Below, one piece after another: positions 1-53,227 of a stretch of DNA of 53,227 bases. The stretch covers positions 1 through 53,227 of the forward strand of contig JAFUAT010000001.1 in assembly GCA_017460625.1 (NCBI GenBank). The letters are read 5' to 3'. The translations under genes and the position numbers were made by a program. Below the pieces are notes generated by a model, which searched no databases, was not told the origin of the DNA, and saw only the letters and a program-made list of their open reading frames with translations. The DNA is from Candidatus Saccharimonadota bacterium (lineage in GTDB: Bacteria > Patescibacteriota > Saccharimonadia > Saccharimonadales > Saccharimonadaceae). The first letter of the stretch is position 1, and the number at the start of each line of letters is the position of its first letter.

Positions 1-309
1 AATGTTACTACTGAAGCCTCTCAGAGTGTCTGCCCTGCTGGCTGGAGATTACCAACTAACGCAGAGCAGGGTACTATTGGTTCATCAAGTGGTTCTACTA
101 CCTACGTTTCTGCTTTCTCCCCCGTCTATAGTGGGTACTACCGCAATGGCTCGCCGAACGATGTCGGCTCGTTCGGGTACTGGTGGTCTTCTACCGCAGG
201 CAATAGTACGGATCGTTACCTCATGTACTACTACTCCGGTAGCTTATATTCCGGCAACAACTACAGTCGGTACTTCGGGTACTCGGTACGGTGTATCCGT
301 GCTAGCTAG
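1..309 (+). CDS. FISUMP-type surface protein, C-terminal end (partial)
   Basis: The window opens inside this gene; reading frame 1 is open from base 1 to the TAG at 307-309, giving 102 residues. The visible part reads like the C-terminus of a FISUMP domain (Fibrobacter succinogenes major paralogous domain): a CPAGWRLPT motif near residue 11, GYWWSSTA near residue 60, many Tyr/Ser/Gly residues, and the closing FGYSVRCIR motif. Two cysteines (in CPAG and VRCIR) could form a disulphide. These domains are common at the C-terminus of large secreted proteins in Saccharibacteria; the N-terminus and signal peptide lie outside the window. The right end of the window begins what may be a paralogue. A longer reading in another frame (bases 2-400) exists but lacks these motifs. 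Role: probably cell-surface exposed, ligand unknown. Confidence 0.8.
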   Translation, partial: NVTTEASQSVCPAGWRLPTNAEQGTIGSSSGSTTYVSAFSPVYSGYYRNGSPNDVGSFGYWWSSTAGNSTDRYLMYYYSGSLYSGNNYSRYFGYSVRCIRAS

Positions 310-330
310 TAGGCATTTCTTGCTTGCTCT

Positions 331-346
331 GAGAGCTCCGGCTCTC
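331..346 (+). terminator. weak hairpin after the FISUMP gene
   Basis: A 6-bp stem (GAGAGC / GCTCTC, loop TCCG) lies 21 bases after the stop of the surface-protein gene. It is not followed by a T-run, so it is at best a weak terminator. The rest of 310-473 shows nothing recognisable. Confidence 0.3.
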
Positions 347-473
347 TCCGTTCCTCCACCCGAGCAAATTATTCTATTTAAAAGTAACTTAGCGCGTTAG
401 AAACTTTGCTTTGCTACTCTAAACTAAGCCCAGGCGTTTTAGGTCACTTATTTTCCAAATAATCCCAAAATCA

Positions 474-482
474 TGTTATAAT
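474..482 (+). promoter_or_regulatory. extended -10 promoter of rpoD
   Basis: TGTTATAAT: TG, one base, then a perfect TATAAT at 477-482. Seven bases separate it from the rpoD ATG, so transcription should start at or next to the start codon (leaderless mRNA). No Shine-Dalgarno sequence fits between. Confidence 0.75.
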
Positions 483-489
483 AATACCA

Positions 490-1461
490 ATGGATCAAAA
501 AGAAAATATTTTGAACGCAAAAGATTTAAACCTTGATTTTGACGAGCCAAATCTAGACGATATCGAAAATGAGGAAGAGCTTTCCGACGAAGACCTTGCC
601 ATCACACCAGAGAATGTCGATGCTTTCGCAGACGATTCTGTCCGTCTCTATCTTCGTGAAATCGGCAAAATCCCCCTTCTCTCCGCAGAAGAAGAAGCCG
701 ATCTCGCTCAGCGTATCGTCAAAGGCGACAAAAAAGCCAAAGACAAAATGGTCGAGTCAAACATGCGTCTGGTCGTTTCCATCGCCAAGCGTTATGGTGG
801 CCGCGGCCTAGATTTCCTAGATTTAATTCAAGAGGGCAACACCGGCCTTCTCCGCGCCGTAGAGAAGTTCGACCCAGAAAAAGGTTTCAAATTCTCCACT
901 TACGCCACCTGGTGGGTTCGCCAGGCGATTACCCGTGCCATTGCAGACCAGGCCCGTACCATTCGCATTCCAGTCCACATGGTAGAGACGATTAATAAAG
1001 TCTTAAGGACCACCAGAAAGCTCACTTCCGAGCTAAACCGCGAGCCAACCACCGAAGAAATCGCTGCCGAGCTCCATATGGAGCCAGAAAAGGTCGATTA
1101 TGTTATGCGCATTAAGCAAGACATCGCCTCTCTAGACGCTTCCGTTGGTCGTGATGGCGACGACGAAGATTCCGTTCTTGGCGACTTCGTAGAAGATGAA
1201 GAGCGCATTTCTCCAGAGGACTCCGCCGCGAACCAAATCCTAAAAGAGCAACTTTCCGAAATCATCGCTACTCTTACTGATAGGGAACAAAAGATTATCC
1301 GCCTGCGCTTCGGCATCGGTGGCGGTCGCCCACACACATTAGAAGAAGTCGGTGCTGAGTTTGATGTTACCCGCGAGCGTATCCGCCAAATCGAAGCCAA
1401 AGCCCTTTCCAAGCTTCGCAAGAACAAAGACACCAAAAAGTTACACGAATATCTAAGATAA
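490..1461 (+). CDS. rpoD: RNA polymerase primary sigma factor (RpoD/SigA), short form
   Basis: Sigma-70 factor that directs RNA polymerase to -10/-35 promoters; 323 residues, much shorter than the about 610 of E. coli RpoD and near the minimal SigA type. An acidic N-terminus (residues 1-45) replaces region 1.1. Region 1.2 ([16 protein letters not shown]) starts near 49. Region 2 runs from about 90 to 165, with [17 protein letters not shown] and the DNA-melting and -10-reading segment [16 protein letters not shown]. Region 3 follows, and region 4 near 258-315 has [14 protein letters not shown] and the helix-turn-helix ending [13 protein letters not shown]. Region 2 is intact, which fits the many TATAAT boxes in the window. 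Start chosen from the leaderless promoter just upstream. The VirB2-like gene follows after 11 bases and is probably co-transcribed. Confidence 0.97.
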
Positions 1462-1472
1462 AGGAGCCACTC

Positions 1473-1904
1473 ATGAAAAAACTATTTCAGAAATTCGCCA
1501 CAGCTTTTGCAGTATTTTTGGCGAGTATCAGCATCCTTCCAGCCACTCTTACCACGACTTCAGCCTACGCAGCCGATACACCCCCAGCAGTCATCTTAAC
1601 TGGTTGCGCCGGCAAAGAAAACGGCAGTGGCGAAGGCATTATTTGTATCATTGTTTTCGTTATTAATATCCTAAATGTAGTAGTCGGAATCCTTGGTATT
1701 CTCGGTATCGTAATAGTCGGTATCCAATATCTCACCGCCGGCGGCGACGAAGGTCAAGTCAGAAAAGCCAAACGTCGTCTCTTCGAAATCATCATCGGAA
1801 TAGTAGTCTATGTAGTTATTGCCGCACTCTTGAATTGGCTCCTTCCAAACTTTGCCTTGCCAGACCAAAACACTTCCATGTTTACTACTTCCATCGGAGC
1901 CTAA
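1473..1904 (+). CDS. VirB2/TrbC-like pilin or small membrane protein
   Basis: A 143-residue membrane protein with a signal peptide (KK then a hydrophobic stretch, residues 1-33, ending SAYAADTPP). Two long hydrophobic helices follow at about 54-82 and 103-124, joined by a short loop with AGGDEGQVRKAKRRL. That layout, two helices around a glycine- and charge-rich turn after a cleaved leader, is typical of VirB2/TrbC-type pilins, and such proteins are widespread in CPR genomes. No VirB4, VirB6 or coupling protein is in this window, so participation in a secretion apparatus is only inferred. A Shine-Dalgarno AAGGAG lies about 6 bases before the ATG. It sits between rpoD and the lipid kinase; the next gene's ATG follows its stop codon directly. 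Confidence 0.65.
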   Translation: MKKLFQKFATAFAVFLASISILPATLTTTSAYAADTPPAVILTGCAGKENGSGEGIICIIVFVINILNVVVGILGILGIVIVGIQYLTAGGDEGQVRKAKRRLFEIIIGIVVYVVIAALLNWLLPNFALPDQNTSMFTTSIGA

Positions 1905-2828
1905 ATGTCCCGCTTGATTCTTGTTTACAATCCAAATTCATCTAAATATTGTCATGTCAAAAAAGACATTTTAGACAAAAAAGAAGAACTATTTAAAAAT
2001 ACGAAACTTGCAGAGTTTACCATCAAAAAAATCGGTTTTGAAAACAACGTCAAAAATCTAAAATCAGAGTTAAAAGACGGCGACACTTGTCTAGCGCTCG
2101 GTGGTGACGCCACCGCCGCTATCACCGCAAACGCGATTCTAGAATCATCAAAAGACGTCCGCCTAGCCGTCCTGCCATACGGCAACTTCAACGACCTTGC
2201 TCGCACGCTAGGCACGATGAAGCTACAGGATATTTTGTGGACAGAAACTATTTCTGCCCACAGCAGTAAACTCTACCCTCTTGAAATCTACATCGATGGC
2301 AAATTCTGGCGCTACGCCACTTGTTACGTCACTATCGGCATGACCGCCGTCGCCGTTGAACTTTTTGATGACCCAAAATTCAGAAAACATATGCAAAAAG
2401 GTCACAAAAGCTCCGTCACCTCTTATTTTGCACTTGCCAAATGGTATTTCAAAAACCGCCACAAAAAGATTTTTCTCCCAGAATTCACTATCAACGGCCG
2501 TCCAGCAAAAAAGGGCGCTTCAGACTACGCTGCCGTAAATGGTAGTTCCATGTGTCGCGTCATGAAAGGCGGCCAGGACTATGAAAAACCAAAAATTTTC
2601 CGCAGCAAAAGCTTAAAAACCGTCAGCTTTCCGCAGCTTTTTGTTTTGATGGCGCGCTCCATTTTATTCCGCACCCCAGGGAACGAGACCAAAGGCGATG
2701 TTTTAAAATTTAAAGAAAAAGCTACCGTAGAACTTCAAGCCGAGGGTGAATATCAAGTGTTTAAGGATATAAGCACCATAGAAATAAAGAAAGGGAACAA
2801 ATGCCTGAAAGTGATTCAAAAGAACTAA
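1905..2828 (+). CDS. diacylglycerol/lipid kinase family protein (YegS/DagK-like)
   Basis: 307 residues of the DAGK catalytic family, which phosphorylates lipid hydroxyls with ATP. The sequence shows the N-terminal NPNSS strand-loop (usual NPxSG), the nucleotide-binding GGDATA near residue 66 (usual GGDGT), and PYGNFNDLAR near 92 (usual P.GT.ND.A). The second glycine-to-alanine change in GGDG[T] is unusual but the overall order of motifs is right. Substrate unknown; a membrane lipid or undecaprenol-type substrate is plausible in an organism that likely takes lipids from its host. The ATG follows the previous stop directly, and the 3' end overlaps the next gene by 28 bases, so these genes are translationally coupled. 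Confidence 0.75.
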   Translation: MSRLILVYNPNSSKYCHVKKDILDKKEELFKNTKLAEFTIKKIGFENNVKNLKSELKDGDTCLALGGDATAAITANAILESSKDVRLAVLPYGNFNDLARTLGTMKLQDILWTETISAHSSKLYPLEIYIDGKFWRYATCYVTIGMTAVAVELFDDPKFRKHMQKGHKSSVTSYFALAKWYFKNRHKKIFLPEFTINGRPAKKGASDYAAVNGSSMCRVMKGGQDYEKPKIFRSKSLKTVSFPQLFVLMARSILFRTPGNETKGDVLKFKEKATVELQAEGEYQVFKDISTIEIKKGNKCLKVIQKN

Positions 2829-3607
2829 AACAAGTAATCTCCTACATGTCCGCTCATTGGCCTAGTGACGTCAAAAAAGAGTGGCAAGTAAACACATCCG
2901 ACTACTTTCAAATATTGCCAAAAGTCCTAGCAGATTTTACCAAAGGTGCTACTAGGACTCACCAGTTTTTCCGTATTGCCGGGCTCTCTGGCTCGGGCAA
3001 AACTTCTCAAATTCTCCCAGCAGTAGAGGAATTTTGTAAAAAATCAAACCTTTCGCCAATCCTAGTTGCTGCCCGACGTTTTGTGGAATATCATCCACAC
3101 TATAAAGAAATTAAAAACCATTACGGCGAAGAGAACCTCCGTCAAAAAACCGACGAATTCTCCACCATCATGCTTTTTTTAACCATGAATGCACTAACGA
3201 AACAAGGTTATGACATTGTTTTAGATGTTACTTTACTAGATCCAAGCGTAGAGCAAATTTTAATCAAAATGTTAAAAGCAGGAGATTATAATAGTCTCCT
3301 TCTCATGATTGCGACTTCACCCGAAGTTACCGAACATTTCTTGGGCGGTCGCGGTTGGCGTCATTCCAAAGAGACAGAACAAGAATTTATCCGTGCTACT
3401 AATAAATCCCTAGAATTCTACGCAGATGCAGTTCCAGATCTTCGCATCATTCTTTGGAGTGTTTATGACAAGCTTCCAATCTATGATGGCAAAATCAAGG
3501 ATTCCTTATCAATCTTCCAGGAATATTCTAAAAAAACTTCTCTCCCAGCAAATGACGACGAAGAGCGTCGGCAAGCAAAAATAAACTACCTAGCAAATAT
3601 CAAATAG
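2801..3607 (+). CDS. zeta-toxin-like P-loop kinase
   Basis: 268 residues. A Walker A motif GLSGSGKT sits near residue 62. About 30 residues later come FVEYHPHYKEIKNHYG and a conserved-looking T-D-E segment. This spacing matches zeta toxins / PezT, where FR..HP.Y.EI...YG follows the catalytic loop. Zeta enzymes phosphorylate UDP-N-acetylglucosamine and block wall synthesis. The usual catalytic Asp of that loop is not obvious here (AARRF in its place), so activity is uncertain. A GRGWRHSKETEQEF segment near 185 could be the Arg-rich nucleotide-binding helix. No epsilon/PezA antitoxin is adjacent; instead the gene overlaps a lipid kinase by 28 bases. A housekeeping nucleotide-sugar kinase is an alternative. 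RBS AAAGGGAA precedes the ATG. Confidence 0.6.
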   Translation: MPESDSKELKQVISYMSAHWPSDVKKEWQVNTSDYFQILPKVLADFTKGATRTHQFFRIAGLSGSGKTSQILPAVEEFCKKSNLSPILVAARRFVEYHPHYKEIKNHYGEENLRQKTDEFSTIMLFLTMNALTKQGYDIVLDVTLLDPSVEQILIKMLKAGDYNSLLLMIATSPEVTEHFLGGRGWRHSKETEQEFIRATNKSLEFYADAVPDLRIILWSVYDKLPIYDGKIKDSLSIFQEYSKKTSLPANDDEERRQAKINYLANIK

Positions 3608-3610
3608 CGA

Positions 3611-4177
3611 CTAAAACTCAATTTTCTTTAAAATTTCATCTAATCTATCAGTAGACTCTTCAATAGTGCCATTATTTAAGATATAATAGTCAGCCGCCAC
3701 AATCGGCCCGCCTTTTTCGAGGTTTTCAATCTCGCTTCGGTCTCTCTCTCGAATTGCCGCCGCATCAAACGCTCTGCCTGGTCGCACTGCCACACGGTCA
3801 TAGCGGATTTGTTTGTCGACCACTACAGCTATAAATGTCAAAGCCTTAGGAAATTCGTGTTTCAGTGTACAATATTCTGTCCACGAGTAAACACCGTCAA
3901 GCACGATTCTCTTTTGTCCAGCAGAAATCAGATCACGTGTCTCCGCAATCACTTGGCGTACCACCCAGTCTTTGCCTTCCGTTTCTCGTATTTCTTCGCG
4001 AAACTTTTTCTCGCTTTCACCGTCTTCGGTACGAGGAATTCCACGTTTCTCCATTTCTTTATAAATCATCCCACCAAAATAAACTTTCGGGTACCCCTTG
4101 TCCGTCAGATAATCCACGATTACCGACTTACCACTTCCACTCATTCCCACTATTGCTAGAATTTTCACGTTATCCAT
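3611..4177 (-). CDS. UPF0200/dephospho-CoA-kinase-like nucleotide kinase
   Basis: 188 residues. P-loop GMSGSGKS near residue 12, followed by VYFGGMIYKEMEKRGI and, near 150, RDRSEIENLEKGGPIVAADYY. This arrangement is like the archaeal UPF0200 family and related dephospho-CoA/adenylate kinases, where an ERD.RE segment precedes an A[DE]Y.I.N motif. The substrate cannot be read from sequence. Start at 4177 (MDNVKI) is chosen because an extended -10 (TGGTATACT on the minus strand) ends 6 bases before it; an ATG 21 bases further upstream would lie inside the promoter. It is transcribed divergently from the phosphotransferase gene and converges on the zeta-like gene, leaving 3 bases between stops. 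Confidence 0.6.
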   Translation of the reverse strand: MDNVKILAIVGMSGSGKSVIVDYLTDKGYPKVYFGGMIYKEMEKRGIPRTEDGESEKKFREEIRETEGKDWVVRQVIAETRDLISAGQKRIVLDGVYSWTEYCTLKHEFPKALTFIAVVVDKQIRYDRVAVRPGRAFDAAAIRERDRSEIENLEKGGPIVAADYYILNNGTIEESTDRLDEILKKIEF

Positions 4178-4183
4178 AGATAT

Positions 4184-4211
4184 AGTATACCACATCAAGT
4201 TGTGATATAAT
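4184..4211. promoter_or_regulatory. divergent leaderless promoter pair
   Basis: Between the two ATGs only 40 bases remain. On the minus strand TATACT occupies 4189-4184, preceded by TGG. On the plus strand TGATATAAT ends at 4211. Each box ends exactly 6 bases before its start codon, so both mRNAs should be leaderless. Confidence 0.7.
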
Positions 4212-4217
4212 CATTGT

Positions 4218-5030
4218 ATGCGTAATTATTTTACGACAAAAGACCCGCTGGACACAATTATCAAAGAGACTATGTCAGACAAAAAAGTCCTAGAAACCAA
4301 GCATATTCTAACGGGTTGGACCAACATTGTAATCGAAGTAACTACAGATAAAGGCTCTTATTTCTTCCGTTTTCCACGGAACCCATTTTGGTCAAAAATG
4401 ATTATAAAAGACGCCGCAGTTTGTAATTTTGTAGAAGGGAAGACCAGTTTCTATACTCCACAGATGACTCTCTGTTACGATAAAAAGAAACGACCATTTT
4501 CTGTCCACAAAAAAATCGAAGGTTACACTCTCGGAGACCGGATTTACCACCTAAGCCACACTGCATTAACTGGTGTCGCTTATGATACCGCAAAGTTCAT
4601 CAAAGAATTATCCGGTATAGATTTAAGCAAAGCCCCAGACGAGGTCAAATATCCCCTTTCAGACTTTCTTTATGAATTAGATCACGAACATTACAAAAAA
4701 CACATAGATAGAGACCATAATTACATCAAAAGCACCGAAGAAGACAAACTTGTTCATGGCGATTTAAATCTAGGAAACATTCTCCTAGACGAAAACGACA
4801 AAGTCATCGGCGTCATTGATTTTTGTTTTGCTGGAACTGGGAACCCACAAATGGACACCGCGCGTATGCTTTCACGTCCCGTCCCAGAAGAATTCGAAAA
4901 AAAGTTTCTTTCTCAATTTGTTGATACTTCAGAAGTCGCTCGCATGAAAACCGCCTGGAAGCACATTGATGCCGGCTACGCCGAGCATATCCGTACTAAT
5001 TTCCCAGAAATCAACCTAAATCAGCTCTAA
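4218..5030 (+). CDS. aminoglycoside-phosphotransferase-family kinase (APH/ChoK fold)
   Basis: 270 residues with the APH-type kinase signature HGDLNLGNIL at residues 180-189 (catalytic Asp in the HGD motif) and the metal-binding IDFCFAGTGNP about 20 residues later. The N-lobe has TGWTNIVIEVTTDKGSYFFRFPR, the glycine-containing loop and ATP-Lys/Arg strand typical of the fold. The family covers antibiotic kinases, choline/homoserine kinases and fructosamine kinases; the substrate here is unknown, and an antibiotic-resistance role should not be assumed. Leaderless start, TATAAT 6 bases upstream. No co-transcribed partner is evident; polA follows with its own promoter. Confidence 0.7.
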   Translation: MRNYFTTKDPLDTIIKETMSDKKVLETKHILTGWTNIVIEVTTDKGSYFFRFPRNPFWSKMIIKDAAVCNFVEGKTSFYTPQMTLCYDKKKRPFSVHKKIEGYTLGDRIYHLSHTALTGVAYDTAKFIKELSGIDLSKAPDEVKYPLSDFLYELDHEHYKKHIDRDHNYIKSTEEDKLVHGDLNLGNILLDENDKVIGVIDFCFAGTGNPQMDTARMLSRPVPEEFEKKFLSQFVDTSEVARMKTAWKHIDAGYAEHIRTNFPEINLNQL

Positions 5031-5085
5031 AACGGCAAGTTGTCATAAACCAGCCTAGAACACTGTCCGCCATCTAGTGTATCTG

Positions 5086-5094
5086 TGTTATACT
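5086..5094 (+). promoter_or_regulatory. extended -10 promoter of polA
   Basis: TGTTATACT, 6 bases before the ATG at 5101. This decides the polA start: an in-frame ATG at 5077 lies upstream of the promoter. Confidence 0.7.
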
Positions 5095-5100
5095 ATAACT

Positions 5101-7476
5101 ATGAATCGTCTAGTTTTAATCGATGGTAAATCTGTTTTCTATCGTGGTTATTATGCTATGGGTGCTCTGAGTTTAAGAGATGGCACTCCTACTGGTGGTG
5201 TCTATGGCTTTGCCGCCATCGCGATGGAAATTGTCAAAAAACTAAACCCTACTAAAGTCGTTGTTGCCTGGGATTCTAAGACCTCTACCGCCAAAAGGAA
5301 GGCTCTCTACGACGGTTACAAAGCTGGCCGCGTGAAGCCCGGCGAAGATTTCTATACTCAAATCCCGCTCTTAGAAAGTTTAATCAAGGATCTCGGTTGG
5401 TCCTTTGTCGAACTAGACAATTACGAAGCCGACGACATCATCGGCACTCTCTCCCGCCAAGCTGACGAAGCAAAAGATTACGAAACTTACATCATTTCTA
5501 GTGATCAAGATATGCTCCAAATTGTCGATGAAAACACCCATATGTGGCGCATTCTAAAAGGTTTTTCAAATATCGAACAAATCGATGTAAGGGAAATAGA
5601 AGAAAAATACGGAATCTTAAAATCCCAGTTTTTAGATTTAAAAGCTTTAAAGGGCGATGCTTCAGATAATATTCCAGGCGTCCCAGGCATAGGCGAAAAA
5701 ACTGCAGTAAAACTCTTAAACGAATACCAGACTCTAGAGGGTATATATGACAATTTAGACAAAATCACTGGCTCCACCAAAACCAAACTCGAAAATGGCA
5801 AAGCCAGCGCCTTCATGTCAAAAGAACTCGCAAGAATCATGTTTGACGCCCCAGTGGAACTTAAAAACATTCCAGACTTCAAATTCAACAAAGAGCAAGT
5901 CATCGCCGGCCTTAAGAAACTCGAATTCAACTCATTAATTAGAAAGATAGATAATGTAGACGAAGGACCTGCGTTTTCGAGAGAGCGCGCAGCACGGCAG
6001 CACGAGCGCGAGCGCGCCGTCCCCGTGACGACGGGTAGCGGCGACGCGGCTCACGAAAGCATAAGTCGCCCATTAAACTTAATAGTCGATTGGGACATTA
6101 AAGCTTTGATGCACAGCGATAAAGCCGTCGCCACAAAAATCCTGACCGGCGCTCCTTTTTGGGATCTAGGGCAAGCCGCATTTTTATTAGATCCACTTTC
6201 TCGCGACAATAGCTCAATGGACTATCAGACTGAGCTCGCGTCCTTCGAGAGGCTTCCGAGACTATATAATATATATACTGATTTTGATTTGCCACTCATC
6301 CCAATTTTATACAAAATGGAAGAAAAGGGTATGCTTCTTCATCGCGACTATTTCAAAAAGTTAGAGCAAGAATACGAGAAAATCTTAAAAAACCTTGAGC
6401 AAAAAATTTATAAGCTATGTGACGAAGTTTTTAATATTAACTCGCCACTCCAACTTTCCGAGGTGCTTTTTGTCGATTTACATCTTCCAATTAAGGGAAT
6501 CAAAAAGACTTCGCGTGGTTACTCAACTGGTGCAAAAGAATTAGACAAGTTAAAAGACACTCATCCAGTTATTGAACAAATAATTAAATATCGCGAGGCC
6601 AGCAAGCTCTTAAACACTTACATTATTCCAATGCCAGACCTAGCGGACGAAAACGATCGTATTCATACCACCTTCACTCAAAACGTCACATCGACTGGTC
6701 GTCTTAGTTCTAAGGATCCAAATCTCCAAAACATTCCAGTCAGAACCGAAGAAGGCCGGCGCATCCGTGCCGGATTTGTTGCAGAAAAAGGCAAAGTTCT
6801 TGTGTCCGCCGATTATTCACAGTTTGAGCTTCGTCTTGCAGCCGTCCTATCTGGCGACGAACCACTTATCAAGGATTTTAATAGCGGTGTCGATATTCAC
6901 ACCAAAACCGCGTCCGAAGCCTTTAATGTTCCAATAGACCAGGTTACCAAAGATCAGCGTCGCGCCGCCAAAGCTATTAATTTTGGCATTATTTACGGTA
7001 TGAGTATAAACGGCCTTTCAGAAGCCGCCAAAATGAATTTCTATGAAGCCAAACAATTCATGGAAAACTATTACAAACTTCGTGCCCCGATTATGGACTT
7101 TATGAAAAAGACCCTAGAAAAAGCTCGTACCGAAGGTTACGTGGAAACCTATTTTGGCCGTCGCCGTCCTACTCCAGACGTAAAGTCCAGCAATTTCCTT
7201 ATTCGAAGTGCTGCCGAGCGTGCCGCCCAGAATATGCCAATTCAGGGAACAGAAGCCGACCTTATGAAGCGCGCCATGATTAAAGTTAGCCAAAAATTGC
7301 CAAAAAACGCCGACATCGTTATGCAAGTTCACGATTCATTGATTGTCGAATGTGACAAAAACGATGCTGGCAAAATCGGCGAAATCTTAAAACAAGAAAT
7401 GGAATCCGTCGCCCCCGAGCTAAAAATCAAACTTGCCGTTGATGTTACAGTAGGTGACAACTGGGGCGAACTCTAA
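5101..7476 (+). CDS. polA: DNA polymerase I
   Basis: 791 residues. The N-terminal 5'-3' exonuclease (flap nuclease) domain covers about 1-285: LIDGKSVFYRGYYAM, YEADDIIG, ISSDQDMLQIV and GDASDNIPGVPGIGEKTA are all present. The middle is short, with no recognisable proofreading exonuclease acidic residues, so a Taq-like inactive 3'-5' domain is likely. The polymerase domain has motif A ADYSQFELR near 570, motif B RRAAKAINFGIIYG near 620 and motif C QVHDS near 742. A GC-rich palindromic segment at 5970-6063 encodes an Arg/Glu/Ala-rich linker (about residues 290-321) between the nuclease and the middle domain. Monocistronic; the stop is followed at once by a candidate NrdR box. Confidence 0.97.
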   Translation: MNRLVLIDGKSVFYRGYYAMGALSLRDGTPTGGVYGFAAIAMEIVKKLNPTKVVVAWDSKTSTAKRKALYDGYKAGRVKPGEDFYTQIPLLESLIKDLGWSFVELDNYEADDIIGTLSRQADEAKDYETYIISSDQDMLQIVDENTHMWRILKGFSNIEQIDVREIEEKYGILKSQFLDLKALKGDASDNIPGVPGIGEKTAVKLLNEYQTLEGIYDNLDKITGSTKTKLENGKASAFMSKELARIMFDAPVELKNIPDFKFNKEQVIAGLKKLEFNSLIRKIDNVDEGPAFSRERAARQHERERAVPVTTGSGDAAHESISRPLNLIVDWDIKALMHSDKAVATKILTGAPFWDLGQAAFLLDPLSRDNSSMDYQTELASFERLPRLYNIYTDFDLPLIPILYKMEEKGMLLHRDYFKKLEQEYEKILKNLEQKIYKLCDEVFNINSPLQLSEVLFVDLHLPIKGIKKTSRGYSTGAKELDKLKDTHPVIEQIIKYREASKLLNTYIIPMPDLADENDRIHTTFTQNVTSTGRLSSKDPNLQNIPVRTEEGRRIRAGFVAEKGKVLVSADYSQFELRLAAVLSGDEPLIKDFNSGVDIHTKTASEAFNVPIDQVTKDQRRAAKAINFGIIYGMSINGLSEAAKMNFYEAKQFMENYYKLRAPIMDFMKKTLEKARTEGYVETYFGRRRPTPDVKSSNFLIRSAAERAAQNMPIQGTEADLMKRAMIKVSQKLPKNADIVMQVHDSLIVECDKNDAGKIGEILKQEMESVAPELKIKLAVDVTVGDNWGEL
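5970..6063 (+). repeat. GC-rich palindromic insert inside polA
   Basis: About 94 bases of much higher GC than the surrounding gene. The outer arms (TGCGTTTTCGAGAG at the left; the complement of CTCACGAAAGCATA at the right) are imperfect inverted repeats. Inside are a CCCGT/ACGGG hairpin (6022-6026 / 6031-6035) and an ACGGC/GCCGT stem. The insert keeps the frame and encodes a low-complexity linker with RERAARQHERERA, at the junction between the flap nuclease and polymerase parts. Confidence 0.55.
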
Positions 7477-7532
7477 AATCCACATTTAGTGTCCAAAAAG
7501 TCCTTGACACCACCATATATAGTGCTTATAAT
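7477..7532 (+). promoter_or_regulatory. consensus promoter with two candidate NrdR boxes
   Basis: TTGACA at 7504-7509, a 17-base spacer and TATAAT at 7527-7532: a perfect consensus promoter. Bases 7510-7525 match 13 of 16 positions of the NrdR box consensus ACACwATATATwGTGT and lie exactly between -35 and -10. A weaker match (10 of 16) occupies 7477-7492, 33 bases upstream. NrdR normally binds paired boxes about three helical turns apart, so this is a plausible operator. Confidence 0.55.
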
Positions 7533-7585
7533 AAAAGTAGGTATACTTATAACATTAATTTAAAACCAAGGAAAAGAGCCATATT

Positions 7586-8023
7586 ATGAAAAAAATCATC
7601 TATAATAATCCAAACGAAGTGGAGAACTTTAGCCTTAGCCGTTTCACTAAGTCATTAAACAAATACGCCAAAATCAGCGAAAAGGATATCAAAGAGGCTT
7701 TGAGGAATTTCGACCAATACGAAAACATGCACGTTTCTTGCCTAGTAGAAATCGGCGTTAATTTAATCGAAAAATCCGCCGGCGAACGTGCCGCCAAAGA
7801 ATATTTTAATGAACATGCCGAGTATTTTGACGAAGGTAAATTTGAACGCTTGCGCCGCATCACCGGCTACCTAGTCGGTACATTAGACCGCTGGAACGAT
7901 GCCAAAAAAGCCGAAGAAGCCGCCCGCGTCAAACACTCCGTCAATTCAGCAATAGACGACGCCGAGCGCCTCACCGCCCTAGAAACTCAAGCTTTCGAGC
8001 AAAACATCGCCTACGCAAGATAA
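7586..8023 (+). CDS. small protein with NrdD C-terminal-like motif
   Basis: 145 residues. The stretch near residues 91-117, RRITGYLVGTLDRWNDAKKA then RVKH, closely resembles the C-terminal tail of anaerobic ribonucleotide reductases (RR..GYL...R..N..K..E..RVKH). The catalytic barrel, CxxC zinc site and glycyl-radical RTCGY sequence are absent, so it is not an active reductase by itself; stand-alone NrdD-tail proteins are known. The N-terminal part (SLSRFTKSLNKYAKISEKDI) is helical and not recognised. It has the best promoter in the window, a 5' leader of about 45 bases, and RBS AAGGAAAAGAG. Candidate NrdR boxes overlap the promoter, which supports a ribonucleotide-reduction link. Role, perhaps regulatory, is inference. 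Confidence 0.55.
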   Translation: MKKIIYNNPNEVENFSLSRFTKSLNKYAKISEKDIKEALRNFDQYENMHVSCLVEIGVNLIEKSAGERAAKEYFNEHAEYFDEGKFERLRRITGYLVGTLDRWNDAKKAEEAARVKHSVNSAIDDAERLTALETQAFEQNIAYAR

Positions 8024-8042
8024 TAACGAGATAACAGAAAAT

Positions 8043-9020
8043 ATGCCAGAGCTTCCAGAAGTAGAAACGATAAGGCGTGGGCTTGATAAATTTGTTATTC
8101 ATCAAAAAATCCAAAACACAACCATCCTTTGTGACAAATCTTTTCACGGCACTCCAACTAGCGCCATAATCACTGGTATTCGTCGCTTCGGTAAAGCTCT
8201 CATCATTGATTTAGACAACCAAAAATCTCTGATGATTCATCTTCGGATGACTGGTCAACTGATTTTCGACCCCAAAGATAAAGCCGCTCGTTTCGCCGCC
8301 GGTCACCCTAGCGAAAATTTCGTTGATACTCTGCCAAACAAACAAACCCGAGTAATCATAGAACTAGAAAACGGCACTCTCTATTTTAACGACCAACGCA
8401 AATTCGGTTTCATCAAAGTACTAGATACAAAAGATTTAAGAGACGACCCATTCATCAAAAAACTTGCTCCCGAGCCATGGCAGATGGACGAAACGGTTTT
8501 TTATGAAAAACTACAAAAACATAAAAACTCTCCTATAAAAGCCGTAATTCTAGACCAAACGGTTATCGCAGGTCTTGGCAATATTTATGCCGACGAAGCA
8601 CTTTTTATGAGCAAAATTCACCCAAAAACCAAAGCTGGCACTCTTACTAAAAAAGAATCCGCCAATCTTTTAAAAATGGCAGCTCATGCCATGGATTTAT
8701 CTATCGAGTCTGGCGGCTCAACCTTGAGAGACTACAAAAAAGCTGACGGCACGCGTGGCGATTACCTAGATAAATTTGCTCAAGTATTTAATAAACAAGG
8801 CAAACCCTGCCCCATCTGCAAAACCCCAATCCAAAAAATTCGCGTTGCCGGTCGCGGCACCCATATTTGCCCCCATTGCCAAACCTTACGCCCGGCATCA
8901 GAAATAGTTTCTATGTGTCCTGCGGGACATGAAGACTTGGCCAGAGCGGCCCGGAGCGTGCCCGAAGGGCACGCAGAAACTACTTCTGATGCCAAAGAGA
9001 AAGGAACGACAAATGATTAA
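8043..9020 (+). CDS. mutM: formamidopyrimidine-DNA glycosylase (Fpg/MutM)
   Basis: Removes oxidised purines such as 8-oxoguanine and cleaves the abasic site. The catalytic N-terminus PELPEVETI (Pro2, Glu3), MIHLRMTGQL near 76, VIAGLGNIYADEALF near 178 with the helix-two-turn-helix, and a C-terminal zinc finger CPIC...CPHC (about residues 256-279) are intact. At 325 residues it is longer than the usual 270-290. The excess is a C-terminal tail from about residue 284, coded by a 100-bp palindromic element (8894-8993), placed after the zinc finger so the enzyme core is preserved. The stop overlaps the next gene's start by 8 bases. Confidence 0.96.
   Translation: MPELPEVETIRRGLDKFVIHQKIQNTTILCDKSFHGTPTSAIITGIRRFGKALIIDLDNQKSLMIHLRMTGQLIFDPKDKAARFAAGHPSENFVDTLPNKQTRVIIELENGTLYFNDQRKFGFIKVLDTKDLRDDPFIKKLAPEPWQMDETVFYEKLQKHKNSPIKAVILDQTVIAGLGNIYADEALFMSKIHPKTKAGTLTKKESANLLKMAAHAMDLSIESGGSTLRDYKKADGTRGDYLDKFAQVFNKQGKPCPICKTPIQKIRVAGRGTHICPHCQTLRPASEIVSMCPAGHEDLARAARSVPEGHAETTSDAKEKGTTND
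8894..8993 (+). repeat. cloverleaf-like palindromic element in the mutM 3' end
   Basis: Outer 19-bp inverted repeat (8894-8912 with 8975-8993, one mismatch) enclosing three small hairpins: TGTCC/GGACA (8916-8920, 8925-8929), GGCC/GGCC (8939-8942, 8948-8951) and an 8-bp stem GCGTGCCC/GGGCACGC with GAA loop (8956-8974). The whole unit is GC-richer than its surroundings and is read in frame as part of MutM. Architecture resembles mobile palindromic elements (REP/RPE-like). Confidence 0.75.
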
Positions 9021-9621
9021 AATATTTACTGGTGACGATCGCGTAGCGGCCGGAAAAGAAATCAAAAAGCTTCTCGGAGCCGACTACGAAGTCATCGACT
9101 GTGCCGATTTAACCCCTAGAGATTTACCGTCAATTTTCAGAGGTTCCACGATTTTTGCGTCCAGCCGCCGAATTTTACTTCGGGATTTTACCGCCAACAC
9201 AAGTATTTTTCACGAGCTGCCAAACTTCTTAGACACTCGTCATGATATTATTATGCTAGAAACCAAGCTAGACAAGCGTACTACGATTTTTAAAGAAATC
9301 AAAAACAAAGTCGAAATCAAAGAGTTTAAACTCCCACCAGCTATCAATTTTCGCATCGTTTTTGACATTTATAAAACCGCCAAAAAAGACGGCAAAAAAG
9401 CCGTCAACATGCTAGAAAAAATCAAATCCAAGGAAGATCCGATTCAGTTTACTGGTCTACTAGTTTCTCAGGCACTCAAAGATTTTGAAGCCACCGGCGG
9501 CAAGGGAATCAAAGAAAAAAGGACCTTAAAGGCCCTTTCAACTATTGATATTCAGATGAAATCCACCAAGATTGACCCTTGGCTTTTAGTGGAATCATTC
9601 TTACTTGAGCTTAACGTTTGA
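9013..9621 (+). CDS. holA: DNA polymerase III delta subunit-like protein (HolA-like), short
   Basis: 202 residues. The N-terminal MIKIFTGDDRVAAGKEIKKL strand-loop-helix and the ILLRDF strand around 51-57 fit the degenerate AAA+ N-domain of the clamp-loader delta subunit, which opens the sliding clamp. A usual HolA is about 340 residues, so the C-terminal collar appears shortened. Context supports the call: holA is next to convergent rpsT in many bacteria, as here, with a 21-base overlap of the 3' ends. Start 9013 is chosen for the RBS AAAGGA 7 bases upstream; a longer reading from 8929 would be encoded by the mutM palindrome in another frame. Confidence 0.6.
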   Translation: MIKIFTGDDRVAAGKEIKKLLGADYEVIDCADLTPRDLPSIFRGSTIFASSRRILLRDFTANTSIFHELPNFLDTRHDIIMLETKLDKRTTIFKEIKNKVEIKEFKLPPAINFRIVFDIYKTAKKDGKKAVNMLEKIKSKEDPIQFTGLLVSQALKDFEATGGKGIKEKRTLKALSTIDIQMKSTKIDPWLLVESFLLELNV

Positions 9622-9855
9622 TGCTTTTGCGAAAGCAGCAAGCTGACTCTTGCGACGAGAAGCGGTATTCTTCTTTAGCAAATCTTTCTTTACAGCTTTA
9701 TCGTATTCAGACTGAGCCTTAGACAGAGTTTCAGCTGTTGGCTTAGCTTTAAAAGCCTTTACAGCAGCTTTAATGTTTTTCTTAATTTCTACATTGTGCT
9801 CTGTGCGCTTAGTAGCCTGACGAGCAGCTTTCTTCGCGGATTTGATAATCGGCAT
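9601..9855 (-). CDS. rpsT: 30S ribosomal protein S20
   Basis: 84 residues, full length for S20, a three-helix protein binding the 5' domain of 16S rRNA. The typical start MPIIKSAKKAARQATKR, the central NIKAAVKAF and the C-terminal NTASRRKSQLAAFAKA are present. It converges on the holA-like gene and overlaps its last 21 bases. A minus-strand TATAAT (9905-9900) lies about 45 bases upstream of the start codon, leaving a short leader. Confidence 0.97.
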   Translation of the reverse strand: MPIIKSAKKAARQATKRTEHNVEIKKNIKAAVKAFKAKPTAETLSKAQSEYDKAVKKDLLKKNTASRRKSQLAAFAKASNVKLK

Positions 9856-9953
9856 ATTTCTATTGTATCCCTACAGATTAAAAATTATTAACTTCATCCT
9901 ATTATACCTTATTTACGAAAAAAAGTAAAGGGGTAAAAACATATTCAAAAAAG

Positions 9954-9982
9954 TTGAAAAAAAATCAAGCTTATGCTAATAT
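9954..9982 (+). promoter_or_regulatory. promoter of the DHH-like gene
   Basis: TTGAAA (9954-9959), 17-base spacer, TAATAT (9977-9982) with TG one base before the -10. RBS AAAGAAAGG follows, 7-8 bases before the ATG. Confidence 0.6.
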
Positions 9983-10003
9983 AAATACAAAAGAAAGGCA
10001 AAA

Positions 10004-11929
10004 ATGTCAGACGACGATCAATTAACCAATACATCTGTGACGGACCCTAGCAATTCGGGTGCGGGCACAAGTACGGATTCCACCGCAGATGCTAGTATGG
10101 ATGGAGTCGACCCAAATCTTGCAATTCCAAGCTTAGACGACTTGGAGTATGCTACCCCTAGCGCCTATATTGACCCAGATCTCCCAGAGATTAAGGAAGA
10201 AGAAGAAAAAGAAGAGCCAGAAGAAGAGGTTAAAGAAGAAGACATTCTTAAAATGACTCCAGAGCAGATTGCCGAAGCTATCAAGGCTTCAAACGCAGTC
10301 ATGATCAAAGTCGCCGAAAAAATCGCAAATTCGCGAAACATTTTGATTGCTCTTTCAAGCGACCCATCAGTAGACGAACTCTCTGCTGGCCTCGCACTTG
10401 CACTTTTCTTAGATCGTCTTGGCAAACACGCCATTGCCATTTTTTCTGGAACCATTCCAGATGCCCTTCAATTCTTGAACCCAGGTGAAGTATTTGAAAA
10501 AAATCCAGATGTCTTGCAGGATTTTGTAATTTCCTTGAACAAAGAAAAAGCCGACCATCTCCGCTATAAACTCGATGGAGATTTTGTCAGGGTTTATGTC
10601 ACCCCATATCGCACCCATTTGTCGGAAGCAAATCTAGAATTCTCTTACGGTGATTACAATGTAGATTTGTGTCTTGCGTTAAATGTTACTAACGCTATCG
10701 ACCTAGACCCAGCTCTTCGCGAATACGGCAAAATCATGCGTGACGCCACTGTGGTAAACATTACCACTGGTAATCCTGGCAAATTCGGCGAAATCGAATG
10801 GACCAATCGCCACTCCAGCTCTCTTTCAGAAATGGTTTCAAACCTGTTCCTGAGTGCTTCTGGAGATGTCCATTTAAACGCAAACGAAGCCACCGTACTT
10901 CTTACTGGTATCGTTGCCGCTACAGATCGTTTCGCTCGTGCTAACACCTTTGCTGCTACCATGGAAGTCGCATCTCGTCTTCTTGACGCTGGTGCCGACC
11001 AACAAATCGTCGCAGCAAACATTTCAGAAGACCTAGATAATCAATTCTTTACCTACTCAGAAGCCACCGCGAAGGCCAAAAAAGATGCCGCTGCTATCGC
11101 TGCAAATCTCGAATCGCCATCTATTTCCTTTGAGCCAACTGAGTCAATCAAAAATGATTTAAGCAAAGATGATTCTGCAATCGTCATTTCTCACGGGGAA
11201 GAAGGACCAGCTCCAGCTGCCACGGAAACTGTCTCCGAGCCAGCCGCAAGCGCAGAATCGTCTGAGTCGCTAGAGCCGTCAGAACCAACCGAAGAACCAG
11301 CCGAAGAACTGGCCGAAGAAGCTGGATCTTCCGAAGAACCTGCTCCAGTTGGCGGTTCGGTAAACATTCCAGTACCAGAATCGTCCGATTTGTCAGCTCC
11401 AGCCCCAGCACCAGCTCAATCCGAGCCAGAATCTACCGAAGGCTCTGCACTTCTAGATGAACTCAAAGCCACAGAAGCTAGCTTATCGGGCGTCGGTGCT
11501 GAGGCTGCACCAGAGCCAGTTCAAAGTCCAGTAGATATCGCAAGCCCAGGCTCCATGGAACCAATCATTCCAGCCGAAGGCGCCGGAGATGCTACTAGCA
11601 AATACGGCCAAATGCTAGAAGATGCTTTAAATGAGCCAGCCTCCGCCGAAGCTGCTCCAATGGCCAGTGGTTTGCCACCAGTAGATAATCCAGCTGCCTC
11701 CAGCGCACCAGTTGTCACAGGAGCTCCAGAAGTAGGCAACATGCCAGAAATTAATTACGGTGAAAACACCGACCAGCTTTTGCCACCACCACCAGCTCCA
11801 CCAGTAGATTTGACTGCGCCAATGCCAATGCCGGCCGCCTCAGATATGGGCGCCGCACCAATGCCAGCCCCAGAATCTACCAGCCCAGCCCCAGGCGCAC
11901 CAGATGCATTTACTATTCCAGGTGTCTAA
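10004..11929 (+). CDS. degenerate DHH-family phosphoesterase-like protein with long Pro/Ala/Glu tail
   Basis: 641 residues. The first 85 are acidic and low-complexity. About 90-375 follow the DHH phosphoesterase pattern: IANSRNILIALSSDPSVDELSAGLALALFL where the family has H.xPDxDaxgs, then LLTGIVAATDRFARANTF (family LLTGI..DT..F..) and RLLDAGADQQ. Metal ligands are largely replaced: the first His is Ser, and the DHH triad position reads NRHSS, so nuclease/phosphodiesterase activity is doubtful. Residues 400-641 are a disordered tail rich in Pro, Ala, Glu and Ser. No membrane segment or signal peptide is seen, so a cytoplasmic scaffold or binding protein is possible. Own promoter and terminator: monocistronic. 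Confidence 0.65.
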   Translation: MSDDDQLTNTSVTDPSNSGAGTSTDSTADASMDGVDPNLAIPSLDDLEYATPSAYIDPDLPEIKEEEEKEEPEEEVKEEDILKMTPEQIAEAIKASNAVMIKVAEKIANSRNILIALSSDPSVDELSAGLALALFLDRLGKHAIAIFSGTIPDALQFLNPGEVFEKNPDVLQDFVISLNKEKADHLRYKLDGDFVRVYVTPYRTHLSEANLEFSYGDYNVDLCLALNVTNAIDLDPALREYGKIMRDATVVNITTGNPGKFGEIEWTNRHSSSLSEMVSNLFLSASGDVHLNANEATVLLTGIVAATDRFARANTFAATMEVASRLLDAGADQQIVAANISEDLDNQFFTYSEATAKAKKDAAAIAANLESPSISFEPTESIKNDLSKDDSAIVISHGEEGPAPAATETVSEPAASAESSESLEPSEPTEEPAEELAEEAGSSEEPAPVGGSVNIPVPESSDLSAPAPAPAQSEPESTEGSALLDELKATEASLSGVGAEAAPEPVQSPVDIASPGSMEPIIPAEGAGDATSKYGQMLEDALNEPASAEAAPMASGLPPVDNPAASSAPVVTGAPEVGNMPEINYGENTDQLLPPPPAPPVDLTAPMPMPAASDMGAAPMPAPESTSPAPGAPDAFTIPGV

Positions 11930-11930
11930 A

Positions 11931-11959
11931 GCAAAAACCCGCTAGAAGTGGGTTTTTGC
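11931..11959 (+). terminator. intrinsic terminator after the DHH-like gene
   Basis: 10-bp perfect stem GCAAAAACCC / GGGTTTTTGC with a 9-base loop, two bases after the stop codon. The T-run is within the stem, so it can act in both directions. Confidence 0.75.
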
Positions 11960-11999
11960 TGTATCACCTAATTAGTCTTGTGATTTTTAAAAAATGGTG

Positions 12000-12005
12000 T
12001 ATAAT
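12000..12005 (+). promoter_or_regulatory. -10 box of tRNA-Asp
   Basis: TATAAT, 13 bases before the tRNA 5' end. Confidence 0.6.
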
Positions 12006-12018
12006 ATATATCATAAAT

Positions 12019-12095
12019 GGATTCGTAGCTCAGTTGGTTAGAGCGCTGCCCTGTCACGGCAGAGGTCGCGAGTTCGAGTCTCGTCGGATCCGCCA
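12019..12095 (+). tRNA. tRNA-Asp (anticodon GTC)
   Basis: 77 nt cloverleaf. Acceptor stem GGATTCG/CGGATCC (one G-T pair), D arm with AGTTGGTTA, anticodon stem CTGCC/GGCAG around loop CTGTCAC giving GTC, T arm with TTCGAGT, discriminator G, CCA encoded. Follows its own TATAAT and ends in a terminator. Confidence 0.96.
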
Positions 12096-12101
12096 TTTAT
12101 A

Positions 12102-12126
12102 AAACCCCGCAAGGGTTTATTTTTTT
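12102..12126 (+). terminator. terminator of tRNA-Asp
   Basis: Stem AAACCC/GGGTTT, 5-base loop, then a run of seven T. Confidence 0.8.
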
Positions 12127-12140
12127 AAAAAGTGAGCCCC

Positions 12141-12169
12141 TTGTCAATTTTTCTAATCTGTGCTATAAT
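12141..12169 (+). promoter_or_regulatory. promoter of rpsU
   Basis: TTGTCA (12141-12146), 17-base spacer, TATAAT (12164-12169) with extended TG. Ten bases remain to the ATG, so the leader is only a few bases. Confidence 0.65.
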
Positions 12170-12179
12170 GACTAGCAAT

Positions 12180-12398
12180 ATGGCTATTAAAGTAAGTAGA
12201 AAAGATCAGGGCGAGGCAAACGAAAACATCATTCGTCGTTTTAATCGCAAAGTCCTTCAGGGCGGCATCATGCCACTGAAGAAGTCTCAGATGCGTTTCT
12301 CTAAGCCTATTTCTAAGCGCGAGCGGAGATTAAAGGCTATCATCAGAGAAGCCCGCAAGGCCGAAAAGACCGAGCGCATCAAACTAGGTCTGAAATAA
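12180..12398 (+). CDS. rpsU: 30S ribosomal protein S21
   Basis: 72 residues: MAIKVSRKDQGEANENIIRR, then VLQGGIM and a very basic C-terminus KRERRLKAIIREARKAEKTERIK, as in S21. The protein joins the small subunit late and aids mRNA binding near the anti-Shine-Dalgarno. Start at 12180 is set by the family N-terminus; an upstream in-frame ATG lies in front of the promoter. A terminator begins at the stop codon. Confidence 0.93.
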   Translation: MAIKVSRKDQGEANENIIRRFNRKVLQGGIMPLKKSQMRFSKPISKRERRLKAIIREARKAEKTERIKLGLK

Positions 12399-12425
12399 AA
12401 TCCCCTCAGGGGGTTTTATTTTTTT
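12397..12425 (+). terminator. terminator of rpsU
   Basis: Stem AAAATCCCC / GGGG(G)TTTT with a three-base loop, followed by ATTTTTTT. The left arm starts in the rpsU stop codon. Confidence 0.8.
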
Positions 12426-12426
12426 A

Positions 12427-12435
12427 TGGTATAAT
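12427..12435 (+). promoter_or_regulatory. leaderless promoter of adk
   Basis: TGGTATAAT, 6 bases before the ATG at 12442. Confidence 0.75.
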
Positions 12436-12441
12436 ATAGAT

Positions 12442-13035
12442 ATGATAATTTTATTTGGTTTAGCCGGTACCGGCAAGGGCACACAGGCCAAAGCCCTTTC
12501 AGAAATTTTTGGTTGGCGCACTTTTTCCGTTGGTCAGGTCATCAGAGACACAGGCAAATATACCGACACCGTAGATAATGGCGGCCTTATTCCAGATGAC
12601 GACGTCATCGCACTTATGACCGAGCAAATCAAAAAAGCTACCGCCGAAGGTTACGACATCATTTTAGACGGTTATCCACGTACCGAGTATCAAGCTAAAT
12701 GGCTAATGGATCACATGAAAGACGATATTAGTGGTGCTATTATTTTGGACGTACCAAAAGAAGAGCTCTACCAACGTCTAGAACTCCGCGGCAGGGAAGA
12801 CGACAAGTCAAAGGAAGCCATCGATCTTCGCTGGGATATTTTTGAAAAAAACATCACCCCAATCGTGAATTTGCTAGAAGAAAATCACATTCCAGTCAGA
12901 AAGGTCAACGGCGTCGGCGAAGTAGGCACAGTTACAGGCCGACTGATTGCTACTGTTAAAGAGCTAGACCCGTCCGCCACCAAACAAAAGGACGACGTAA
13001 ACGGCGAGGAAATCGAAAAAAGCTACGGAGAATAA
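12442..13035 (+). CDS. adk: adenylate kinase
   Basis: Interconverts ATP+AMP and two ADP. 197 residues. P-loop GLAGTGKGT at 6-14, AMP-site SVGQVIRDTG near 30, DGYPRTEYQA near 74 (family DGFPR) and RLELRGREDD near 113. The LID is the short form without the zinc/Cys insertion: only GREDDKSKEAIDLRW separates the two arginine clusters. The last 20 residues are acidic and variable. It starts leaderless and is followed 32 bases later by map, which has its own TATAAT but may also be read through. Confidence 0.95.
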   Translation: MIILFGLAGTGKGTQAKALSEIFGWRTFSVGQVIRDTGKYTDTVDNGGLIPDDDVIALMTEQIKKATAEGYDIILDGYPRTEYQAKWLMDHMKDDISGAIILDVPKEELYQRLELRGREDDKSKEAIDLRWDIFEKNITPIVNLLEENHIPVRKVNGVGEVGTVTGRLIATVKELDPSATKQKDDVNGEEIEKSYGE

Positions 13036-13041
13036 ACCATA

Positions 13042-13047
13042 TATAAT
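13042..13047 (+). promoter_or_regulatory. -10 box upstream of map
   Basis: TATAAT 20 bases before the map ATG; AAAGGA (RBS) sits between them, so this mRNA has a short leader with a Shine-Dalgarno. Confidence 0.5.
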
Positions 13048-13067
13048 ATATACACCAAAGGACCAAA

Positions 13068-13844
13068 ATGCTAAACATCACAAACACCACTCCCGAAATA
13101 CTAGAACAAAAAATCACCGCCATGCGAAAAGGCGGCAAAATCATGGGCAATCTCTTAAAAGATTTAAAAGATTACGTTAAGCCAGGCATGACCGGAAAAG
13201 AAATTGACAGTTGGGTCAGAAAAGAAATAGTGAAACGCGGCGCTAAAGTCTCCTACGACATGCTCGAAGAGGAATTTCCTGGCAGCATCTGCATTTCCGT
13301 AAATGACGAATTGGTCCATGGCGCACCAAAAGACGAGCCACTCGAAGAAGGCGACAAAGTCAGCTTTGATCTTGTAATTTATTACGATGGCTATCACACG
13401 GACGCCGCATTTACCATGCTTGTTGGTGATAAAGGCAGCCAAGCCGTCAAAAATATGATTAAAGTCACCGAAAGCTCACTATACGAAGGTATAGAACAGG
13501 TCAAACCTGGCGCTCACATCGGTGATATTGGCGCTGCCGTAGAAAAAGTTCTAGTAAAGGGTCACCTCGGAGTAATCGAAAATTACGTTGGCCATGGTAT
13601 CGACAAAGAAATGCACGAAGCCCCAGAAATCCCAAACTATGGCAAAAAAGGCCACGGCTACAAACTAATCGAAGGCGACACTATTTGCATAGAACCAATG
13701 TCTTGCCTTGGTAAACCAGCCAACTATGTAGACAAAAACGATCACTGGTCCGTCAAAATGAAAGACGGTTCCATCGGTTGTCATTTTGAACACACGATTT
13801 TAGTAACAAAAGATGGTTATGAAAACCTAACCCTGCCTGACTAA
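13068..13844 (+). CDS. map: type I methionine aminopeptidase
   Basis: Removes the initiator Met from nascent proteins, using two metal ions. 258 residues. Ligands visible: Asp pair in VSFDLVIYYDGYHTDAA (about 99-113), His in YVGHGID (about 176), Glu in IEPMS, and Glu in the C-terminal GCHFEHTILV. The substrate-binding SICISVNDELVHGAP with its His is present. The pairing with adk is a common bacterial arrangement (the distal end of ribosomal operons), although no ribosomal operon is visible here. Confidence 0.96.
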   Translation: MLNITNTTPEILEQKITAMRKGGKIMGNLLKDLKDYVKPGMTGKEIDSWVRKEIVKRGAKVSYDMLEEEFPGSICISVNDELVHGAPKDEPLEEGDKVSFDLVIYYDGYHTDAAFTMLVGDKGSQAVKNMIKVTESSLYEGIEQVKPGAHIGDIGAAVEKVLVKGHLGVIENYVGHGIDKEMHEAPEIPNYGKKGHGYKLIEGDTICIEPMSCLGKPANYVDKNDHWSVKMKDGSIGCHFEHTILVTKDGYENLTLPD

Positions 13845-13847
13845 TTG

Positions 13848-13856
13848 TGTTATAAT
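13848..13856 (+). promoter_or_regulatory. leaderless promoter of ftsA
   Basis: TGTTATAAT, 6 bases before the ATG at 13863, overlapping the region right after the map stop. Confidence 0.75.
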
Positions 13857-13862
13857 AAGGTT

Positions 13863-15107
13863 ATGGAAGAAAAACCTCGCTTTGTCACAGGCCTTGATGT
13901 AGGCACCGAAAACGTTCGCGCCGTCATCGGCGCTATGAAAGATGGCAAGTTTGCCGTTTATGGTTATAACGAAGGCAAATCCGCCGGCATGAGAAAAGGC
14001 GTCCCAGCCAATCTTAACGGCCCCGCTAGTTCTATTGACAGAATGTTAGGAGAAGCCGAACGTATGGGTGATTATGATGTTCGCTCCGCCTATGTTTCGA
14101 TTAACGGTTCCCAGATTCTCTCCACTCGCACCGAAGGTATGATTGCCGTCGGTTCAACGAATGAGCACGAAATCGATGACAGTGATTTAGATCGCGTAGA
14201 AGATGTTGCTGTTACTGGCCGCATCCCAGCTAATCGTGATGTTCTAGATGTTGTTCCTTTGGAATATGCTATAGATGGTCAAGGCGGCATCAAAGATCCA
14301 GTCGGTATGTCCGGCGCTCGTCTAGAAATGCGCGCAAATGTAATTTCTGCACTTACCCCAAATTGTGATCATCTAAGAAAGGCCACCGAACACGCCGAAG
14401 TCCATGCAGATAGATTAGTCCCATCAGCCGTCGCCGCCGCTCGTGCCGTTCTTACGGAAAAGCAAAAAGAAAACGGTGTCGCAGTCATCGATATGGGTGC
14501 CGCCACTACTTCCGTCGCTGTCTATGAAGAAGGCGATTTACAATACGTTGGCGTAGTCCCAGCAGGCTCAAACAATATCACTAATGATTTAGCGATTCTA
14601 CTTGCTATCGACCCAGACATGGCCGAAGAAATCAAAACTCGTTTTGTCACTGGCGATTTTACCACAGAAAAATCTCCAGTTATCAAAATCGGCAAAGAAG
14701 GCAAAGGCGAACGAAACTTCGACAGAAAAGAAGTAGATAACGTAGTAAAACTCCGTCTCGAAGAAATTTTCGGTGAAATTAGAAAAAAACTTAAAACCGC
14801 CAAATACGATCAACGCTTGCCAGAAGGCGTCATCTTAACTGGTGGCGGTGCTCGTATGCGCGACATAGAGCTATTTGCTAAATATGCTTTGGAAGCATCC
14901 GTTAAAATCGGTGTGCCTTTGGAACTTACCGGAGTATCAGAAGCCGTAGAACGTCCAGAATTCGCCGTTGCTGTTGGTCTAGCCATCATGGCCGCCGAAG
15001 AGCAAGCCTATTCTGTGCCAAAACAATCCAAAAAATCCAAAAAGGCTAAACCTGCCCTTAAAGCTCCTTCAACTAACATTTTCAAAAAACTTTTCTCAAA
15101 ATTCTAA
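13863..15107 (+). CDS. ftsA: cell division protein FtsA
   Basis: Actin-like ATPase that tethers FtsZ to the membrane. 414 residues. GLDVGTENVRAVIG near residue 8 is the phosphate-1 motif; VIDMGAATTSVAVYEEG near 205 is phosphate-2; GVILTGGGARMRDIE near 320 is the adenosine motif. The SHS2 (1C) domain lies in between, with VSINGSQILSTRTEG. The C-terminus ends STNIFKKLFSKF, an amphipathic membrane-targeting helix. Start at 13863 (MEEKPRF) is decided by the leaderless promoter; an in-frame ATG 18 bases upstream would overlap the -10. ftsZ follows with its own promoter. Confidence 0.96.
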   Translation: MEEKPRFVTGLDVGTENVRAVIGAMKDGKFAVYGYNEGKSAGMRKGVPANLNGPASSIDRMLGEAERMGDYDVRSAYVSINGSQILSTRTEGMIAVGSTNEHEIDDSDLDRVEDVAVTGRIPANRDVLDVVPLEYAIDGQGGIKDPVGMSGARLEMRANVISALTPNCDHLRKATEHAEVHADRLVPSAVAAARAVLTEKQKENGVAVIDMGAATTSVAVYEEGDLQYVGVVPAGSNNITNDLAILLAIDPDMAEEIKTRFVTGDFTTEKSPVIKIGKEGKGERNFDRKEVDNVVKLRLEEIFGEIRKKLKTAKYDQRLPEGVILTGGGARMRDIELFAKYALEASVKIGVPLELTGVSEAVERPEFAVAVGLAIMAAEEQAYSVPKQSKKSKKAKPALKAPSTNIFKKLFSKF

Positions 15108-15120
15108 TACGCATACACTC

Positions 15121-15149
15121 TTGAAAAATCTTTTTATAAGGTGTATTAT
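15121..15149 (+). promoter_or_regulatory. promoter of ftsZ
   Basis: TTGAAA (15121-15126), 17-base spacer, TATTAT (15144-15149). RBS GCGAGGA follows about 7 bases before the ATG. Confidence 0.6.
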
Positions 15150-15177
15150 AGAATAAAATAAAAGCGAGGATATTTAT

Positions 15178-16362
15178 ATGCCGGAAGTAAAACCGTCAGA
15201 AGTGGTGGAAAGTAAAGCAAGTATAAAAGTAGTTGGTGTTGGTGGCGCTGGCGGCTCCGCGATTGAACGCATGAAAGAAGTTGGTCTTTCAGGCGTAGAA
15301 TTCGTGGCAGTCAATACAGATGCTCAAGCTCTGTATCATTCAACAGCAGACACCAAAGTTCACATTGGTAAAGGTCTAGGTGCTGGTGGCGACCCAGAAA
15401 AAGGTCGTGAGGCTGCCGAAGAAGCCAGGGAAGATATCGGAAAGGCTTTGGACGGCGCAGATATGGTATTTATCACCATCGGTGCTGGTGGTGGTACCGG
15501 TTCAGGTGCCGGCCCAATCGTAGCAGAAGAATCTCGCAAACGTGACATTCTGACTGTTGGCGTAGCTACCAAACCATTTACATTCGAAGGCGCTCGTCGT
15601 CGTGCAAATGCCGACCTAGCGATAGATAAACTCTCCCGTCAGGTAGATGCACTTATTACTATTCCAAACGACAGACTTTTACAAACAATTGATCCTCGTA
15701 CTCCACTTCTTGAAACCTTCAAAATCGCAGACGATGTTCTTCGTCAAGGCGTTCAAGGTATTTCCGAGCTTATTACTGAGCACGCACTTATTAACCTAGA
15801 CTTTGCCGATGTTAAATCCATCATGAAAAACGCCGGCTCTGCACTTATGGGTATTGGTCGCGCTTCTGGTGAAAATCGCGCCGTTATGGCTGCTCAACAG
15901 GCTGTTGAATCCCCACTAATTGAAGTAAAAATCGAAGGCGCTCGCGGTGTACTCTTCTCCGTAGCCGGTGGTTACGACATGAGCATGAGCGAAATCCAAG
16001 AAGCCGCCGAAGTTATTACTGGTTCCGTCTCCCCAGACGCCAACATCATCTTTGGTGCATCCATCCGTCCAGAGCTAGAAGACGAAATCATCGTCACCGT
16101 AGTTGCTACTGGCTTTGACTCCGAATATTACTCTGGTAGTGGACCAGTTTCTGTGGAAGAGCCAGCCGTTTCTGAGCCTGCTACTCCAGTAGTAGAAACC
16201 AAACCAGCCACCGATTCTAAGGAATTTGCCACCCCGCCAAAGTCTAGCATGTGGGATTCCATCAAAAACGATCCAGAGCCAGAATCATCCACGGCAAGCG
16301 ACGACGAAATGGACGTTCCTCCTTCACTCCGCGAGCGTTTCCGCAAGAAAAAGAAAGATTAA
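15178..16362 (+). CDS. ftsZ: cell division protein FtsZ
   Basis: Tubulin-like GTPase forming the division ring. 394 residues. KVVGVGGAGGSAIERM near 17, the tubulin signature GAGGGTGSGAGP near 102-113, the synergy-loop region with NLDFADVKSIMKNAGSALMGIG near 210. A Ser/Pro/Glu-rich linker (about 320-380) precedes a very basic end (RERFRKKKKD) that takes the place of the usual conserved FtsA/ZipA-binding peptide. The downstream nrdR-like gene begins 19 bases later with its own RBS, probably in the same operon. Confidence 0.97.
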   Translation: MPEVKPSEVVESKASIKVVGVGGAGGSAIERMKEVGLSGVEFVAVNTDAQALYHSTADTKVHIGKGLGAGGDPEKGREAAEEAREDIGKALDGADMVFITIGAGGGTGSGAGPIVAEESRKRDILTVGVATKPFTFEGARRRANADLAIDKLSRQVDALITIPNDRLLQTIDPRTPLLETFKIADDVLRQGVQGISELITEHALINLDFADVKSIMKNAGSALMGIGRASGENRAVMAAQQAVESPLIEVKIEGARGVLFSVAGGYDMSMSEIQEAAEVITGSVSPDANIIFGASIRPELEDEIIVTVVATGFDSEYYSGSGPVSVEEPAVSEPATPVVETKPATDSKEFATPPKSSMWDSIKNDPEPESSTASDDEMDVPPSLRERFRKKKKD

Positions 16363-16381
16363 TCATTAAAGGAGCGTGGGC

Positions 16382-16840
16382 ATGGAAGGACATTTTCGCA
16401 TCGGAGATAGCAAAGTTCTAGAAAGCCGCGAGACCGTTGACGGCACAATGATTCGCCGTCGGCGGGAATCTTCTGACGGCCATCGCTTTACTACCTACGA
16501 GCGGATTGAGCTTCCACCACTTACCGTCACCAAACGCAGTGGCAACAAAGAAATCTACGACCGCGACAAACTTCTCCTAGCCGTAAAACGCAGTGTAGGG
16601 AAGTTTTTTAATTCCGAATTAGAAATAGAAGACGTCGTCACACGTGCTACAGATATATTATATAGTCTAAATACCGACCAAATCTCGTCCCAGCAAATCG
16701 GCGAAGCCGTTTTAGACGTTTTAGCCGAAGTCAATGAAGTCGCTTATGTCCGTTTCGCCAGCGTTTTTCGCGAGTTCAAAACTCTCGAAGATTTTGAAAA
16801 CATCTTAAAAGAACAAAAAAGGAGACAAAAATGCGCATAG
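16382..16840 (+). CDS. nrdR: NrdR-type transcriptional regulator lacking all zinc-ribbon cysteines
   Basis: 152 residues, the normal NrdR length. The ATP-cone is clear from about 50: LTVTKRSGNKEIYDRDKLLL, then QIGEAVLDVLAEVNEVAYVR and FASVFREFKTLEDF. The N-terminal zinc ribbon keeps the family's SKVLESRETVDGTMIRRRRE and HRFTTYE but has none of the four cysteines: CPxC is replaced by GHFR, and C..C after RRRRE by SSDG. The DNA-contacting arginines are retained, so DNA binding without zinc is possible. NrdR represses ribonucleotide reductase genes according to dATP/ATP. ATG 16382 is chosen over a GTG 6 bases upstream because AAAGGAG is 7 bases before it. Overlaps the next gene by 10 bases. Confidence 0.85.
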   Translation: MEGHFRIGDSKVLESRETVDGTMIRRRRESSDGHRFTTYERIELPPLTVTKRSGNKEIYDRDKLLLAVKRSVGKFFNSELEIEDVVTRATDILYSLNTDQISSQQIGEAVLDVLAEVNEVAYVRFASVFREFKTLEDFENILKEQKRRQKCA

Positions 16841-17088
16841 TATGTGTTTTTAAAGAAGGCCGCGATTATTCTCGCACCGTCACAGATTATCTAGAAGATT
16901 TTTATCGTCGTACCGGGCATCAAATAGAAACCATGGATCCAGACGAATCCACCAACTTCTGCGAAGCCTACGACATCGTAGAGTATCCTACCATTTTAGC
17001 AATAGATGGTAATGGCGCCGTAGCCTCCACCTGGAAAGGTATGCCTTTACCGCTTTTTGACGAAATATCCTACTACGCTAGTGCATAA
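16831..17088 (+). CDS. thioredoxin-fold small protein without CxxC
   Basis: 85 residues. The pattern MRIVCVFKEGRDYSRTVTDYL, then IVEYPTILAIDGNGAVASTW, is a thioredoxin-like beta-alpha-beta with the conserved cis-proline (YPT) and following strand-turn-strand. The redox CxxC position reads GRDYSR, so no thiol chemistry of the usual kind is possible; one Cys (Cys5) lies in the first strand. It overlaps nrdR by 10 bases and has RBS AAGGAG, so it is co-translated with it. A role in ribonucleotide reduction (glutaredoxin-like binding partner) is only a guess from the neighbour. Confidence 0.5.
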   Translation: MRIVCVFKEGRDYSRTVTDYLEDFYRRTGHQIETMDPDESTNFCEAYDIVEYPTILAIDGNGAVASTWKGMPLPLFDEISYYASA

Positions 17089-17091
17089 GCG

Positions 17092-17100
17092 TGATATAAT
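17092..17100 (+). promoter_or_regulatory. leaderless promoter of mscS
   Basis: TGATATAAT, 6 bases before the ATG at 17107, a few bases after the preceding stop. Confidence 0.75.
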
Positions 17101-17106
17101 AAAAAC

Positions 17107-17904
17107 ATGGATATTTTAAGCGATATTTTTAAAAACATCTGGTTTCAGCGCGCCTTGTGGTCAGTTATTATTATTCTAATTGCTATAGCTATCTATGCTA
17201 TCATTGCAAAATTCCTAAGTGCCAAAGAAAAGCGCGGCTCTAAACTCGTTTCCGCAAAGAAAAATCGCACCTACATCCGCATGTTAAAAAGTATCGTTGG
17301 CTATACTTTAGCCATTCTTACCGCTCTTACAATTTTGGAAGTTTTTGGTATCAACGTTACTTCGATGCTCGCGGGCGTCGGCATCGCATCTATTATCGTT
17401 GGTTTTGCACTCCAAGATGCACTAAAAGACATCATTCGCGGTCTTGATATTATTTCTGGAAGTTACTACGACATCGGCGATGTAATTAAATTCCAGGATA
17501 ACCTTGGTCAGGTTCAGTCCATCACCCTTCGCACCACCAAAATCCAGGACATCAATACGAGTAACATCGTTTCCATCGCGAACCGTAATATCGACAAAGT
17601 AGAAATAGACACAGGGTATATTTATTTGCCAGTGCCTTTTCCGTATGATATAAAAACGGACAAAGCAGATTCTATCATGAAAGAAGTCACCAAAAACCTA
17701 GCCAAAACTGATTTGATTACATCATCAGACTATCAAGGGCTAACCAAAATCGGCGATTCTGCCATAGACTATCAAGTGGTCTTAACTTGCGACCCTATCA
17801 ATCGTCTCCAAGCCCGCCGCAATGCACTTCATACAGTGGTGAAAACCTTAGAAGAAAACAAAATCACCATTCCATATACACAGCTAGACATTCATACAAA
17901 ATAA
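17107..17904 (+). CDS. mscS: small-conductance mechanosensitive channel (MscS family)
   Basis: 265 residues, near the size of E. coli MscS. Hydrophobic helices at about 16-35 and 61-80; the pore helix TM3 is seen as SMLAGVGIASIIVGFALQDALKD (about 88-110), with the Gly/Ala packing pattern and the Q-D-x-L-x-D end typical of MscS. The cytoplasmic beta domain follows (GDVIKFQDNLGQVQSITLRTTKI, then NRNI). Opens under membrane tension to release solutes. Leaderless start. A perfect 27-bp palindrome starts at its stop codon. Confidence 0.93.
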   Translation: MDILSDIFKNIWFQRALWSVIIILIAIAIYAIIAKFLSAKEKRGSKLVSAKKNRTYIRMLKSIVGYTLAILTALTILEVFGINVTSMLAGVGIASIIVGFALQDALKDIIRGLDIISGSYYDIGDVIKFQDNLGQVQSITLRTTKIQDINTSNIVSIANRNIDKVEIDTGYIYLPVPFPYDIKTDKADSIMKEVTKNLAKTDLITSSDYQGLTKIGDSAIDYQVVLTCDPINRLQARRNALHTVVKTLEENKITIPYTQLDIHTK

Positions 17905-17929
17905 AGTGTTGTAAATTTTACAACACTTT
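17903..17929. repeat. 27-bp perfect palindrome (TTTACAACAC family)
   Basis: Two 13-base arms (AAAGTGTTGTAAA / TTTACAACACTTT) around one T, beginning inside the mscS stop codon. As RNA it makes a hairpin that could terminate in both directions, though no long T-run follows. The same core recurs at 52675 and in the arms of the hairpin at 20854-21023. Confidence 0.7.
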
Positions 17930-17962
17930 GTCAGCCCCGATAATGGCATACATTTCAAAATA

Positions 17963-17971
17963 TGGTATAAT
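17963..17971 (+). promoter_or_regulatory. leaderless promoter of ileS
   Basis: TGGTATAAT, 7 bases before the ATG at 17979. This rules out longer in-frame starts upstream. Confidence 0.75.
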
Positions 17972-17978
17972 TATACCT

Positions 17979-20864
17979 ATGAAGTATAGAGCGGGAACTC
18001 GCCAAAAGGCGGTTGAGTACGAAAAAGCCATCACCGGCTGGTGGAAAAAGAACAAAACTTTTGAACAGTCTATTACAGAGCGCCCAATAGACAAATCTTA
18101 TGTTTTTTATGACGGCCCACCGTTTATTACTGGCATGCCGCATCACGGCACACTTCTTAGCTCTATTGTAAAGGACGCAGTCCCGCGCTACTATACCATG
18201 CATGGCTACAGAGTCGAAAGGCGCTGGGGCTGGGATTGTCACGGCCTTCCCGCAGAAAACTTCGTTGAAAAACAACTTGGCATCACCGACCGTCGCGACA
18301 TCGGCACCAAATGGTCGTTAGAAGATTATATCATCAAGGCTAGGGAATCAATGGTCGCGAACTCCGAAACTTGGCGCTCCACCATTGACCGCGTCGGTCG
18401 CTGGGTAGATTTTGACAATCCATATCGCACCATGAACAAAGATTTTATGGAGTCCGTCTGGTGGGCTTTTAAAAAATTATACGAAGCCGGCAAAATCTAC
18501 GAAGGCCGTAAAGTCTTAATGTACGACACTAAGTTCGCTACTCCAGTTTCAAAAGCCGAAGTCACCATGGACAACGACGCCTACCAAACCGTCACTGACC
18601 CATCAGCATACGTCAAGTTTAAGGGTCAAGATTTTACTTTCTTAGCCTGGACCACCACTCCATGGACCCTGATGGCTAACCGCGCACTGGCTGTCAGCAA
18701 AGAGCTAGATTACGGTGTATATAATATAGACGGAGAAAAGCTCATCGTCGCTAAAACCCGCGCCGAAAAATTATTTGAAAACCAAAAACCAGAGAAGACT
18801 GTTAGAGGCAGCGACCTAGAAGGACTAGAGTACGAATCTTTAGACGGCACCATTTGCCAAGTATTCACCGCCGATTTTGTCGGCAGCGAGGAAGGTACCG
18901 GCATCGTCCACATTGCTCCAGCCTACGGCGAAGATGACTACGAACTCTTTAAACAGCACGAAGATAAAATCAGTTTTGTAGACACTCTAGACGAAAACGG
19001 ATATTACGTCGAAGAATACGCCGACAAGCTACATAAACTCGGTGTTCGAGATACAGACGAACACGGCATTCAGATTTGGGCAGGGAACAAATTTATTGCC
19101 AAATGTCTAGAAGAAAAGGGAATTATTTACAAAATAGAATATATTCAGCACGAATACCCGTTTAACCCTAGAAGCAAAGAACGCATCATGTATCGCGCGT
19201 TTCCGTCTTGGTTCTTTGACGTAGAAGGTCAAAAGCAAATGATGATAGCAGAAAACGAAAACATCAACTGGTTCCCAGCCTATCTTAAACACGGTCGTTT
19301 CATGAAAAACATCGAAGCCGCCCCAGATTGGAATCTTTCTCGCGACCGTTTTTGGGCCACCGCCATGCCAGTTTGGAAAGGCGATAAAGGCTCGGTAAAA
19401 GTCGTCGGAAGCTACGAAGAATTAAAAGACCTCTCCGGCGTAGAGCTAGAAGATTATCATCGCCCATGGGTAGATGAGGTAGAATTTGATATCGACGGCG
19501 AGCATTTTACCCGCATCGAAAAGGTCTTAGACTGCTGGTTCGAATCTGGCTCCATGCCGTTTGCCCAGCTTCATTATCCGTTTGAAAACAAAGAAAAATT
19601 CGAGAGAAACTATCCAGCCGACTTCATCGTAGAATACGTCGGTCAAGTCCGCGCTTGGTTTTACTATGTCCATACGGTGAATACCGCTCTTGCCGAAATC
19701 GGCGCCTTTGGCGAAAAAGCTAAAAACGGTCCTAAGAACGCTTATAAAAACGTCATCACAACTGGCACCCTTGCCGGAAATGACGGTCGCAAGATGAGTA
19801 AATCTCTTGGCAACTACACCGATCCAAATATTTTAATGGACACCTACTCTGCCGACGCACTAAGATTTTTGCTTCTAAGCTCCCCAGTTTTGTCTGGTGA
19901 AGATTTTGCGCTTCTAGACAAAGATGTTTCGGATGTTAATCGTAAACTCGCGATGCTTTGGAACGTTTATGATTTCTTTGTAACCTACGCCGAAATCGAA
20001 AACATTGACAGCGACGATTTTCCAGAAGAACCTACACTTAAAAATCCACTGGACTCCTGGATTGTCTCCCGCGCCTATGAACTTGAGAACCAAATCACCG
20101 AGGGAATGAAAGAATACAATATTCCAAAAGCCTTGGAAAATGTCCTCCCATTTATCGATGACCTCTCGAACTGGTTCGTCCGTCGTTCTCGCCGTCGTTT
20201 TTCCAAAAACGATGACGAAACAGATAAAAAGGCTGCCTTTATAACCCTGCACTTTGTATTAATATATACTGCACATCTCTTGGCTCCATTTACACCGTTC
20301 TTGTCCGAAGAACTCTATCACAAAATGACCGGTGCTGCCGATTCTATTCATCTAAAATCCTGGCCAACTGCCGGTAAGATTGACCAAACAGTCCTAGAAA
20401 ACATGTCTCGCACCCGCGAAATTATTACCGACGCCCTAAGTCTCAGGATGAGAAAGTCCGACCAAGAAGATCAAATCAAGGTCCGTCAGCCGCTAAACTC
20501 CCTTGAATATCCAGGCGAAAAGCTAGACGAATTCTACGAACAAATCATCAAAGACGAAATAAATGTCAAACAAGTTAAAAACGGCAAAGAACTAAAGCTA
20601 GATAAAACCTTAACCAAAGAATTAAAAGAAGAAGGATACGCTAGAGATATTATTCGCGCCATTCAATCTGCCAGAAAGCACGCCGGGCTAAGCATGGACG
20701 ACCACATCAAACTCAGCCTTTCTATAGATATACCAGAATCCTACATAGAACTAGTAAAAACTGAAGTCCTAGCTGACACCATCGCAAAAAACGACAATTA
20801 CACCCACGACGAAATCTCCAAAATCGGAAGCGAAAACATCACAATCAGCCTAGAAAAAATATAA
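17979..20864 (+). CDS. ileS: isoleucyl-tRNA synthetase, eukaryote-like type
   Basis: Charges tRNA-Ile. 961 residues. The class I HIGH motif reads HHGT in PFITGMPHHGTLLSSIV (about residue 52), followed by RRWGWDCHGLPAE; the KMSKS loop is GRKMSKSLGNY near 605. The editing (CP1) domain has TTPWTLMANRALAV and GTGIVHIAPAYGEDD with the catalytic Asp. This form, with the HHGT signature and no C-terminal zinc finger, matches the second, eukaryote-like IleRS clade, often mupirocin-insensitive (family knowledge, not tested). A long earlier reading frame is rejected in favour of the leaderless start. Its last codons and stop lie in the left arm of a very long inverted repeat. Confidence 0.97.
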   Translation: MKYRAGTRQKAVEYEKAITGWWKKNKTFEQSITERPIDKSYVFYDGPPFITGMPHHGTLLSSIVKDAVPRYYTMHGYRVERRWGWDCHGLPAENFVEKQLGITDRRDIGTKWSLEDYIIKARESMVANSETWRSTIDRVGRWVDFDNPYRTMNKDFMESVWWAFKKLYEAGKIYEGRKVLMYDTKFATPVSKAEVTMDNDAYQTVTDPSAYVKFKGQDFTFLAWTTTPWTLMANRALAVSKELDYGVYNIDGEKLIVAKTRAEKLFENQKPEKTVRGSDLEGLEYESLDGTICQVFTADFVGSEEGTGIVHIAPAYGEDDYELFKQHEDKISFVDTLDENGYYVEEYADKLHKLGVRDTDEHGIQIWAGNKFIAKCLEEKGIIYKIEYIQHEYPFNPRSKERIMYRAFPSWFFDVEGQKQMMIAENENINWFPAYLKHGRFMKNIEAAPDWNLSRDRFWATAMPVWKGDKGSVKVVGSYEELKDLSGVELEDYHRPWVDEVEFDIDGEHFTRIEKVLDCWFESGSMPFAQLHYPFENKEKFERNYPADFIVEYVGQVRAWFYYVHTVNTALAEIGAFGEKAKNGPKNAYKNVITTGTLAGNDGRKMSKSLGNYTDPNILMDTYSADALRFLLLSSPVLSGEDFALLDKDVSDVNRKLAMLWNVYDFFVTYAEIENIDSDDFPEEPTLKNPLDSWIVSRAYELENQITEGMKEYNIPKALENVLPFIDDLSNWFVRRSRRRFSKNDDETDKKAAFITLHFVLIYTAHLLAPFTPFLSEELYHKMTGAADSIHLKSWPTAGKIDQTVLENMSRTREIITDALSLRMRKSDQEDQIKVRQPLNSLEYPGEKLDEFYEQIIKDEINVKQVKNGKELKLDKTLTKELKEEGYARDIIRAIQSARKHAGLSMDDHIKLSLSIDIPESYIELVKTEVLADTIAKNDNYTHDEISKIGSENITISLEKI

Positions 20865-21023
20865 TCAGTATTTTTTCAAATCATATAAAATCGCCCATAT
20901 AATTTTTACAACACCACAGTTTTTGAACTTCGAGCTTGACTACGAAGGCAAAAACTTGCCTGGTGTTGTAAAAATTATCTTGGCGAGATTTTATCGATGA
21001 GAAAAATACTGATTATATTTTTT
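20854..21023. repeat. 170-nt imperfect hairpin spanning the ileS stop codon
   Basis: Outer arms pair perfectly over 22 bases (20854-20875 with 21002-21023); inner arms pair perfectly over 18 bases (20899-20916 with 20961-20978); the segment between is partly paired (ATAAAATC / GATTTTAT), and even the tip folds (CAGTTTTTG with CAAAAACTTG, then CTTCG with CGAAG). The right arm ends in a T-run. It could be a giant bidirectional terminator, a structured RNA or a MITE. The inner arm contains TTTACAACAC, shared with the palindromes at 17903 and 52675. Confidence 0.85.
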
Positions 21024-21071
21024 TACCTACGCGAGTGCAAGGTGGTTTATATATTTTTACAGGGGGTATAT

Positions 21072-21133
21072 TTGACAATTTTCGATTTTTAAGCATAATC
21101 ACTATTGACTTTTTTCGCAAACTGTGCTATACT
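21072..21133 (+). promoter_or_regulatory. tandem promoters for the 81-residue gene
   Basis: P1: TTGACA (21072-21077), 16 bases, CATAAT (21094-21099). P2: TTGACT (21105-21110), 17 bases, TATACT (21128-21133) with extended TG. An A-rich leader of about 75 bases with AAAGGAG follows. Between the hairpin and P1 (21024-21071) nothing else is recognised. Confidence 0.6.
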
Positions 21134-21216
21134 CAAATTAAGTTAGAAAATAAAACAAACATTCTAACAAACAAAATAATAACACAAAAACCATAAAAAA
21201 CAAAAAGGAGCAAATA

Positions 21217-21462
21217 ATGGCGGAAAAACTAAACACACAAACTTTAAACATACCAGACCAGGTGGTCGATTCGGACTGGAAAGACGATATTGACGTAGAC
21301 TACGCCATCTACGGCGATAACGAAAAACAAGAAGGAGAATACATAAGTCCAAAAAGCGTCAGCAAGGAGTCACTAAATCAGATCAAAGATTTTCAAGTCA
21401 AGCTAGCGTTTAACGGACTAAAGAAATTCAGAAAACAAGAATTAGAAAAAGTAGTGGCTTAA
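21217..21462 (+). CDS. small acidic hypothetical protein
   Basis: 81 residues, not recognised. Acidic and hydrophilic in the first two thirds (DWKDDIDVDYAIYGDNEKQEG), then a basic helix near the C-terminus (KLAFNGLKKFRKQELEKVV). No signal peptide, membrane segment or cysteine. A good RBS (AAAGGAG, 7 bases), tandem promoters and a long leader suggest high expression or regulation in the leader. It stands alone between the large hairpin and a 310-base intergenic region, upstream of the surface-protein operon. Confidence 0.7.
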   Translation: MAEKLNTQTLNIPDQVVDSDWKDDIDVDYAIYGDNEKQEGEYISPKSVSKESLNQIKDFQVKLAFNGLKKFRKQELEKVVA

Positions 21463-21515
21463 GGTTGAAAAGACCGATAATCCCATAAAACAAAAACAGA
21501 AAGGTACATTAAGAT

Positions 21516-21599
21516 ATGAAAGGAGTAGTATATAGGATAGACCCACTATATTTCCATATAGTTTACCACATCTTATTAGCTGTGCTAAGTATAGTCTAA
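21516..21599 (+). CDS. possible 27-residue membrane peptide
   Basis: In the 311-base gap 21463-21773 a short frame encodes MKGVVYRIDP followed by a hydrophobic segment (YFHIVYHILLAVLSIV). An AAAGG lies 11 bases upstream, somewhat far. The peptide could be a small membrane protein, or the frame may be chance inside an untranslated RNA. The remainder of the gap holds only the terminator at 21648. Confidence 0.3.
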   Translation: MKGVVYRIDPLYFHIVYHILLAVLSIV

Positions 21600-21647
21600 C
21601 CATAAGGATGCCCATGTAAAACCAATCAAACCATAAATTACAATTTT

Positions 21648-21676
21648 AAAAAACCGAACACCGCGTTCGGTTTTTT
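21648..21676. terminator. strong bidirectional terminator
   Basis: 12-bp perfect stem (AAAAAACCGAAC / GTTCGGTTTTTT) with a five-base loop. The A- and T-tracts let it work on both strands. Confidence 0.9.
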
Positions 21677-21705
21677 AAATTCCAAAATCACATTTCTGGT
21701 TTTTC

Positions 21706-21733
21706 TTGACTTTTTCATTGTGTTTATGATAAT
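21706..21733 (+). promoter_or_regulatory. promoter of the surface-protein operon
   Basis: TTGACT (21706-21711), 16 bases, GATAAT (21728-21733). RBS AAAGGA lies before the ATG at 21774. Confidence 0.5.
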
Positions 21734-21773
21734 CTTAAAACAGAAAAGGTAATACAAAGGAAAATTTAAAACC

Positions 21774-22103
21774 ATGGAATCACAACTCGTCGACCCGGCG
21801 ATTCTGGGGCAATTTGTGGATGCTTTGATTAGCGAAAAATACCCAGACCAGCCAGAAACCAATTTTGCAAATCTGAGAGAAAAAGCCATAAAAGCTTTAG
21901 ATTTTCAGATTCTAAAATCAATTTTAGGTAGCCTAACCAAAGAGCAAGGCGCCGAACTAAACCAGCTCTTGGACAATCCAAGTTCAGACGAGACAACCTT
22001 TGAAAATTTCTTTAAAGATTACGGCATAAATTTGGAAGCCGTTTTAAAAGATACCATGGTAAAGTTCAAAGATGATTTCATGAAAGGAGCTCAAAATGCC
22101 TAG
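21774..22103 (+). CDS. small helical hypothetical protein, possible DUF5663-like
   Basis: 109 residues, predominantly helical with no membrane segment. The pattern FVDALISEKYPD, then LREKAIKALDFQILKSILGSLTKEQ and LNQLLDN, followed by FENFFKDYGINLEAVL, recalls small CPR proteins assigned to DUF5663, but I cannot confirm this without a profile search. Function unknown. It is the first gene of a three-gene run: it overlaps the next surface protein by 8 bases, so a cytoplasmic partner of that membrane protein is plausible. Confidence 0.6.
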   Translation: MESQLVDPAILGQFVDALISEKYPDQPETNFANLREKAIKALDFQILKSILGSLTKEQGAELNQLLDNPSSDETTFENFFKDYGINLEAVLKDTMVKFKDDFMKGAQNA

Positions 22104-23880
22104 CCCAGAATCGTTTGGCGGAAACGCCCCAGTAAACAATTCAGAAGCAGCCGAATCTCTCCGAGAGACCGATAAAGAACGTGGCAACAAAACAAACGAA
22201 TATGAAGCTTTGTTGCAGAAAAAAGCTAAACTCGAAGAGATGCTAAGAAAAGCCGGCGTAGATCCAGAAACCGTAGGCAACGAAGACGAAGCTTCCAAAG
22301 CTGAGTATGATGAAAGCAGAGCCAAAAACCAAGAAGTCACTAAGGAAACTGAAGTTTCTCCATCCAAGCTTGGCGAAAAGGTATCAAAGAGCGTGCATCT
22401 AAAGAAAGTCATCGCTGGAATCGTCCTAGGACTCACTACCACAATCGCTGCAGGATTTGTTGCTGGCTCGGTTTACAAAGCAAGCAAAGCCGAAACTACC
22501 GCCGAAGCCGAAACTCCAGAAGCACCAGAAAAGGAGGCATTGCCAACTCAAGAAGCAGAAGTCCAGACCGCCGAACAATCCGTAGAAAATTCCAAATTTG
22601 TCGGCGAAAACGCCGAGGGTGTGCCATATGATTACGGAGAATACGCCGATAGAGAGGGCAAACACTCATACAACGCTTATCGCTACGACCAGTCGGAAAA
22701 TCACGGCAACCGCGAAGCAACCGAAAAAGGCATTCTAGAAACGGCTACCATGGAGCCAGAAGCTCTTGCTTCCTATGCCTACAGCATCTTTACTGACGAA
22801 GAAAAGGAAGAGCTTGGTATCAAAGGTCTTACCATGACCGAAATCGATGAAAAGTTCGACCAAGAAGGCGGTGGAGAATTATACCAAAAACTTCTAAGTG
22901 GTGTTTCTCAGATCCTTCGCAGTGAAGACACCGATTACAAGTTCTACTATGAAAACGGCACCGAACACACCAACTACATGTATTTTATAGACGACAACGG
23001 CGACGGGAATTATACAACAAGCGAAATGCACCTAGGCTACGACACCAAAGATAGAAAAGACGCTCCGCAGGTAGATATCTATCGTACGTTCAAAAACGAA
23101 CATGGTAGCTACACCATGAAAATGCTAGATTTAAATGAACAGTGTGGCTATCAGCCAAACTACGAAATTGCTCCATCAGGCGTAGCCAAGATTGATTCCG
23201 AAAAACCAGTGGATAAGACTAATCCACCAGTTGTCACTCCACCAAGCAATACGCCAGGTAACCCTGGCACGCCAACTCCTGGTGAACCAACTCCCGGTGA
23301 ACCAACTCCAGGTGAGCCGACTCCTGGCAAACCAACTCCAGGCAAACCAAATCCGGGTGATCCAGATGTGCCGGATAAACCAAAGCATGATCCAAAGAAC
23401 GAAGAGGCTGAAAAGAAGAATGCCGGCGAACACGTCACTCAGCTGCCTATAGATAACAATGTAACCCCGCCAACTACGGAAGCCCAAGATCGTCAAAACT
23501 TTGAAGCTATCGAAAAGCAAAGGGAACAAGAAGCTAAAGCAAACGAAGAAGCTGCTCGCGTAGCTGCCGAGCAAGCCGCAGCTGAAGCCCGCGCCGCAGC
23601 CGAAGCCGAAGCGCGCCGTAACGCCGAAGAAGAAGCCAATCGTCAAGCTGCCGAAAACGCTGCGCGTGCTGCCGCCGAAGAAGAGGCCAATCGTCAAGCC
23701 GCCGAGGCCCAACAAGAAAACCACGACGAAATACAACAACAAGTTGAAGAAGCAGAACAACGCGAGCGCGCCCAGGAAGCTGCTGATGCAAATTCTGGTA
23801 GGAACGAACAAGAGTCCGAGTCTCACAGCGATGACACGGCTAGAGAACGTGCTGATATATTTGCAAATGGAGATTTTTAA
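22096..23880 (+). CDS. single-pass surface protein with Pro-repeat stalk and Ala/Glu coiled coil
   Basis: 594 residues. A charged cytoplasmic N-terminus (1-100) with a coiled-coil stretch LLQKKAKLEEMLRKAG is followed by one membrane helix near 105-127 (IAGIVLGLTTTIAAGFVAG). An ectodomain of about 220 residues contains Asp-rich DDNGDGNY, an EF-hand-like calcium loop. Then come six five-residue repeats (TPGEP type, DNA 23275-23364), a wall- or sheath-spanning stalk, and an Ala/Glu/Arg-rich coiled coil (about 480-565). Not recognised as a known family; adhesin or structural surface protein is inferred. Type II orientation, no cleavable signal. RBS AAAGGAG; overlaps the previous gene. Confidence 0.65.
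   Translation: MPSPESFGGNAPVNNSEAAESLRETDKERGNKTNEYEALLQKKAKLEEMLRKAGVDPETVGNEDEASKAEYDESRAKNQEVTKETEVSPSKLGEKVSKSVHLKKVIAGIVLGLTTTIAAGFVAGSVYKASKAETTAEAETPEAPEKEALPTQEAEVQTAEQSVENSKFVGENAEGVPYDYGEYADREGKHSYNAYRYDQSENHGNREATEKGILETATMEPEALASYAYSIFTDEEKEELGIKGLTMTEIDEKFDQEGGGELYQKLLSGVSQILRSEDTDYKFYYENGTEHTNYMYFIDDNGDGNYTTSEMHLGYDTKDRKDAPQVDIYRTFKNEHGSYTMKMLDLNEQCGYQPNYEIAPSGVAKIDSEKPVDKTNPPVVTPPSNTPGNPGTPTPGEPTPGEPTPGEPTPGKPTPGKPNPGDPDVPDKPKHDPKNEEAEKKNAGEHVTQLPIDNNVTPPTTEAQDRQNFEAIEKQREQEAKANEEAARVAAEQAAAEARAAAEAEARRNAEEEANRQAAENAARAAAEEEANRQAAEAQQENHDEIQQQVEEAEQRERAQEAADANSGRNEQESESHSDDTARERADIFANGDF
23275..23364 (+). repeat. six 15-bp coding repeats (TPGEP type)
   Basis: Six tandem 15-base units encode TPGEP (three), TPGKP (two) and NPGDP. 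Third-base differences between units show they are not a recent slippage product. Confidence 0.85.
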
Positions 23881-23904
23881 TAACAAAAGAAAGGAATATG
23901 ACAG

Positions 23905-25476
23905 ATGAAACGCCACAAAATCATCAACCAAATCTTCACCAAAATTAAAATACCTGCTTTTATCCTTGCAGTTCTAGCAGCTACTTTTGCTAGTGCCAAT
24001 ATCTTTACGACTGAAGAAGTGAGTGCCTGGGGGCCAACCGATCGCCCTACATACACAAACAAATCTCCAGCGGATTATGCCACATTTAACTCAATCACTG
24101 ACAACGTGGCGGTGGGTGATGAGCGTAACTTCGTACGTATCCGCGAAGCCGGTACGGAAGATACTTTTGTAGATGAGCTCGAAGTAATTCCAGGGCACGA
24201 ATACGAAGTATATATTTATTACCACAACAACGCCGCCACCGATACTAACGCCAAAGGCTATGGTGTGGCTACCGATGTTCATGTTTCATCTGCTTATCCT
24301 ACAGTAGTAAATACCAACGAACGTGGTATGATTAGTGGCATCATTACTTGGAGCTATGTCACTCCATCCGCACCAAACACTCCAAAGGAAGGCACAGTTT
24401 GGGATGAAGCTTATGTCACCAGCAAAACCGATGGCGTAGTTTTAAAATATAAAACAGGCACAGCCATTATTCACAACAGCGGCGATGCCAATGGCTCCGT
24501 TCTCTCAACAGATTTGTTTACTAATGAAGGCACTCCAATCGGTTTCAATAAATTAAGTGGTACACTTCCAGGTTGTGCAGAATATTCTGGTCACATCACT
24601 TATACTTTAGTCGCAGAGAATCCAGGCTCCGAACTTTCAAAACAAGTATCTCTCGATGGCGAAAACTGGTACGACAGTGTCAACGCTAAACCAGGTGACT
24701 ATGTAACCTATAAAGTAATTTTCAAAAATACCGGCAACACTAACTTTACTAACCTAATTTTAACTGACTCTCACGACGAAGATCTCTCTCTAGTAAACGG
24801 AACCAGCAAAATATTTGATTATGATCACACCGACGGTTATACCATTGATGACATCATTGATCTCAGCGGTTACAACACGGGCAATATTTATGCTGGCGCC
24901 ATTACACAATTAGTTTATCAAATGCGTGTCAAAGAAGGCGACTCTGCTTGTAATAAAAAATTAAACAACACTATAAAAGCCGACTACAATTCAACCGAGT
25001 CTAAGACCGACAATGCAGAAGTAGTAGTTGTTTGTGATCAAACTCCACCACCATCCACTACTGAAGATTGTAATTCAAACCCAAATCTTCCTGGGTGCAA
25101 AACACCAGATAAAATCGTCGAAACCGGTCCACTTGAAATCACTATGGCCGTGGTTGTAGTCCTAGGTATTGCAGCCGGTGGGTTCTATCTCTGGCGCACC
25201 AAGCGCACGCTAAAAACCGTAGAAGGCGTTGTATCTGGCGATAATAATTTCACCCCGACAGACACCGCAAACGGTACCCCGACAGACGCTCAGACCACCA
25301 CTCCAACCCACACACCAATTAATGAAAATCCAGATGCTACTAGAATCAACGTTTCAACACCAAATCAAGAAATGTCAGCCGTAGAAAAACAAGAATCAGC
25401 CGCATCTTCACCAGAAGCTCCAGCTGTTGAAAAACCTTCTTCTGCATCAATCTCTCCAGAAGAAGCAAACAAATAA
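23905..25476 (+). CDS. secreted, membrane-anchored surface protein with DUF11-like domain
   Basis: 523 residues. N-terminal signal peptide (basic MKRHK..., hydrophobic 17-33, VSAWG near 40). The central part has beta-rich repeats, and about 240-370 resembles a DUF11/isopeptide domain: KPGDYVTYKVIFKNTGNTNF, then LVYQMRVKEG. A Pro/Cys segment precedes a second membrane helix near 411-430 (ITMAVVVVLGIAAGGFYLW) and a 90-residue cytoplasmic tail rich in Thr/Pro/Glu. VETGP just before the helix resembles a sortase motif, but the long tail argues against sorting. Third gene of the surface operon, with AAAGG 10 bases upstream. Adhesive role inferred. Confidence 0.65.
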   Translation: MKRHKIINQIFTKIKIPAFILAVLAATFASANIFTTEEVSAWGPTDRPTYTNKSPADYATFNSITDNVAVGDERNFVRIREAGTEDTFVDELEVIPGHEYEVYIYYHNNAATDTNAKGYGVATDVHVSSAYPTVVNTNERGMISGIITWSYVTPSAPNTPKEGTVWDEAYVTSKTDGVVLKYKTGTAIIHNSGDANGSVLSTDLFTNEGTPIGFNKLSGTLPGCAEYSGHITYTLVAENPGSELSKQVSLDGENWYDSVNAKPGDYVTYKVIFKNTGNTNFTNLILTDSHDEDLSLVNGTSKIFDYDHTDGYTIDDIIDLSGYNTGNIYAGAITQLVYQMRVKEGDSACNKKLNNTIKADYNSTESKTDNAEVVVVCDQTPPPSTTEDCNSNPNLPGCKTPDKIVETGPLEITMAVVVVLGIAAGGFYLWRTKRTLKTVEGVVSGDNNFTPTDTANGTPTDAQTTTPTHTPINENPDATRINVSTPNQEMSAVEKQESAASSPEAPAVEKPSSASISPEEANK

Positions 25477-25495
25477 AAATATCATTCAAAAGTAC

Positions 25496-25524
25496 AAGCC
25501 CTACTCAATGTAGGCCTTGCTTTC
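25496..25524 (+). terminator. terminator after the surface operon
   Basis: Stem AAGCCCTAC / GTAGGCCTT (one mismatch), five-base loop, followed by a T-poor GCTTTC. Moderate strength. Confidence 0.55.
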
Positions 25525-25536
25525 ATCGCCAGTCTA

Positions 25537-25545
25537 TGATATAAT
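25537..25545 (+). promoter_or_regulatory. promoter of the rpsF operon
   Basis: TGATATAAT extended -10; start expected near 25552, giving a 90-base structured leader before rpsF. Confidence 0.65.
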
Positions 25546-25564
25546 TAAATCATAATATTAGCTC

Positions 25565-25624
25565 AGCAAACGAGTTTTTGGGAGTCAGCGAGAACCAAGC
25601 AATTAGCTTCCACCTGCGTTTGCT
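25565..25624 (+). promoter_or_regulatory. structured leader, candidate S6:S18 autoregulatory site
   Basis: An 8-bp closing stem (AGCAAACG 25565-25572 with CGTTTGCT 25617-25624) encloses 44 bases that can fold further (TTGG with CCAA, AAGC with GCTT) and contain a CCACCTG. The operon encodes both S6 and S18, and leaders binding the S6:S18 complex are known in other bacteria. The position and the stem are seen; the regulatory role is inferred. Confidence 0.45.
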
Positions 25625-25641
25625 TTAACCAAAGGAGTCAT

Positions 25642-26004
25642 ATGAAAGATTACGAACTTTCTATTCTCTTTCATCCCGATCTCGAGATGAACATAGACCC
25701 AGCTCTAGATAAGGTCAAGAAATTGATCGAAACTAGTGGTGGCAAAATCACCAAAGAAGAGCCAGAGGGCAAAAAACGTCTTTGCTATCCAATCAGTGGC
25801 AATGATTATGCACTCTACTACTACTTTGATGTAGAGCTTCCAGCAGCTGCTCCAGCCAAAATCTCCTCTACTCTAGGTATCACGGACGAAGTTATCCGTT
25901 ACCTTATCGTAAAGGCTGATCCACGTCGGGCTAAAGCTGTTGCCGCAAAGGAAAAGGAAGAAGCCGAAGAGGAAGTCAAAGCTAAATCACAAGAGGAGGC
26001 TTAA
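25642..26004 (+). CDS. rpsF: 30S ribosomal protein S6
   Basis: 120 residues. Start MKDYELSILFHPDLE (family M..YE....L.P.) and the core YYYFDVELPAAAPAKI, then VIRYLIVK, match S6, which binds S18 and the platform of the 30S subunit. A charged Glu/Lys/Ala tail (about 97-120) extends beyond the fold. RBS AAAGGAG. First gene of rpsF-ssb-rpsR, overlapping ssb by one base (TAATG). Confidence 0.95.
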   Translation: MKDYELSILFHPDLEMNIDPALDKVKKLIETSGGKITKEEPEGKKRLCYPISGNDYALYYYFDVELPAAAPAKISSTLGITDEVIRYLIVKADPRRAKAVAAKEKEEAEEEVKAKSQEEA

Positions 26005-26459
26005 TGCGCGGATTCTCGAAAGCCATCATCACTGGAAATCTCACTAGAGACCCAGAGCTCAGAAGCACTGCATCTGGCACTTCCGTTTGCTCTTTTTCCG
26101 TAGCGGTCAATCGCACCTATCGCGGTGCCGACGGCGAAAACAAGGAAGATGTTTCATACATTGATTGTTCCGCTTGGGGCAAACTAGGTGAAATGATTGC
26201 CCAATATGCTAAAAAAGGTTCCGGAGTTCTCGTTTCTGGTCGTCTCAACCAGCGTAGTTGGGAAGACAAAAACGGCAGCAAGCGTTCTAGCGTAGAAATC
26301 GTAGTAGAAGATTTTAACTTCGCTGGTAGCGCACCAAGAGAAGGCGGCTCTAGTAGCTCGTATAGCGCCAGCTCTAGCAACCAACCAATGGATATCCCTG
26401 CAGATATGCCTACAGATATTCCAGATGGAGAAGTGGATTTATCGGAAGTCCCGTTTTAA
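26004..26459 (+). CDS. ssb: single-stranded DNA-binding protein
   Basis: 151 residues. OB-fold at 1-105: KAIITGNLTRDPELRSTASG, SVAVNRTYRG and the aromatic WGKLGEMIAQYAKKGSGVLV, all typical of bacterial SSB. A Ser/Pro-rich linker follows, and the C-terminus ends DLSEVPF, an acidic tip of the DDDIPF type that recruits replication and repair proteins. Lies in the classic rpsF-ssb-rpsR operon. Confidence 0.96.
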   Translation: MRGFSKAIITGNLTRDPELRSTASGTSVCSFSVAVNRTYRGADGENKEDVSYIDCSAWGKLGEMIAQYAKKGSGVLVSGRLNQRSWEDKNGSKRSSVEIVVEDFNFAGSAPREGGSSSSYSASSSNQPMDIPADMPTDIPDGEVDLSEVPF

Positions 26460-26485
26460 GACCTAAAAAAGGAAGGATAGTATAA

Positions 26486-26683
26486 ATGAAAAAATATAAG
26501 AATGATAAAGACCTATACTTCGATTATCGTGACGCAAAGACTTTGGGTCACTACATCGACGCCTATGGTCGCATTGAGCCAATCGCAAAGACTGGTCTCT
26601 CTGCCAAGCAGCAACGTCAGCTAGCGGTAGCCGTAAAACGCGCTCGCCATCTAGCACTCTTGCCATTTGTTTCAAATAATTAA
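26486..26683 (+). CDS. rpsR: 30S ribosomal protein S18
   Basis: 65 residues, near the minimal length. [21 protein letters not shown] and [27 protein letters not shown] are S18 hallmarks. The N-terminal zinc-binding cysteines found in some S18 proteins are absent. RBS AAAGGAAGG upstream; efp follows 9 bases after the stop. Confidence 0.95.
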
Positions 26684-26692
26684 GGAGTTTAC

Positions 26693-27253
26693 ATGTACGG
26701 ACCAACAGATCTAAAGAAAAATACCCTTATCACTTTAGACGGCCAACCGTATAAGGTGGTGGAATACTCACAAAAAGTCATGGGACGCGGTGGTTCTATT
26801 GTTAATGTCAAAGTCAAAAACCTTATCACCGGCGCCTTGCTCCCAAAAACTTTTAAAGGTCAGGAAAAAATTGAACCAGCCGAGGTCACTAACCGCAAGG
26901 TCCAGTATCTCTATAATGATGGCGAAAAGTTCTATTTTATGGACCCAGAGTCATTTGAACAATACGAGCTCTTAAAAGACCTAGTCGGTGATGCCGTAGA
27001 TTTCATGAAAGAAGGTGACGAAATGGAAATCCAATTCTACAATGGTACTCCAATTAATCTCCAACTTCCAAAAAATCTTTGGCTAAAGGTCACTTACACA
27101 GAGACCGCTGTCAAAGGCGACACTACAAGCTCAGTCATGAAAGACGCCACCTTGGAAACTGGCGTGGTTGTTAAAGTTCCAGCCTTTATCAAAGAAGGCG
27201 ATATCGTATCGGTGGACACAGATACTTATGAATACCGCGAACGTAAAAAATAA
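26693..27253 (+). CDS. efp: translation elongation factor P
   Basis: 186 residues, full length. EF-P enters the ribosomal E site and helps form Pro-Pro bonds. The KOW-like N-domain has KKNTLITLDGQPYKVVEYSQ; the tip loop reads KVMGRGGS with Arg32 where Lys34-type proteins have K. The OB domains include YLYNDGEKFYFMDPESFEQ and the C-terminal GDIVSVDTDTYEYRER signature. An Arg at the tip is the type rhamnosylated by EarP in some proteobacteria; no such enzyme is visible here. Pro-rich surface proteins in the window would be its clients (inference). Confidence 0.96.
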   Translation: MYGPTDLKKNTLITLDGQPYKVVEYSQKVMGRGGSIVNVKVKNLITGALLPKTFKGQEKIEPAEVTNRKVQYLYNDGEKFYFMDPESFEQYELLKDLVGDAVDFMKEGDEMEIQFYNGTPINLQLPKNLWLKVTYTETAVKGDTTSSVMKDATLETGVVVKVPAFIKEGDIVSVDTDTYEYRERKK

Positions 27254-27791
27254 AGGCTACTATAAAATCAAAGGCGCTGCTAGCGCCTTTGATTTTAGTT
27301 TCAAAGACAAAATAGTTTTAGATATTGGTTCTTCTACTGGAGGTTTTACCGAATATGCCTTGGAACAAGGTGCCAAAAAAGTCATCGCCGTAGAAAAGGG
27401 AACTAATCAAATGAAATCCCCCCTGCGTGACAATCCAAAAGTAGATCTTCACGAAAAAACCGATATTTTTGATGTCACCTTTGTTGCGCCAGACGTCATC
27501 GTCGCAGACGTTTCTTTTATCTCATTGACAAAAGTTCTAAAATATGCTAAAATGAAATTAACGCGTAGCGATACGGATTTTCTCGTAATGTTAAAGCCTC
27601 AATTTGAAGCTACTCCAAAGGACCTTAGGAACGGAATCGTCAAAAACGAAACCATTAGAAGAGCCATTATCAAGAAGTTCGAATTATGGCTCACTCAAAA
27701 CAAATTCATTATCATAAACAAAAAAGACAACGATGAGAAAGGCCGCCACGGCAATATTGAAAGATTTTATTGGCTAAAGCTTGCAAAATAA
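27228..27791 (+). CDS. TlyA/FtsJ-like rRNA 2'-O-methyltransferase without S4 domain
   Basis: 187 residues. The Rossmann SAM-binding segment VLDIGSSTGGFTEYALEQGA near 28-47 is characteristic of TlyA (DVGASTGGFTD), followed by VIAVEKGTNQ, IVADVSFISL (family DVSFISL) and LVMLKPQFE; a C-terminal GRHGNIERFYWL. TlyA normally carries an N-terminal S4 RNA-binding domain of about 60 residues, which is missing here. Start 27228 gives the shortest sensible N-terminus and overlaps efp by 26 bases; a more upstream ATG at 27168 is possible but encodes nothing S4-like. Probably modifies rRNA with a reduced targeting apparatus. Confidence 0.75.
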   Translation: MNTANVKNKGYYKIKGAASAFDFSFKDKIVLDIGSSTGGFTEYALEQGAKKVIAVEKGTNQMKSPLRDNPKVDLHEKTDIFDVTFVAPDVIVADVSFISLTKVLKYAKMKLTRSDTDFLVMLKPQFEATPKDLRNGIVKNETIRRAIIKKFELWLTQNKFIIINKKDNDEKGRHGNIERFYWLKLAK

Positions 27792-27800
27792 TAAGTTTAA

Positions 27801-27809
27801 GCTTATAAT
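27801..27809 (+). promoter_or_regulatory. leaderless promoter of the pil operon
   Basis: TATAAT at 27804-27809, 6 bases before the pilM ATG. The extended TG is not present here (AGCTTATAAT). Confidence 0.6.
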
Positions 27810-27815
27810 CAAACT

Positions 27816-28862
27816 ATGAACTTATTGCATGGCGTGGGCGATTTCTTCTCGCTAGACATCGGCACAAACTCAATGCGCATTGTTCAGCTTGCTGGCGACG
27901 AACATAGCGGATGGGCTTTAATTCGCTATGCTTATGTTCCAATCGAACAAAAACTTACTTCCGATACGTCTGAACTCGGCCGCAAACATCTAGGCGAAGC
28001 CATCATGGGTGCCGTAGAACAGGCTGGTATCAAAACCAAAAGCGTAGCAGTCGGTTTACCAGCTAGCAAAACATTTACCTCAATTGTAGAAGTAGAGACT
28101 CTTCCAGAAAAAGAAATGAATAAAGTCTTCAAATACGAAATCGACAAATACGTTCCAATGCCACTAAGCGATGCAAAAGCAGACTATATCATTTTAGGCC
28201 CTAGCCCAAACGATCCGCAAAAGACTGAGATTTTGGTAAGCTCAGTAGCAAGAGAATATGCCGAGCCACTTCTAGAAACCATCGAAAAAACTGGTCTAAA
28301 TGTTATTGCAATGGAGCCAGAACCTTTAGCCATGGCTCGTTCGCTCGCAATTCCAGGCGCCATCGACGCCACGCTTATTGTTGATTTTGGCGAAAAATCC
28401 ACCGATCTCGTGATTGTTTATCAAAACCAGCCTCGCCTCGTCCGTTCCATTCCAGGCGGTTTTAATCAGCTTATCACCGCAGTCACGAATGGTCTTGGCG
28501 TAAAAGAAGAGCAAGCTCGTCAGTTTATTCTTAAATTCGGTCTATCAGAAGACAAAGTTGAAGGTCAAGTATTCAAAGTTCTTGGTCCGTCGCTAGATAA
28601 CTATGCATCAGAACTCGCAAAATCTGTTCGTTTCTTCCAGACCAAATATCTAAACGGCAAAGTTGGCGGTATCGTCCTTTCTGGCTATGCCAGCATCATC
28701 CCACTTTTCCCAGAATACATCGAAGCCAAAACTAATATCCCGACCATGAAGGGCAATCCATGGCAATTAGTCCGTACTACGCCTGAACAGCAGCACGCTC
28801 TCATGCCAGTAGCTTCAGAATTTGCTGTAGCAATTGGCCTTTCGGAAAGGAGTAACGACTAA
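27816..28862 (+). CDS. pilM: type IV pilus assembly protein PilM
   Basis: 348 residues of the actin-like PilM family, which binds the PilN N-terminus at the inner face of the membrane. FFSLDIGTNSMRIVQLAG near 11 and TLIVDFGEKSTDLVIVYQ near 188 are phosphate-binding motifs of the ASKHA fold; SVAVGLPASKTFTSIVEV and PEKEMNKVFKYEIDKYVPMPL are family blocks. First gene of the pil operon, ending in a one-base overlap (TAATG) with the pilN-position gene. Confidence 0.92.
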   Translation: MNLLHGVGDFFSLDIGTNSMRIVQLAGDEHSGWALIRYAYVPIEQKLTSDTSELGRKHLGEAIMGAVEQAGIKTKSVAVGLPASKTFTSIVEVETLPEKEMNKVFKYEIDKYVPMPLSDAKADYIILGPSPNDPQKTEILVSSVAREYAEPLLETIEKTGLNVIAMEPEPLAMARSLAIPGAIDATLIVDFGEKSTDLVIVYQNQPRLVRSIPGGFNQLITAVTNGLGVKEEQARQFILKFGLSEDKVEGQVFKVLGPSLDNYASELAKSVRFFQTKYLNGKVGGIVLSGYASIIPLFPEYIEAKTNIPTMKGNPWQLVRTTPEQQHALMPVASEFAVAIGLSERSND

Positions 28863-30145
28863 TGGCAAGGGAAATTAACCTAGTTCCAGATATTAAAAAT
28901 GAGTTTATAAAAACTCTCAAATTCCGCAATCTCATCTTCTTTATTTGTATTGTCGTTTCTTCTGGTAGCCTCATCACTATTTTAGTTTCACTTTCAATCG
29001 CGGGTGGTCAGCAAGGATTCATCTCAGCCAAACAAAGCACTCTAGATCTAATGGAAAGCAAAATCAACGAATACAATGATCTGGGCGAATTTCTAACTAT
29101 TCGTGACCAACTTAGTAATATTTCATCAATTACCGAGAACAAAGTTTTTATGTCTCGCACGTTCAATATTCTTTCAGCCATTATTCCGGTTGGAGCAGAC
29201 TATATAAATATTTCGGAGTTATCAATTGATTTAACTAGAGAAGCTCCTACATTCACCTTTGACGCACAGGCAAATGCTGGCACCGAACCATTCATTGATT
29301 ACAACGTTCTAGACTCATTTAAAAAATCCATGCAGTATATGCGCTATGATTACGGAGAATATGTAGATAAAGATGATAATTCTATCCCAGCATATTGTAT
29401 TATAGAAGCTGGTAATGACGGCGCTACATTCAAAGATCCTTCAAGGGGCTACTATGCATTCTGGCTAATTAATGGCGAAGGATGCAACCCAAGCTACGAA
29501 GCTCCAGAAGAAGACGAAGAAGACGAAGAAGACACTCGTAGTACGACCAACACAAACAATGAAACTAGAGAGACAGAAGCCGCCGAAAAGAAAGCCGCTG
29601 CTGTCGCTGCTTCGCAAGCGGGCTATAATATAGAAGATTACAACGGCGAGAAAGTCGTTAGAATCTGGCGCACCCCACAATATGCAGATTGGTACAAAGA
29701 AAATCCAAATGAGGATGAGGTTTATATGGACCTAAACGGCGAAATTCACAATGTACCACATTTTAACAGCGCTTGCATCAGTTATAGCGGTGCCAAGAAA
29801 AGCAGCGAATCCATCACTTGGACCGCCACCAACGAAAATTGTAAACTAGTTCCAGGAAGCGACGACAATAATGGTATCGACATCCAGCAGTCATCCAATG
29901 GGCGAAACTCGAGTAACGACCTAGTTTTGCGCTTTTCCGCCGTGATCTCCTTTGCCCCAGAAGTCTTTAATTTCAATAATCACCATATGCTTGCTTTGTC
30001 ACCTTCTGGCCGTCGCAACGTTACCGACTCTTATTCGCAAATTCAAAGTATGTTCGCCGAACGTGCCGCCGACTGTGCTCAAGACGACACGGCCTGTATT
30101 ACTACACCAACTAGTGGCACGCAATCAGGAAGTGAGGAAGATTAA
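28862..30145 (+). CDS. pilN: PilN-like type IV pilus assembly protein, enlarged
   Basis: 427 residues, twice the usual PilN. The N-terminus MAREINLVPD (PilN: INLLP) followed by one membrane helix (about 27-50) fits PilN, which docks to PilM through that cytoplasmic peptide. A periplasmic-side coiled coil comes next. Unusual is the large C-terminal part: an acidic low-complexity region (EEDEEDEEDTRSTTNTNN near 219-240), an Ala/Glu stretch, and a Cys-containing domain that might be lineage-specific. Position after pilM supports the call. Confidence 0.7.
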   Translation: MAREINLVPDIKNEFIKTLKFRNLIFFICIVVSSGSLITILVSLSIAGGQQGFISAKQSTLDLMESKINEYNDLGEFLTIRDQLSNISSITENKVFMSRTFNILSAIIPVGADYINISELSIDLTREAPTFTFDAQANAGTEPFIDYNVLDSFKKSMQYMRYDYGEYVDKDDNSIPAYCIIEAGNDGATFKDPSRGYYAFWLINGEGCNPSYEAPEEDEEDEEDTRSTTNTNNETRETEAAEKKAAAVAASQAGYNIEDYNGEKVVRIWRTPQYADWYKENPNEDEVYMDLNGEIHNVPHFNSACISYSGAKKSSESITWTATNENCKLVPGSDDNNGIDIQQSSNGRNSSNDLVLRFSAVISFAPEVFNFNNHHMLALSPSGRRNVTDSYSQIQSMFAERAADCAQDDTACITTPTSGTQSGSEED

Positions 30146-30146
30146 A

Positions 30147-31028
30147 ATGGCAATATCATTATCAATTGGCAAAAAAGCCACCAAGCTAACTAAACCACAG
30201 CAACTCATGATACTCGCAGTTTTTGGCACCGCCATTTTCCTAGGTGCAGCCATTGCGGTCGTGATTTACGCCAGCAATAAAATATCTTTTAGCGCCAGTG
30301 TAATTGTTGCTCAAGACCAATCCATCGTTTCTTTTTCGGACACTATCAAAAATATCGGCATCTGCCGCAAACCGTCCGGCCAAGTTTATAGCGACGACGA
30401 ATTAAAAAAATGCTCGCCAAATAGCATTACGGTTTCTTCCGTTCCAAACACGCTTCGTTCTAATATCATCCAGAACGTCGCAGCAAATCAAGCACTTGAA
30501 TCAGTTCCAAACACCAGCAACGCAAGCTGTGTTAATCCTGACACCGGGAAAAACTACACCTATGATGAGCTAGAAGCAAATTACACCGAGGCCGAAAACG
30601 ATGGTGATGACAAAGAAATTGCTGCCGCAGTCGACCTTTTGGAAAGCTGCTCCGCGCTTCGCGTTATTCCAGACGCACTTCCTGCATATAAAAACGAAGA
30701 AGCTTTGCTAGCTAGCGTAGACAAAATCTTCCGTGATTCTGGCACCGAACCAGAATCCCTAAGTCCGACAGAAGAAACCGACTGGGCCACCTTTGGCAAC
30801 AATTTGTATACCATTTCGGTTCGCTTAGCAATCGAATCAAATACCGGCACAGTATATAAACTATTAGATAATGTAGAACGCTCCATTCGCAATTTCAATG
30901 TAGAACGCGCCACCATCACCTGGAGTAGCAACAGTTCAATCGATTTAGAAGCTCGTGCCACAGCTTACTATATGTTGCCAACAACATTAAACATCAGCAC
31001 AAAAAGCATAAAACCAGGAGGTAAATAA
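30147..31028 (+). CDS. PilO-position type IV pilus protein
   Basis: 293 residues. A short cytoplasmic N-terminus, one membrane helix near 21-46 (LMILAVFGTAIFLGAAIAVVIYAS), then an extracellular Ser/Asn/Asp-rich region with four scattered cysteines. Sequence identity to PilO is not evident to me, but the place between pilN and pilB and the single-helix topology fit a PilO/alignment-subcomplex role. Start at 30147 has no strong Shine-Dalgarno but GAGGAAG lies in the end of the preceding gene; an earlier in-frame reading from 29952 would overlap pilN by 200 bases. Confidence 0.55.
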   Translation: MAISLSIGKKATKLTKPQQLMILAVFGTAIFLGAAIAVVIYASNKISFSASVIVAQDQSIVSFSDTIKNIGICRKPSGQVYSDDELKKCSPNSITVSSVPNTLRSNIIQNVAANQALESVPNTSNASCVNPDTGKNYTYDELEANYTEAENDGDDKEIAAAVDLLESCSALRVIPDALPAYKNEEALLASVDKIFRDSGTEPESLSPTEETDWATFGNNLYTISVRLAIESNTGTVYKLLDNVERSIRNFNVERATITWSSNSSIDLEARATAYYMLPTTLNISTKSIKPGGK

Positions 31029-31286
31029 ATGAAAACAGATGTCTTATATGCCATTGCAGCCGGTATTGCCGGTGTGGTTGTAGCATATATTATTACTGCA
31101 AATGTTATTTTGCCAAAACCAAAACCAGTTGCCGTCAAAACTCTTTCGTCCACCGCGAGTGCAAATATAGACGAACCGAATCCAGAAATTTTTAATTATC
31201 GCGCTCTCAATCCAACCGTGGAAGTTTACATTGACTGTTCTAATTACGACATAGACGGTAGTTGTCTAGACGGGGCAGAGAACTAA
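31029..31286 (+). CDS. small single-pass protein in the pil operon
   Basis: 85 residues with one membrane helix (about 5-28, VLYAIAAGIAGVVVAYIITA), then a short extracellular tail with two cysteines (DCSNYDIDGSC) that could form a disulphide. Not recognised; it holds the place of PilP in other pil operons but shares no obvious sequence. Start follows the previous stop directly, and pilB starts directly after its stop. RBS GGAGG precedes it. Confidence 0.6.
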   Translation: MKTDVLYAIAAGIAGVVVAYIITANVILPKPKPVAVKTLSSTASANIDEPNPEIFNYRALNPTVEVYIDCSNYDIDGSCLDGAEN

Positions 31287-33041
31287 ATGGCAACACTGAC
31301 CAAGGAAGCTGAATCTCGGATTCTAAGCCTTCTTTTAGCCGAAGGCTTAGTTGACCCTACCTTGGCCACAAATGCTCAAAAGTCTGCCGATGGTAAATCC
31401 GTCCTAGATACACTTATAGCCGAACATGCCATCACTTCAGATATGGTGGCTCATGCGACTGCTTTGATAATTGGTGTTCCATATGTAGAATTAAAAAACG
31501 TTGCAATTGACCAGGAAATATTAGTTATTATTCCATACGAAACCCAAGCTAGATTTTTGGTTATTCCACTTGGTGAAAAAGATGGTATGTTAAACATCGC
31601 CATGAGCGACGTCACCAACGTTCAGGCCACCGACTATATTTCAAACCTCGTCAACAAACCAGTACGTGTCTGGATGTCATCCGAACGCGGTATCCGCGAA
31701 ATGCTAGAAAAGAACCATGGTGATTTTTCCGGTGTTAAAGAAGCTGTGCGTGACACCAATGAAGCCCAGGCTCAAGCTCAAAGCAATGTCAAAACCATCG
31801 TCCAGGACTCCCCAATTTCTAAAGCTCTCACGACGATTTTAAGTTACGCCGCCAAAACCAAATCTTCAGATATTCACATTGAGCCTTTGGAAGATTCGTT
31901 GATTATCCGTTGTCGTATTGATGGCGTCCTTAGAAAAATCATGGATCTGCCAAAAGCTGTAGCTCCAGCTCTGGTCTCACGTATCAAAATTCTAGCAAAC
32001 CTCAAAATCGATGAGCACCGTATCCCGCAAGATGGTCAGTTTACCGTTTTAGTAGATGATAAAGAAATCGACCTTCGTATTGCGACTTCGCCAGTCACAT
32101 GGGGGGAACAAGTTGTTATTCGTCTTCTTGACAAAAAAGGTGTATCAATGGAAGTGGATAAAATGGGTATGGCCGGGCGCGCACTTCGCGCCGTTCTTGA
32201 TGGCATCAGAAAACCAAATGGCATGATTTTAACTTCCGGTCCTACAGGTTCTGGTAAATCTACAACGCTTTATGCTTTGATTCAGCAAATTAAATCCGAA
32301 GAAATCAACATTGTAACCCTGGAGGATCCAGTCGAGTATAAAATGGACGGGATTAACCAGATTCAAGTTAACGTGGATGCGGGCTTGACTTTCGCATCAG
32401 GGCTTAGAAGCATTCTTCGTCAGGACCCAGATGTAGTAATGGTAGGTGAGATTCGTGACTCTGAAACTGCGTCACTTGCAGTCCAGGCCGCACTTACTGG
32501 CCACCTTGTTTTTTCTACCCTTCACACCAACTCTGCTGCCGGTATTTTGCCACGTCTCTTGGATATGGGTATCGAGCCATTTCTTCTAGCTTCTACTTTG
32601 AACGTAGTAATTGGTCAGCGTCTTGTTCGCCGTATCACTGAAAAACGTGATCTCTATAAATCCACCGAAATAGAAACTAATGGTATCAACTCATTAGTTG
32701 GTGATTTGCTTCCACAGGTCAATAGCGACGTAGATAGAATCAGTGAAGATTTAGGCTATCCAGGTTTGCCAGTTAGAAGTACAGAATATTATATGCTCGC
32801 CAAAGGTCGCGATACCAAAGAGACTCCAAATGGCTACTCCGGCCGCGCCGGTCTTTACGAAACAATTACCGTAGATGAAGATATTCAAAAAATGATTGTT
32901 AATCACTCTACTGCTGCCGAAATTATGCGTTTGGCACGCGAAAAGGGAACAATCACCATGCGCCAGGATGGTATGCTCAAAGTATTGTCTGGTATTACAT
33001 CCATTCAGGAGGTCAACCGCGTAGCCAGCGATATCTCGTAA
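31287..33041 (+). CDS. pilB: type IV pilus assembly ATPase PilB
   Basis: Extension motor of the pilus. 584 residues. N-terminal MshEN-type domain (about 1-150, with ALIIGVPYVELKNVAID). Walker A GPTGSGKSTTLYALI near 318, Asp box NIVTLEDPVEYKMDGINQIQVN, Walker B/His box VVMVGEIRDSETA and STLHTNSAAG. The C-terminal zinc tetracysteine found in most GspE/PilB (C..C...C..C before GY.GR.G.YE) is absent: the region reads RRITEKRDLYKS then LAKGRDTKETPNGYSGRAGLYE with no Cys. The remaining fold appears complete. Directly followed by pilT. Confidence 0.95.
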   Translation: MATLTKEAESRILSLLLAEGLVDPTLATNAQKSADGKSVLDTLIAEHAITSDMVAHATALIIGVPYVELKNVAIDQEILVIIPYETQARFLVIPLGEKDGMLNIAMSDVTNVQATDYISNLVNKPVRVWMSSERGIREMLEKNHGDFSGVKEAVRDTNEAQAQAQSNVKTIVQDSPISKALTTILSYAAKTKSSDIHIEPLEDSLIIRCRIDGVLRKIMDLPKAVAPALVSRIKILANLKIDEHRIPQDGQFTVLVDDKEIDLRIATSPVTWGEQVVIRLLDKKGVSMEVDKMGMAGRALRAVLDGIRKPNGMILTSGPTGSGKSTTLYALIQQIKSEEINIVTLEDPVEYKMDGINQIQVNVDAGLTFASGLRSILRQDPDVVMVGEIRDSETASLAVQAALTGHLVFSTLHTNSAAGILPRLLDMGIEPFLLASTLNVVIGQRLVRRITEKRDLYKSTEIETNGINSLVGDLLPQVNSDVDRISEDLGYPGLPVRSTEYYMLAKGRDTKETPNGYSGRAGLYETITVDEDIQKMIVNHSTAAEIMRLAREKGTITMRQDGMLKVLSGITSIQEVNRVASDIS

Positions 33042-33055
33042 AATTAAAAGGCTTG

Positions 33056-33064
33056 TGGTATAAT
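33056..33064 (+). promoter_or_regulatory. leaderless promoter of pilT
   Basis: TGGTATAAT, 7 bases before the pilT ATG at 33072. It allows pilT and downstream genes to be made independently of pilB. Confidence 0.7.
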
Positions 33065-33071
33065 AAAAAAT

Positions 33072-34265
33072 ATGGAAAACAGTGGGCAAACAACTACACC
33101 AGCAGCACCAGCTGCACCAAAACCAGCTGCACCAGCTGCGCCGGCGGCTCCTTCAGCTACGCCGAAATTAACGATTTCTACCAACGCGCCAAAAACTGGC
33201 GGCAACAACCTAAGAATCGAATTATTGCTAGAAGAATGTGTGCGTCGCAATGCGTCAGATATTCACCTTCAATATGGTTTACCACCAATTCTTCGCGTGG
33301 ATGGTGCGCTCGCTCCAATCGCTGGTTTGCCACCATTAAATTCCGCCATGCTCCAGGATATTATTTTTGCAACTTTGGACGAAGACCAAAGAAAGATTTA
33401 TCTAAAAGACAAAGAATTTGACTACTCTTTCGCTTTTGGTGATGTTGCTCGTTTTCGTGTTAATGCTTTCCATGAACGTGGCAAAATGGCCGCAGCATTC
33501 CGTTTGATTCCAAATCAAATTAAACCAATTTCAGAACTAGGTATGCCACCAGTTATTGGCACTTTTGCCGATTATCCGCGTGGTTTAGTACTAGTTACGG
33601 GTCCTACAGGTTCTGGTAAATCTACTACTCTTGCGGCTCTCATCGACAAAATCAACCAAGAAAAAGCCGTTCATATTATTACAATTGAGGATCCAATCGA
33701 GTTTACTCATACATCAAAACGTGCTGTCATCGTTCAAAGGGAAGTACACTATGATACTTTTAGCTTCTCTGCGGCTTTGCGCTCAGCCCTTCGTGAAGAC
33801 CCAGACGTTGTACTTATCGGTGAGATGCGCGACCTAGAAACTATTCAAGCAGCTATTACTATTGCAGAAACAGGGCACCTTGTCTTTGCTACACTTCACA
33901 CTAACTCAGCAGCGCAATCTCTAGATCGTATGATTGACGTTTTTCCGGCGCACCAACAACCACAGGTTCGCTCACAGCTTTCAAATATTCTTCAAGCAAT
34001 TTGTGCGCAACGCCTTGTTCCGGCTATTGGCGGTGGTCGTGTAGTAGCAGCTGAAGTTATGGTTACGAATTCGGCCGTCCGTTCATTAATTCGTGAAGGA
34101 AAAACTTTCCAGCTAGATAATGTTATTCAAACTGGCGCTGAGCAAGGAATGCAGACCATGGACCACGAGCTTGCTCGCCTCATCCAAACCGGTGTTATTA
34201 GCTATGAAGTTGCCTGCGATTACGCCGTGGATATCAATGAGCTTAACCGTTACGCTAGAGGCTAA
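33072..34265 (+). CDS. pilT: type IV pilus retraction ATPase PilT
   Basis: 397 residues. An N-terminal Pro/Ala repeat (AAPAAPKPAAPAAPAAPSAT) is followed by the PAS-like N-domain (RNASDIHLQYGLPPILRVDG) and the motor: Walker A GPTGSGKSTTLAAL near 177, Asp box IITIEDPIEFTH, Walker B VVLIGEMRDLETI, His box FATLHTNSAAQS. The C-terminal AxxxLIRE-type retraction motif is seen in AVRSLIREGKTFQ, which distinguishes PilT from PilB. Retraction would allow surface pulling or DNA uptake. pilC begins two bases after the stop. Confidence 0.95.
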   Translation: MENSGQTTTPAAPAAPKPAAPAAPAAPSATPKLTISTNAPKTGGNNLRIELLLEECVRRNASDIHLQYGLPPILRVDGALAPIAGLPPLNSAMLQDIIFATLDEDQRKIYLKDKEFDYSFAFGDVARFRVNAFHERGKMAAAFRLIPNQIKPISELGMPPVIGTFADYPRGLVLVTGPTGSGKSTTLAALIDKINQEKAVHIITIEDPIEFTHTSKRAVIVQREVHYDTFSFSAALRSALREDPDVVLIGEMRDLETIQAAITIAETGHLVFATLHTNSAAQSLDRMIDVFPAHQQPQVRSQLSNILQAICAQRLVPAIGGGRVVAAEVMVTNSAVRSLIREGKTFQLDNVIQTGAEQGMQTMDHELARLIQTGVISYEVACDYAVDINELNRYARG

Positions 34266-34267
34266 AC

Positions 34268-35479
34268 ATGAAGCGTTATAACTATCGTGCCAAAGAAAAA
34301 GCTACCGGCAAAGTTGTCAAAGGTAGTATTCAAGCCGATAGTGAACAACTCGCCGGACGTCTGCTAGTCCAGCAAGATCTCATTCCAGAAACTCTCGTAG
34401 AAGAAGGTGCATCCAATCCACTCTCTAAACTTGGTGCCCGCGTCACCAGAAAAGACCGTATTATGTTTACGCGGCAACTTTCCACTTTGATTGGCGCAGG
34501 CTTGCCACTCTCTGCCGCACTCCGTACCGTCACAGAGCAAACCGAAAGTCGTGGCATGCGCGCTGTCGGGGAAGAAATTCTCGCTTCTGCCGAATCAGGT
34601 AAAACACTTTTTGAAGCTTTTTCTGCACATCCGCACATCTTTAGTGGCGTCTATCTTGCTTTGATTCAAGCAGGTGAAAAATCCGGTACTCTAGATATTG
34701 CCCTAAAGCGCCTTGCCGATCAGGAAGAACAAGATGCCGCCATGCTAAGCAAAATCCGTGGTGCGCTCGTTTATCCTGCTATTATCTTGGTGGTAATCAT
34801 CGCGGTGCTTCTTTTCATGATGTTCGCAGTGGTTCCGCAAGTCGAGGGTCTCTATGAAGACATGGGGGAAGAATTACCAGGCCTAACTCAGGGTCTCGTC
34901 AATCTCACAGATTTCTTTGTTAAATTTTGGTGGCTAATTTTGGTTATTGTTGTAGGCGCTTCTGTCGGTGCATTCATGTTTGTCAAAAGAACCGATCTCG
35001 GGCGTCACATCGCAGATGGCTTTAAAATCCACGTACCTGTTTTTGGCGGATTGTTCCGCAAACTCTACGTGTCTCGTTTCGCGCGTACTGCTGAAATGTT
35101 GCTCTCGACCGGCGTCCCAATGGTAGACTCTATTACAATTGCGACAAACGCAGTCTCAAACTCTGTAGTTGAAGATGAATATGCTAAAGCAATTGAAATG
35201 TTAAAAGGTGGTAAAACTCTTTCCGAATCGCTTATGGAAAGGGAATATATGTTGCCACTAGTTCCACAAATGGCTGGTATTGGTGAGGAATCTGGTAAAA
35301 TCGACGAAATGCTAGGTAAAGCCGCTAAAGTATATGAAGACGAACTCTACCACCAAATTGAAAACATCTCTACCATGATTGAGCCAATTTTGATGGTAAT
35401 CATGGCGGGCCTCATCGGCGTAGTCGTAGGTGGCACCCTACTTCCGATCTATTCACTAGTGAACTCTGTCTCTGCCTAG
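34268..35479 (+). CDS. pilC: type IV pilus inner-membrane platform protein PilC
   Basis: 403 residues, full length for PilC/GspF. Two homologous halves: the first with RQLSTLIGAGLPLSAALRTV and FSGVYLALIQAGEKSGTL, and the second with FARTAEMLLSTGVPMVDSI and LVPQMAGIGEESGKIDEML. Three hydrophobic segments lie at about 167-190, 218-240 and 372-398. It receives torque from PilB/PilT and adds or removes pilins. Co-transcribed with pilT; the stop is followed by the independent pilin promoter. Confidence 0.95.
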   Translation: MKRYNYRAKEKATGKVVKGSIQADSEQLAGRLLVQQDLIPETLVEEGASNPLSKLGARVTRKDRIMFTRQLSTLIGAGLPLSAALRTVTEQTESRGMRAVGEEILASAESGKTLFEAFSAHPHIFSGVYLALIQAGEKSGTLDIALKRLADQEEQDAAMLSKIRGALVYPAIILVVIIAVLLFMMFAVVPQVEGLYEDMGEELPGLTQGLVNLTDFFVKFWWLILVIVVGASVGAFMFVKRTDLGRHIADGFKIHVPVFGGLFRKLYVSRFARTAEMLLSTGVPMVDSITIATNAVSNSVVEDEYAKAIEMLKGGKTLSESLMEREYMLPLVPQMAGIGEESGKIDEMLGKAAKVYEDELYHQIENISTMIEPILMVIMAGLIGVVVGGTLLPIYSLVNSVSA

Positions 35480-35503
35480 CTTGCTATTTTTAAGCTTAAG
35501 AGT

Positions 35504-35509
35504 TATACT
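35504..35509 (+). promoter_or_regulatory. leaderless promoter of pilin gene 1
   Basis: TATACT, 6 bases before the ATG at 35516. Confidence 0.6.
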
Positions 35510-35515
35510 TAAAAC

Positions 35516-36103
35516 ATGAAAAGAAAAAGTGGGTTTACAATCCTAGAAGTAGTATTAGTACTTGCTATAGCTGGGATTATTTTTCTAATGGCGTTTCTAG
35601 CATTGCCTAGTCTTTGGTCATCCGAACGTGATGCCGCAAGACGAGCAAACGTAATGGCGTATATCTCTGCTATCAAAAATTATCAGACCAATAATAGTCG
35701 TGGCGCCCTGCCAGTTCTAAGTGGTAATGGCCCAGAAAAATTCACCATGGACGAGATCATCGCAAATCCAGCATCAGGTAGTTGGAAAGCCTTTGTAAAA
35801 GATTACATCGGAAACGATTTCGAAGATCCTGCCGGCGTAAAATACAATTTTTACATCGTGAAATGTGCATCTGCGAGCGGTACAGATATTGATACTGGCG
35901 CAGTTTGTGCCTATCAAGACAAACCATTTGGCGCAGCAAACAATCCAAACGATCCAAATCTCGCTAGTGGCACCGATTACAATCTCTACACTGTAATCGG
36001 TGCTACCTGCCAAGACGATTACGCTGTCAAGACTAACAGCTCTCGCAGCGTTGCGACCGTTTATATTATGGAACGCGCCGGCCGTTATTGCTACAACACC
36101 TAA
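35516..36103 (+). CDS. type IV pilin-like protein 1
   Basis: 195 residues. Type III signal MKRKSG|FTILEVVLVLAIAGIIF: short basic leader, cleavage after Gly6, Phe at +1 and Glu at +5, then a single long hydrophobic helix. The C-terminal domain has three cysteines, possibly with a disulphide late in the protein (CQDDYAVKTN and GRYCYNT). Major or minor pilin status cannot be told from sequence; it is one of two close paralogues here, with matching leader and helix. Confidence 0.9.
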   Translation: MKRKSGFTILEVVLVLAIAGIIFLMAFLALPSLWSSERDAARRANVMAYISAIKNYQTNNSRGALPVLSGNGPEKFTMDEIIANPASGSWKAFVKDYIGNDFEDPAGVKYNFYIVKCASASGTDIDTGAVCAYQDKPFGAANNPNDPNLASGTDYNLYTVIGATCQDDYAVKTNSSRSVATVYIMERAGRYCYNT

Positions 36104-36198
36104 AATGCTTATTGTTTTTTTAAAAAATATTTGTTATTATAAAATAAAGATAATTAACATAAACTTTTATGTGTAATCTAAATCATAGAAAGGAACAT

Positions 36199-36801
36199 AT
36201 GATTCAAAAAAACAATACTAAAAATAAGCGTGGTTTCACCATCATCGAAGTCGTGTTGGTGCTTGCTATCGCTGGCCTCATCTTCTTGATGGTCTTTATC
36301 GCTTTCCCAGCACTTCAACGTGCTCAAAGAAATACTCAACGTCGTGATGATTACTCGATGCTTGTAGCTGCGGTAAACACATATATGTCATCCAATAATG
36401 GGAAGCTGTCTAATCTTATCAAGACAAACAACCCAGCAAGCCTGTCATCCAATAGATGGATCAATGGCTCTGGTGATGATCCGACGGGAAACCCTTATGA
36501 ACTAAAAGCATACAGCTTTGCGCAGTGGGCGGCAGATGGCAGTAAAGCTCCTACCGATGTAATTTCAGAAACTCAACTTAGCGATGGTAGTGGTTCTACT
36601 ACTAGTGGTTCGCAAGTATTTATCATTATTAAAGGAAACTGCAACGGCATAGATCCAAACGGCGATCCAATGCCAGAAGAAGATAACGCATCTCGTTCCT
36701 TTGCAGTTTATGGCTATCTTGAAGGCGGTGGCTATTTCTGTCAAGATTCTGGTGCTACTGGCTCTAAAAAAGCCGACGGTAGTGACAAAAACGGAGGCTA
36801 G
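36199..36801 (+). CDS. type IV pilin-like protein 2
   Basis: 200 residues. Leader MIQKNNTKNKRG|FTIIEVVLVLAIAGLIF, 12 residues before the cleavage, Phe +1 and Glu +5. The globular part has two Cys (GNC and YFCQD) and a flexible C-terminus with Gly/Ser/Asp. Start 36199 is chosen since AAAGGA precedes it by 6 bases. Has an upstream leader of about 55 bases with a -10-like TATTATAAAAT near 36134. A strong terminator follows, so this pilin could be produced at high level; likely candidate for the major pilin. Confidence 0.9.
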   Translation: MIQKNNTKNKRGFTIIEVVLVLAIAGLIFLMVFIAFPALQRAQRNTQRRDDYSMLVAAVNTYMSSNNGKLSNLIKTNNPASLSSNRWINGSGDDPTGNPYELKAYSFAQWAADGSKAPTDVISETQLSDGSGSTTSGSQVFIIIKGNCNGIDPNGDPMPEEDNASRSFAVYGYLEGGGYFCQDSGATGSKKADGSDKNGG

Positions 36802-36810
36802 AGCCACTTC

Positions 36811-36838
36811 AAAAACGCCCCTTCGGGGGCGTTTTTTA
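36811..36838 (+). terminator. terminator after pilin 2
   Basis: 11-bp stem (AAAAACGCCCC / GGGGCGTTTTT) closed by a TTCG tetraloop, ending in T's. A textbook intrinsic terminator. Confidence 0.92.
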
Positions 36839-36847
36839 TGGTAAAAT
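36839..36847 (+). promoter_or_regulatory. leaderless promoter of pilD
   Basis: TGGTAAAAT, 6 bases before the ATG at 36854, overlapping the end of the terminator. Confidence 0.6.
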
Positions 36848-36853
36848 AAGTAT

Positions 36854-37618
36854 ATGCAGATTATCTTTGCTATTTTCATGTTTGTTCTTGGCGCTGCCTT
36901 TGGCTCATTTTTATGTTGCCAAGCCAGACGTTTGCAGAAAAAAGGGAAGCATTCAAATCGTTCCATTTGCCTTCACTGCAAAAAGCAGCTCAAATGGTAC
37001 GACAATATTCCGATTTTGTCATGGCTGTTTCTAAAAGGGAAATGTCGTTTCTGTCACAAAAAAATCGGCACGGCAGAAATTTTATCGGAACTTTTGAGCG
37101 CGCTTGCATTTCTAGCTCTCAGCTTCACAATTAATGTGAGTACAGCTTCCGTCATAAACTGGATAAGTTTTGCGCTTCTAATTATCTTTACTTTGTCCCT
37201 AATCTTTCTCGCTATCTATGATGGTATGACCGGCGAGCTCCCGACCTTTGCCCTAATAATCGCAGTGGTTTTAGGAGTATTATCTATGCTCCCAACTCTG
37301 ATTAACAATTTTACCTGGACGCCGTTTTTGTCGGCTGGGCTCTATGGCGGAATCTATTTGCTGCTATATTTAATTTCAAAAGGCAAATGGGTTGGCGACG
37401 GAGATTGGATAATAACCACTATTACGGGTTTTGTTCTGGGCTCGCCTTGGCTTGTTATGTTTGCATTATTCATCGCAAATCTCTCCGCCTGCATCGTTTC
37501 TATCCCAGTTATAAAGAACAAGAAGAATCACCAGATTTATTTTGGACCATATCTTGTCTTTGCTTTTGTAGTAGTCTATATCATGGCGGGCACAATAAAC
37601 AATCTTCTACCCTTTTAA
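36854..37618 (+). CDS. pilD: prepilin peptidase PilD
   Basis: 254 residues, polytopic membrane aspartic protease that cleaves (and in many homologues N-methylates) prepilins. The N-terminal block has FGSFLCCQARR and a zinc-type CxxC pair (CLHC and CRFC about 60 bases apart) flanking WYDNIPILSWL. The two catalytic aspartates are visible in AIYDGMTGELPT (near 125) and GKWVGDGDWI (near 180). Together with the pilins this makes the system self-sufficient. Four cysteines are kept here, in contrast to PilB. Confidence 0.93.
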   Translation: MQIIFAIFMFVLGAAFGSFLCCQARRLQKKGKHSNRSICLHCKKQLKWYDNIPILSWLFLKGKCRFCHKKIGTAEILSELLSALAFLALSFTINVSTASVINWISFALLIIFTLSLIFLAIYDGMTGELPTFALIIAVVLGVLSMLPTLINNFTWTPFLSAGLYGGIYLLLYLISKGKWVGDGDWIITTITGFVLGSPWLVMFALFIANLSACIVSIPVIKNKKNHQIYFGPYLVFAFVVVYIMAGTINNLLPF

Positions 37619-37629
37619 AAAACAAGATG

Positions 37630-37638
37630 TGCTATAAT
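37630..37638 (+). promoter_or_regulatory. leaderless promoter of the pseudopilin gene
   Basis: TGCTATAAT, 6 bases before the ATG at 37645. It rules out a much longer in-frame reading that starts within pilD. Confidence 0.7.
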
Positions 37639-37644
37639 AAAAGT

Positions 37645-38439
37645 ATGCATAAGAAATTTGGTGACACTTTAGTAGAAGTAGCACTGGCTATCGGTATTTT
37701 TTCGCTAGTTGCAATCGTAGTAGTTTCCGTTATTTCCGCTAGCACTTCTGGTGCTCAGACCGCTCTAGAAGTTACCATCACGAGAGAAGATTTAGATGCA
37801 CAGGCAGAAGCCCTTCGTTTTATCCACGATTCGTACGTTTCCGGTAGTCAATCTAGAGACACCTCTCAAAATAATTATTACAATCTCTGGAAAGCCGTAA
37901 CCGAGAAGGCCATGGATGGCAATGCTGTGTCTGACGAAATCATTACCTTTAATCCTAGCAGTTGCTCAGAATTATACGATCAAAGTTCTCCTGGAGAGTT
38001 AAGAACTGGGCTCGGGAATCCATTCGTCATTAATACTCGCCAACTTGGCAACCCAGACAACGAAAAAAATATTGTTATTTCTAGTGGCGGCACCGGCTCT
38101 CAAAAAGTATTCTATGAAGCATCCACCTTTCCACGCATTCTTTATGGCGGAAGAACCGCGTCAGCCGATTCCATCGGAGAAGATTATGATACCCAGGCCA
38201 ATTATGAAGGCGCAGACTATATCAAACGTGTAGAAGGTATCTATATAATTGCCGTTAAAGATAAAGGCAGCACTATTGTTTCTGGCGGTGGCGGCAATTC
38301 GTCAATAACAATAGACAAAAACAAACCAGCTTATTATGATTTCTACATTCGCTCATGCTGGATTCCGCCAGGGAAGGACAAACCATCCACCATTTCCACC
38401 GTTATTCGTCTCTACGACCCAGCGGTAATTGAATACTAG
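37645..38439 (+). CDS. pseudopilin/minor pilin
   Basis: 264 residues. Leader MHKKFG|DTLVEVALAIGIFSLVAIVVVS: basic start, Gly at -1, Glu at +5 and a hydrophobic helix, as in minor pilins (PulG/PilV type), but +1 is Asp instead of Phe/Met, which is unusual. The large extracellular part has two Cys (SSCSEL, RSCWIPP) and beta-type repeats. Possibly a tip protein of the pilus. Last gene of the pil region; the convergent Xer gene starts 17 bases on. Confidence 0.8.
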   Translation: MHKKFGDTLVEVALAIGIFSLVAIVVVSVISASTSGAQTALEVTITREDLDAQAEALRFIHDSYVSGSQSRDTSQNNYYNLWKAVTEKAMDGNAVSDEIITFNPSSCSELYDQSSPGELRTGLGNPFVINTRQLGNPDNEKNIVISSGGTGSQKVFYEASTFPRILYGGRTASADSIGEDYDTQANYEGADYIKRVEGIYIIAVKDKGSTIVSGGGGNSSITIDKNKPAYYDFYIRSCWIPPGKDKPSTISTVIRLYDPAVIEY

Positions 38440-38456
38440 GATAGTTTAAAACTAGC

Positions 38457-39398
38457 TTATTTGGTTTCTGAATGGAATTTTTCGTGTATTTCTTTCAGGT
38501 GAGCATCCGTCACATGCGTATAGATTTGCGTGGTGGAAATATCCGCATGTCCGAGCATTGACTGCACCGACCGAATGTCCGCTCCATTCATCAAAAGATC
38601 TGTTGCAAAGGAGTGCCTTAAAGTGTGTGGCGAAACATGTTTGGTAATTCCAGCTAGCCTAGCATATTTCTCTACGATTCTTTCTACCGAGCGCGCTGTA
38701 ATTCTCCGATAATTTCCAGACGTATCCACCGCCTGCAAATTTCGCGAATTATTTAAAAACAGTGCTGGCAAAGAATCAGTTCTAGCGTCCAGGTAATCAG
38801 CCACTCTATCCGCACATGCTTCCGAAATAAAGATCGGACGATCCTTTGAACCCTTACCACGTACCATAAACTCGCGTCGTTCTAGATTAATAGAGTCACG
38901 ATTTAGCCCTACCAGTTCGGATACACGTAGTCCGCCAGAATAAAGCAGCTCAATTATAGCGCGGTCCCTTAGTCCAGATTCCGTAGAAAGATCGATTTGC
39001 TCCAACATATCTTCTACTTCGTCAAAATGTAAGAATGTCACCTGCTTTCTCACCACATGTGGTAAATCAATTAGGGAAGGGTCAAGCGATTTAATCTCGC
39101 GACGCGCCAGATATTTAAAAAATCCCCTAAGCGCTATTAAATGGTACGCTTGTGTAATGGTTTTTAAATCGTCACCACCATTATCAGAACCATACCGGTT
39201 TAGTTTTAAACGATATCGTCTTAAAACTTCGCGATTGATGTCGGAAGCCTTGATGTCATCCTTGTCTAAAATCTCCGTACTGACAATTCCTAGAAATCTT
39301 TCGAGATAAAGTCGGTAGTTTTCAATTGTTTTTTTGCTTCTACCACTCTCAATCTCCAAATGTTCCAAAAAATCTTCAATCAAATCAGAAATATACAT
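38457..39398 (-). CDS. tyrosine recombinase, Xer-like
   Basis: 313 residues. Core-binding N-domain (EDFLEHLEIESGRSKKTIENY) followed by the catalytic domain with Arg in YSGGLRVSELVGL (near 155), Lys in GKGSKDRPIF, His-x-x-Arg in HTLRHSFATDLLMNGAD (near 258), His in LGHADISTTQ and Tyr in IYTHV (near 291). The size and spacing match XerC/XerD chromosome-dimer resolvases. No prophage or integron genes are next to it, so a housekeeping XerD-type role is most likely, though it might be used for site-specific integration. Leaderless minus-strand start (TATAAT at 39410-39405). Confidence 0.9.
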   Translation of the reverse strand: MYISDLIEDFLEHLEIESGRSKKTIENYRLYLERFLGIVSTEILDKDDIKASDINREVLRRYRLKLNRYGSDNGGDDLKTITQAYHLIALRGFFKYLARREIKSLDPSLIDLPHVVRKQVTFLHFDEVEDMLEQIDLSTESGLRDRAIIELLYSGGLRVSELVGLNRDSINLERREFMVRGKGSKDRPIFISEACADRVADYLDARTDSLPALFLNNSRNLQAVDTSGNYRRITARSVERIVEKYARLAGITKHVSPHTLRHSFATDLLMNGADIRSVQSMLGHADISTTQIYTHVTDAHLKEIHEKFHSETK

Positions 39399-39404
39399 AA
39401 CTAT

Positions 39405-39413
39405 ATTATATCA
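39405..39413 (-). promoter_or_regulatory. leaderless promoter of the Xer gene
   Basis: Minus-strand TGATATAAT; the TATAAT ends 6 bases before the start codon. Confidence 0.7.
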
Positions 39414-39450
39414 AAAAATAAATCAGGACATGCGCCTGATTTATTTTTTT
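39413..39450 (-). terminator. terminator of ackA
   Basis: Stem ATAAATCAGG / CCTGATTTAT (39418-39427 with 39435-39444) and T-runs on both sides, reading from ackA toward xer; overlaps the xer promoter. Confidence 0.75.
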
Positions 39451-39459
39451 CATGCTAGT

Positions 39460-40650
39460 TTAAGCTAGCTTATATGCATCGCGCACAATCATTACTTCTT
39501 CATTAGTCGGCTCTACATATACAGGAACAGTAGAATCTTCTGTTGTAATGATACCACTTGTGATTTCTTTGAAGCTCGCAATTGCGTTGTTCACATCACG
39601 GTTAATCTTGATACCAAGTGGCGCCAACCCTTCAATGATAGACTCACGAGTTTCGGCTCCATTTTCTAGTACGCCAGCCGTAAATACAATTGCATCTACT
39701 TCGCCGCCAAGCTCCAAATAATACTCTGCGATATAGCGGTCGATTCTATCAACGTACATATCAAGTGCGAGTCTAGCGTTCTCGTCTTTTTCTTCGATCG
39801 CTTTTTCTACGTCACGGTTATCATTGAAACCGCAAACGCCAAGAAGACCAGACTTTTTGTTAAGTGCGTCATCTACTTGGTTGTAAGTCATTCCAGCTTC
39901 GTCAATCATGTATTTAATGATAGAAGGGTCAATCGAACCGGAACGAGTCCCCATCATAAGTCCATCTAGTGGAGTTAGCCCCATGGTGGTGTCGTAGCTT
40001 TTACCACCTTTTACTGCAGTAATGGAAGCACCAGAACCGACGTGGCAAATAATCAAATTGATATTCTCTTTGCCAAGTTTTTTCTGCATTACTTCAGTAA
40101 TATACTTATGGGATGTACCATGAAAACCGTACTTTCTAACGCCGTACTTCTCATACCATTCCATTGGCACAGGATACATATATTGAATTTTTGGTATGGT
40201 CTGATGAAACGCTGTATCAAACACTGCTACTTGCGTTGCGTTCGGAAGAGCCTTTTGCATAGCCTTTACACCAGCGATGTTGCCTGGAAGATGAAGCGGT
40301 GCAAATTTACCAAATTCTTTCATATCTTTCAAGACTTCCGCATCGATCACTACGGATTTTGTGTATTTTTCACCACCGTGTACTGCGCGGTGACCAACAC
40401 TACGGATTTCGGATAAATCTTTTACCGCGCCATAGTTTACGAGCTCTTCGAGCATGATTTTTACGGCTTCGGTATGATCCTTGATAGGTTTTACAACTTC
40501 ATTCTTTTTGCCTTCAAATTTGATAGTGTAAAAACTATCCTTTGCTCCGATTTTTTCAACATATCCACCGATGATGGAAATTTCTGCTGGCATTTCATAA
40601 AGCTGAAACTTCAGCGAAGACGACCCAGCATTAACACATAATACTTTCAT
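39460..40650 (-). CDS. ackA: acetate kinase
   Basis: Converts acetyl phosphate + ADP to acetate + ATP, the likely energy step of a fermenting organism. 396 residues, full length. MKVLCVNAGSSSLKFQLY at the start (phosphate loop), GHRAVHGGEKY near 85, VAVFDTAFHQTIP near 142, YGFHGTSHKYI near 171, HVGSGASI near 204, and GVLENGAETRE near 325. No pta gene is in the window. It has its own extended -10 and a proper RBS (AAAGGAG), unlike the leaderless genes. It lies just downstream of the amino-acid transporter genes. Confidence 0.97.
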   Translation of the reverse strand: MKVLCVNAGSSSLKFQLYEMPAEISIIGGYVEKIGAKDSFYTIKFEGKKNEVVKPIKDHTEAVKIMLEELVNYGAVKDLSEIRSVGHRAVHGGEKYTKSVVIDAEVLKDMKEFGKFAPLHLPGNIAGVKAMQKALPNATQVAVFDTAFHQTIPKIQYMYPVPMEWYEKYGVRKYGFHGTSHKYITEVMQKKLGKENINLIICHVGSGASITAVKGGKSYDTTMGLTPLDGLMMGTRSGSIDPSIIKYMIDEAGMTYNQVDDALNKKSGLLGVCGFNDNRDVEKAIEEKDENARLALDMYVDRIDRYIAEYYLELGGEVDAIVFTAGVLENGAETRESIIEGLAPLGIKINRDVNNAIASFKEITSGIITTEDSTVPVYVEPTNEEVMIVRDAYKLA

Positions 40651-40680
40651 TTTTTCTCCTTTAATACGTATATTATATAT

Positions 40681-40690
40681 ATTATAACAC
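40681..40690 (-). promoter_or_regulatory. promoter of ackA
   Basis: Minus-strand TGTTATAAT; overlaps the stop codon of the ABC ATPase gene. A leader of about 24 bases with AAAGGAG follows. Confidence 0.65.
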
Positions 40691-41428
40691 TTTTTTCAGA
40701 AACTCTTGCACTCTAGGTGTTTTTGGATGGGAAAAGAATTTATCAGGAGTGTTCTCCTCAATTATTTTTCCTTTATCAATAAACACGATTCTGGAAGCGA
40801 TTTCCTTTGCAAAATTCATTTCATGCGTCACGATCATAATCGTCATTCCATTGTCTGCCACTTCGCGAATAAGATCAAGTACATCTCCAATCGATTCCGG
40901 ATCAAGCGCAGATGTCGGCTCGTCAAAAAGCAAAACTTCCGGCTCCATCATGAGAGCGCGAATAATTGCCACGCGCTGCTTTTGCCCGCCAGAAAGTGAA
41001 GCAGGGAAGGAATCCGCTTTTTCAGTAAGCCCGATGTGTCGAAGCAGTTTTCGTGCCTTTTTCTCGGCTTCCACTATATCTAGCCGCTTTAGTTTTACCG
41101 GTGCCAAAGTCAGATTCTCCATCACCGTTAAATTTGAAATCAAATTAAAATGCTGAAACACCATCCCAATTTTTGCACGCATCTCACGAACATTTTTTTC
41201 GTCAATCGGTGTGTCTTGAAAAGATATTTCACCAGAAGTCGGCTCTTCTAATCGGTTAATGCAGCGAAGAAAAGTTGATTTGCCGGAGCCGGACGGCCCA
41301 AGCACCACCACTTTTTCTCCTTCAAATAAATCAAAGTCAATTCCGTTGAGTACCTTATTATCGCCAAAACTTTTATGAAGTTTTCGTACGGAAATTTCGC
41401 TGCGGATAGATTTTTTAGACTCTGACAT
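40682..41428 (-). CDS. glnQ: polar amino-acid ABC transporter, ATP-binding protein (GlnQ-like)
   Basis: 248 residues. Walker A GPSGSGKS near 40, Q-loop VFQHFNL, signature SLSGGQKQRVAII near 143, Walker B VLLFDEPTSALDP, H-loop VTHEM. This is the close-knit GlnQ/HisP family serving polar amino-acid importers. It follows the permease gene with a 14-base overlap and the binding protein before that, so the three make one operon. No biosynthetic genes for amino acids are seen in the window, consistent with import dependence. Confidence 0.93.
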   Translation of the reverse strand: MSESKKSIRSEISVRKLHKSFGDNKVLNGIDFDLFEGEKVVVLGPSGSGKSTFLRCINRLEEPTSGEISFQDTPIDEKNVREMRAKIGMVFQHFNLISNLTVMENLTLAPVKLKRLDIVEAEKKARKLLRHIGLTEKADSFPASLSGGQKQRVAIIRALMMEPEVLLFDEPTSALDPESIGDVLDLIREVADNGMTIMIVTHEMNFAKEIASRIVFIDKGKIIEENTPDKFFSHPKTPRVQEFLKKVL

Positions 41429-42110
41429 CGCTTTTCCTCATTCTTTTTTCGATTTGTTTAATAACAAACGAGATCAAATACACTACCGCAAGATAAAATA
41501 ACGCCGCCGTAAACATCGGCACTACATAACTTGCCATATTCTGACCAGAGCCAATGTCTTTTGCCGCCATATTTAAATCATACATCCCGACCATGCTTAC
41601 AATAGCCGTCTCCTTAAATACTGTAATCACTTCGTTTCCGAGCGCCGGTATGATGTTTTTGATTGCCTGCGGTGCGACGATTTTTGTAAAAATCGTAAAG
41701 TTGCTGAGTCCTAGCGCCATCCCCGCCTCTGTTTGACCAACATCCACAGACAAAATCCCACCTCGAATTATTTCAGAACTATATGCCGCCGAATTAAACG
41801 CAAACGCCAAAACCGCTGTTATAATTTGCGGAAAATCCCGGATTGCAAAAATAATAAAAAACATAATAAAAAGTTGCAATGCCATTGGCGTTCCGCGAAT
41901 AATCGTTACATACACGCGACAAATAAATTTAAACGGATTGAGCCATTTAGATTTACCAGTTTCAATCAGTGCGATAATTAGCCCCAGCAAAAAACCCAAA
42001 AATACCGCAAAAAAGGCAATTTCTATCGTTAGCAAAAATCCGTGGAACAGGGAATCAATATATTCCGGCGTGGTCCATAGTTCTACGATTTTGCTAAAGA
42101 AATTCTCCAT
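41415..42110 (-). CDS. polar amino-acid ABC transporter permease (HisM/GlnP family)
   Basis: 231 residues with five hydrophobic helices; the N-terminal SLFHGFLLTIEIAFFAVFLG (HEAR-type start), RGTPMALQLF (EAA-region Arg-Gly-Thr-P, family signature) and the EAA motif in AGMALGLSNFTIFTKIVAPQAI. These mark the polar amino-acid uptake family. It lies between the binding-protein gene (stop 14 bases upstream) and the ATPase gene it overlaps. Confidence 0.92.
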   Translation of the reverse strand: MENFFSKIVELWTTPEYIDSLFHGFLLTIEIAFFAVFLGFLLGLIIALIETGKSKWLNPFKFICRVYVTIIRGTPMALQLFIMFFIIFAIRDFPQIITAVLAFAFNSAAYSSEIIRGGILSVDVGQTEAGMALGLSNFTIFTKIVAPQAIKNIIPALGNEVITVFKETAIVSMVGMYDLNMAAKDIGSGQNMASYVVPMFTAALFYLAVVYLISFVIKQIEKRMRKSDVRV

Positions 42111-42124
42111 CGTTTATCCGTTGT

Positions 42125-43012
42125 TTATAAGCCCGAATATTTTAAAACTAGCCGCTCTATTTCAGAAATTCCTTCTGGATTTTCGGTTAACATTTCCGCC
42201 AAAACTTCATTAAATGCTTCGAGTAACTCGGTTTTCTCTTTGTTTACGGCAATTGCATATGATTCTTCTGTTGGATAGTCGGCCTCGCCATTTTCACCCA
42301 TATAATAAAGTGGCAGAGCATCTAGATTTGAATTCTTTGAAACAATCATCTTGGCCGGAAGCTCATCAGCAATCGCAAAATCTATGATATGCGCACCGAT
42401 TGCGTCTGCCGCCAGTTGATGCGAATCAAATCCTTTCACCTGCGTATTAGTGCCTGCAAGTACACCTTCGTCCGCTTCGTCAGAAGCAAACAAATACCCA
42501 GTACTACCAGTTTGTGAACCAAGTTTAGAGCCAGCTAATGCGTTCCATGTAATGTGATCATCACGGATTTCCGGCGCTGCAGATTTATCAAAAATCACGT
42601 ACTGCACGGATGTGTAGTAAGGAATAGAAAAGTTGACCTTTTCTTGCCTAGCTGGTGTGATGGTAAGCCCCGCTGCTCCAGCATCAGCAATTTTACCAGC
42701 TTCCACGTTGTCGATAATTACGTCAAATTCTACGTCTTTGATTTCAATTCTTTTACCAAGCTTTTCCGCCACGCGGTTGATAATATCAACATCTACACCC
42801 TTAATCTCGCGCCCATCATAAAATTCAAACGGCGCAAAAAACGCGTTAGTTTCTACTATGTAATCAGCCGGCTGATTTTTATTAATAAATAAAGCTGCCA
42901 CTCCAACAATCGCGACAATCAAAATCGCCGCTTCTGCTACAATCCCCCAAGGGATTTTTTTCTTTTGCTGTTTTTTATTTTTTGAATTCTTTGTAGTGCC
43001 TTTTCTTACCAT
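42125..43012 (-). CDS. amino-acid ABC transporter substrate-binding protein, membrane-anchored
   Basis: 295 residues of the bacterial extracellular solute-binding family 3. Lys/Gln-rich N-terminus (KGTTKNSKNKKQQKKK) and one hydrophobic segment (about 21-44) that serves as an uncleaved anchor, as there is no lipobox Cys. The ligand-binding core shows NAFFAPFEFYDGREIKGVDVDI (family F.PF.f.d), GAAGLTITPARQEKVNFSIPY and ASDEAD. Start at 43012 is set by a minus-strand TGGTATAAT ending 6 bases upstream; an ATG 81 bases before would lie upstream of it. Confidence 0.9.
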   Translation of the reverse strand: MVRKGTTKNSKNKKQQKKKIPWGIVAEAAILIVAIVGVAALFINKNQPADYIVETNAFFAPFEFYDGREIKGVDVDIINRVAEKLGKRIEIKDVEFDVIIDNVEAGKIADAGAAGLTITPARQEKVNFSIPYYTSVQYVIFDKSAAPEIRDDHITWNALAGSKLGSQTGSTGYLFASDEADEGVLAGTNTQVKGFDSHQLAADAIGAHIIDFAIADELPAKMIVSKNSNLDALPLYYMGENGEADYPTEESYAIAVNKEKTELLEAFNEVLAEMLTENPEGISEIERLVLKYSGL

Positions 43013-43018
43013 AACCTT

Positions 43019-43027
43019 ATTATACCA
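43019..43027 (-). promoter_or_regulatory. leaderless promoter of the ABC operon
   Basis: Minus-strand TGGTATAAT at 43027-43019, 6 bases before the ATG. The divergent surface-gene remnant promoter begins 17 bases further on. Confidence 0.7.
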
Positions 43028-43042
43028 CGAACCACAAAAACC

Positions 43043-43097
43043 ATTGCATTTATGCTTTTCCTGTCCTATAATAAAGACATTATGTTGGGTCATACAC
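43043..43097 (+). repeat. 55-bp exact copy of the surface-gene promoter and start
   Basis: Identical over 55 bases to 52714-52768, covering -35 (TTGCAT), 17-base spacer, -10 (TATAAT), the ATG and five codons (MLGHT). Confidence 0.95.
43044..43072 (+). promoter_or_regulatory. promoter of the surface-gene remnant
   Basis: TTGCAT (43044-43049), 17-base spacer, TATAAT (43067-43072), then 9 bases to ATG 43082. Same as the copy at 52715. Confidence 0.6.
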
Positions 43098-43258
43098 CGT
43101 TATTCCTAGCACTTCTCTATTTTTCATGTCCTGTTGTATTAGGTCTTAGAACCGTAGAAAGTATCTCTCATGACTCTAATATTAACAAAGATAAACATAA
43201 CATCCATGTATTGACAATGTATAAAAAATGTAATACAATGTATCTAAGGAGTAAATGA
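43082..43258 (+). pseudogene. truncated surface-protein gene remnant
   Basis: A 58-residue frame. The start MLGHTPLFLALLYFSCPVV and LGLRTVESIS correspond to the signal region of the right-end gene (LLFLTLLYFSCPVILGLRTVEGIS), after an internal deletion of about 110 bases relative to it. The rest (SNINKDKHNIHVLTMYKKCN) has no match and reads through the antitoxin promoter up to its start. It looks like a 5' fossil or a donor cassette; expression of a short secreted peptide is also possible since its promoter is intact. Confidence 0.65.
43211..43239 (+). promoter_or_regulatory. promoter/operator of the DinJ-like gene
   Basis: TTGACA (43211-43216), 17-base spacer, TACAAT (43234-43239). Two direct copies of ACAATGTAT (one in the spacer, one across the -10) could be repressor sites for autoregulation. 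Confidence 0.55.
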
Positions 43259-43587
43259 TGAACGATACGGCAATTACATTTAGAACAAATAGCGAAACAA
43301 AGGCAGAAGCTCAGCATATTTTTGCTGACCTTGGTATGGATATTAGCACAGCCCTAAATGTTTTTTTGAAAAAAGTAGTAAGAACTGGTTCTATTCCATT
43401 CGAAGTAACTCTAAATGACGAACCAAACGAAACTACCCTAGCCGCACTAGATGAAGTATACAATCATCCAGAACTGTCAGATGGCCCATACGCCACTAAA
43501 AAAGAAATCCTGGAGGCGCTTGCTAGCAGAAGAAAAACCTTTGCCGTCAAAAAGTCTATATCTCGTAAGAACCGGAAGCCACAGTGA
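43258..43587 (+). CDS. RelB/DinJ-family antitoxin-like protein, apparently orphan
   Basis: 109 residues. TAITFRTNSETKAEAQHIFADLGMDISTALNVFLKKVVRTGSIPFEV is the ribbon-helix-helix of the DinJ/RelB family. The C-terminal part (about 50-109) is longer than usual and ends in a very basic KKSISRKNRKPQ. There is no YafQ/RelE toxin frame after it; only 27 bases lie before the convergent mscL. Start 43258 is favoured over the ATG 3 bases upstream because AAGGAG is then 6 bases away. It probably represses its own promoter; a trans-acting toxin elsewhere is possible. Confidence 0.75.
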   Translation: MNDTAITFRTNSETKAEAQHIFADLGMDISTALNVFLKKVVRTGSIPFEVTLNDEPNETTLAALDEVYNHPELSDGPYATKKEILEALASRRKTFAVKKSISRKNRKPQ

Positions 43588-43614
43588 TTTATTTTAGCTA
43601 TCTACTACCTTAGA

Positions 43615-44046
43615 CTATTTTTTCTTCTCGGCCTTCTCCGCGGCTTTCGCATCCTTTGCGGCCTTGGCATCTTTTTTGCGATTAATGCGGTTCATTGCCT
43701 TTACAATCATAAAGATTACCCAAGCGATAATCAAAAATTCCACCACATTCTGGATGAAATTGCCATAAGCAATCACGGCTTCGGTGTCACCACCAAAGAA
43801 GTTTGGAATCACTAACTTTAAATCTCTGAAATCTACACCACCGCCAATCAAACCTACAATTGGCATAACAATGTCATTCACAAGGGAATTAACAATTGCG
43901 GTGAAAGCTCCACCTACGGCCACACCTACAGCGAGATCTACTACCGAACCGCGGTTAATAAATTCAATGAACTCCTTGCGAAATCCAGAGTTCTTTTCTT
44001 TTAGCTCACCCAATTTTTCCTTGGCTTTTGCGCCTGTTTCTGCCAT
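43615..44046 (-). CDS. mscL: large-conductance mechanosensitive channel MscL
   Basis: 143 residues. [44 protein letters not shown] contains the N-terminal amphipathic helix and the TM1 pore with the GxxGxAF pattern; TM2 is [20 protein letters not shown] long Lys/Ala C-terminal helix follows. It releases solutes at high turgor; with mscS the organism has both types. RBS AAAGGAG lies upstream. The C-terminal coding region converges on the antitoxin gene. Confidence 0.95.
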
Positions 44047-44056
44047 AATAACTCCT

Positions 44057-44686
44057 TTATTTATTGTTTGTCTCTGAAAAATCGTTAAATTGTGTATAAA
44101 GATTATTCAGACTAGTATAAGATGGGGAAAGAATTTCTTTAAAGGCTGCGTCGTCGGTCTTGTCAAAAATCCCCTTCTCTTGACTCATCACAGTGTAAAT
44201 CTCTAATGCCATTTTGTGAGCATAAACTCTATCAAGTAACCCATTAATCTTTGCCTTAAATAGCTCATCGTTTAAATTCGTTTTGTTTAGCTCGGCTTCT
44301 TCTACGACCGCTTCCTTTACATCTTTACTTTCGTCAAATTGATAGGTATTAGTCATGTAAGTACCAAGTTGGGACGATAAGTTAGAAAATACCCCCCGCA
44401 GAGAAGAAGATAGGGAACGAAGCGATAGGGACTTTACGTCACCCTGATATTCATTCATCAACTCCACGTCGCTATCTAGACGGAGCTTCAAAGAAATACA
44501 CTCATCTTTTAGAGATGGCTTGCTTCCCAGCATAGAACCAACCAGCATAATCAAAACCAAAGCAATCAGCGCCACCATCCCCCACTTAAAATATTTCGAG
44601 CTAAGTATTCCAGCAAAACCTTTTTTAGGCGGCTTCATCGGACGGCTTGCAGCCGCAATTTGATTCAAATAGTCCTGACTATCCAT
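44057..44686 (-). CDS. membrane-anchored hypothetical protein
   Basis: 209 residues, not recognised. A 35-residue cytoplasmic N-terminus (Lys/Pro-rich) precedes one membrane helix (about 35-52, [19 protein letters not shown]) and a helical extracellular domain with several coiled-coil-like stretches ([39 protein letters not shown]). One Cys lies just after the helix. It is upstream of mscL (10 bases), same strand, so possibly co-transcribed, and divergent from dnaG. Function unknown. Confidence 0.7.
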
Positions 44687-44707
44687 GATATAATACTATT
44701 ATAACAT
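44686..44707. promoter_or_regulatory. interlocked divergent -10 boxes
   Basis: Plus-strand TGATATAAT (44686-44694) serves dnaG; minus-strand TGTTATAAT (44707-44699) serves the hypothetical gene. Each box lies in the short space between the other box and its start codon, so the two polymerases cannot initiate at once. Confidence 0.55.
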
Positions 44708-46364
44708 GTATGACTTGAAAGACGAAATAAAATCTCGGCTTCCCGTAGAAGATGTCATCGGTCAATATGTGGAGTTGAAACGTGCCGGCCGCAATCTCAA
44801 AGGCCGCTCCCCATGGGGCGTAGATAAAACCCCTAGTTTTATGGTGTCCCCAGAAAAAGGCATCTGGCACGATTTCTCAGCCAATAAAGGCGGCGATATC
44901 TTTACCTTCGTCATGGAAGTAGAAGGGATCCCCTTTAAAGAAGCTTTAGAAAAGCTTGCTCGTCAAGCCGGAGTAGATATTTCAAAATACGGCGGCACAT
45001 CTAGCGGTAGTAGTCAAAAAGTCCAAAGAAAAAAGGCCCGTTTAAAAGAAGCTCTTAATCTCTCCACCAGATACTATCAAGCTTGTCTAGCTCACAGCCG
45101 AGAAGTCTGCGAATATGTTTTTTACAAAAGAAATCTAAATCGTGCCACCGTTTCTGAGTTTAAAATTGGCTATTCTCCAGAAAACGGTCACGCTCTAATT
45201 GACGTCTTAAAAAAACGTGGTTTCACTCTAGAAGAACTAGATTCCGCTGGACTTCTCAATCGTTTCAAAAAAGATTTGTTCAGACACCGCATGATGATTC
45301 CGTTTTTTGACACCGACGGTAGTATCATAGGCTATACTGCGCGTATCATCGGTGCCGGTGAACCAAAATATTTAAACACTCCAGAAACGATTCTGTTTAA
45401 TAAATCTCGATTTATTTTTGGTTTGTTTCAGGCAAAGGAAGCCATCAGAAGAAATGGCTTCGTGGTAATCGTAGAAGGGAACATGGATGTAATTTCTTCG
45501 CATCAAGCCGGAGTAAAAGAGACCGTGGCCACATCTGGCACTGCCATGACGCCACAGCATCTCAAGATTCTGTCTCGTTTAACTTCTGACATTCGTTTGG
45601 CCTATGACGGCGACGCTGCCGGAGTCAAAGCCACCGAGCGTGCTGTAGAACTAGCCGGCGAACTTGGTATAGACCTTACCATTATTTCGAACTACCACGG
45701 CGCAAAAGACCCAGACGAGCTCATTCAGAAAGACCCTGCTCTCTGGCAAGCCGCCGTAGAAGAGCGCATCCCAGCCGTAGACTGGCTTTTAAACAAGTAC
45801 GCCGAATCTCTAAATTTAAATCTCGCCCCAGATAAACGCAAATATTCCGACCTAGCACTCCATCTTTTAAACCTTGTCAAGGACGAAATAGAACGCGCCA
45901 CTTACGAACAAAAAATCGCCAAAACCCTAGGCGTTACCGTAGAAGCTTTAAGAGAAAAAGGTGACCGTTTAAACCGCCAATTAGAAGAATCCGCTTCGAG
46001 AAAATATCTCAAAAAACCTAAGACCGAAGTCGTTCCAGACCATCTTAAGAGATTAGAAGACACCCTTCTATCTCTTAAAGTATTTGGCGGCATTACCAAA
46101 ACCAACATTCCTTTTCCTTTGCCAGAGAACGAGACAAAACTATCCGAGCTGGAATTAATTTTTAATACCAATTATGAAGAAATGAAAAACGTAGATTACG
46201 AAAAAGAAGCCGCCGCTCTTATGAAACGCTACGAAAAGGAGTCTAAAAAAGCCAAAATCGCCAGTCTGCAGGAGAAATTAGAAAGCCTACCAGAAGATGA
46301 TCCAAGCTTCAATGACACCCTGTCAGAGCTTAACCAGCTTTTAAAGGCTAAATCTCTTGAATAA
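44706..46364 (+). CDS. dnaG: DNA primase DnaG without zinc ligands
   Basis: 552 residues; synthesises RNA primers. N-terminal zinc-binding domain has the family's order (DVIGQYVELKRAGRNLKG, TPSFMVSPEKGIWHDF, KGGDIFTFVME), but CPFH is SPWG and the FGCG pair is FSAN, so all CHC2 ligands are missing. The TOPRIM catalytic domain is intact: VVIVEGNMDVISSHQAGV near 256 and IRLAYDGDAAGVKATER near 297. The C-terminal helicase-binding region is charged and variable. Start taken as the first ATG of ATGTATG after the -10; the second ATG is not in frame. Confidence 0.95.
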   Translation: MYDLKDEIKSRLPVEDVIGQYVELKRAGRNLKGRSPWGVDKTPSFMVSPEKGIWHDFSANKGGDIFTFVMEVEGIPFKEALEKLARQAGVDISKYGGTSSGSSQKVQRKKARLKEALNLSTRYYQACLAHSREVCEYVFYKRNLNRATVSEFKIGYSPENGHALIDVLKKRGFTLEELDSAGLLNRFKKDLFRHRMMIPFFDTDGSIIGYTARIIGAGEPKYLNTPETILFNKSRFIFGLFQAKEAIRRNGFVVIVEGNMDVISSHQAGVKETVATSGTAMTPQHLKILSRLTSDIRLAYDGDAAGVKATERAVELAGELGIDLTIISNYHGAKDPDELIQKDPALWQAAVEERIPAVDWLLNKYAESLNLNLAPDKRKYSDLALHLLNLVKDEIERATYEQKIAKTLGVTVEALREKGDRLNRQLEESASRKYLKKPKTEVVPDHLKRLEDTLLSLKVFGGITKTNIPFPLPENETKLSELELIFNTNYEEMKNVDYEKEAAALMKRYEKESKKAKIASLQEKLESLPEDDPSFNDTLSELNQLLKAKSLE

Positions 46365-46376
46365 AATCTCCATCTA

Positions 46377-46385
46377 TGATATAAT
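46377..46385 (+). promoter_or_regulatory. promoter of rplU
   Basis: TGATATAAT; an 18-base leader with AAAGGA follows, so rplU is not leaderless. Confidence 0.65.
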
Positions 46386-46409
46386 AAACAGAATAAACAA
46401 AGGATTATT

Positions 46410-46718
46410 ATGAAGAAAGCAGTTATCTGTGTTAGCGGGAAGCAATATCTCGTCGCAGAAAAAGAGACCCTGCGGGTGGACCTCCTTCCGTCAGGCACAA
46501 AAGAGCTCGAAACTGATGCTTTACTTGTAATCGATGGAGACAAAGTTTCCGTCGGTACTCCTACCGTAAAAGGCGTAAAGGTTTCGGCAAAGGTAAAAAC
46601 CCCAGAAGTCAAGGGTGACAAAATTCGTGTAATTCGCTATCATTCCAAGAAGCGTGTTCATACCGAAACTGGTCATCGCCAGAAATACACCGAAATTGAA
46701 ATTACTTCAATAAAATAA
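46410..46718 (+). CDS. rplU: 50S ribosomal protein L21
   Basis: 102 residues. AVICVSGKQYLVAEKETLRVD at the start (family A(I/V)..GGKQY.V..G), VSVGTPTVKGVKVSAKV and the basic end HSKKRVHTETGHRQKYTEI match L21, which binds domain I/II of 23S rRNA. Unlike most bacteria, rpmA (L27) does not follow; the gene ends in a strong terminator. RBS AAAGGA. Confidence 0.95.
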   Translation: MKKAVICVSGKQYLVAEKETLRVDLLPSGTKELETDALLVIDGDKVSVGTPTVKGVKVSAKVKTPEVKGDKIRVIRYHSKKRVHTETGHRQKYTEIEITSIK

Positions 46719-46747
46719 AATAAGCCCCATCAGGGGCTTATTTTTTT
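46718..46747 (+). terminator. terminator of rplU
   Basis: 11-bp stem AAATAAGCCCC / GGGGCTTATTT with ATCA loop, followed by further T's. Begins at the stop codon. Confidence 0.92.
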
Positions 46748-46794
46748 AGTGTTTTTTAGCCCAATAATAAAATAAGCACTTTTATTTTATTTAT

Positions 46795-46802
46795 GATATA
46801 AT
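46795..46802 (+). promoter_or_regulatory. promoter of parAB
   Basis: TGATATAAT (TATAAT 46797-46802), 10 bases before the parA ATG, so the leader is at most a few bases. Confidence 0.65.
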
Positions 46803-46812
46803 TATAAGTATT

Positions 46813-47589
46813 ATGAGTGCGAAGGTAATATGTGTAACAAACCAAAAGGGCGGTGTCGGCAAGACTACGACCGCGGTAAATCTCTGTTATTATCTCGCCA
46901 AAGACAAGAAAAAGACTCTACTTGTTGATTTTGATCCTCAGGGCAATGCTACTTCTGGTCTCGGTTTCGATAAAAACGACAAAGAAAAGCTCGGTATCAC
47001 CATGGCAGAGATTTTGCTAGGCTCCGCTGAAATAGAAAATTGCATCAGAGCCACCAAATATAAAAATTACGATTTGGCTCCAGCCACCCCAGAACTTGCC
47101 AACGTAGAAGTAGAGATAGCCTCTTTAAACAAAAGATTTGTTCGACTGCGCGATGCAATAAATAGAGTCAGGGAAAAATATGATTATATAGTAATTGATT
47201 TGCCACCGTCCTTAAGTCTTCTCACCGTAAATGGTATGATTGCCTCAGATTATCTTTTGCTTCCAGTCCAGACCGAATTCTATGCTTTGGAAGGCGTCGC
47301 CCAACTTCTAGAAACCATGAAGTTAGTCAAGAAACAGGCCAACCCAAATCTAGCTCTGCTCGGCGTTCTCGCCACGATGTACGACAAACGCACCAGTCTC
47401 TCTACTCAAGTATTCGCCGAAATCAAGAAATACTTTAAAGACCTGACATTTAAGACTACCATTCCGCGCAACGTTCGCGTCGCGGAAGCCCCATCGCATG
47501 GCGTCCCAGTAGGGGATTATGATAAATTCTCCCGTGGTGCTAAAGCATATAAAGACTTCGCTAGAGAAGTAGAAGGACGAACCAAATGA
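46813..47589 (+). CDS. parA: chromosome-partitioning ATPase ParA/Soj
   Basis: 258 residues. Deviant Walker A KGGVGKTTTAVNLC at 12-25, LLVDFDPQGNATSG near 37 (Walker A'), YIVIDLPPSL near 118 (Walker B), and the GVLATMYDKRTSLSTQVFAEI block. It lacks an N-terminal DNA-binding extension, so it is a chromosomal (Soj-type) ParA. It ends in TGA and overlaps parB by four bases (ATGA), giving coupled expression of the pair. Confidence 0.95.
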   Translation: MSAKVICVTNQKGGVGKTTTAVNLCYYLAKDKKKTLLVDFDPQGNATSGLGFDKNDKEKLGITMAEILLGSAEIENCIRATKYKNYDLAPATPELANVEVEIASLNKRFVRLRDAINRVREKYDYIVIDLPPSLSLLTVNGMIASDYLLLPVQTEFYALEGVAQLLETMKLVKKQANPNLALLGVLATMYDKRTSLSTQVFAEIKKYFKDLTFKTTIPRNVRVAEAPSHGVPVGDYDKFSRGAKAYKDFAREVEGRTK

Positions 47590-48431
47590 GCACAAAAGGT
47601 TTAGGACGCGGATTCGATGCATTGATTCCAACGGATTTAGTAAACGAAGAGTTTGACTTGACCGCTTCGGAAGACAAAAAAGAATCCGAGCTAAAAAGAA
47701 TCAAAATTTCGGAAATATTCCCAGACGAAAACCAACCTCGTCGGGACTTTGATAAAGATGCACTCGAAGCTCTCGCCGCCTCCATCAAAGAACACGGCGT
47801 GCTTCAACCAATCGTAGTCACAAAAGAAGAGGGCAAGTTCAAAATCGTTGCTGGTGAGAGACGCTGGCGCGCCTCCAAGATTGCTGGTCTAGATAAAATC
47901 CCAGCCATTGTTCGTTCGCTTGATTCTCAGAATCGTCTAGAGCTTTCCATCATCGAAAATGCCCAAAGGGAAGATTTAAACCCAATCGAGCTTGCTACCG
48001 CCTACGCTAAGCTTAAAAACCAATTTAATCTCTCCGATGAAGACATCGCCGCAAAGGTCGGCAAGTCCGAGTCCACCATCCAGAATACCCTAAGGCTATT
48101 AAATCTTCCAGACGACGTCAAACACATCATGGTAAAGGAAAAACTCACAGAAGGCGTGATGCGTCCACTAGTCAGCCGCGACGAAAAAACCATCAAAAAA
48201 GTTTTGCCAAAAATCGTCGAAGAAGGCTGGACCGCAAGAAAAGTCGAGCGCTATTTCCAAGATCATAAGAAAAAGTCATCCACTGCTCTCATTAAGCGCG
48301 ACCAACATCACAAAGACGAAGACGCTCTTTCTGCCAAATATAACGCCGTCGTCCGCATTTCTGGTAAGAGCTTAACCTTTAAATGCAAAACAATTTCCGA
48401 ACTCCAAAATCTAATCGACAGCTTTAAATAA
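47586..48431 (+). CDS. parB: chromosome-partitioning protein ParB/Spo0J
   Basis: 281 residues. Starts KGLGRGFDALIP, as ParB proteins do. The CTPase ParB/Srx box comprises ENQPRRDFDKDALEALAASI, the GVLQPIVV strand and GERRWRASKIAGL, followed by ENAQREDLNPIELATAY; then the HTH with DEDIAAKVGKSESTIQNTLRLL. Spreads on DNA from parS sites as a CTP switch. I see no canonical parS palindrome in the window, but did not compute a full scan. Confidence 0.94.
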   Translation: MSTKGLGRGFDALIPTDLVNEEFDLTASEDKKESELKRIKISEIFPDENQPRRDFDKDALEALAASIKEHGVLQPIVVTKEEGKFKIVAGERRWRASKIAGLDKIPAIVRSLDSQNRLELSIIENAQREDLNPIELATAYAKLKNQFNLSDEDIAAKVGKSESTIQNTLRLLNLPDDVKHIMVKEKLTEGVMRPLVSRDEKTIKKVLPKIVEEGWTARKVERYFQDHKKKSSTALIKRDQHHKDEDALSAKYNAVVRISGKSLTFKCKTISELQNLIDSFK

Positions 48432-48480
48432 ATCACCAAATTTACTTCAAACAGACTCTTGAGCGAAGTAAAGCGCCTGT

Positions 48481-48488
48481 TGTATAAT
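48481..48488 (+). promoter_or_regulatory. leaderless promoter of the Rel gene
   Basis: TATAAT at 48483-48488 with TG directly before it; 6 bases to the ATG at 48495, setting that start over an ATG 36 bases upstream. Confidence 0.65.
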
Positions 48489-48494
48489 AAAATT

Positions 48495-49913
48495 ATGGAT
48501 CGCATTAAACATGCAGAAGAAATTGCAAGAAAGGCTCACGCAGGTCAATTCAGAAAGACTGGCGAGCCCTACATCGTGCATCCCATGGCGGTCAAAAAAA
48601 TCCTTGAAGAATGGGGCATGGACGAAGACACTATCATCGCTGGAATTTTGCATGACACCGTAGAAGACACAGGCCTTACATTAAAAGACATCGAAAAAGA
48701 ATTCGGCGAGTCGGTCGCTTTCTTGGTTGACGGCGTTACAAAACTTGGCGTCGCCCGAAACGGTATGCGCGATTTGGATACTTATTTGCCAGAAACAAAG
48801 GATAACTTTTTAAGACTCATGGTTGCACTCGGTGCCGACATCCGCGTTTTAATTATCAAACTTGCAGACCGCTTACACAATATTCGCACTCTCAGCGCTC
48901 TTCCACCGGACAAACAAAAGAAAATCGCCAAGGAAACTCTAGAAGTTTTTGCGCCACTTGCAGACCGGCTCAACATGGGGCTTCTTCGCGTGGAACTAGC
49001 CGATTTGTCTTTTAAATATGTTGACCCAAAACGCTACGACTATCTTAAAGAACTAATTGCAAGATACAACAAATCCGCCGCTCGTTCCATGAAAAAAATC
49101 GAAGAAGAAGTTTCAAATGCTTTAAAGAAAGAAAAAATCAAGTTTTCTATCTCTGGTCGCGTGAAGTCAGTTTATTCACTTCACAAAAAACTCGCCAAAC
49201 ACGACCAAAATATCAACGAAATTTACGATCTCACTGCTCTTCGCATCATCGTAGACGACGTCACCACCTGTTATCTGGTGCTTGGCATCGTTCACTCACT
49301 CTACACTCCGATGAACGGACGCATCAAAGATTACATTGCCATGCCAAAGCAAAATGGCTATCAATCTCTTCATACTACCGTTATTACCAAAGATAAACAC
49401 ATCGTGGAATTTCAAATCCGCACCAAAGAAATGCACGAATTCGCCGAACGTGGTCTAGCCGCCAGTTTTTATTACAACGAGCAAAAACTTACCGAAAATT
49501 ACAAAAAGGGCAAAATCGAACATCTCCCGACCAACCTGCTTTGGATCACCGAACTTCAAATGACTGCCGCAAAACTCCGAGAAGGGAAAAAGGTAGATTT
49601 AAAGAAGTTAAAGCTAAATCTCTTTGCCGATCGGATTTTTGTTTATACGCCAAAGGGAGATATTTTGGACCTTCCGCAAGGAGCTTTACCACTTGATTTT
49701 GCCTATCGGCTTCATTCAGAAATCGGCGATCACGTGGTAGGAGTAAAGATAAACGGCAAGATGTCTAACCTGAACAAAAAATTAGAACACGGCGACGTCG
49801 TGGAAATTCTAACTTCTAAAAACCAAATTCCAAAGACTTCCTGGCTAGATAAAATCATCACTCCTCACGCCCGCTCCAAAATCCTCCACTCTCTCAACTC
49901 CCGGAATAAATAA
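48495..49913 (+). CDS. rel: RelA/SpoT-type (p)ppGpp synthetase/hydrolase, without C-terminal HTH/ACT
   Basis: 472 residues, compared with about 730 for full Rel. HD hydrolase domain: HAGQFRKTGEPYIVHPMAV (near 16) and GILHDTVEDT at 50-59 with the HD pair, plus KLADRLHNIRTL. Synthetase: GRVKSVYSLHKKL, YDLTALRIIVDD, and RIKDYIAMPKQNGYQSLHTTV. A TGS domain follows (FVYTPKGDILDLPQGALPLDFAY) and ends the protein; the helical, zinc-finger and ACT regions for ribosome sensing are absent. So it may keep both activities but not stringent sensing of uncharged tRNA in the classical way. Confidence 0.93.
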   Translation: MDRIKHAEEIARKAHAGQFRKTGEPYIVHPMAVKKILEEWGMDEDTIIAGILHDTVEDTGLTLKDIEKEFGESVAFLVDGVTKLGVARNGMRDLDTYLPETKDNFLRLMVALGADIRVLIIKLADRLHNIRTLSALPPDKQKKIAKETLEVFAPLADRLNMGLLRVELADLSFKYVDPKRYDYLKELIARYNKSAARSMKKIEEEVSNALKKEKIKFSISGRVKSVYSLHKKLAKHDQNINEIYDLTALRIIVDDVTTCYLVLGIVHSLYTPMNGRIKDYIAMPKQNGYQSLHTTVITKDKHIVEFQIRTKEMHEFAERGLAASFYYNEQKLTENYKKGKIEHLPTNLLWITELQMTAAKLREGKKVDLKKLKLNLFADRIFVYTPKGDILDLPQGALPLDFAYRLHSEIGDHVVGVKINGKMSNLNKKLEHGDVVEILTSKNQIPKTSWLDKIITPHARSKILHSLNSRNK

Positions 49914-49916
49914 ATA

Positions 49917-49925
49917 TGATATAAT
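49917..49925 (+). promoter_or_regulatory. promoter of tRNA-Thr and downstream genes
   Basis: TGATATAAT, 9 bases before the tRNA. Confidence 0.6.
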
Positions 49926-49934
49926 ATATTATAT

Positions 49935-50010
49935 GCCGATGTAGCTCAGTTGGTAGAGCAGCTCATTCGTAACGAGCAGGTCACAGGTTCGATCCCTGCC
50001 ATCGGCTCCA
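49935..50010 (+). tRNA. tRNA-Thr (anticodon CGT)
   Basis: 76 nt. Acceptor GCCGATG/CATCGGC, D arm GCTC..GAGC, anticodon stem GCTCA/CGAGC around TTCGTAA (anticodon CGT), T arm with TTCGATC, CCA encoded. The pair closing the anticodon loop (A31-C39) is mismatched and the first T-stem pair is A-C; otherwise canonical. It reads ACG. No terminator separates it from the next gene, whose RBS starts 4 bases later. Confidence 0.9.
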
Positions 50011-50025
50011 AATAAAGGAGTGCAT

Positions 50026-50655
50026 ATGTCAAAAAAGCCAAAAGCAGTTTTACTAAAACGCCCAGCCGAAAATCTGAGCTCTAATCTTAAGAAATCCGCC
50101 TGGTCGGCCATTTTTGAATCTACAATGCTGATTATACTCGGTATTTTGTTCGTAGTCTGGCCAGATACCATGGTTCGTGTGATTGCCTATATTATTGGCG
50201 TCCTCCTTATTTTGAAAGGTATTTTTGATATTGCGACCTATTTTTATAACAAAGGTCAATTTGATTTCTCAAATAACAATCTGATTTACGGCGCAGTCAT
50301 AGTTATTATTGGTATCGTATCCATCATCGCCGGCGAGAACATCGCACAGGTTTTTCGTATTATCATCGGCATCATTATCATTTATGAATCGCTTGTGCGT
50401 ATCGGCACGGCTACTAGGATGTCTAGCGCCGGAGTGAGCGCTTGGAAATATGTTTTGATTCTTGCCATTATTATGTTAGCACTTGGTATCTTTGTAACAT
50501 TTAATAACGGTGCCATTGTGGCGGTGGTAGGCTGGCTCATGATTTTGACCGGCGCTATCGGTATTGCCGGCGATGTTGTATTTATTCAGCACATCAATAC
50601 CGTAATGGATAAACTCACCGGCACCAAAAAAGGTTCTACCACGAGTGGGAAATAA
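50026..50655 (+). CDS. DUF308/HdeD-family membrane protein
   Basis: 209 residues with about six short hydrophobic helices arranged as three hairpins, the HdeD pattern: STMLIILGILFVVWPDTMVRVI, GVLLILKGIFDIATYF and similar repeats through WLMILTGAIGIAGDVV. In E. coli HdeD is linked with acid resistance; function here is unknown. ATG 50026 is chosen since AAAGGAG is 5-6 bases upstream; a GTG at 50020 would overlap it. Co-transcribed after tRNA-Thr and before the 121-residue gene (3 bases). Confidence 0.75.
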   Translation: MSKKPKAVLLKRPAENLSSNLKKSAWSAIFESTMLIILGILFVVWPDTMVRVIAYIIGVLLILKGIFDIATYFYNKGQFDFSNNNLIYGAVIVIIGIVSIIAGENIAQVFRIIIGIIIIYESLVRIGTATRMSSAGVSAWKYVLILAIIMLALGIFVTFNNGAIVAVVGWLMILTGAIGIAGDVVFIQHINTVMDKLTGTKKGSTTSGK

Positions 50656-50658
50656 CAA

Positions 50659-51024
50659 ATGAAAGATTTTAAAGCGGATTTCAAAAGAATATATCAGACC
50701 GAACGGCTTATGCTCGTTTGGATGATTTTGATTTTAATTGCAGCGATTGTGCTGGCAGTATTTAGCATGATAAAATTGAACCCAGCCAGCTCGGTAGTGA
50801 AGGTCGGTTATGGCGACATCGGCGGCTATCGCGACGGCTCCTGGACAGAATTTATTGCCTTTCCACTAGTTGCAATCTTACTAGGGGTCTTACATAATTT
50901 CATCGCAGTCCGAATTTTCCATAAGCGTGGTGCCGGCATGGCTAAGTTTTTTCTCATCACCACGAGCGTATTAATTGCCGGGGCATTTATAGTTTTGGTG
51001 CGGCTAGTCTCTCAGGAAGGTTAA
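50659..51024 (+). CDS. small three-helix membrane protein
   Basis: 121 residues. Hydrophobic segments at about 18-37 (LVWMILILIAAIVLAVFSM), 68-86 (FIAFPLVAILLGVLHNFIA) and 98-115 (FFLITTSVLIAGAFIVLV). No recognised family. Starts 3 bases after the DUF308 gene and ends one base before the glycosyltransferase ATG. Tight packing suggests a partner of that enzyme. Confidence 0.7.
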   Translation: MKDFKADFKRIYQTERLMLVWMILILIAAIVLAVFSMIKLNPASSVVKVGYGDIGGYRDGSWTEFIAFPLVAILLGVLHNFIAVRIFHKRGAGMAKFFLITTSVLIAGAFIVLVRLVSQEG

Positions 51025-51025
51025 A

Positions 51026-52651
51026 ATGCGAAAAAACCTAGAAATACCACGGGGCAAACGAACCAAAAAATATCGTTTTTTTGAGATATTGCCAGGGCTA
51101 ATTTCTTATGCCGCCATTATTCTACTTTTCGTCTTGTCTTGGATAGAGCCAGTGCTCGGCGCGATTTATCTATTCATCATCATCGCATCAACTCTCGTTA
51201 AAGCCGTATCGGTCGCCTACCGCACCGTACAAGGCTACGAAGTTATTAACCGCGCCAAAAAAGTAGATTGGCGCAGGCGCCTAGAAGATTTATCAGACCC
51301 GCACGCCGCCTTCGAAAGGCTCCACGACAAAAACGACAAAAGCTACCATTTTGAAGAACATATCGAAAACCTCAAGTTCATGGCCGCCATGCCAGGTGAA
51401 TATCCAGATCCAGCCAAAACTCTCCACGCTGTTATCGTTACCGCCTACGACGAATCTATCGAAGTACTGCGCCCGTCCATTGATGCTTTGAAGAACTCTA
51501 CCTTTCCAAGTGAGCGTATCATCGTGGTTTTAGCCTACGAGGAGCGTGGTGGTGCGGAAATGGAAAACACTGCCAAAACTCTTTCAAAAGAGTTTAAAGA
51601 TGTTTTTAAAGATTTTTTGCTGGTCAAACATCCAGATGGACTAAGCGGGGAAGTAATCGGCAAAGGTCCAAATTTAACTTACGCCGGACACAAACTTGCC
51701 GAATATTTTGAGAAAAAACATCTTTCCATGGAAAACACCATCGTGACTTCGCTAGATAGCGACAATCACGTTCACACAAAATATCTAGACAACGTGGCTT
51801 ATGAATTCGTCACTCATCCAAACCGCCAGCGGCTCAGCTATCAGCCAGTTTCACTTTTTATGAACAACATTTGGGATGCGCCCGCCCCGACACGTGTAAT
51901 CGCCGTTTCAAATTCTTTTTTTAACGTGATTTCTACCATGCGCCCGCATTCACTCCGTAATTTTGCCAGCCACTCGCAGCCGCTTCAGGCGCTCATTGCG
52001 ATGGATTTTTGGAGCAAACGCACCATCGTAGAAGACGGGCACCAGTACTGGCGCAGTTTGTTTTTCTTTGATGGTGACTACTTAGTCCTGCCTATTCGCA
52101 TCCCGATTTATCAAGACGCCGTTATTGACGAAACCTTTTTAAAAACCATCAAAGCCCAGTTCATCCAAGTACGCCGCTGGTACTATGGCGCCTCGGATGT
52201 AGCTTACGTGGGTGTGCGTTTGTTTGCTAAAAAATCTGAACGCCGTGTGCCATTTTGGCAGCTATTTCCTAAATTCTGGCGACTCTTAGATGGCCATGTT
52301 ACGCTTGCCATCATGGCACCGCTAATCACCTTTGGTGGTTGGGTTCCGATGATTATGAATATGTCCGCTCACACCATGGTGGGGTATAACTTGCCAAATA
52401 TCGTAAGCATCATAGAAACATTCGCCATGGTGGGTCTAGTTGCGACGGTGCTGGTGTCGTTTCGGATGTTGCCGCCGCGTCCAGCCAAGTATCGCAAAGG
52501 CAAAGGAATTTTTATGTTACTCCAGTGGATTTTAATGCCGCTAACGTCTATTTTGTATCAATCCATTGCTGCTTACTACGCTCAAACCCGGCTGATGCTA
52601 GGGAAGTACATGGAAAAATTTGACGTCACGAAAAAAGTAATCAAGAAATAG
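51026..52651 (+). CDS. membrane glycosyltransferase, GT2 family, processive type
   Basis: 541 residues. Two N-terminal helices (about 23-60), a GT-A catalytic domain starting AVIVTAYDESIEVLRPSI near 132, the first Asp in that area, DxD in VTSLDSDNHVHTKY near 243, the catalytic base in TIVEDGHQYWR near 335 and QVRRWYYGASD (QxxRW) near 381; then four C-terminal helices. D, DxD, ED and QxxRW are hallmarks of processive synthases such as cellulose and hyaluronan synthase. Product unknown, likely an exopolysaccharide or cell-surface glycan. Last gene of the tRNA-Thr/DUF308 unit; a palindrome follows. Confidence 0.88.
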   Translation: MRKNLEIPRGKRTKKYRFFEILPGLISYAAIILLFVLSWIEPVLGAIYLFIIIASTLVKAVSVAYRTVQGYEVINRAKKVDWRRRLEDLSDPHAAFERLHDKNDKSYHFEEHIENLKFMAAMPGEYPDPAKTLHAVIVTAYDESIEVLRPSIDALKNSTFPSERIIVVLAYEERGGAEMENTAKTLSKEFKDVFKDFLLVKHPDGLSGEVIGKGPNLTYAGHKLAEYFEKKHLSMENTIVTSLDSDNHVHTKYLDNVAYEFVTHPNRQRLSYQPVSLFMNNIWDAPAPTRVIAVSNSFFNVISTMRPHSLRNFASHSQPLQALIAMDFWSKRTIVEDGHQYWRSLFFFDGDYLVLPIRIPIYQDAVIDETFLKTIKAQFIQVRRWYYGASDVAYVGVRLFAKKSERRVPFWQLFPKFWRLLDGHVTLAIMAPLITFGGWVPMIMNMSAHTMVGYNLPNIVSIIETFAMVGLVATVLVSFRMLPPRPAKYRKGKGIFMLLQWILMPLTSILYQSIAAYYAQTRLMLGKYMEKFDVTKKVIKK

Positions 52652-52674
52652 AAAAGTAGGGAAGCCTGTGTAAA

Positions 52675-52697
52675 AGTGTTGTAAATTTTACAACACT
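52675..52697. repeat. 23-bp palindrome (TTTACAACAC family)
   Basis: AGTGTTGTAAA / TTTACAACACT around one T, identical in core to 17903-17929. It lies 24 bases after the glycosyltransferase stop and 17 bases before the surface-gene -35 box. Terminator or regulator site. Confidence 0.7.
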
Positions 52698-52713
52698 ATT
52701 TTGGCAGAACCCT

Positions 52714-52768
52714 ATTGCATTTATGCTTTTCCTGTCCTATAATAAAGACATTATGTTGGGTCATACAC
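52714..52768 (+). repeat. 55-bp exact copy, partner of 43043-43097
   Basis: Includes the promoter, start codon and first five codons of the right-end surface-protein gene. Confidence 0.95.
52715..52743 (+). promoter_or_regulatory. promoter of the right-end surface gene
   Basis: TTGCAT (52715-52720), 17-base spacer, TATAAT (52738-52743), 9 bases to the ATG at 52753. Likely leaderless or nearly so. Confidence 0.6.
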
Positions 52769-53227
52769 TTATAAACAATCACACAAATATTATTAAACGT
52801 TTTAATCGTTCTAACTCTTTTAGTACTAAGTCTAATATATATATATATATATAGGGCGGGCATAACCGCCTCAGTTTTGTTATTCCTTACACTACTTTAT
52901 TTTTCATGTCCTGTTATATTAGGCCTTAGAACCGTAGAAGGCATCTCCCAGGAATCAGAAACCACTCTCACCATAGACACCACCCATACTAGCGCAAAAT
53001 TAGACCTAACAGTAGCTAGTATGGATGGTACATTTAGCAGTACCACAAATGCAGATGACAAAGCCAAATTCACTGTAGCAACTAATAACTATACTGGCTA
53101 TACATTAACACTCAGTGGTACAGACGATACTAGACAACTGTCTAATACTTCTACTTCTACCGATGTATTAGATTCTATCAATGCGACAAACGGTATAGAT
53201 GCTACTACTTTTAATACATCTACATAT
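52753..53227 (+). CDS. surface protein N-terminus, frame interrupted at an (AT)9 tract (partial)
   Basis: From ATG 52753 the frame reads a basic segment MLGHT...KRFNRSNSFSTKSNIYIYI and stops at TAG 52852-52854 after 33 codons. The tract at 52835-52853 shifts it: the next frame, open from there to the window end, encodes RAGITASVLLFLTLLYFSCP, a hydrophobic signal segment, then a Thr/Ser-rich mature part (TIDTTHTSAKLDLTVASMDG) typical of Saccharibacteria surface proteins. One extra AT unit, or two fewer, joins them. The remnant at 43082 reads from the same ATG into the same signal region, which supports the start. Either a phase-OFF allele or a sequencing error; the gene runs off the window. 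Confidence 0.75.
52835..52853 (+). repeat. (AT)9 microsatellite in the surface-gene leader
   Basis: Nineteen bases of perfect alternating AT between the basic N-region and the hydrophobic core of the signal peptide. Slippage changes the frame; only one state in three is open. Confidence 0.9.

Follow-up and report, generated by a model that had tools for sequence, protein, structure and literature searches.

An AT repeat between start codon and signal core as a probable on/off switch of surface-protein genes in Saccharibacteria

How can a gene for a secreted surface protein work when its start codon lies in one reading frame and its hydrophobic signal core in another? The question is raised by the last few hundred nucleotides of a 53,227-nt stretch of DNA from a Candidatus Saccharimonadota bacterium. 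This stretch, here called the window, makes up contig C9 in its entirety; the source genome has 711,783 bases in 14 contigs. The features that bear on the question are the following:

52715–52743, + strand: probable promoter, read from the sequence as TTGCAT (52715–52720), a 17-nt spacer and TATAAT (52738–52743)
52753–52854, + strand: frame of the ATG, encoding the 33-residue basic N-region of a signal and terminated by TAG at the present, putatively OFF, tract length
52759–52767, + strand: GGTCATACA, an element at surface-gene starts in the genus, conserved at the nucleotide level in several registers relative to the ATG
52775–53227, + strand: core frame, with the hydrophobic signal core and the beginning of the secreted domain, truncated by the contig end
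52835–52853, + strand: (AT)9A, a simple-sequence repeat and the putative slippage switch, with an equivalent tract at the equivalent place in relatives
52854–52871, + strand: terminator-like stem-loop directly 3′ of the tract, GGGCGGGCATAACCGCCT followed by CAGTTTTGTT (1 found versus 0.0 ± 0.2 in shuffles)
43043–43176, + strand: paralogue remnant with identical promoter and MLGHT, then a direct jump to the core, without N-region and without tract

According to the original prediction, a basic N-region begins with the ATG at 52753 and ends at 52852 after (AT)9, the core lies in another frame, and one AT more or two fewer would restore a continuous protein. All of this was borne out. The frame of ATG 52753–52755 translates as MLGHTLINNHTNIIKRFNRSNSFSTKSNIYIYI and stops at TAG 52852–52854, the first two bases of which are the end of the AT repeat, and the frame beginning at 52754 has no stop from 52775 up to the end of the contig, translating as IYIYIYRAGITASVLLFLTLLYFSCPVILGLRTVEGISQES.... 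Tract length thus decides the frame, and one length in three is in frame. The (AT)9 run is well above chance length, with no match in 100 dinucleotide-preserving shuffles. The start at 52753 is backed by an intact paralogue, C7:498-1, which has ATG-TTA-GGT-CAC-ACA at the equivalent position and is in frame from there through to the core. The promoter layout is likewise repeated in the paralogues on C7, C4 and C10 and in the 43-kb remnant; an automatic −35/−10 scan did not pick up the window promoter, because TTGCAT fits the consensus at only 3 of 6 bases. Because the window ends where the contig ends, the gene is truncated by the assembly. Upstream of the core, the core frame has no standard start codon; the earliest one, a TTG at 52877, could act as a weak alternative start and counts against a switch.

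The best reading of this arrangement, to which we assign a probability of roughly 85%, is slipped-strand phase variation of surface proteins through a simple-sequence-repeat contingency locus. In the proposed mechanism, an AT run within the coding sequence of a secreted surface protein, after the start codon and ahead of the hydrophobic signal core, would gain or lose AT units by slipped-strand mispairing at replication. With one length in three, the secreted protein would be in frame with the start codon (ON), and the other lengths would stop translation early (OFF, the state in the present assembly). Many surface-protein genes of the genus would use this AT-run device, in some of them with the run setting promoter-box spacing instead. 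Copying slips thus probably turn surface proteins on and off in these episymbionts, as they do in some pathogens, and what makes on/off switching probable is that relatives carry the run at the equivalent place in varying lengths. We infer that such switching takes place within a living population and that it may serve to vary the surface exposed to the bacterial host, to phages or to animal immunity. Several lines of evidence support the phase-variation reading made in the original prediction.

First, the repeat is found again at the equivalent place in genes for secreted proteins: about 13 congeneric genomes have it there, as does one genome from a different family. With the intact copy as query, relatives were found in 113 of 174 congeneric genomes; a scan of named genomes, run with a 4-member profile (a 12-member profile was too diverse), returned Candidatus Saccharibacteria, mostly from ruminant gut, a group that the original prediction had named. 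Most nameable genomes are metagenome assemblies, in which the repeat length may be off by one unit. Across the same 174 genomes, AT runs of at least 15 nt, the survey threshold, occur in 32, so the device is patchy. Nearly all of these runs were retrieved, giving 58 unique runs, and at least 25 of the 58 occupy the 5′ end of the coding sequence of an ORF whose predicted product is a secreted or membrane protein, mostly between the ATG and the hydrophobic core (just after the core in three paralogues of genome G073). Two additional runs (L104 and L142) are at contig ends with 5′ sequence matching another such tract gene, and the remainder are intergenic or in promoters; none of the 58 is in the middle of an ORF of any other gene. 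TA-starting runs of exactly 14 nt are rare (2 genomes). Beyond the genus, long AT runs are rare as well, with two matches in an order-wide sample of 119 genomes; in one of the two, the genome from another family (G192, locus L217), the run is in a signal-like region, in the out-of-frame state. Once a 16-nt run in L070 is added to the 25, the 26 coding loci divide into 9 in-frame and 17 out-of-frame cases, a ratio of about 1:2 and near the one third in frame expected under free drift of tract length.

Second, tract length varies among near-identical paralogues and orthologues, and the out-of-frame coding sequence is conserved. In comparisons that are between paralogues or species, not strains, the G073 paralogues L143 and L146 have tracts of 17 and 19 nt within 60-nt flanks identical at 60/60 and 59/60 positions, L102 and L105 from two species have 17 and 19 nt within flanks identical at 59/60 and 58/60, and tract length also differs among L100, L132 and L133, which are of the promoter-spacer form. 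Both L143 and L146 are out of frame, with around 100 synonymous versus 38 non-synonymous changes over 398 shared codons (dN/dS 0.09); for L102 and L105, dN/dS is 0.08 over 58 codons of downstream coding sequence. Genome RGIG5872, from sheep jejunum, has an out-of-frame (AT)9A tract in L033 and an in-frame (AT)4 tract in the paralogue of that locus, L099. Pairs with both copies out of frame have dN/dS of 0.08–0.25, indicating conservation of the coding sequence in the OFF state; out-of-frame copies overall have dN/dS of 0.08–0.3 and open frames of 398–499 codons, most of them open to the end of the examined sequence. Judged from such alignments, a variable tract in conserved sequence is as reversible slippage would predict, unlike simple decay.

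Decay is nonetheless the alternative with most to be said for it: the window gene might be a decaying or silent copy, either a frameshifted pseudogene or a recombination donor for intact paralogues, with the AT run a chance break site. Broken pieces of the family do occur in its own genome (the remnant at 43043 and a fragment at C7:83316), exact blocks are common to different copies, and a third copy (C4:57170/57180 onward; L021:2170-2340) has TAA directly after its ATG and no clear start. Even so, the core frame of that third copy runs for 483 codons without a stop and reaches the end of the contig. We consider this explanation unlikely, given the long open frames and low dN/dS of out-of-frame copies and the finding that genes of unrelated species are broken at the equivalent AT run, with about one third in frame.

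The other copies in the genome also help to define what an ON gene would look like. The original prediction pointed to the remnant at 43082, and it was right that this reads from its ATG into the core in frame (MLGHTPLFLALLYFSCPVVLGLRTVES); the reading stops after around 58 codons, and the sequence is soon degenerate. As a model ON gene the remnant was rejected, since the entire N-region and the repeat are absent from it, and the intact paralogue C7:498-1 is the better comparator. The window core frame is 74% identical to this paralogue, with dN 0.41, dS 2.2 and dN/dS 0.18 (73 codons, shared block excluded). Among the paralogues in the same genome, C10 shares promoter, start and N-region with the window gene (123 bases exact) and terminates inside its AT tract. 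C7 has ACATATATAATATATAGG at the homologous position, an interrupted AT stretch with no long run, and the window tract is the sole AT run of at least 14 nt in the 711,783-base genome.

Could the real tract be in frame and the gene always on, its apparent break being an assembly or sequencing error? Short-read assemblies can miscount repeats, C10 and the contigs of two relatives terminate inside such tracts, and the window contig terminates just 3′ of its own. The ends of C7 and C9, however, are identical over 141 bases and are therefore assembly breaks in shared sequence, typical at repeats; a run of 18–19 nt is short next to that exact overlap. Moreover, out-of-frame loci make up 17 of the 26, a share that fits the two thirds predicted by free drift and does not fit rare errors, and promoter-spacer tracts also vary. 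We regard such an error as very improbable.

In the promoter-spacer form, the AT run would set the spacing between −35 and −10 boxes at some genes. Runs of 16, 20 and 24 nt at three loci of G006, and of 20 nt at one locus of G138, are flanked by CTTGAT and TACAAT, upstream of genes for secreted proteins, and runs of 18, 18 and 22 nt at three contig ends of G159 lie between TTGACC and TACAAT; the promoter-type loci are L100, L125, L132, L133 and L155–L157. Slippage of RNA polymerase or the ribosome at the AT run, yielding full-length protein as a constant fraction of the product with the DNA unaltered, can be almost wholly discounted: the run is in principle long enough for transcript slippage and has a stem-loop directly 3′, but established transcript slippage involves mainly single-base runs, near-identical copies differ in DNA tract length, for which this explanation has no need, and the promoter-spacer form falls outside what it can explain. 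As for the stem-loop at 52854–52871, a ribosome in the OFF frame halts just 5′ of it, so the transcript could be cut there; no stem like it was seen at the other tract loci inspected by eye.

Third, MutS (PF00488) and MutL (PF01119) are missing from all 30 related genomes searched, among them the genome of the window, in a search that detected both in 11 of 14 control genomes. This is in line with a published comparison in which MutS and MutL are among the families common to Absconditabacteria and Gracilibacteria but not Saccharibacteria (PMC8406219). With mismatch repair missing, dinucleotide slips would go uncorrected; on the phase-variation reading, its loss in this lineage would have an evolvability side.

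Which proteins stand behind the tracts? Those tested are mostly FISUMP-type (TIGR02145/PF09603) or have weak InlB-like repeats. A C-terminal Fib_succ_major domain scores above the curated cut-off in the tract-bearing relatives L122 and L148 (the latter on TIGR02145) and in a secreted protein on C2 of the window's own genome (L023). The window gene itself, 123 aa and truncated before its C-terminus, has no Pfam family match. At the left end of the window, positions 1–310 hold the C-terminal end of a further FISUMP-like surface gene, and C7:83114-83381 is a copy with an internal deletion, as if family members were losing their middles. In-frame AT runs also stand at the start of a family-2 glycosyltransferase (L154, G159:C1:67489) and of another predicted secreted protein (L108, G045:C8:17508), and the device may therefore extend beyond FISUMP proteins.

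The GGTCATACA element recurs in the remnant (43088–43096), elsewhere in the genome (C4:57191, C7:484 and C10:77) and at many loci among L031–L099. It is exact in 25 of 70 family members, versus a mean of 0.04 for permuted motifs, and is placed in one of two coding registers (GHT or VIQ) or around 12 nt upstream of the ATG. Because the registers differ or the site precedes the ATG, it appears to be a nucleic-acid element and not a peptide; MLGHT as a conserved peptide was rejected for the same reason. It might be a site for a small RNA or a protein. In the first coding stretch of some relatives (L036, L048, L061, L062 and L068), a long-range stem, CTACACCGTGG...CCACGGTGTAG, is a candidate RNA structure, with paired changes in L048 and L068; its carriers are Shine-Dalgarno-type members, with the stem in the N-region.

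A wider proposal, which we hold at about even odds as a whole, is that a genus-wide set of AT-repeat contingency loci, in coding and promoter form, diversifies, in episymbionts that lack mismatch repair, a surface repertoire of FISUMP type together with at least one glycosyltransferase, and that the GGTCATACA shared at many surface-gene starts could tie these genes into one post-transcriptional regulon.

Saccharibacteria live on the surface of other bacteria, and how they choose and retain these hosts is the wider question. If the phase-variation reading is true, a clonal population would simultaneously display many surface types, with possible consequences for its host range, for host resistance, for phages and for animal immunity; each locus would then be predicted to hold a mixture of tract lengths. 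A search of literature outside the subscription journals turned up no paper describing phase variation in Saccharibacteria. Slipped-strand switching is in itself a classical mechanism, and the lineage would be new for it.

Within the Candidate Phyla Radiation, the closest published case of local hypervariation affecting a predicted surface protein is a hypervariable repeat gene of Gracilibacteria BD1-5 (PMC6851277). Unlike the AT loci, its 9-base units keep frame and peptide, with no on/off switch. In the Type III methyltransferase gene of Mycoplasma mycoides subsp. capri, as here, a dinucleotide run, (AG)12, lies within the coding sequence, and translation stops early at an OFF length (PMC3498834); the target there is a DNA methyltransferase, and the tract is not tied to a secretion signal. 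The layout of the promoter-type loci resembles that of hifA/hifB in Haemophilus influenzae, where (TA)n between −35 and −10 sets expression of a surface structure (PMC2651432), except that here promoter and coding types stand side by side in one genus and the promoter function is predicted. The nearest match is oipA of Helicobacter pylori, a surface-protein gene in which the number of (CT)n repeats in the 5′ region sets the frame and thereby on or off (PMC10564699). The unit here is AT instead of CT, the proteins are FISUMP-type surface proteins instead of an outer-membrane protein, and the device would operate in a different phylum, in ultra-small episymbionts, and at several genes per genome in some species.
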